Source: a virus. From it: a stretch of 22,799 bases of DNA. The notes beneath the pieces were generated by a model. The model ran no database searches. It was not told the DNA's origin and saw only the letters and a program-made list of their open reading frames with translations. The stretch spans positions 1-22,799 of the IMG/VR virus record IMGVR_UViG_3300046467_001457; one strand, given 5' to 3'. Positions 1-22,799 of the stretch are shown in pieces; the stretch's first letter is position 1, and every line of letters begins with the position of its first letter. Both the position numbers and the translations under genes were made by a program.

Positions 1-2
1 GC

Positions 3-632
3 AGCGAATTTGACTATTGGCCTTTCAGTCTGCTGATTGTTAATCACCTGAAGGAGCGTACGGACGACACTGGAAGACAGTCTGATTACACTCCCGGCGG
101 TGAGCGATTTAATTTCATTGAGACCTATGAGCTTAGAACCAGCATATGGTCTAAGAGAATCGCTAATACGCAGTTTGAAGGTGTCGGCATTCGCATTACT
201 TGCGCTAAGAACTCCCTTGCACCCACGAATCGCAGGATTCGGACTCGGCTGCTCTGGTGGACTGACTTTGATGACGCAGGCGAGAAAACCGGTGACTACC
301 GGGTGTGGGATTGGGACTGGAGTACCGTGGCTATGTTGTACGACGTACAGACTAACAGCCGTGGTCCCGAAGGGGCCAGACTTAAGAAGCTGGGCTGGAA
401 GATGGACTTCAAATCGCCAGCGGCAGATATTGAGTGTTTGGCTAGTACCCCTTTACTTGGCATGAAGAAAGGTGAGTGGGTGAGCTGGCAGGAGATGGGC
501 AGGATGATTCATAACAACCCCGAAGTTATGGAATTGCTCAGAAAAGCGCTAGGAATCGAGACGAGACGTAACATGTCATTGGGAGAAGATTATGAAAACC
601 AAGTGAAAACTGAGCAGAGTAAATTGCGATGA
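3..632 (+). CDS. RecA/UvsX-like recombinase, C-terminal part (5' end outside window)
   Basis: The reading frame is open from the left edge to the TGA at 630-632, giving 209 visible residues and no start, so the gene is partial. The order of elements matches the second half of the RecA core. A hydrophobic strand ending in an Asn-His (residues about 10-15, where RecA has the INQ strand) leads into a Gly-Gly loop region. Then comes a strand with Ile-Thr-Cys-Ala-Lys-Asn-Ser-Leu-Ala-Pro, comparable to the RecA VVKNKIAAP strand. The tail (SWQEMGRMIHNNPEVMELLRKALG) resembles the RecA C-terminal helices. The known role of the family is ATP-dependent strand exchange in homologous recombination. The Walker A and B motifs would lie upstream and cannot be checked. 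A RuvC-like resolvase and a DEDDh exonuclease downstream fit a recombination module. A shorter Met start at 303 is internal and is not the true start. Confidence 0.7.
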   Translation, partial: SEFDYWPFSLLIVNHLKERTDDTGRQSDYTPGGERFNFIETYELRTSIWSKRIANTQFEGVGIRITCAKNSLAPTNRRIRTRLLWWTDFDDAGEKTGDYRVWDWDWSTVAMLYDVQTNSRGPEGARLKKLGWKMDFKSPAADIECLASTPLLGMKKGEWVSWQEMGRMIHNNPEVMELLRKALGIETRRNMSLGEDYENQVKTEQSKLR

Positions 633-1213
633 GTAAAGACGAACATCCATTATCTCCGCTTGCCGTACCGGATTATGATGATTCGGCAGTTAGAATTGAA
701 AAATGGGAATCGGCCCGCGTGGAGTACGCCATAAAGCGGTTGAAGCTCGGAAGGCATGCACTTAGGGAGTTGCAAGCCGTCGCCCCGAGTGGGAGAATAT
801 CGTTTGATGATTTCAACAATAGATTTCCTACTTTTCCCATGTTACTGTCCGCGAGTTCTTTACCCGGCGAGACACCCATGCACAGGAATCCCAAAGGGAT
901 TCACCCCATGTGGTTTAAGTCGTTTAAAGGACTTCCGTTTATAAGTTTTTACGAGGAGGAATTAGAGAGGTACAAAGCTGAAGTTTTCGGGAATGACGAG
1001 TCACGTGTTTTAGGAATGGTATTTCCGCGTAAAGGATTCGCACACGGGCTGGTCGTTCACAACGGAGATTGGCAAACCTATTTACCGCAAAATTCAGGTT
1101 GTCATTTGTACCAAGGAGGGAAAGTTAAATCCATGACGTTGGTAGTTCAACCGTTTTCTGGGTTGTTAGACCACGTTCTTGGGGGGCTCCACTGGGAGCC
1201 TGCGAATCCATAG
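629..1213 (+). CDS. hypothetical protein, 194 aa
   Basis: I do not recognise this protein. The start ATG at 629 overlaps the TGA of the RecA-like gene in an ATGA arrangement, so translation is probably coupled. It is a soluble mixed-charge protein with no signal peptide, membrane segment or cysteine cluster. The middle (residues about 85-115) is rich in aromatic and proline residues (HPMWFKSFKGLPFISFYEEE). The C-terminal third contains several Gly-rich beta-like stretches. A perfect six-base hairpin (1185-1200) lies inside the last codons. Position beside the recombinase suggests a DNA-metabolism role, but that is context only. Confidence 0.75.
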   Translation: MSKDEHPLSPLAVPDYDDSAVRIEKWESARVEYAIKRLKLGRHALRELQAVAPSGRISFDDFNNRFPTFPMLLSASSLPGETPMHRNPKGIHPMWFKSFKGLPFISFYEEELERYKAEVFGNDESRVLGMVFPRKGFAHGLVVHNGDWQTYLPQNSGCHLYQGGKVKSMTLVVQPFSGLLDHVLGGLHWEPANP

Positions 1214-1236
1214 GTTTTAAATTGAAGGAGTTTTAA

Positions 1237-2274
1237 ATGGCTACTACATTAGTATTGGCATCTACTGAAAAGGCTCGTGAGGCTATTCTTGCGAGCATGG
1301 AAGACAAGACCCGCCTGTTGGCGGTTGAAGGCGGTGAGAAACTTAAGAAGTTGCACGCTGCCGGTATTCTGTTGTTCTACGATCTGGGGAAACTGATTCA
1401 CGAGGTTTCGACGGACGAAACTATTGATGGCGAGGGCGAGATTACGAAACTTGCACAGTACTGGGGTATCGATAATACCAACAAGCTGTACGAGTGGAAA
1501 AATACTGCCTTGACCTACACGAGGGAATTCTTGGCTGAACAAGCCAGAGAACCTTTGCCTAACGGGAAAGAGATTACGTTTGAGCACTTCAAAGCTCTCC
1601 GCAAGATTGCGGATGAGAAGAAGCGTGATAGCTATCTGAAGAAGGCCCGGAAAGAAAGCTGGTCAGCTAACGAGCTGGTAGCCGAAATCCGAGCTACTGG
1701 GAGTGTAAAGACGAAGCGTCAAGGGGGACGTAATCCTTCTATTCCTTCGTCCGCTGCTGCCATTGTGAAGAAGTGTCATACGCTTTCTCAGCAGTTGTAC
1801 CGCTACTTAGGTGCGGTGAGTACCGAGGCCGAAAATCGCTTTAAGGAACTGCCAGCGGATGAGGCATCGCACAGTCTCCTTGAGGGTATGACTGACGCTA
1901 TTGACATGCTGAATAGTGTCATCAACGAGGTTGTGTCTTTCGATACGGTACTTAAGAGCGGTAGGGATCGTGTGCATACTATCCTTACTGGTACGCAAGC
2001 TGCCGAGGCTGAGGAAGCCACAGACAACGTGTTTGATGCTATCATTGGAGATAGCGCGGCTATTGAGGATAACAGGGCTGATGTCATGGAAGGTCCTCAG
2101 GCGACTATTGAGGACTTGCGTGAGAGAACTGTTGCTATAACAACTACCGCAGCTAAGCAGCGTGGCCGCCCCACGGGAAGCAAGAACAAGCCTTCCGATG
2201 AGACGGCAGTTGTTGGTAAGAAGAAGCGGGGACGTCCCCGAGGAAGTAAGAATAAGAAGTCCTCTACCGATTAA
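1237..2274 (+). CDS. DNA-binding protein with helical N-terminal region and two C-terminal AT-hooks
   Basis: The 345-residue protein starts at ATG 1237, behind a strong Shine-Dalgarno site AAGGAG at 1225-1230 with ideal spacing. It ends in a basic tail with two AT-hook cores, Arg-Gly-Arg-Pro at residues 309-312 and 331-334, each followed by Gly-Ser-Lys-Asn-Lys. AT-hooks bind the minor groove of A/T-rich DNA. The N-terminal 170 residues are helical and include a stretch where a His-Phe-X-X-Leu segment is followed by Lys/Arg-rich helices and Trp-Ser-X-X-Glu-Leu. That pattern recalls the helical N-terminal domains of YhcG/DUF1016 proteins, a weak resemblance. A mid-region around residues 170-240 looks like a coiled helical bundle, followed by an acidic linker before the hooks. 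The role could be genome organisation or transcription control. A stable hairpin lies just after the stop. Call as DNA-binding is fairly firm; exact function is unknown. Confidence 0.75.
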   Translation: MATTLVLASTEKAREAILASMEDKTRLLAVEGGEKLKKLHAAGILLFYDLGKLIHEVSTDETIDGEGEITKLAQYWGIDNTNKLYEWKNTALTYTREFLAEQAREPLPNGKEITFEHFKALRKIADEKKRDSYLKKARKESWSANELVAEIRATGSVKTKRQGGRNPSIPSSAAAIVKKCHTLSQQLYRYLGAVSTEAENRFKELPADEASHSLLEGMTDAIDMLNSVINEVVSFDTVLKSGRDRVHTILTGTQAAEAEEATDNVFDAIIGDSAAIEDNRADVMEGPQATIEDLRERTVAITTTAAKQRGRPTGSKNKPSDETAVVGKKKRGRPRGSKNKKSSTD

Positions 2275-2294
2275 GGTAGTGGTGTCGTGAGAAA

Positions 2295-2338
2295 GAGAAG
2301 ACCGGCGGGGATATCTTATCCCCGTCGGTCCTCTTCTC
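2295..2338 (+). terminator. strong intergenic hairpin, likely terminator or mRNA stabiliser
   Basis: The arms 2295-2311 and 2319-2338 pair over 17 positions. There is an 11-pair GC-rich inner stem with one G-T wobble, a 3-base bulge (2330-2332) and a 6-pair outer stem around a 7-base loop at 2312-2318. It sits between the AT-hook gene stop and the next Shine-Dalgarno site. No T-run follows, so a standard intrinsic terminator is uncertain. It could instead protect the 3' end of the upstream mRNA or mask the next start. Confidence 0.6.
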
Positions 2339-2345
2339 TATGCCC

Positions 2346-2349
2346 GGAG
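2346..2349 (+). promoter_or_regulatory. Shine-Dalgarno site deciding the 2358 start
   Basis: GGAG sits eight bases before the ATG at 2358. The in-frame ATG at 2340 overlaps the edge of the hairpin and has the hairpin arm, not a ribosome site, upstream. The 2358 start is therefore preferred. Confidence 0.65.
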
Positions 2350-2357
2350 AAAAACAC

Positions 2358-3194
2358 ATGTGGTCAGTTTGCACAATGACGTACGGGGATTACCCGGACC
2401 TGATAGGTAAAACGTTGGACTCGTTACGTGATCGATTTAATGCGCGTGTGAAGGACATTCGCATTGGATTGAACGGGGTTTCTGACGACTCCTTTGAGCG
2501 TGTTATGAGTTGGTGCGAGCAATTTAGATTGTGCCCTGTCTACGTGTATCAAGAAGTAGACAATCAGAATGTTGGTAAGTACCCCTTGATGCGTCGTATG
2601 TTTTACGAGCGCCCGGCTCCTGTACACGAGTCCGATGCCGTCATGTGGTTTGATGACGATACTTTTTTAGACGGGTGGGTTAAGGATAAGTGGTGGGATA
2701 GTGTGGCAAAGGCTAGTGAGGGGGTAACTCTTATGGGGCTCAAGCACTCTATTAATTGCAGGGGCAATCAGGCGAAAGGAATAGCGGAACAGTTGTGGTA
2801 CACGGGATCGGAAGTTAAACGACGACATAAGATGCAGTTTATGACGGGGGGTTGGTGGCTGGCTGATTCTAATTTTTTAAGCCGGTGGGATTACCCGTTT
2901 ACTGCAATTTATCATAACGGGGGCGATTCGATCTTGGGAGAATTGTGTAGGCAGCAAAGTGCTACTATGTTTGACTTCAAGAGCGGCGCTCAGTGTCACG
3001 CCGAGTGCTGCTACAAGAATAAAAATCGGCGTGGTGTAGTTCACGTTAACGAGGGTGGTCGAAAAGGAAGACGCGGGATAGGGAAAAAAGTGGCTGACGA
3101 AGTTTATCCTTGGCAGTTTTATGGTGAGGCTGAGGAATCAATTCAACATCATTTGTTTGATATAAGGATGTATAGTTTCAATGGAGTTTGTTAA
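2358..3194 (+). CDS. glycosyltransferase, GT-A fold (GT2-like)
   Basis: From the preferred start at 2358 the protein has 278 residues. An earlier ATG at 2340 would add six. The first residues form a beta strand (WSVCTMTYGDYPDLIGKTLDSL) typical of GT2 enzymes, with a short helix that follows the nucleotide-binding loop. The metal/nucleotide-sugar motif is an Asp-Asp-Asp at residues 99-101 in the context Met-Trp-Phe-Asp-Asp-Asp-Thr-Phe. A later Gly-Gly-Trp-Trp segment near residue 165 fits the acceptor-binding region. The family transfers a sugar from a nucleotide-sugar donor to an acceptor. The C-terminal region has several Cys and basic residues of unknown role. The gene sits apart from the main glycosyltransferase cluster at 13.8-21.6 kb. 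No membrane segment is seen, so it should be cytoplasmic. Donor and acceptor cannot be read from the sequence. Confidence 0.72.
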   Translation: MWSVCTMTYGDYPDLIGKTLDSLRDRFNARVKDIRIGLNGVSDDSFERVMSWCEQFRLCPVYVYQEVDNQNVGKYPLMRRMFYERPAPVHESDAVMWFDDDTFLDGWVKDKWWDSVAKASEGVTLMGLKHSINCRGNQAKGIAEQLWYTGSEVKRRHKMQFMTGGWWLADSNFLSRWDYPFTAIYHNGGDSILGELCRQQSATMFDFKSGAQCHAECCYKNKNRRGVVHVNEGGRKGRRGIGKKVADEVYPWQFYGEAEESIQHHLFDIRMYSFNGVC

Positions 3195-3576
3195 CAAGTT
3201 TATATCAGTAGAGAGGCATGTAGGCTCGGGAGAGCAACCTATCTACTTGATGGATTATGGCGGCAAGTATGTTTATCATACGCTGACGTCTCCTATCAGT
3301 TCTGCCGAGAGCCCAGAGTGGTCTATTACGGACAGCGGGGATAAGGTACGTGTCCCTATTTTTGCGTACAAAAGTGGTAAGGAACCTGATTCTGGTTTAT
3401 TCGGTTACGGTATTCAGCTAGGCATAGAAGCGCTTGAACTTGCTAAGCCGACAGGTCATTTTCCGCATCATGTAGTTTTGGTGCTTGGGATAGAGTGTCA
3501 TGATCTGGCGGAGGCTGAAGAAGGTGAGGAGGCGCATCGGGTTTATGTGGGCATTTCATTTGCGAGGGAGAAATAA
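3181..3576 (+). CDS. hypothetical protein, 131 aa
   Basis: Not recognised. The ATG at 3181 lies inside the 3' end of the glycosyltransferase gene (14-base overlap), with an AAGGAT-like site about ten bases upstream. The sequence alternates short beta-like strands with glycines and an acidic stretch near residues 110-118, and ends in a beta strand (RVYVGISFA). It looks like a compact soluble domain, with no cysteine motif or membrane segment beyond one Cys. Confidence 0.7.
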   Translation: MEFVNKFISVERHVGSGEQPIYLMDYGGKYVYHTLTSPISSAESPEWSITDSGDKVRVPIFAYKSGKEPDSGLFGYGIQLGIEALELAKPTGHFPHHVVLVLGIECHDLAEAEEGEEAHRVYVGISFAREK

Positions 3577-3578
3577 TC

Positions 3579-3977
3579 GTGGACGCAATTACAACACGTA
3601 TAGAAAAAATTGAAAACGAAGTGCTGACGCTCAAGAGGAACTTGGCGTCGTGGATGACATTTGCTGACGATAGCAAGTCTCTTCCGATGGTGAAGTACCA
3701 TAGCTCTTACAATGGCAAGGAGACGTTGGAGACGGTATCGGACCTCTCTCAACTGGTGCCAGAAGCGCAAGAAGTCATATCTGCCGCTTTGGAGGAGTGG
3801 CACGGTGCTGCGGTCATTCAATGTTTGGGTGAGCTAGGTAAAACCATCAAGCAGCTGGAGCAGGAACTCTTAGGCACTGCCGACGCTAAAGCGGGGCCTG
3901 TGTCATCGGGTCCTCCGGTTCCTGCCGCAGGAGCCGCTACTTTAAGTAGGGAGCCTGACGATGAGTTTAGTAGTTGA
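3579..3977 (+). CDS. hypothetical coiled-coil protein, 132 aa, GTG start
   Basis: Not recognised. The start is GTG at 3579, two bases after the previous stop, with GAGGGAGAA just upstream. Residues 1-25 have heptad-like spacing (IEKIENEVLTLKRNL) and a second helical stretch lies around residues 80-100, so a coiled-coil or small helical dimer is likely. Residues 100-132 are Pro/Ala/Gly-rich and probably disordered. The last 17 bases overlap the next gene. Confidence 0.7.
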   Translation: MDAITTRIEKIENEVLTLKRNLASWMTFADDSKSLPMVKYHSSYNGKETLETVSDLSQLVPEAQEVISAALEEWHGAAVIQCLGELGKTIKQLEQELLGTADAKAGPVSSGPPVPAAGAATLSREPDDEFSS

Positions 3978-4875
3978 TGAGGGATACTCGCTGCATCGGA
4001 TCTTCAATAGGCGCGACAAGCTGTTCCAGCAACTGGGTAGCCGCTTCGCGAATCAACGCATTACGGATGACGTGTTGAGCGATCTCGCGTCTGGGGTTCA
4101 CTCTTTTTTACCTGCCGCTATTCCGCTGCCTGCTGTTTTTCAATCACTGTTTGAGTTGGCTGGAGAGATACCCACTAAGGATGAGTTGTTCAATACTTTC
4201 TGGCGTATTGCAGGAAACCTTCCAATTCTTATGGAGGGAAAGCCGGTTCACCCGTGGAACAGTCAGCGAGCTATCGAAGTTGTTCCGGCTCAGGTTTTAG
4301 AAGTAAAATTAGTACGTCATTTTGGGGCTCTCGCACATAGCGTGATGTTTCAATTTCTAGCTGGGTCAGCGTGCTCTACACGGTCTCACCAATACTGGTC
4401 TCGTAAGAAGCTTGTGTTCTTGGCGAAGCGTCGTGATGAAAACGGGCACGGCTTCATGTTTTCTAGAGGTGCCGGTAGTAGGTCAAAGCGTGTTATCCCG
4501 TACCCATATACGGATGCGCGTCAGTTAACTGGTATGCGCTGTTTAGCGGTGTTGGACCCCGCTATCTCAGACACGGGACCTGATTTTCAGGAAATACGTT
4601 TTACCCATTCCCTTGCGGAGTACAATCGGGAGTTACTCAAGAAGAGACTGCGGGTTGACGAAGGGTATGTATGCCCAGAAGGATTTGACAGAACGCAATC
4701 GTGTCATACGTGCTACATTGGACGAGACAAGTGCAGTGCGGGTTGTCATCCCGCGACGTATGCGGTTGACTTTTGTTCGCGGTGCCAGCAGCAATCGTAT
4801 TTCGATGCGAAGGACCTGAGTGGCAATTGTGTTAATTGTATCGCCGAAGAACGCAAGAAGAAAAAGGAAAGCTAG
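3961..4875 (+). CDS. hypothetical protein with C-terminal zinc-ribbon cysteine pairs
   Basis: A 304-residue protein starting inside the end of the preceding gene. I do not recognise the N-terminal 230 residues. The C-terminal 70 residues carry nine cysteines at 238, 248, 251, 258, 262, 272, 275, 290 and 293, with His at 249 and 263. Cys272-X2-Cys275 and Cys290-X2-Cys293 make a textbook zinc-ribbon knuckle pair, and Cys248-X2-Cys251 with Cys258-X3-Cys262 could bind a second zinc. A Lys-rich tail follows. Zinc ribbons of this kind usually bind nucleic acid or a protein partner. Residues around 120-200 are basic, with many Arg and Lys. The neighbourhood supports a DNA-related job, but the specific role is unknown. 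Confidence 0.7.
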   Translation: MSLVVDEGYSLHRIFNRRDKLFQQLGSRFANQRITDDVLSDLASGVHSFLPAAIPLPAVFQSLFELAGEIPTKDELFNTFWRIAGNLPILMEGKPVHPWNSQRAIEVVPAQVLEVKLVRHFGALAHSVMFQFLAGSACSTRSHQYWSRKKLVFLAKRRDENGHGFMFSRGAGSRSKRVIPYPYTDARQLTGMRCLAVLDPAISDTGPDFQEIRFTHSLAEYNRELLKKRLRVDEGYVCPEGFDRTQSCHTCYIGRDKCSAGCHPATYAVDFCSRCQQQSYFDAKDLSGNCVNCIAEERKKKKES

Positions 4876-4878
4876 TTT

Positions 4879-5406
4879 ATGGATACGGGAATGTTGCAAG
4901 CCAGATTCAGCGAGCATGATCCTCGCCTTTATAACGTCAACCGAGATCTAGCGCATAATTACAAGCGGATTCTAGAGGTGGTTGCGGCTCGGTTAGAGGA
5001 TGGCTCATGGGTAGAGCTGGACGCACACCTCAAGGAAAACGGCGTTACGATGGATGAGCTGGGAGAGGCGTGTGCTGCTTTCTGTAGGTACGTAGCGTCA
5101 GCGGCCACAGATAAGAAATCTGACATGTTTGACGGGCTCACCAAGGCTGGTTGGTTCGAGTGCGAGCCTCTGGCGCAAGCAGCCTACTTGGCGGTGATGG
5201 GGACTGTTGTAGCTGGCATGGCTCATCGCGGGATACGCGAAGCTACGTTGGGTGATGACGGCCCGGCACTTAGGGTGGGGGATCTCACAGAGTCTGGTGA
5301 GCGGTGTCTTGCTGCTATGAGGGTTTCCAAGCGGAAGCGAAGGTGGTTGGGATTTGTTGCCCGCGTAAAGGGTGCTTTTAATTCTTTACGGGGAAGATCT
5401 GAGTAA
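4879..5406 (+). CDS. hypothetical protein, 175 aa
   Basis: Not recognised. It starts at ATG 4879, three bases after the previous stop, with AGGAAAG upstream. The protein is mostly helical. An N-terminal helical domain (residues 1-70) with Leu-Glu-Asp-Gly-Ser-Trp is followed by an Ala-rich stretch at residues 103-118 (AQAAYLAVMGTVVAGMA). That stretch is mildly hydrophobic but interrupted and is probably a buried helix, not a membrane span. The last 25 residues are strongly basic (SKRKRRW), which would suit nucleic-acid contact. Confidence 0.7.
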   Translation: MDTGMLQARFSEHDPRLYNVNRDLAHNYKRILEVVAARLEDGSWVELDAHLKENGVTMDELGEACAAFCRYVASAATDKKSDMFDGLTKAGWFECEPLAQAAYLAVMGTVVAGMAHRGIREATLGDDGPALRVGDLTESGERCLAAMRVSKRKRRWLGFVARVKGAFNSLRGRSE

Positions 5407-5435
5407 ACGGTTAGATAAACTCGAAGGAACGAGTA

Positions 5436-6446
5436 ATGATAATTAACGAGTGGGAGCCGTCTTTTACGGAGAAATACGGCCATGTGTTTCCTAACACGTA
5501 TCTTTGCATTGATACAGAGTACACGGGTGGGAACGAGCGAGAAGATTTAGTTGTGGAGATTGGCCATGTGATGGTGCACGAAGGTCGTGTGATTGATCGC
5601 ATGAATGTTGTTTTGGACTGGTCGGTCTATGAAGATATTGATTCGGCTTTTGTTCGTTACAAGTTGGATGACATACGGTCAAGGATGGGTGATGATTGGC
5701 GTGTGACATGGGAGGTCATGAAAGAGGAAGGGATACCGCCAGTAAAGGCTCTCCGGTTTTACAACAAGTTGTTTAATATATGGCACAAGAGAGATCTACC
5801 CTACGTGGCACACAACGGTCGCAAGGCAGAGGAGAGGATGTTACGAGGTATTTTCAACAGAATAATACATAAGCCGTTTTTTATGCATGAAAACCAGTTA
5901 TGGGATACTGGTGCTATTTTCAAGGCGTCTATGTTGTGTGACTCTTCGGAGGCGTCTCATTCTTCTTCTCGCTGGAAAGCTTTCCCCGATCGTACTGATA
6001 GCCTCAAGTCCTACTTTAATCGTGTGATCAATGCGAGGGTAAAAGGTCTTTACTGGAATCTGAAGCACTGCCTTGAGTATTACGATTTAACAGGTAAATT
6101 GGAGGACACACACAGATTTCATCAGGCGGACTACGATGCGTATTGTTCCCACCTGTTGATGCAGGAATATAGGTCAAGAATTACACGGAATAATTCAGGA
6201 GAAAACGCGCTTGAAAGTTCGGAAACTTTCGAGCGTATGTATGAGGAAGAGCTTGCTAAGGTGAAGATTGCGGAGGAGGATGTGTTGACGAGGCTTGTAG
6301 AAGAGGCCCCACGACAGCCCTTACCCACTTTGCCTACGCCTGTAAAAGCAGAGGTTCCGACACCAAAGGTAACAGAAGTGTCACCAGATCTGCCTGCTCG
6401 CCCTCAGCCCCGAAAGGGAAGAAAAAGAGGACAAAGAGTAATATGA
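5436..6446 (+). CDS. DnaQ-like DEDDh 3'-5' exonuclease
   Basis: A 336-residue protein with start ATG 5436 behind a GGAACGAG site. Motif Exo I is Asp26-X-Glu28 in the context Cys-Ile-Asp-Thr-Glu-Tyr-Thr-Gly. Motif Exo III is His229-X4-Asp234 in His-Gln-Ala-Asp-Tyr-Asp-Ala-Tyr. The Exo II position is His126-Asn127 followed by Gly-Arg-Lys-Ala-Glu-Glu, so the usual Asp four residues after the Asn is not in place and Glu132 or Glu133 would have to stand in. Family role: metal-dependent removal of nucleotides from 3' ends of DNA or RNA, giving proofreading, end processing or RNA trimming. Residues from about 285 are a Pro-rich basic tail, probably disordered and possibly partner-binding. The stop overlaps the start of the resolvase gene. 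Together with the RecA-like gene upstream this suggests recombination or DNA-end processing. Confidence 0.75.
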   Translation: MIINEWEPSFTEKYGHVFPNTYLCIDTEYTGGNEREDLVVEIGHVMVHEGRVIDRMNVVLDWSVYEDIDSAFVRYKLDDIRSRMGDDWRVTWEVMKEEGIPPVKALRFYNKLFNIWHKRDLPYVAHNGRKAEERMLRGIFNRIIHKPFFMHENQLWDTGAIFKASMLCDSSEASHSSSRWKAFPDRTDSLKSYFNRVINARVKGLYWNLKHCLEYYDLTGKLEDTHRFHQADYDAYCSHLLMQEYRSRITRNNSGENALESSETFERMYEEELAKVKIAEEDVLTRLVEEAPRQPLPTLPTPVKAEVPTPKVTEVSPDLPARPQPRKGRKRGQRVI

Positions 6447-7018
6447 GCCATGAAGATGTGTTGAGTGAGGTTAAGGGTTTTATGGATAGTGTAGTAGCAC
6501 TACAGCTAAAGAAACCTATTTTTTTAGGTATTGACCCGGGGTCTACCGGGGCCATTTCTTTTTTACACCCGGTAAGCAATGAAAAGGCGATAGCAATAGA
6601 TATTCCCACCACTAAAGTGATGACTAAGAAAAAGGGGAAACCCAGTTACCGCACTCATACGGACTTGGGTGCGCTGTGGAGTATCTTCAAGTCGTTTGAG
6701 GACAGCTTTGGTAAGTTACATATCGTAATTGAGCATCAGCAACCAATTCCGCGAGACACTGCTTTGACGGGGTTTACTGTGGGGAGAAATTTTGGCATGT
6801 GGCCTTTATTCCTTTACAGTCACGGTGTTTCTCACGAGACAGTGCGTCCGATGGCGTGGAAACGAAAGATGGGTTTGATTAAAAAAGATAAAGAAGCAGC
6901 AAGGTTGAAGGCTCAGAAGATGTTTCCCGGCGCGTCTCTAAACAGGAAGAAGGATCACAACCGAGCTGAGGCTTTGCTTATTGCAGAATACGCACGTTTA
7001 AGGAGTAACGAAGAATGA
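6443..7018 (+). CDS. RuvC-like Holliday junction resolvase
   Basis: A 191-residue protein, the usual size for single-domain phage and poxvirus-type RuvC resolvases. It begins with the RNase H-fold strand carrying Asp31 in Gly-Ile-Asp-Pro-Gly-Ser-Thr-Gly-Ala. The second acid is Glu97 in Ile-Val-Ile-Glu-His-Gln. The C-terminal acids are Asp171 and Glu176 in Asp-His-Asn-Arg-Ala-Glu-Ala-Leu-Leu-Ile-Ala, in the helix that completes the metal site. The family cuts four-way DNA junctions symmetrically, which in phages clears branched DNA before packaging. The start ATG at 6443 overlaps the exonuclease stop (ATGA), so the two are translationally coupled, and its own stop overlaps the next gene in the same way. 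RuvC-fold nucleases also include non-resolvase members, but the spacing of acids fits a resolvase best. Confidence 0.85.
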   Translation: MSHEDVLSEVKGFMDSVVALQLKKPIFLGIDPGSTGAISFLHPVSNEKAIAIDIPTTKVMTKKKGKPSYRTHTDLGALWSIFKSFEDSFGKLHIVIEHQQPIPRDTALTGFTVGRNFGMWPLFLYSHGVSHETVRPMAWKRKMGLIKKDKEAARLKAQKMFPGASLNRKKDHNRAEALLIAEYARLRSNEE

Positions 7019-8178
7019 CAGATGAATCCCGAGACGCGGAGACTCCGGAAGATATTGTAGAGAAGGCTAAGCAAGAGTCTGTGGATAAAGCAGAGATCAC
7101 TGAGGAGCAGCAAGCTCACCTTGATCATTGGCAAGCACTCGCAGAAAAGGCTCAAGGGTTGCTCCTGTCTGATGATAATTTGCGTCAGGTTGTAGGGGCT
7201 ATGTTGGCGTCCAGACAGTTATATGCCATGGCGCTTCACGATATGGATGTGCGTGTCGATATGCTTGATGAGGAGGAGGAAGAGAGGGAGCAGCTGAAGG
7301 AGGTATTTATCTCCTCGGCGGCCAAGCAGGCGGCTAACCCTTTTGACGAAAACGAGCTACTTCAGGGCGTGCAGGAGACGGTGATTCCTTGGATGGAGAA
7401 GGTGTCGAAAGAGCATAATTTCCTTGAAGAGCGCACGCGACGCACTGAAATTCAGGAAGCAGAAGTAGAACGTCGAAACAAGGATGTCGCGATTGGGGTG
7501 GCGTATACTCAGACTGAGTTGCCTGAGGAGGACTCAGATGAAACAGAGATGGACGGAGTATACGAGCTTAATCGTGTCCGAACGCTGGTGCTGGTGGGGT
7601 GGAAGCCTGCCGTGCTGTGGGTCATTAATCATATATTGGAATATGTGACCTCTCCTGAGGCGTTTGCGTCTTCATTGGCTCCCAAGCAGACTGTTGTTCT
7701 TGCGAGGACGGCGGCGGGTCACAAAGACGCCCGTGTTATGACCCTAGGGGAAAAAGCATGGGAGAATTGTGCGCGTAGTAACGAGTGGTGGGGTCGCACC
7801 TTTCAGGAATCGTACTTAGACAAGCTGAAAGACCCTATGGACCTCTTTATAGTGACAGATTTGGCTCACGCGAGGGAGGGACACAGTTTTCAGTCGCCCA
7901 TGGCAAAAGCAGCTGACGCTCAGAAACGCTTGCGTAAATGGGCTACTAAAATGGGGTCAGCTTTTATAGGTGGTGTCCTTTTAGACAGTAAGAAGCTTCC
8001 AGAATTTAACACGCCTATCTGGGAACAACTCAGGATGTTTACGTATCTGCGTGCTGTGGGAGTGGAGGTCAGGGATGATGGTGACTATGACCTTATAATT
8101 GGAAGACACCATCGCATCTCGGGTGTCGCTAAGGCAGAGATTGAAGCTTTTACGTCTAGTGACATTATCACCCCATGA
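7015..8178 (+). CDS. hypothetical protein, possible degenerate P-loop/RecA-like domain
   Basis: 387 residues, start overlapping the resolvase stop. The N-terminal 80 residues and the stretch around 85-100 (run of Glu) are very acidic and helical. Residues from about 185 look like an alpha/beta P-loop-type core. A strand TLVLVGWKPAVLWVINHIL stands where a Walker A loop would be but lacks Gly-Lys-Thr/Ser. Next comes a strand with Val-Val-Leu-Ala-Arg-Thr, then Asp-Leu-Phe-Ile-Val-Thr-Asp-Leu, which looks like a Walker B strand, and a final strand SAFIGGVLLD. If this reading is right, the ATP site is lost and the protein may be a structural or loader partner of the recombination proteins. I see no closer family match, so the fold is a tentative inference. 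Confidence 0.6.
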   Translation: MTDESRDAETPEDIVEKAKQESVDKAEITEEQQAHLDHWQALAEKAQGLLLSDDNLRQVVGAMLASRQLYAMALHDMDVRVDMLDEEEEEREQLKEVFISSAAKQAANPFDENELLQGVQETVIPWMEKVSKEHNFLEERTRRTEIQEAEVERRNKDVAIGVAYTQTELPEEDSDETEMDGVYELNRVRTLVLVGWKPAVLWVINHILEYVTSPEAFASSLAPKQTVVLARTAAGHKDARVMTLGEKAWENCARSNEWWGRTFQESYLDKLKDPMDLFIVTDLAHAREGHSFQSPMAKAADAQKRLRKWATKMGSAFIGGVLLDSKKLPEFNTPIWEQLRMFTYLRAVGVEVRDDGDYDLIIGRHHRISGVAKAEIEAFTSSDIITP

Positions 8179-8194
8179 AGGAACGTGAAATTTT

Positions 8195-8758
8195 ATGAAG
8201 CCCAAAATCGAAATTGTGGTCGGTTATTCTTTAAAGCCCGAAGCTACGGATAAGAAAACGCCTAGGGATTTGTCTCCTTATCGCAGTGATATAGGGGATG
8301 TTCATATGATTATCCCTGCGGCCAAAAAAGCTATCACGTATCGTGGTGCGGGAAGAGACGAAGGAAGTGGCAAGTTACGGGTGTGCGAGGCTGCGGCAGC
8401 ATTTGTTAAGCGGCATTCTTACGACGTCGGCTTTCATCCTACGTTTGTTGGTTTTGACGTTAAAGCTTTTTTGCGGTTTGTAGGGTTCGGGTGTGCCGTT
8501 TCACATACGTTTTTTCCGTCTTCTTATTGGATGGATGAGGGGCACACAGTGGAGTTGTACGAGCAGCTCCTTCTTACTGGTGATGACGCCCAAAGCCCCA
8601 AGGATGCCTTTTTGTATTTCTCCAAGGGGTTCACGGGTGAAGATTTGGAAAAGTACACATCGCTTGTGAGACGAGGTGTGACACACGAAGATGCGGAGCA
8701 TGACGCTCAATTGGCATTTTTGTTCGGTTCTATTTTTCGGTTGTGGGGCACGCACTAG
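8195..8758 (+). CDS. hypothetical protein, 187 aa, faint exonuclease-like pattern
   Basis: Start ATG 8195, with GAAGGAACGTGAA upstream. I do not recognise it with confidence. Residues 84-95 (FVGFDVKAFLRF) and 164-175 (HEDAEHDAQLAF) recall the second and third motifs of DEDD exonucleases, and Tyr76-Asp-Val-Gly-Phe begins a strand. No Asp-X-Glu first motif is evident near the N terminus. It could be a divergent inactive relative or an unrelated protein. No signal peptide or membrane segment is seen. Confidence 0.65.
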   Translation: MKPKIEIVVGYSLKPEATDKKTPRDLSPYRSDIGDVHMIIPAAKKAITYRGAGRDEGSGKLRVCEAAAAFVKRHSYDVGFHPTFVGFDVKAFLRFVGFGCAVSHTFFPSSYWMDEGHTVELYEQLLLTGDDAQSPKDAFLYFSKGFTGEDLEKYTSLVRRGVTHEDAEHDAQLAFLFGSIFRLWGTH

Positions 8759-8767
8759 GTTAGTTGT

Positions 8768-9463
8768 ATGGTAGAAAGACCTGTCGATAATGAGCATCAC
8801 AAGTTCACTTCTCGTGTCGTCGCTGTAAAGGACATAAAGTTTTCGGGAAGTGCCTCCTCCTTGTCGTCTTTTGCTGATTGGGTGTGGTATACACCGGCCC
8901 CGGCTTTTTTGTGGGGAGGGTTGGGTAACGCTATTTTGTCTGATTTGCAGGAGTCGCTTGGGTTAGAGTATTACCAGCGAAGTTTCGACACCTTGATATT
9001 TTCCGGGTTTGAGCACGAGGGTTCGCAGCATTGGAATCGCACACTGTGGGCCTCTCCGCAGGCAGATTGGCCTAAGTTGCGGCAGGCATTTTTAGAGGTG
9101 ACTAACGTCAATGCCGAAGAATCCTTGATGATAAAGTACGGTTTACAGGAATTGGTTATTTATGATCCTCTTGCTGTAGAAAAGGCTGCCGTTATTACAC
9201 CTGAAATTCCTCTGCTCACCGTTTACGGGTTTGGGGTCATGACTAATAAAGTCACCATCGCATTTAACCCTTCACAGGACGTGGTAGAAAGACCTCGCGT
9301 ATACAGACAAAAGCCTGAAGAGGTTATGGTAGGCTTAGGTAATACGGTGCTGAAGTCTTCTCGCGAGTTAGGAGAAGTCGCCGAGAAGTTGGAAGGAACA
9401 ATTATCGAAGGCTCGCCTTATACCGCTTATGTGCGTAAGCGGCTAGATAAAGAAGGCAGGTAA
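8768..9463 (+). CDS. hypothetical protein, 231 aa
   Basis: Not recognised. Start ATG 8768, nine bases after the previous stop, with GGTTAGTTGT between, so the ribosome site is weak. The N-terminal half contains an aromatic-rich stretch (FADWVWYTPAPAFLWGGLGN, residues about 35-54). That stretch is not long or clean enough to call a membrane helix. The centre has regular beta-like strands, and the last 60 residues are helical and charged. It lies in a run of unrecognised genes between the recombination module and the portal. Confidence 0.7.
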   Translation: MVERPVDNEHHKFTSRVVAVKDIKFSGSASSLSSFADWVWYTPAPAFLWGGLGNAILSDLQESLGLEYYQRSFDTLIFSGFEHEGSQHWNRTLWASPQADWPKLRQAFLEVTNVNAEESLMIKYGLQELVIYDPLAVEKAAVITPEIPLLTVYGFGVMTNKVTIAFNPSQDVVERPRVYRQKPEEVMVGLGNTVLKSSRELGEVAEKLEGTIIEGSPYTAYVRKRLDKEGR

Positions 9464-9466
9464 GTC

Positions 9467-9784
9467 GTGGAGCATCCTATTTTCAGTGTACGAGAAGAGT
9501 TAGTTCCTCATGCGGTTGTAAACCTTAAAGTTTTTGAAGGAGACACCACAGAGGAGATTGAAAGTGCTATAAACGAGTGGGTTAAGAAAACACAAAATCT
9601 AGTGGTATGTCCGGGGCCTCTTTCCGTGGGAATGGGAAGATCCTCTATGGCTGTCACGTATGTGCGAGCAAATATTAATGGTGACCCCGAAAGAAAACGA
9701 GAAGTGGACAACACTCCTACACTTGATGCCAAACCAGACGTCCGACGCTCTGGGCTCGAAAGTGACGGGGGGAGAATTGCTTGA
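9467..9784 (+). CDS. hypothetical protein, 105 aa, GTG start
   Basis: Not recognised. GTG at 9467 follows the previous stop by three bases, with AAGAAGGCAGG upstream as a possible ribosome site. Residues 1-70 look like a small alpha/beta domain (VVNLKVFEGDTTEEIESAIN then a strand Leu-Val-Val-Cys-Pro-Gly-Pro). Residues 70-105 are polar and probably disordered. The 3' third overlaps the next reading frame by 125 bases if that gene starts at 9660, so the shared stretch is dual-coding or the next gene starts later. Confidence 0.6.
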   Translation: MEHPIFSVREELVPHAVVNLKVFEGDTTEEIESAINEWVKKTQNLVVCPGPLSVGMGRSSMAVTYVRANINGDPERKREVDNTPTLDAKPDVRRSGLESDGGRIA

Positions 9785-10298
9785 GGAGTCGGCGTATAAT
9801 TATCAAGCGGCATTGGAAGTTGTACCTGTAGCGTTGCATGAGCGTCTTGCTGATCCGGATAGTGAGGTACGGGAAGAAATTGCTACTCAGCCTGCGTGGT
9901 GCTTATGTGAAATGCCGGAAGGCGATTATTCTCGTGTGCGTGTTTTCCCTGACTTGGATCACATGGTAAAGCACATCGGGAGGCTAGAGGGAGAAGAAGT
10001 CTCAGTGTGGGCTTTTTATGGTACTCCTCTTCGTATTACACAGCCGATGGGTTCTCCCGGCCAGCGTTATTTACTCATTTCCGAACAAGAAGTTATCCCT
10101 ATTCCTCATCGTGGCGGCGAGGTTTTGCGCCCTGTATCTGAAAATCAGATACTGCCAGAGGTACAGGAAGACGGGTGGTTGGGGGATGCGGCGTTTACAC
10201 AAGGTAGTACGGAGACTTATTATGCATATGAAGCACCCAGTGACGATCAGTTCGACGGGGACGGGGATGAGGAAGAAGGGGAGGAAGTTGACGTTTAG
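9660..10298 (+). CDS. hypothetical protein with acidic C-terminal tail
   Basis: Up to 212 residues. The start is uncertain: ATG codons at 9660, 9678 and 9726 all lack a clear ribosome site, while a TTG at 9777 lies only two bases after a GGGGGGAG run. The confidently coding part begins near 9760. Not recognised. The body has a small beta-rich domain (residues about 75-165) with Trp-Cys-Leu-Cys-Glu-Met-Pro and a Pro/Gly-rich loop. The last 25 residues are almost all Asp, Glu and Gly, a tail type seen in phage assembly and DNA-mimic proteins, with no proof of either here. Confidence 0.65.
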   Translation: MCEQILMVTPKENEKWTTLLHLMPNQTSDALGSKVTGGELLEESAYNYQAALEVVPVALHERLADPDSEVREEIATQPAWCLCEMPEGDYSRVRVFPDLDHMVKHIGRLEGEEVSVWAFYGTPLRITQPMGSPGQRYLLISEQEVIPIPHRGGEVLRPVSENQILPEVQEDGWLGDAAFTQGSTETYYAYEAPSDDQFDGDGDEEEGEEVDV

Positions 10299-10326
10299 TG
10301 TGTTACACTAAGGGGGACTTTTTTTT
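10295..10326 (+). terminator. weak hairpin plus T-run, possible intrinsic terminator
   Basis: A 7-pair A/T-rich stem (10295-10301 with 10305-10311, 3-base loop) begins inside the stop codon of the upstream gene. It is followed by five Gs and then eight Ts at 10319-10326. The T-run is good, but the stem is weak and seven bases separate the two, so termination efficiency is doubtful. The gap to the next start (10299-10346) also holds an AGGGGAA ribosome site. Confidence 0.35.
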
Positions 10327-10346
10327 AGCTATCAGGGGAATATATC

Positions 10347-11324
10347 GTGTCGACCGGTAAGACAGAACTTGTAACTGCACACACTCCGGATGATACTGCT
10401 TACCATCCGGGATTGAATGCATACGGCACGACGATTCCTCGGGCCAACAAGGAGGGCGGCTCACGTGGATTTGACCCTCATAAGCCCGGTGTGGTGATAG
10501 TGGACCCCGACATGGAAGATGGTAATTTAGAGGTAGATTTTTCTAAGTTTGGTGAGATTGCGGATTTTAATAACAAGATTCAACGTGCTGTAGGTGATTC
10601 CCCCAATGCGGATAGTGCTTTTAAAGCTTACAGTGATATTGCGGGGGAGTTGACGGGCAGTAAGGATGAGACATCTTCCTCTGCCCCTTCGTCCTCTACC
10701 CCGAAGAAGGAACCCAATAGCGTGAATAGACCAAAATTGAGGAAGCCGACACCTTTGGTGCGTACTGCTCCGGTGATGCAGGAGACTACGCAGGGTAACG
10801 AACACGAACTACAGACGCAGGCAGCGCTTGCCGAGCAGGCGGAGATGATACGTCAACTGTCTTCTGAGTTGTCCAAGTTAAGGGAGGTCAGGGAAGTGGT
10901 ACCGCCTGCGGCACCACCTGTGGCAGAGGCTATCCCCCCGGTGGAGGACGAACCTGAGGAGGAAGTAGGTGTTGATTTGGCGCAGGACCACCTTGGAATG
11001 CCTTTCTTGGGTCTTTCTGCTCCCCTGAAACCACAGAAGGAGATCTACTTCGAAATGCCCCAAGCCGGTACAATGGGGGCTCGGTACCACGAAGTAATTG
11101 AGGGCGGCAATTGCATAGCCCTTGTGTATGATACGCGGTACGAGGAGGGCTATCAGTGGATTCCGCCCTCACTTGGCGACTCGAAAATTAAGATGACCCT
11201 TCCCCGGGAGAATAAAACCTACACTTGTTCGAGTGTCGGCATTCAGTTTCATATTGGTGTTTTAGACGTGGTTGTGTTGTTTAAGCACGACGACGACGAA
11301 GACGTAGTTAAGGAGAATTATTGA
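10347..11324 (+). CDS. hypothetical protein with disordered centre and C-terminal beta domain, GTG start
   Basis: 325 residues from GTG 10347, behind AGGGGAA at suitable spacing. Not recognised. Residues 1-100 are polar, with Gly-Phe-Asp-Pro and Asp/Gly-rich turns. Residues 105-145 are Ser/Pro/Lys-rich and disordered. A helix around residues 150-180 (AALAEQAEMIRQLSSELSKLREV) looks like a coiled coil. A Pro/Glu linker follows, then a C-terminal beta-rich domain of about 100 residues ending in an Asp cluster. This modular build, placed just upstream of the portal, would fit a virion-associated or assembly protein, but no motif proves that. Confidence 0.7.
   Translation: MSTGKTELVTAHTPDDTAYHPGLNAYGTTIPRANKEGGSRGFDPHKPGVVIVDPDMEDGNLEVDFSKFGEIADFNNKIQRAVGDSPNADSAFKAYSDIAGELTGSKDETSSSAPSSSTPKKEPNSVNRPKLRKPTPLVRTAPVMQETTQGNEHELQTQAALAEQAEMIRQLSSELSKLREVREVVPPAAPPVAEAIPPVEDEPEEEVGVDLAQDHLGMPFLGLSAPLKPQKEIYFEMPQAGTMGARYHEVIEGGNCIALVYDTRYEEGYQWIPPSLGDSKIKMTLPRENKTYTCSSVGIQFHIGVLDVVVLFKHDDDEDVVKENY
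11311..11315 (+). promoter_or_regulatory. Shine-Dalgarno site for the small Cys-rich gene
   Basis: AGGAG lies eight bases before ATG 11324 and inside the end of the preceding gene. It favours the 11324 start over the in-frame TTG at 11321. Confidence 0.55.
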
Positions 11325-11569
11325 TGACAATGGAAAAGCGTGGTGTTATTAACGATGATACGCCTTCAGGTACGTGTTGCGGCGGTAAAGCGGGTTGTGG
11401 AGATGCTGGCGATAAGGGCGAGGCGGGTGATCCCGACAAGCAAATGCTCCTCAAGTTTGGCCAGCACGCCGAACCTGCCACAGAAAAAGAGGCAGATGAC
11501 ATGGAAAGCAATTCCATGACAGACGCGATTGATGCTGTAGTGAAGGAGACCGAAGAAGATGGCGAGTGA
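11324..11569 (+). CDS. small cysteine-containing acidic protein, 81 aa
   Basis: The ATG at 11324 overlaps the preceding TGA (ATGA). Not recognised. Residues about 17-26 hold a Cys-Cys-Gly-Gly-Lys-Ala-Gly-Cys cluster that could bind a metal or form a disulfide. A Gly/Asp-rich linker and an acidic helical C terminus follow. The stop overlaps the start of the next small gene. Size and composition suggest an accessory or assembly factor. Confidence 0.65.
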   Translation: MTMEKRGVINDDTPSGTCCGGKAGCGDAGDKGEAGDPDKQMLLKFGQHAEPATEKEADDMESNSMTDAIDAVVKETEEDGE

Positions 11570-11783
11570 ACGACGGAAATTAGCGTACACGGCATTGGAA
11601 AATCACTATGAGGCAGAGAAAGCCGAGGGGCTTCACAATCTTCTGGTGTATTTTGAAAACCCAGTAGGTATCGGGGAGCATCCTGAACTACAAGAAGAAA
11701 TGCGTACTCAGTTATTGAAGGTGGCCAACGCGGAGGATGCTCTCGGTTGCTTAAAGAAGCACTCTACCTTGTTGCTGGGTTAG
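11559..11783 (+). CDS. small helical protein upstream of portal, 74 aa
   Basis: Starts at ATG 11559, overlapping the previous gene by 11 bases, with GAAGAAGATGG close upstream. The protein is almost entirely helical (ERRKLAYTALENHYEAEKAE, then a Glu/Leu-rich second helix). Its single Cys lies in Leu-Gly-Cys-Leu-Lys-Lys. Not recognised. Lying directly before the portal gene, it might be a head-assembly helper; this is only positional inference. Confidence 0.65.
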   Translation: MASERRKLAYTALENHYEAEKAEGLHNLLVYFENPVGIGEHPELQEEMRTQLLKVANAEDALGCLKKHSTLLLG

Positions 11784-11807
11784 CGTGCCGCGTCACGGAG
11801 GATAGTC

Positions 11808-13763
11808 ATGTCAAACAATTCAATGTTCTGGAAGCATTCCACACCGGGTGGGGATGAGGCTTTTCCCGACCCTTTTTTGGACGTAGCGTCTCAGAATATG
11901 CCGGAGACGATCCGGAGCGCTCTTCACTATTCTGAATATATTTGGAATGTGTTCGGCACGTATCGAATGGCGATGGAGAGGGTGGTCTCCTATTTCCTCA
12001 CGGACATTGAGATTTCGGGGGATGTCTCAAATGACGAGAAGGATAAATACACCGAATTTTTAGAAGATTCTCTGGATGCTATGGAGTTCCTGCAAAATAT
12101 GATGCGGGATCGTATGTGCTATGGGAATGCGTTTGGTAGTGTCCTTGTCCCTTTTCGCCGCTTCTTGATGTCTCCGCAGACGGGTGACATGTTTCCTCTA
12201 CATGTCGTTTACAATAATGCTAAGTTCAACTTTAAGTGGTCTGAGAAATTTGAATTCATAGCTACGTGCCCTAAGACGAATTGGCGTGGTCCTTGGAAGG
12301 TGGTAGACAAGCCAGAGGACGAAGAAGATCACATATCATTGAAGCGGTGGAATCCGCATGAGATCGAAATTCTACATGACCCCTACACGGACGAAGCATC
12401 CTACCTGTGGCGAATTCCTGAAGACTATAAGCGTCTTGTTCGAAAGGGTCATCTTTTTCACCTAGAGCGTGTGAGTGAAGAAGTGTTGAAGGCGATTCAG
12501 CACGACCATATGTTCCGTTTCAACGATGACGCTATTTTTCACATGAAAGAGCCTACCCTTGCGGGCATTCGTAATCGCGGGTGGGGGCTTCCTCGCAGTC
12601 TCGTTAATTTTCGCCAGATTTATTACGTGCAAGTATTGCGTCGTTTTAACGAAGCAATTGCTTTGGACTATGTGATCCCGTTTCGTCTCATTACTCCTGC
12701 GCCTCGCGGGGGTGGTAATGCGGGCGGCATGCCTGCCCAAGACCCGATGATGTTTCATAACGCCGGGGATTTCAGGTCGCAGGTTAAGGGGATGATTAAC
12801 CGCCGTCGTAAGGACCCTGCGAGTTGGCAAATTTTGCCTTTCCCGGTTAATTACCAAATGCTCGGAGGGGATGCGAATGATCTAGCTCCCAAGGAGTTAT
12901 TGGATCAAGGGTTGGAAACTCTCTTGAATGAGTCAGGCACTCCTGTGGAGCTGTATAAGGGCAGTCTGCAACTGCAAGCCGCGCCCGTGGCATTGAGATT
13001 GTTTGAAAGTACGTGGCGTAATCTTGTGCAAGAAGCTAATTCTCTTATCCAGTGGATTCTAGGTAACATTTCACAATTGATGAGTTGGGAACCCGTTGAT
13101 GGTGCCTTGACCCGTGTAACCATTGCTGACGACATGAACAAGCAGATGGCTGCTCTCCAGTTGATGATGGGTCAGCAAGTATCTGGTACTACTGGTCTCA
13201 AGGCCATTGGTTACGATTGGGATACTGAGCAACGGTTGCTGGCTGAAGAAGCTCAGACGCAGCAAGAGTTGCAGGCTCGAACGCAGGAAGAGATGGAGCA
13301 GGCAGGTTTTGCTGCTGAGGTCGCTAAGGGTATGAACCCGATGGCTCCGCCTCCTCCGGATGGCGGTCAGCAAGGCGCTATGGGTGCTCCTGATTCTATG
13401 GCTGGGGCTGTTGCTGGCGGTCAGGGTGGTGGGGGTAATCCTGCTGGTCCGGACGCTCAGTCAGCTATGGGGGCCGGTGGGACGCCTGTCAGTGATTATG
13501 TTGGGACTATGGGACCCAACACTCCTATCACACCTAATGATTTACAGGCTGCTGCTGAGTCGTTGGCGCAGGAGTTGTTGGGGTTGGACGAGGGCACGAA
13601 AGACTCACAATTACGAGAGCTCAAACAGTTTAATCCGACACTTCATGCGTTGGTACGTGAGAAGATGGATGACATACGCAGGCAAACCCGCATGCAGGGA
13701 GGCGCTATGCTGATGCAGCAGCAAGGCATGGGCGGCGGTCAGGGCGGCGCACCTCCTATGTAA
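11808..13763 (+). CDS. phage portal protein
   Basis: 651 residues starting at ATG 11808 behind a strong GGAGGA site. The N-terminal half carries the portal pattern: helices with Trp-Asn-Val-Phe-Gly-Thr-Tyr-Arg-Met-Ala, then Tyr-Gly-Asn-Ala-Phe-Gly-Ser-Val, the conserved glycine-centred turn before the wing strands. Arg/Trp-rich strands follow around residues 150-260. A long helical region at residues 260-480 fits the stem and crown. The tail beyond about residue 508 is rich in Gly, Met, Pro and Gln and probably flexible, with a final helical stretch and a Gly/Met end. Portals form the dodecameric ring at one capsid vertex through which DNA is packaged. The length is at the upper end for the family because of the tail. 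No terminase lies in the window, so the packaging genes must be outside it. Confidence 0.8.
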   Translation: MSNNSMFWKHSTPGGDEAFPDPFLDVASQNMPETIRSALHYSEYIWNVFGTYRMAMERVVSYFLTDIEISGDVSNDEKDKYTEFLEDSLDAMEFLQNMMRDRMCYGNAFGSVLVPFRRFLMSPQTGDMFPLHVVYNNAKFNFKWSEKFEFIATCPKTNWRGPWKVVDKPEDEEDHISLKRWNPHEIEILHDPYTDEASYLWRIPEDYKRLVRKGHLFHLERVSEEVLKAIQHDHMFRFNDDAIFHMKEPTLAGIRNRGWGLPRSLVNFRQIYYVQVLRRFNEAIALDYVIPFRLITPAPRGGGNAGGMPAQDPMMFHNAGDFRSQVKGMINRRRKDPASWQILPFPVNYQMLGGDANDLAPKELLDQGLETLLNESGTPVELYKGSLQLQAAPVALRLFESTWRNLVQEANSLIQWILGNISQLMSWEPVDGALTRVTIADDMNKQMAALQLMMGQQVSGTTGLKAIGYDWDTEQRLLAEEAQTQQELQARTQEEMEQAGFAAEVAKGMNPMAPPPPDGGQQGAMGAPDSMAGAVAGGQGGGGNPAGPDAQSAMGAGGTPVSDYVGTMGPNTPITPNDLQAAAESLAQELLGLDEGTKDSQLRELKQFNPTLHALVREKMDDIRRQTRMQGGAMLMQQQGMGGGQGGAPPM

Positions 13764-13772
13764 AGGGAACAT

Positions 13773-14570
13773 ATGACTCGTATTGGTTTTATTTGCCCCA
13801 CTCACCGAGAAGAAGAACTACACGAATACACCGCCTCTTCTCTTCGTTCATTTTTCCAGACAACTCCTTCTGGTTTAGCTATTGTTGTTGATGACGCGTC
13901 TGCCGGATGGGAGCCTATTCACGAAAGCCACCTTAAGACTCTTGCCGAATATAAGGGACAAGAGTGCTTTGTCTTTCGTTTTAAGGAGTGGGGTGGCCTG
14001 ACTCGCAGCTGGAACGAGGGGCTACGCATTGCCCGCGATTTCGATTGCGACTACGTTATTTGCGGAAATAATGATATTATTTTTCCGCCTCGCTGGCACG
14101 AAGGTCTTCTCCACGCCCTTGAGCATGGGTATAGCCTTGTCGGTCCACTTTCAAATGCTCCGGGGGTCAGTAGGCCGCAGGAGGTATGGCGATACTACGA
14201 AGATTATGAAGTAAACGATTCTGATATGTACATCAATAAGGTTCAAACCTATCTCATTAATAACTACATGGGTGAGGTAGTGGAGCACTCCATTAACGGC
14301 TTTTTCCAGATGGCCCATATGGATACGTGGCAAGCGGGGAGTTACGAACCTGACAATGTTTACCGCCCCCGTAATGATGTAACGAGCAAGGGGCATAAAA
14401 ATGCCACCCCTCTCATGACACTCAACGAGGATGAATTACAGGGAAGGTGGCGTAAACTTGGATTCAAAAGCGCTTTTGTTCCTAGCAGTTTTATTTTTCA
14501 CTATCGCGCAGTAACGCGGGGGAGAAAATATGCGAAGGGTCGTTGGCACAGAAAGATGGGAAGAGAATGA
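13773..14570 (+). CDS. GT2-family glycosyltransferase
   Basis: 265 residues, starting nine bases after the portal stop with AAGGGAAC as ribosome site. The order of motifs is typical for GT2. The first strand is GFICPTHRE. The nucleotide-binding Val-Val-Asp-Asp-Ala-Ser has Asp40 and Asp41. Then comes Gly-Gly-Leu-Thr-Arg-Ser-Trp-Asn-Glu-Gly at residues 74-83, where these enzymes normally have a Gly-X-X-X-Ala-X-Asn turn. The acidic metal site is Asn-Asn-Asp at 99-101. These enzymes move a sugar from a nucleotide donor to a growing glycan or protein. No membrane segments are present. The stop overlaps the next glycosyltransferase start, making this the first gene of a coupled glycan cassette directly behind the portal. 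Donor and acceptor are not evident. Confidence 0.82.
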   Translation: MTRIGFICPTHREEELHEYTASSLRSFFQTTPSGLAIVVDDASAGWEPIHESHLKTLAEYKGQECFVFRFKEWGGLTRSWNEGLRIARDFDCDYVICGNNDIIFPPRWHEGLLHALEHGYSLVGPLSNAPGVSRPQEVWRYYEDYEVNDSDMYINKVQTYLINNYMGEVVEHSINGFFQMAHMDTWQAGSYEPDNVYRPRNDVTSKGHKNATPLMTLNEDELQGRWRKLGFKSAFVPSSFIFHYRAVTRGRKYAKGRWHRKMGRE

Positions 14571-15247
14571 CACGAGTGATTGTTTATAGCTGCGTTACTT
14601 CTGGTTACGACAACATAGATCGTGCGATATTACGCAGCGACCCCATTCGTGAGGATAATGTTCAGTTCCGGTTGTTTACAGACAAATCACCGGCAGGCAG
14701 CACTGGAGTATGGGAAGTGGGCCCGTTGAAATGGCACCATTCTGTTTGCCCTAGACGCACTGCTCGTTATCACAAGTGTATGGCACATCGTATATTGCCT
14801 GCCCATGATTACAGTGTTTGGGTCGATGGTAGTCAGGTCTTGAAAACTGTGCGTGTGTGGGAAGACATTGTTAAACCTATGGTTGAGCGAGGAGAGGATC
14901 TAGCCACTTTTAAGCATCCTCTTCGTCAGTGCGCCTATCAGGAAGAGCGGGCGTGTAAGAGGCATAGGAAGGACAATTTTGACGTTATGCGGGGACAGAT
15001 GGACAGGTACCGCGAAGAGGGTTATCCAGCTTACAGTGGAATGGTTGAAACAGCTTGCGTGGTTCGGGCAGACACTCCTGAAATCCGTGAGTTTAGTAAG
15101 CAGTGGTGGGACGAGATTTGCACGGATAGTTTTCGTGATCAATTGAGTTTTAACTACGTGTGTTGGCGTCTTGGTCAGTCTTATGGTCATATCCCCGGGC
15201 ACCGAGAGGAATCCTCATTTTTTGATTTTGTTTCACATAAGCGATAG
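14567..15247 (+). CDS. DUF616 (TOD1/MUCI70-type) glycosyltransferase-like protein
   Basis: From the preferred ATG at 14567, which overlaps the upstream stop as ATGA, the protein has 226 residues. A TTG at 14543 would add eight. The N terminus reads Val-Tyr-Ser-Cys-Val-Thr-Ser-Gly-Tyr-Asp, followed by Phe-Thr-Asp and then Arg-Thr-Ala-Arg-Tyr-His-Lys. The core is Tyr-Ser-Val-Trp-Val-Asp-Gly-Ser at residues 82-89, where Asp87 lies in the presumed donor/metal site. Phe-Lys-His-Pro-Leu-Arg and Ala-Tyr-Gln-Glu-Glu follow. This set is characteristic of the DUF616 family, a GT-A-like group present in plants and bacteria. It is the second glycosyltransferase of the cassette. Confidence 0.78.
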   Translation: MTRVIVYSCVTSGYDNIDRAILRSDPIREDNVQFRLFTDKSPAGSTGVWEVGPLKWHHSVCPRRTARYHKCMAHRILPAHDYSVWVDGSQVLKTVRVWEDIVKPMVERGEDLATFKHPLRQCAYQEERACKRHRKDNFDVMRGQMDRYREEGYPAYSGMVETACVVRADTPEIREFSKQWWDEICTDSFRDQLSFNYVCWRLGQSYGHIPGHREESSFFDFVSHKR

Positions 15248-15256
15248 TTCAGTTTT

Positions 15257-16321
15257 ATGTATACATTGGGCATATGTTCGCCTTATAGGCGTTGCGAGGC
15301 TACGTTAGCGGCTATTCGGTTGGCCGACTTGGGACGTGAATTGGCGATGAATGTTCGGTTTTTAGCCGAGGGTTCTGTACAAAAAGGGGTCGATCACTAC
15401 TGGGATCAGCGAGTAACCAGCACTAAAGGCAACAACGCTTATAAGTGGGCATCCGGTTGCACCCATATAACGTGGTTTTCGAAGGATGAAGAGCTTTATG
15501 ACAAAGCATTTCTCGTCTCCCCGGGAGCCAAGCACTGGTATGTACCTACGTGCCATGGTGCGAAGCAGTCCGAACGTACAGCTCCTCAGGAGGATTTACG
15601 GGTTGTGTGTCCTTCTAAGCAAGCCAAGAACGAGATTTTGTCTAGGAGCTCTGACGAGTTCTCTGATAAGCGCGTAACATGGTGTTTGTGGGACAGCGGT
15701 TTTAAAACGATCAACCACTACGACAAGAGCAGCCAAAGTGACATTTCTATATATGTTCCTATTCTGTCCCACGTCATAGACGAGACAGGGGAGCTTGTAT
15801 TGCGGGCTGTGTATGATTTGTTAAAGTTGTTTCCTGAGGTGCACTTCACGTTGGAATTTGAGAAGTCTTGGTCTAAGTCTGCTCGTTCTCTTGTGCGTTA
15901 TCTGCGAGAATTTTACGGAGATCGCATTAGTGCAGCTTACGGATTGTCACCCCTTACTGATTTGCGGCAGATGCATGGACATGACTGGACTTGGATACCA
16001 AGTACTCGGGTGAACACGGGTATAACGGCTCAGCGTAGTTTAGCCTGCGGAACTCCCGTTATCGTGTATGATATAAGTCCTTACTGCGAGTTCATTACTG
16101 ATGAAGTAAATGGCGTTCTCATCGAATGCGATGTATATTCAGATTGGTCCGGGGCTCCGATAGCTGGGCCTCGTTTTGTCTCAGTAGTTAGCACCTTGTC
16201 ACGGGTGATAACTGGTGAACGGAAGTTACACGCTAAATGTCAAGAAACAACTGTAGCCCGAGAGAAGAACCACGCCAAACAATTTCGTCTATTCTGGGCG
16301 AAGGAGTGGGGCGTCGTGTAG
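15257..16321 (+). CDS. GT-B glycosyltransferase, GT4-like
   Basis: 354 residues. Start ATG 15257 lies ten bases after the previous stop, with no strong ribosome site. The C-terminal domain shows the GT4 donor-binding signature: Ala-Cys-Gly-Thr-Pro-Val-Ile-Val-Tyr-Asp near residue 263, then Tyr-Cys-Glu-Phe-Ile near 275 and Asp-Glu-Val-Asn-Gly-Val-Leu-Ile-Glu. Before it are a strand Ile-Ser-Ile-Tyr-Val-Pro and a helical loop followed by Val-His-Phe-Thr-Leu-Glu, as in the family. The N-terminal half is diverged, with a Gly-Ala-Lys-His-Trp-Tyr-Val-Pro stretch. Such enzymes retain or invert a sugar bond on a lipid, protein or glycan acceptor. Its last 85 bases overlap the next gene in another frame. 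Confidence 0.8.
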   Translation: MYTLGICSPYRRCEATLAAIRLADLGRELAMNVRFLAEGSVQKGVDHYWDQRVTSTKGNNAYKWASGCTHITWFSKDEELYDKAFLVSPGAKHWYVPTCHGAKQSERTAPQEDLRVVCPSKQAKNEILSRSSDEFSDKRVTWCLWDSGFKTINHYDKSSQSDISIYVPILSHVIDETGELVLRAVYDLLKLFPEVHFTLEFEKSWSKSARSLVRYLREFYGDRISAAYGLSPLTDLRQMHGHDWTWIPSTRVNTGITAQRSLACGTPVIVYDISPYCEFITDEVNGVLIECDVYSDWSGAPIAGPRFVSVVSTLSRVITGERKLHAKCQETTVAREKNHAKQFRLFWAKEWGVV

Positions 16322-16917
16322 TTGCGGTCACCGGGATTTTCGGTGCGTGGCTCAATCAGGTATCTCGCTGTTTGGAATCAGCCGGAGGTGTGGTTCTATG
16401 GCCGGAACAAGATTTGGAGCTTGGTGAGGCTCGCGACAAGTACAGGAAAAACGGAGAAAACAAGGAGCTACTTAGAATTCATGAGTTTATTCTTGAGGAA
16501 TGTAACTTGGGATGGTTTTCCCCGTTGAGGCCTAAATTTTTTGACGTTCCTTATCCGGGTCCGCATGAGTACCTGTCAAAATTCCCCGAAGACAAACATG
16601 TTATTTTGACGGACATTAACCTTTGCTTTTTTTTACCGTTGTGGCAGGACTACCTTACTGATTTGGTAGTGGTGAGAGTTCCTTATGACGAGGCGGATAA
16701 GACATTGGCGGAGTGGCTGCCTCGCACAACTAGACAGGAAAGACGCGAAGTAATAGATAATTATCAGCAATCTTTGGAAGGTGATATCGGTCTAATTAGT
16801 AAAGTTTGGTACATTGAAAACAAGGAATTGAAGGTTAATCCCGGTTCGACGTGTCTTACCGTTGGCAAACCGAGCAACGATTTAAATTCCAGAATTTATG
16901 CTAAGGAAGGCATATGA
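16237..16917 (+). CDS. sulfotransferase-like protein with degenerate PAPS loop
   Basis: Up to 226 residues from ATG 16237, which would overlap the GT4-like gene by 85 bases; a GTG at 16306 is a possible later start. The layout resembles bacterial sulfotransferase/P-loop proteins. A first strand and glycine loop are seen at about residues 29-45 (VVAVTGIFGAWLNQVSRCL), without the usual Gly-X-X-Arg-Ser-Gly-Thr/Ser. Next is a strand-turn around residue 122, Ile-Leu-Thr-Asp-Ile-Asn-Leu-Cys-Phe-Phe-Leu-Pro-Leu-Trp, which matches the family's Lys-Asp-Pro-Arg-Leu ... Leu-Pro-Trp region with substitutions. Last is Leu-Val-Val-Val-Arg-Val-Pro-Tyr-Asp, which stands for the Arg-His-Pro loop. If it is active it would move a sulfate onto a glycan; if not, it may be a binding subunit. 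The similarity is from pattern only. Confidence 0.55.
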   Translation: MSRNNCSPREEPRQTISSILGEGVGRRVVAVTGIFGAWLNQVSRCLESAGGVVLWPEQDLELGEARDKYRKNGENKELLRIHEFILEECNLGWFSPLRPKFFDVPYPGPHEYLSKFPEDKHVILTDINLCFFLPLWQDYLTDLVVVRVPYDEADKTLAEWLPRTTRQERREVIDNYQQSLEGDIGLISKVWYIENKELKVNPGSTCLTVGKPSNDLNSRIYAKEGI

Positions 16918-17147
16918 TGTATGAGAAAATTGCTTTGTTGGGAAAGGCAGCGGCACGCCGTAGGGGACGTTATCATCGCCCTACGTTGCTACCACCCAGA
17001 AAATCTTCTAATTCTCGTACGTTTAAAGTAGGAGACAAGAAAAAGAAGAAGGACGCTAAGAAGGCGTTACATGAACCAAGTGGTAACGTACAATCTCCGC
17101 ACCGGTATGGTCGGAAAGTGAAGAAACGTGAAGCGGACAAGGAATGA
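16914..17147 (+). CDS. small highly basic protein coupled to the tubulin-like gene
   Basis: 77 residues, starting at ATG 16914 (or the next codon, also ATG at 16917) behind AAGGAAGG and overlapping the previous stop. Composition is extremely basic: an Arg cluster at residues 14-19 (AARRRGRY) and Lys runs at about residues 43-51 and 68-73. It has no cysteines or membrane helix. The stop overlaps the tubulin start as ATGA, so the two are translated together. It may bind DNA, RNA or acidic proteins, and by analogy to tubZ/tubR could be the DNA-linking partner of the GTPase, though no helix-turn-helix is evident. Confidence 0.65.
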   Translation: MMYEKIALLGKAAARRRGRYHRPTLLPPRKSSNSRTFKVGDKKKKKDAKKALHEPSGNVQSPHRYGRKVKKREADKE

Positions 17148-18607
17148 GTAAAAGAAGGCGGGTGACCATTCAGCATGGCGAACATGGCCCCCGTGATTTC
17201 TATAATCGTGTAAGGAGTCCCGAAGAAATGAATGATACCCCGAATGATCCTCGTCCTACCGACGAGGAGTTACGTAAATCTATTGACGCCGCAAGCGGTA
17301 ATGCGGAAGAAGATTCCGCGTCACCCGAGGCTAAAGAGGAAGCGGTCCCCGTAGTAAATACTGTGAGCGCTCCGGTTCCTCCTCCTCCAGCTTCGACTGA
17401 GAGTGCGCCTCCTCTGGCGGTTCCACCGCCCGGCGTATCAGTTGTAGATGTTTCTAACATTGCTGCGGTTGTTTCCCCGCAGTCCCACCAGCAAGCTGCT
17501 AAGCAAGTTGTTGTTAATGATGCTCACGGGTACGAAGTGGCATTTAACATGGCTTTCTTAGGGGCCGGGCAGGGCGGAGGCCGTCTGGCTGCTGCCTTCC
17601 ATTCACTCGGCTATCGTCGGGTGGGCTGCGTTAACACCACGGATACTGATTTTGAGGGTCTGCCTGAAGATATTAATCGTCATAGTCTGGATGTAGGCGG
17701 CGCAGCTAAGGATGCTCAGTTTGCTGCCGACAGTCTCGACGGTCGTGAGGAGGAAGTCTGGGATCTTCTCCAGCGATCGTGGGGTAATGATATGGAGTAC
17801 GGTTTGATATGCGCAGGACTTGGGGGCGGTACGGGTAGTGGTTTATCTCCCAAGCTCGTAGAGATTGCACGACGGTACATGGAGAGCAAAGGGAAAGCTC
17901 CTCGTGTGGGCGTTATTCTTTCTTTGCCCGAAACGGGCGAAGGCCAGCAGGTGTGCAGGAACGCACTTCAAAGCCTTAAAAAACTGCTAGATCTCAAGGT
18001 GAGCCCTGTTGTTTTAGTGGACAATTTTCAAGTGAGGAAACTGTACAAGCCCGGTTTCCTTTCGGTTCATTCCACGATTAACAACACCGTGGCTCAGCTG
18101 TTCCATATCTTCAATCAATTGGGCGCTGTACATAGTCCGTTTGTAACGTTCGATAGGAGCGAGTTGGCTCAGTTGTTAGATCACGGTATTGTGGTAATGG
18201 GCGCGGCCTCTTTGGAGCCTGAGCAGATTGAAAGCCCAGCTGATATTTCTGAGGCCATCCGAGATCAATTGTCCGGCAGCGTGCTGGCCGAGGTTGATTT
18301 GCGGAAAGGCAGAAAGGGAGCTGTTCTGTTTGTAGGAGATCTACAGACTCTTGATCAGTTGAGCATGGATTTCTTTGACGCTGGGTTTACACAAATGAGT
18401 CGTACATTGGGAAGTGCATTACAGGGTGTTAACACTGTGGTACACCGTGGTGTGTATCCCGGAAGTGCTCCCGGTTTGCAGATGTACGCCATGATTTCTG
18501 AATTGGAGGCACCTGTAAAGAAGCTGGCGGAGATGGCAAAAGAGGCGGCAATGGACAAGTCGGTTCTAGAGTCTACTGTAGCTAAGTTTCTTGGTGTTGA
18601 CGGTTAA
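17144..18607 (+). CDS. tubulin/FtsZ-superfamily GTPase with long N-terminal extension
   Basis: 487 residues. After a 130-residue extension rich in Glu, Ser and Pro comes the GTPase fold. The first loop is Phe-Leu-Gly-Ala-Gly-Gln-Gly-Gly-Gly-Arg at 138-147, then Asn-Thr-Thr-Asp-Thr-Asp at 164-169. The diagnostic tubulin signature is Gly-Gly-Gly-Thr-Gly-Ser-Gly at 227-233. The T7-like loop has Phe-Asp337-Arg-Ser-Glu340-Leu, keeping two acids at the catalytic positions (FtsZ has Asp-X-X-Asp there). The family polymerises head to tail with GTP hydrolysis. Phage members include PhuZ, which positions a phage nucleus, and TubZ of plasmid-type partitioning systems. No FtsZ-type C-terminal peptide is obvious, which argues against a host division protein. 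The gene is coupled to a small basic protein upstream and lies between two glycosyltransferase groups. Confidence 0.88.
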   Translation: MSKRRRVTIQHGEHGPRDFYNRVRSPEEMNDTPNDPRPTDEELRKSIDAASGNAEEDSASPEAKEEAVPVVNTVSAPVPPPPASTESAPPLAVPPPGVSVVDVSNIAAVVSPQSHQQAAKQVVVNDAHGYEVAFNMAFLGAGQGGGRLAAAFHSLGYRRVGCVNTTDTDFEGLPEDINRHSLDVGGAAKDAQFAADSLDGREEEVWDLLQRSWGNDMEYGLICAGLGGGTGSGLSPKLVEIARRYMESKGKAPRVGVILSLPETGEGQQVCRNALQSLKKLLDLKVSPVVLVDNFQVRKLYKPGFLSVHSTINNTVAQLFHIFNQLGAVHSPFVTFDRSELAQLLDHGIVVMGAASLEPEQIESPADISEAIRDQLSGSVLAEVDLRKGRKGAVLFVGDLQTLDQLSMDFFDAGFTQMSRTLGSALQGVNTVVHRGVYPGSAPGLQMYAMISELEAPVKKLAEMAKEAAMDKSVLESTVAKFLGVDG

Positions 18608-18610
18608 CTA

Positions 18611-19063
18611 GTGAGAGTTCCTATAAAATTCCCGCCTGAGTTGCTTGCAGCGATGGCGGGAGCCCCTTCGGCCTCTCCACAACTTACAACGAAAAAAAAG
18701 ATCCTCTTCGTTGATGGGGAGATGTATGGATCATTAGAGTTTCCAATGTCCTTCAATTTAGGACGTGGCCAATTGCTTCGACTTGCTGGATACGGTGAGC
18801 TGCAAGTATTAGAAGCAACAATTGATACACTCACCTGCACGAAGGAAATTAGTGAGGATTTATACGATGAATACGAACGAAACCCCCCAGCCCCTGACCC
18901 CGTCCCTGAGCCAGTTGTCGCCCCTGCCGGGGGAGGATCTGCCTGCGGCACAAGACCTGTTTCGGGAGCTAGTTGCGAGGTACCGACAGGAAAACGCACC
19001 GAAACAAGACACCCAACACTTGGAAGTATTGAAGGAGGCTCAACCCCTTCTCGATTTCTTTAG
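18611..19063 (+). CDS. hypothetical protein, GTG start, 3' half overlaps next gene
   Basis: 150 residues from GTG 18611, three bases after the tubulin stop. No strong ribosome site is seen, so translation is probably coupled. Residues 1-90 look like a real folded unit (KKKILFVDGEMYGSLEFP, then a helix-strand pair with Leu-Glu-Ala-Thr-Ile-Asp). From about residue 87 on, the frame is read across 197 bases that also encode the next gene. The tail is Pro/Gly/Thr-rich and low in structure, so it may be tolerated rather than selected. Not recognised. A true earlier end caused by a sequencing indel is possible. Confidence 0.55.
   Translation: MRVPIKFPPELLAAMAGAPSASPQLTTKKKILFVDGEMYGSLEFPMSFNLGRGQLLRLAGYGELQVLEATIDTLTCTKEISEDLYDEYERNPPAPDPVPEPVVAPAGGGSACGTRPVSGASCEVPTGKRTETRHPTLGSIEGGSTPSRFL
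18854..18858 (+). promoter_or_regulatory. ribosome site inside the preceding gene
   Basis: GAGGA lies eight bases before ATG 18867 and supports that start over the upstream ATG at 18822, which has no such site. Confidence 0.5.
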
Positions 19064-19220
19064 TGAAGAGCTAAAGAGGAATCCCCCTACGACAGCAACA
19101 GCTTTTAAAGGGTATGCTGTTATTACTTTTGCGGATGGGACACGTACCCAGCTGGGAGAAGGGGAGGAAGGTGCTCTTGAGCCGGGGGCTATCGAGCCGA
19201 CCAATAGCATCAAGATATGA
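18867..19220 (+). CDS. hypothetical protein, 117 aa, nested start in previous gene
   Basis: Start at ATG 18867 with a GAGGA ribosome site; an ATG at 18822 is in frame but weaker. The first 25 residues are Pro/Thr-rich. They are followed by a helix (AQDLFRELVARYRQENAPKQ), a second amphipathic helix (LEVLKEAQPLLDFFSEELKR) and a short beta hairpin (GYAVITFADGTRTQLGEG), which looks like a normal small soluble protein. The stop overlaps the next start (ATGA at 19217). Not recognised. Its overlap with the previous gene is unusually long for this window. Confidence 0.65.
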   Translation: MNTNETPQPLTPSLSQLSPLPGEDLPAAQDLFRELVARYRQENAPKQDTQHLEVLKEAQPLLDFFSEELKRNPPTTATAFKGYAVITFADGTRTQLGEGEEGALEPGAIEPTNSIKI

Positions 19221-20011
19221 ACTTTGAAGATGTATTTTTTCCATATTTGCTTGGGCTCTTTGGTCAGTACCAGCACGATATGGATTTATCACTTGCTGAC
19301 GCTCAAAAGAGAGGGCCGGGTTCTTTCGTTGAGTGGATAAAAAATACGGTTTCTCCTCCCCCTCTTGAAGAGGAAGAGGAGGAGGAGGAGGAGGAGTACG
19401 GGGAAGACGAAGACGAAGACGAAGACGAAGAGCGCTCACTGGGAAGTGATGCGCTCTTCGTTTTGTCGAATTTTATATCCGCTGATCCTACGGGTCATTG
19501 GATGAAGGAGTTCTGGTCCCCTATCCTCGTTGCTACTCGTGGTACTCCTCGCAATCCTATTGCGGAGATGCACGTTAACTACCTTCTCCGGTGGGCAGAT
19601 GATCGAGTGTTCTCTTTCACCTGCGTGTTACCTTCTCATTTAATAATGCCCGCAGGTGCTTTGTCTGATTATCTAGTCACCAAGATTGGTAGCCTGAGTT
19701 CTGTGCAGTTCTATGATGTGGTAGCACAAAAGTCGTTGGACCTGCTTCATGACGCTCAGCAACTTAAGATCACGAAAGAACACATAGAAGAAGTTCTTAG
19801 GCGTGCTGTCGTTGCCGTGAAGGATGAAGAGGATTTAGAGGAGAGAGAATGCCTACAGAATGTGATTAAGTTTTTACGTTCCGTAGTTGTGCCCCCCTTA
19901 CCTCCCGAAGCTGAAACGAAGGCACGTATGTCAATTATGGGGCGTAATTTGAAGGGCGGTAAGTGGCAGGTTGTTTCTACTGATAATTCCCATGAGGGGG
20001 AAGAAGATTAG
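19217..20011 (+). CDS. hypothetical protein with Glu/Asp repeat tract, 264 aa
   Basis: The ATG overlaps the previous TGA (ATGA). Not recognised. Residues 1-50 form a helical or beta N terminus (MNFEDVFFPYLLGLFGQY, mildly hydrophobic). Residues 51-72 are a nearly pure Glu then Glu-Asp tract encoded by codon repeats. Residues 75-210 look like an alpha/beta domain with strands (FSFTCVLPSHLIM), then charged helices. The end is polar and probably disordered. The acidic tract could bind basic proteins, for example the small basic protein coupled to the tubulin, but nothing proves this. Confidence 0.7.
   Translation: MNFEDVFFPYLLGLFGQYQHDMDLSLADAQKRGPGSFVEWIKNTVSPPPLEEEEEEEEEEYGEDEDEDEDEERSLGSDALFVLSNFISADPTGHWMKEFWSPILVATRGTPRNPIAEMHVNYLLRWADDRVFSFTCVLPSHLIMPAGALSDYLVTKIGSLSSVQFYDVVAQKSLDLLHDAQQLKITKEHIEEVLRRAVVAVKDEEDLEERECLQNVIKFLRSVVVPPLPPEAETKARMSIMGRNLKGGKWQVVSTDNSHEGEED
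19367..19432 (+). repeat. in-frame trinucleotide/hexanucleotide repeat coding acidic residues
   Basis: A tandem run of GAG/GAA codons (10 codons) is followed, after TAC-GGG, by GAA-GAC repeated four times and then GAA-GAG. It stays in frame and encodes Glu and Asp only. Such runs mutate by slippage, so length may vary between relatives. Confidence 0.8.
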
Positions 20012-20020
20012 GCATATACG

Positions 20021-20782
20021 ATGGTGAAAAGAATTCCGTTACATTTGGATGACGTGTTGAACCGTATCAAAGATCTTTCAGATGCGTTTACCTTTAGTCG
20101 GTGGGGAGACGGAGAGTGGCAATCTGTGGTTGGAACTAGGAAACGTTCTAACTGTGATAAACACAGATACTTTCCGACGATGGGGGAGGAGTTGTTTAAT
20201 GTCTTGGCGGACCAGCCTGATTACATCATGGGCATGCAAGGATTGGCACTCAGGATTATGGCCGAGAAGATAGAGTGTAAAATCGAAGAGGCTAACATTG
20301 GGCACATCGAGTGGGTTGATTCTGACGTGTTCCATCAGGGCTCTTTGCACGGACATCTTTACCGCATCGTAGAAGCTGTGAATACGCGACGGGTACTGAT
20401 GGTGGGGCCCAAGCAACTAAGGGAAATTAATGCTCATCCTACGCTGCCTCTGCATTATTGGTGTTTTGTAGACGTTCCTGCGAGAAATGCGTATGTGCAA
20501 AAAGATGCCATTGTAGAAAAGATCAAAAAGGTATTAGAGGATTACGGTGACGACGCTGACCCGTTGTTGATATCAGTATGCGCTAGTATGCCTGCGGAGA
20601 TTATTCTTCACGAGATATATCCACTCACTAAGGGCCGACATACTGCTATAGATTTTGGTAGTTTGTGGGACCCTCTGGTTGGAGTGGCGAGTCGTGGTTA
20701 TCACAGGGCTCACGGTCCGGAAGCACTTGTAGAGGCACGCAGTGACGAAGAACACACTACAGAAGCTATGCGGGAAGGCTAA
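20021..20782 (+). CDS. GT-D fold glycosyltransferase (DUF1792-like)
   Basis: 253 residues from ATG 20021. Near the N terminus is Phe-Ser-Arg-Trp-Gly-Asp-Gly-Glu-Trp at 25-33, the Arg-X-Gly-Asp-Gly-Glu signature of the GT-D/DUF1792 glycosyltransferases, where Asp30 and Glu32 form the Asp-X-Glu metal site. The middle (residues about 125-170) holds strands with Val-Leu-Met-Val-Gly-Pro and a helix. The end has Ala-Ile-Asp-Phe-Gly-Ser-Leu-Trp-Asp-Pro-Leu, a conserved late motif in this family. Known members add glucose in serine-rich-repeat adhesin glycosylation. This is a different fold from the other transferases in the window. It is coupled by a TAATG overlap to the next glycosyltransferase. 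Confidence 0.75.
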   Translation: MVKRIPLHLDDVLNRIKDLSDAFTFSRWGDGEWQSVVGTRKRSNCDKHRYFPTMGEELFNVLADQPDYIMGMQGLALRIMAEKIECKIEEANIGHIEWVDSDVFHQGSLHGHLYRIVEAVNTRRVLMVGPKQLREINAHPTLPLHYWCFVDVPARNAYVQKDAIVEKIKKVLEDYGDDADPLLISVCASMPAEIILHEIYPLTKGRHTAIDFGSLWDPLVGVASRGYHRAHGPEALVEARSDEEHTTEAMREG

Positions 20783-21618
20783 TGGTTGATAATACTCTTT
20801 ACCTGAGAACTGTTGGTGGTATGGGTAATCGCCTTGTTCCGCTTTTAATGAGTTTGGACGGGATAGAACGTAGTGGGCATTCTTTTGCTCTGAACTGGCC
20901 CACTACTTATCGTAAGGGCGGACATCGAACTAAGGAGCAGAACTTCCCATTAAAGTTGTCTCATCTATATGACGTTGATTTGCCAATAATTTCTACTGAG
21001 GAGTGGCAAGAGATAACTCAGCAGGGCCTTCCGCACTATGGCCTCAAGCACACGCAGATGGGCGTTCCAGAATTGAGAGGACCTGACGGTCGTTCTGTTC
21101 CCTTTGAAAAGCATGCGGGCAATTCTTTTACAGTGGAGTCACATGGTTGGCTGAATGTAGACGGCGAAGGGTGGGACGCTGTCTTACGGATGGGGAAGAT
21201 ATACGACAAGTACTTGAAACTGCACGCAGATAGTCAAGAAGTTTTACAGGGTGTGCTGAAGAAGCTAGAGGGGCGTCCGAGCGTGGGCGCATACATGCGT
21301 CAGCTGCATCCAAAGCTAAAAGAATGGGATGCCTACGGGCGGATTGCTCCCAAGATGCGGGAGCATGCCGAGGAAGAGCCGGATACGGTGTTTTTTATCA
21401 TTTCGGAATGTCGTAACACGGTTAGACGAATCGTAGATGAATTTGGGGAAGATAATGTCGTTACTACTCCTAAGCCGGGAATTATGAATCACCCAGAAGA
21501 AATGCGAGGAGTCGTAGTTGATATCGAAGTTATGAGGCATGTTGGTGTATACTATCCCACATGGGGAAGCGGTTTAGCTCGCCTTATGTCAGCCATAAGG
21601 TATGAGGAGATACTTTAA
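20782..21618 (+). CDS. fucosyltransferase-like GT-B protein
   Basis: 278 residues, start overlapping the previous stop by one base. The N-terminal loop Gly-Gly-Met-Gly-Asn-Arg at 12-17 resembles the Gly-Gly-X-Gly-Asn-Gln/Arg loop of the GT11/GT23 and O-fucosyltransferase groups. Around residue 167 is Val-Gly-Ala-Tyr-Met-Arg-Gln-Leu-His. It lies where these enzymes have His-Ile-Arg-Arg-X-Asp, but the first His and the second Arg are replaced. Then come Phe-Phe-Ile-Ile-Ser-Glu-Cys and Asp-Asn-Val-Val-Thr-Thr, fitting the next strand pair, and a final Gly-Ser-Gly-Leu-Ala-Arg-Leu motif. A donor of GDP-fucose type is possible but not shown. The changed His-Arg motif leaves activity uncertain. Confidence 0.6.
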   Translation: MVDNTLYLRTVGGMGNRLVPLLMSLDGIERSGHSFALNWPTTYRKGGHRTKEQNFPLKLSHLYDVDLPIISTEEWQEITQQGLPHYGLKHTQMGVPELRGPDGRSVPFEKHAGNSFTVESHGWLNVDGEGWDAVLRMGKIYDKYLKLHADSQEVLQGVLKKLEGRPSVGAYMRQLHPKLKEWDAYGRIAPKMREHAEEEPDTVFFIISECRNTVRRIVDEFGEDNVVTTPKPGIMNHPEEMRGVVVDIEVMRHVGVYYPTWGSGLARLMSAIRYEEIL

Positions 21619-21698
21619 GCGTTAATCCCTATTGGCGTCGTTACCTTTCTCCCGCTAGAATTACAGAATGCAGACGGTCTTTTTCCCGGAGCGCACGG

Positions 21699-22799
21699 AT
21701 GCCCTTCAAAAGCAAAGCACAACAACGTTGGATGTATGCCAACGAGCCTGAGATGGCTAAGAAGTGGTCGGATCATACTCCCGACCATAAGTCTCTGCCT
21801 ACGAAGACAAAGAAGAAACGGAAGAAGAAAGCGGGAGACGCGCTAGATACCGCTTGGAAGGCCATTAAGGCTCCTATCGCTGCGGCTTCCAATGCCGCCA
21901 CCGACAGGGAAAAGAAGCGGCTCAAGGAAGAAGAGCAGCTTCAACGAGCGGTGGACAGGCATACGAGGGAACGTCTTGCCCGTCAGATCGCAAAACAGCG
22001 CGTCCCCAAAATGGGTGCTTACGACCCCCTTCAACCCCCTCTCGATCGGCACTTTGAGATGCAGGAAACAATAAAGAAATCGATGCGAAAGCATGCCATG
22101 GCCAATCACTTGTGTGATGTGTTTGGCGGTAACAAGTCTAAGGCCATTAAAATAACAAAGGATAAGAATATGTCTAAGCGAGAAAAAAGAGGATATCTTC
22201 AGAGGAACCTTTCTAGACCTCAACGCATGAAGATTGCGTCGTTAATTGTTAACAGGTACGCGGAAAAGAAGGCTAACGAAGCACGCGTGCAGGCTCTCGT
22301 GGGGCAGGGCATGAGCCCGAAAGGGGCCATTAAAAATGCTTATCCTGACTGGGATGACAATAAGGTTTCTGATGCTGCATCCAAGTTCCCCGGTATGGCT
22401 AAGGCGGCAGCACCCCCACGGATGCCTATAGCAGGTGCAGGTGCTTTGGGAGGTATTCGAGGCGGACTCGGTGGGCCTCCCCAGCGCAACCTGCCCGGGC
22501 CAAACGACGTGCCGGGTAAGATAAATCAAGGGCTAAGCGGTATAAGCGGAGCCGCTGGCGGTATGTCCGGAGCCATGAGTCGCGCGGCTAAAGGTATTGC
22601 TGGAATGGGTAGAGCAGCCGCTGGTGCAGGATCAAAGCCGCAGCAATCCGCTGACCAGATGCAGCATCTGGCTTCGATGGGCGGAGGAATGGTAAATCCA
22701 CCCCCTACTGGTGATTTGCCTAGTATGTACGATCAGGAGCTGTACGAGATGAATCGTCCTGATCGTCAGCCCAGCATGGTAAACTTTCAGCGGCAGGAG
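21699..22799 (+). CDS. basic phage protein with KSKAQQRWM N-terminal motif (3' end outside window)
   Basis: The reading frame from ATG 21699 is open to the right edge, 367 codons, with no stop. A ribosome site GGAG lies eight bases upstream at 21687-21690. The N terminus reads Met-Pro-Phe-Lys-Ser-Lys-Ala-Gln-Gln-Arg-Trp-Met, then Pro-Glu-Met-Ala-Lys-Lys-Trp, a motif very common at the start of phage proteins of unknown role. A Lys-rich stretch (residues about 35-46), charged helices to about residue 220 and then a Gly/Ala/Met/Pro-rich region follow. The composition suggests a virion-associated protein that may touch DNA. The 80 bases before the start contain no gene and no clear structure. 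Confidence 0.75.
   Translation, partial: MPFKSKAQQRWMYANEPEMAKKWSDHTPDHKSLPTKTKKKRKKKAGDALDTAWKAIKAPIAAASNAATDREKKRLKEEEQLQRAVDRHTRERLARQIAKQRVPKMGAYDPLQPPLDRHFEMQETIKKSMRKHAMANHLCDVFGGNKSKAIKITKDKNMSKREKRGYLQRNLSRPQRMKIASLIVNRYAEKKANEARVQALVGQGMSPKGAIKNAYPDWDDNKVSDAASKFPGMAKAAAPPRMPIAGAGALGGIRGGLGGPPQRNLPGPNDVPGKINQGLSGISGAAGGMSGAMSRAAKGIAGMGRAAAGAGSKPQQSADQMQHLASMGGGMVNPPPTGDLPSMYDQELYEMNRPDRQPSMVNFQRQE

Follow-up and report, generated by a model that had tools for sequence, protein, structure and literature searches.

A TubZ-type tubulin-superfamily GTPase with an N-terminal leader, encoded after the portal gene in uncultured phages

The window, meaning the whole 22.8 kb stretch of DNA analysed here, is a fragment of a large uncultured virus of bacteria. 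Its plus strand carries a portal gene, three glycosyltransferase-like genes, a small basic gene and a gene of the tubulin superfamily, with the following features.

11808-13763, plus strand: portal protein, matching the portal of phage Arash; anchor of the conserved neighbourhood
13773-16321, plus strand: three glycosyltransferase-like genes in the portal-to-tubulin interval (PF00535, PF04765, PF00534)
16914-17147, plus strand: small, very basic protein with the end PHRYGRK..., its stop and the tubulin start overlapping in ATGA
17144-18607, plus strand: TubZ-type tubulin/FtsZ-superfamily GTPase, 487 aa (PF00091, AlphaFold2, Foldseek)
17144-17227, plus strand: residues 1-28, basic N-terminal peptide with the core GEHGPRDFY at 17177-17203 (motif count, pN/pS)
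17212-17230, plus strand: possible internal start, AAGGAG (17212-17217) followed by Met29 (17228-17230) (sequence, alignment)
17312-17434, plus strand: residues 57-97, variable linker with 12 Pro among its 41 residues (pLDDT below 50)
17435-17536, plus strand: residues 98-131, conserved pre-domain segment (pN, alignment)
17561-17578, plus strand: residues 140-145, the T1 glycine loop GAGQGG, which hardly varies among 45 relatives
17822-17842, plus strand: T4 tubulin signature GGGTGSG, residues 227-233, its five glycines invariant in 45 relatives
18149-18163, plus strand: T7 catalytic loop FDRSE with D337 and E340 (alignment of 45 relatives)
18581-18604, plus strand: C-terminal end AKFLGVDG, conserved in the group-1 protein alignment

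The portal protein matched the protein annotated as portal in Salmonella phage Arash with 27% identity over 72% (E 2e-48), and the Arash portal protein has been detected in its virion (PMC10585845). The PF04765 gene is of the TOD1/MUCI70 type. The small basic protein upstream of the tubulin was found in some relatives only (L002, L003, L026, L160 and L168), where it ends in (S/P)PHRYGRK or a variant. Elsewhere in the window, positions 6443-7018 encode a RuvC-like Holliday junction resolvase (phrog_1770, E 1.7e-26), and positions 1237-2274 gave a DUF1016_N match (33.2 bits, cut-off 32.8) together with a weak ParB-type HTH match.

In order to place the tubulin we searched for its relatives. A tblastn search of 50,697 phage records found no homologue with an E-value of 1 or lower, and plasmids gave weak TubZ matches only. 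IMG/VR yielded first a set of close relatives, then 125 loci with a broader profile and at least 344 with a group-2 profile, hundreds in all, falling into two groups; both counts include duplicates between contigs, and the best 80 matches of each scan were read. The family is widespread and undescribed, although an earlier account may exist in the literature on chimallin/PhuZ phage diversity. Group 1 consists of phages of roughly 200 kb (contigs of 157-235 kb), and group 2 of mostly short contigs, the longest of 162 kb among the matches listed. Loci L173-L218 and L233-L307 represent a large uncultured phage group with the order nuclease-terminase-portal-tubulin and without a close cultured relative. 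One group-1 contig of 194 kb (G004) encodes a DNA polymerase, ribonucleotide reductase and SbcC-like genes, and is the one group-1 phage in which we saw its own multisubunit RNA polymerase, with beta and beta-prime-like subunits at L043:2004-6440 and 8153-11332. These subunits are related to those of Arash, in which they are virion components. By portal and RNA polymerase, the cultured phages nearest to G004 are Arash and the Vibrio phages D69, D148 and D181; a profile search of Arash and D181 found no tubulin of the window's family. A group-2 portal gave one weak match only among cultured phages. A host gene present by contamination was also considered and set aside, as group-1 patterns, which reach close relatives only, found no relative in genome contigs.

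The gene is linked to the portal gene in both groups. In group 1 the genes run portal, glycosyltransferases, tubulin, with about 2-5 kb from the portal gene to the tubulin gene wherever the two are found near each other. Of the 86 distinct tubulin genes of group 2, 67 directly follow the portal gene, 12 lie within 2 kb of it and one at 5 kb, and for the remaining six no portal gene was found. The usual group-2 order is TerL-portal-tubulin, with a block of structural genes downstream on contigs that are long enough. The group-2 terminase just upstream was identified by phrog_2 (E 1.6e-26) and the portal by phrog_16240 (E 2.6e-5) together with its position; the downstream genes R12-R14 resemble a head block, R13 being the only one of those tested with a structural PHROG match. 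The group-1 portal profile gave no match to the one group-2 portal searched. Close relatives at L078/L080 and L083 keep the flanking genes and lack the tubulin, forming natural empty sites, and more distant relatives on contigs of 197-205 kb are also without it. The tubulin is therefore an accessory gene, which comes and goes at one place.

The open reading frame at 17144-18607 almost certainly encodes a GTPase of the tubulin superfamily. PF00091 matched the window protein at E 7e-10 (39.9 bits, cut-off 33) and was found in 45 of 45 relatives at E 0.1 or better. A full-length model built first, on 16 sequences, was of poor quality (pLDDT 61.7, and below 50 for residues 50-131); AlphaFold2 then predicted residues 93-487, with an alignment of the 45 relatives, as a full tubulin fold of two domains (pLDDT 90.8, pTM 0.88). 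The GTPase fold proposed in a sequence-only reading of this DNA is thus predicted with confidence, and with the window-protein model Foldseek returned TubZ, CetZ and FtsZ. The motifs picked out in that reading, namely GGGTGSG, the first glycine loop, NTTDTD (residues 164-169), D337 and E340, were all present where it had placed them. Within the T7 pair, D337 is invariant in the 45 relatives and position 340 is D or E in all of them. The folded part is under strong purifying selection, with pN 0.042 against pS 0.83 between the window and relative L002. Judging from the catalytic residues, the protein is likely to polymerise. No FtsZ tail peptide had been noted before and we found none either, but the C-terminus has a conserved end of its own, with the consensus AKFLGV[DN] kept among group-1 proteins.

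In profile-profile comparison the closest family was plasmid TubZ (E 1e-29 for group 1, 1e-32 for group 2), with CetZ second (5e-16 and 9e-14), FtsZ third (1e-8 and 3e-11) and PhuZ last (9e-7 and 1e-4). The top Foldseek match in the PDB was TubZ 4ei7 (E 2e-25). In a library of viral structures the first match was A0A6J5RW92, which is annotated as FtsZ and comes from an uncultured Caudovirales phage (E 2.6e-30, 23% identity), and named PhuZ proteins followed at about 1e-11. The Pfam domain TubZ-like_C was found in 14 of 45 family members. Identity with FtsZ was ruled out, since the NCBIfam FtsZ equivalog TIGR00065 gave 32.2 bits of the 295.2 needed; the placement inside host FtsZ that would have refuted the sequence-only reading thus did not come about. 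Identity with PhuZ was ruled out by the weak profile match and by the tree, in which seven PhuZ proteins form a clade of their own (support 100/100). The attachment of the family itself is blurred by long branches: family and PhuZ form one side of a weakly supported branch, and in the AU test neither the family as one clade (p 0.389) nor the family with TubZ (p 0.343) was rejected. There is good support for a family separate from both PhuZ and FtsZ. The sequence-only reading had suggested a new class of viral cytoskeletal protein; the group is indeed distinct from PhuZ, but "new class" is too strong, because fold, motifs and profile comparison put it near plasmid TubZ, and by these measures it is best described as a new branch of a known kind.

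The N-terminal leader is real and translated. It had been described as a disordered, Glu/Ser/Pro-rich extension of about 130 residues, and its length holds: the first beta strand of the AlphaFold2 model begins at residue 136, leaving some 131-135 residues ahead of the fold. However, only residues 1-97 are variable, with E+S+P at 38%, whereas residues 98-131 are conserved, and the leader also contains a short conserved motif. Codons 1-28 have pN 0.224 against pS 0.575 (window and L002) and are translated, as the lower pN indicates. The linker of residues 57-97 is the least constrained (pN 0.355). Residues 98-131 have pN 0.084 against pS 0.78 in the same pair, share the pattern NxA...H.QA..QVVV.D, and may form an H0-like helix or element, the model placing a short helix at 106-110 with low confidence. 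Among 22 distinct group-1 proteins the leader measures 62-143 residues before T1. Some of them carry GE-x-G-[PTAW]-[RK] near the N-terminus; GE.G occurs within the first 35 residues in 8 of the 22 (shuffled sequences: mean 0.07, maximum 2), so that more than half lack it. In group 2, DI-x-[LMIV]-P-[DE]-I or a close variant of it is present in the leaders of 33 of 34 distinct proteins, and the sole exception, L204, has the near match MIDMPDI. The group-1 members without GE-x-G mostly begin near the position of Met29 in the window protein, which aligns with the start of the short members and is preceded by AAGGAG, resembling a Shine-Dalgarno sequence. Since Met29 has such a sequence of its own, a second start there, and hence two isoforms, is possible.

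The tethering through the N-terminus proposed earlier is plausible, because short conserved motifs sit within otherwise variable leaders in both groups, although in group 1 over half of the distinct proteins have no GE-x-G. Two ideas on the group-1 motif were rejected. A prohead-protease cleavage or capsid-targeting signal, raised by the N-terminal Glu of GE-x-G, does not agree with a conserved side that lies downstream of the motif, and the strict motif was found at the N-terminus of no other protein in three large contigs. A link between GE-x-G and the PHRYGRK end of the upstream protein found no such pairing elsewhere in the three large contigs.

On our preferred reading, the gene would make a filament-forming GTPase of TubZ type that the phage would use in the stage of head assembly or DNA packaging; we give this reading, including action through the leader, a probability of about 0.4, and take it as the best single interpretation of the gene order. 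The protein would bind GTP in the canonical tubulin fold, as the predicted fold and the motifs suggest. Subunits would assemble head to tail, each using its T7 acidic pair to trigger GTP hydrolysis in its neighbour, and dynamic filaments would result, which is consistent with the intact catalytic residues and with the behaviour of the superfamily. The flexible leader with its short motif could then connect the filament to an anchor or a cargo. Because the gene keeps its place behind that of the portal, the likeliest candidates are the portal, the prohead or the membrane at which proheads assemble. Such filaments may shift or place proheads relative to the replicating phage DNA, in the manner of PhuZ and apparently without a nucleus of the chimallin type. 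The fold, the catalytic motifs, the closeness to TubZ, the linkage to the head module, the purifying selection and the leader motifs would all fit this reading. Against it stand the accessory nature of the gene, the glycosyltransferases between portal and tubulin in group 1 and the presence of GE-x-G in only 8 of 22 proteins, and proximity to the portal gene may merely reflect shared late expression.

Other explanations have to be weighed against this reading. The least unlikely gives the protein a structural or assembly role in the head, where it would form a ring or short filament at the portal vertex, regulated by GTP, instead of a cytoskeleton. The position immediately beside the portal gene in group 2 and the conserved C-terminal end in group 1 would suit such a role, but the conserved T7 catalytic pair argues for hydrolysis coupled to filaments, and absence from close relatives would be unusual for a gene that builds heads. 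Ranked behind it, and improbable, is a DNA partition motor whose filaments would act on a TubR adaptor and a tubC centromere to segregate a phage genome kept like a plasmid. TubZ is the nearest family by profile and by structure, and TubZ-driven partition of a phage plasmid has been described (Oliva 2012, as cited in PMC7824862). However, the tubulin gene lies in a block of head genes and not beside a replication or partition gene; neither profiles nor phmmer found a TubR-like protein within the group-1 and group-2 loci searched, a weak test because plasmid TubRs diverge (that of Niallia was missed by the other two); and positions 16200-19300 of the window hold no tubC iterons, only short two-copy repeats.

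Interference with host division, in which the protein would act on host FtsZ or other host filaments and yield a filamented cell with a larger burst, appears less probable again. Phage proteins that target FtsZ are common and the window protein belongs to the same superfamily, but its sequence and fold are closer to TubZ, it retains the whole catalytic machinery, which a simple inhibitor would not need, and its gene is tightly linked to that of the portal. Least likely of all is a PhuZ-like role, positioning a nucleus-like replication compartment in an infection of chimallivirus type. Nucleus-forming phages encode RNA polymerase subunits such as the beta and beta-prime-like pair of G004, and PhuZ is known to transport capsids (PMC13282480). 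Yet a five-member profile that recovered left-out chimallins at 1e-76 to 1e-130 found no chimallin in three large group-1 contigs (179-208 kb, possibly incomplete, the window's own genome not being among them), and PhuZ is a separate clade with a much weaker profile match. An unrelated shell protein may stand in place of chimallin.

Tubulin has been regarded as a distinguishing feature of the nucleus-forming Chimalliviridae, and it has been noted in only a few other large phages (PMC11835377). Our scans add at least 344 loci (duplicates included) in uncultured phages that encode a relative of the window tubulin, and the gene is tied to the portal gene in two phage groups whose portals are not detectably related in a one-sequence test. 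Because of this number and of the portal linkage in both groups, a phage tubulin appears separable from the phage nucleus. A tubulin family unrelated to that nucleus, forming portal-adjacent filaments for head assembly or packaging and gripping proheads or portals by leader peptides, is a more tentative proposal than the preferred reading above and somewhat doubtful at present. The portal-linked family offers a testable case for filaments that serve capsid assembly or packaging.

The window protein resembles several known systems. Like PhuZ of the Chimalliviridae (phiKZ and others), it is a phage-encoded tubulin-superfamily GTPase; unlike PhuZ, it matches by profile at E 9e-7 or weaker and in the GTPase part only, no chimallin was found in the three large group-1 contigs searched, and it has a long leader, whereas phiKZ TubZ/PhuZ has no significant extension at the N-terminus (PMC3678025), in line with the earlier remark that known phage members begin near the GTPase fold. 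It shares the fold of haloarchaeal CetZ (PDB 4b45, 3zid) with the second-best profile match, but CetZ proteins are cellular and form their own clade (100/100). A0A6J5RW92, itself uncharacterised, shows that phage proteins of this kind are already in databases, labelled FtsZ. The closest likeness is to plasmid TubZ/RepX of Bacillus type (PDB 4ei7, 2xka), in the tubulin fold, the GGGTG[ST]G loop and the T7 acidic pair. From these plasmid proteins the window family differs by an identity of only about 20%, by loci in which TubR and iterons were not found, by its place in the phage head region, and by a long, motif-bearing N-terminal leader.
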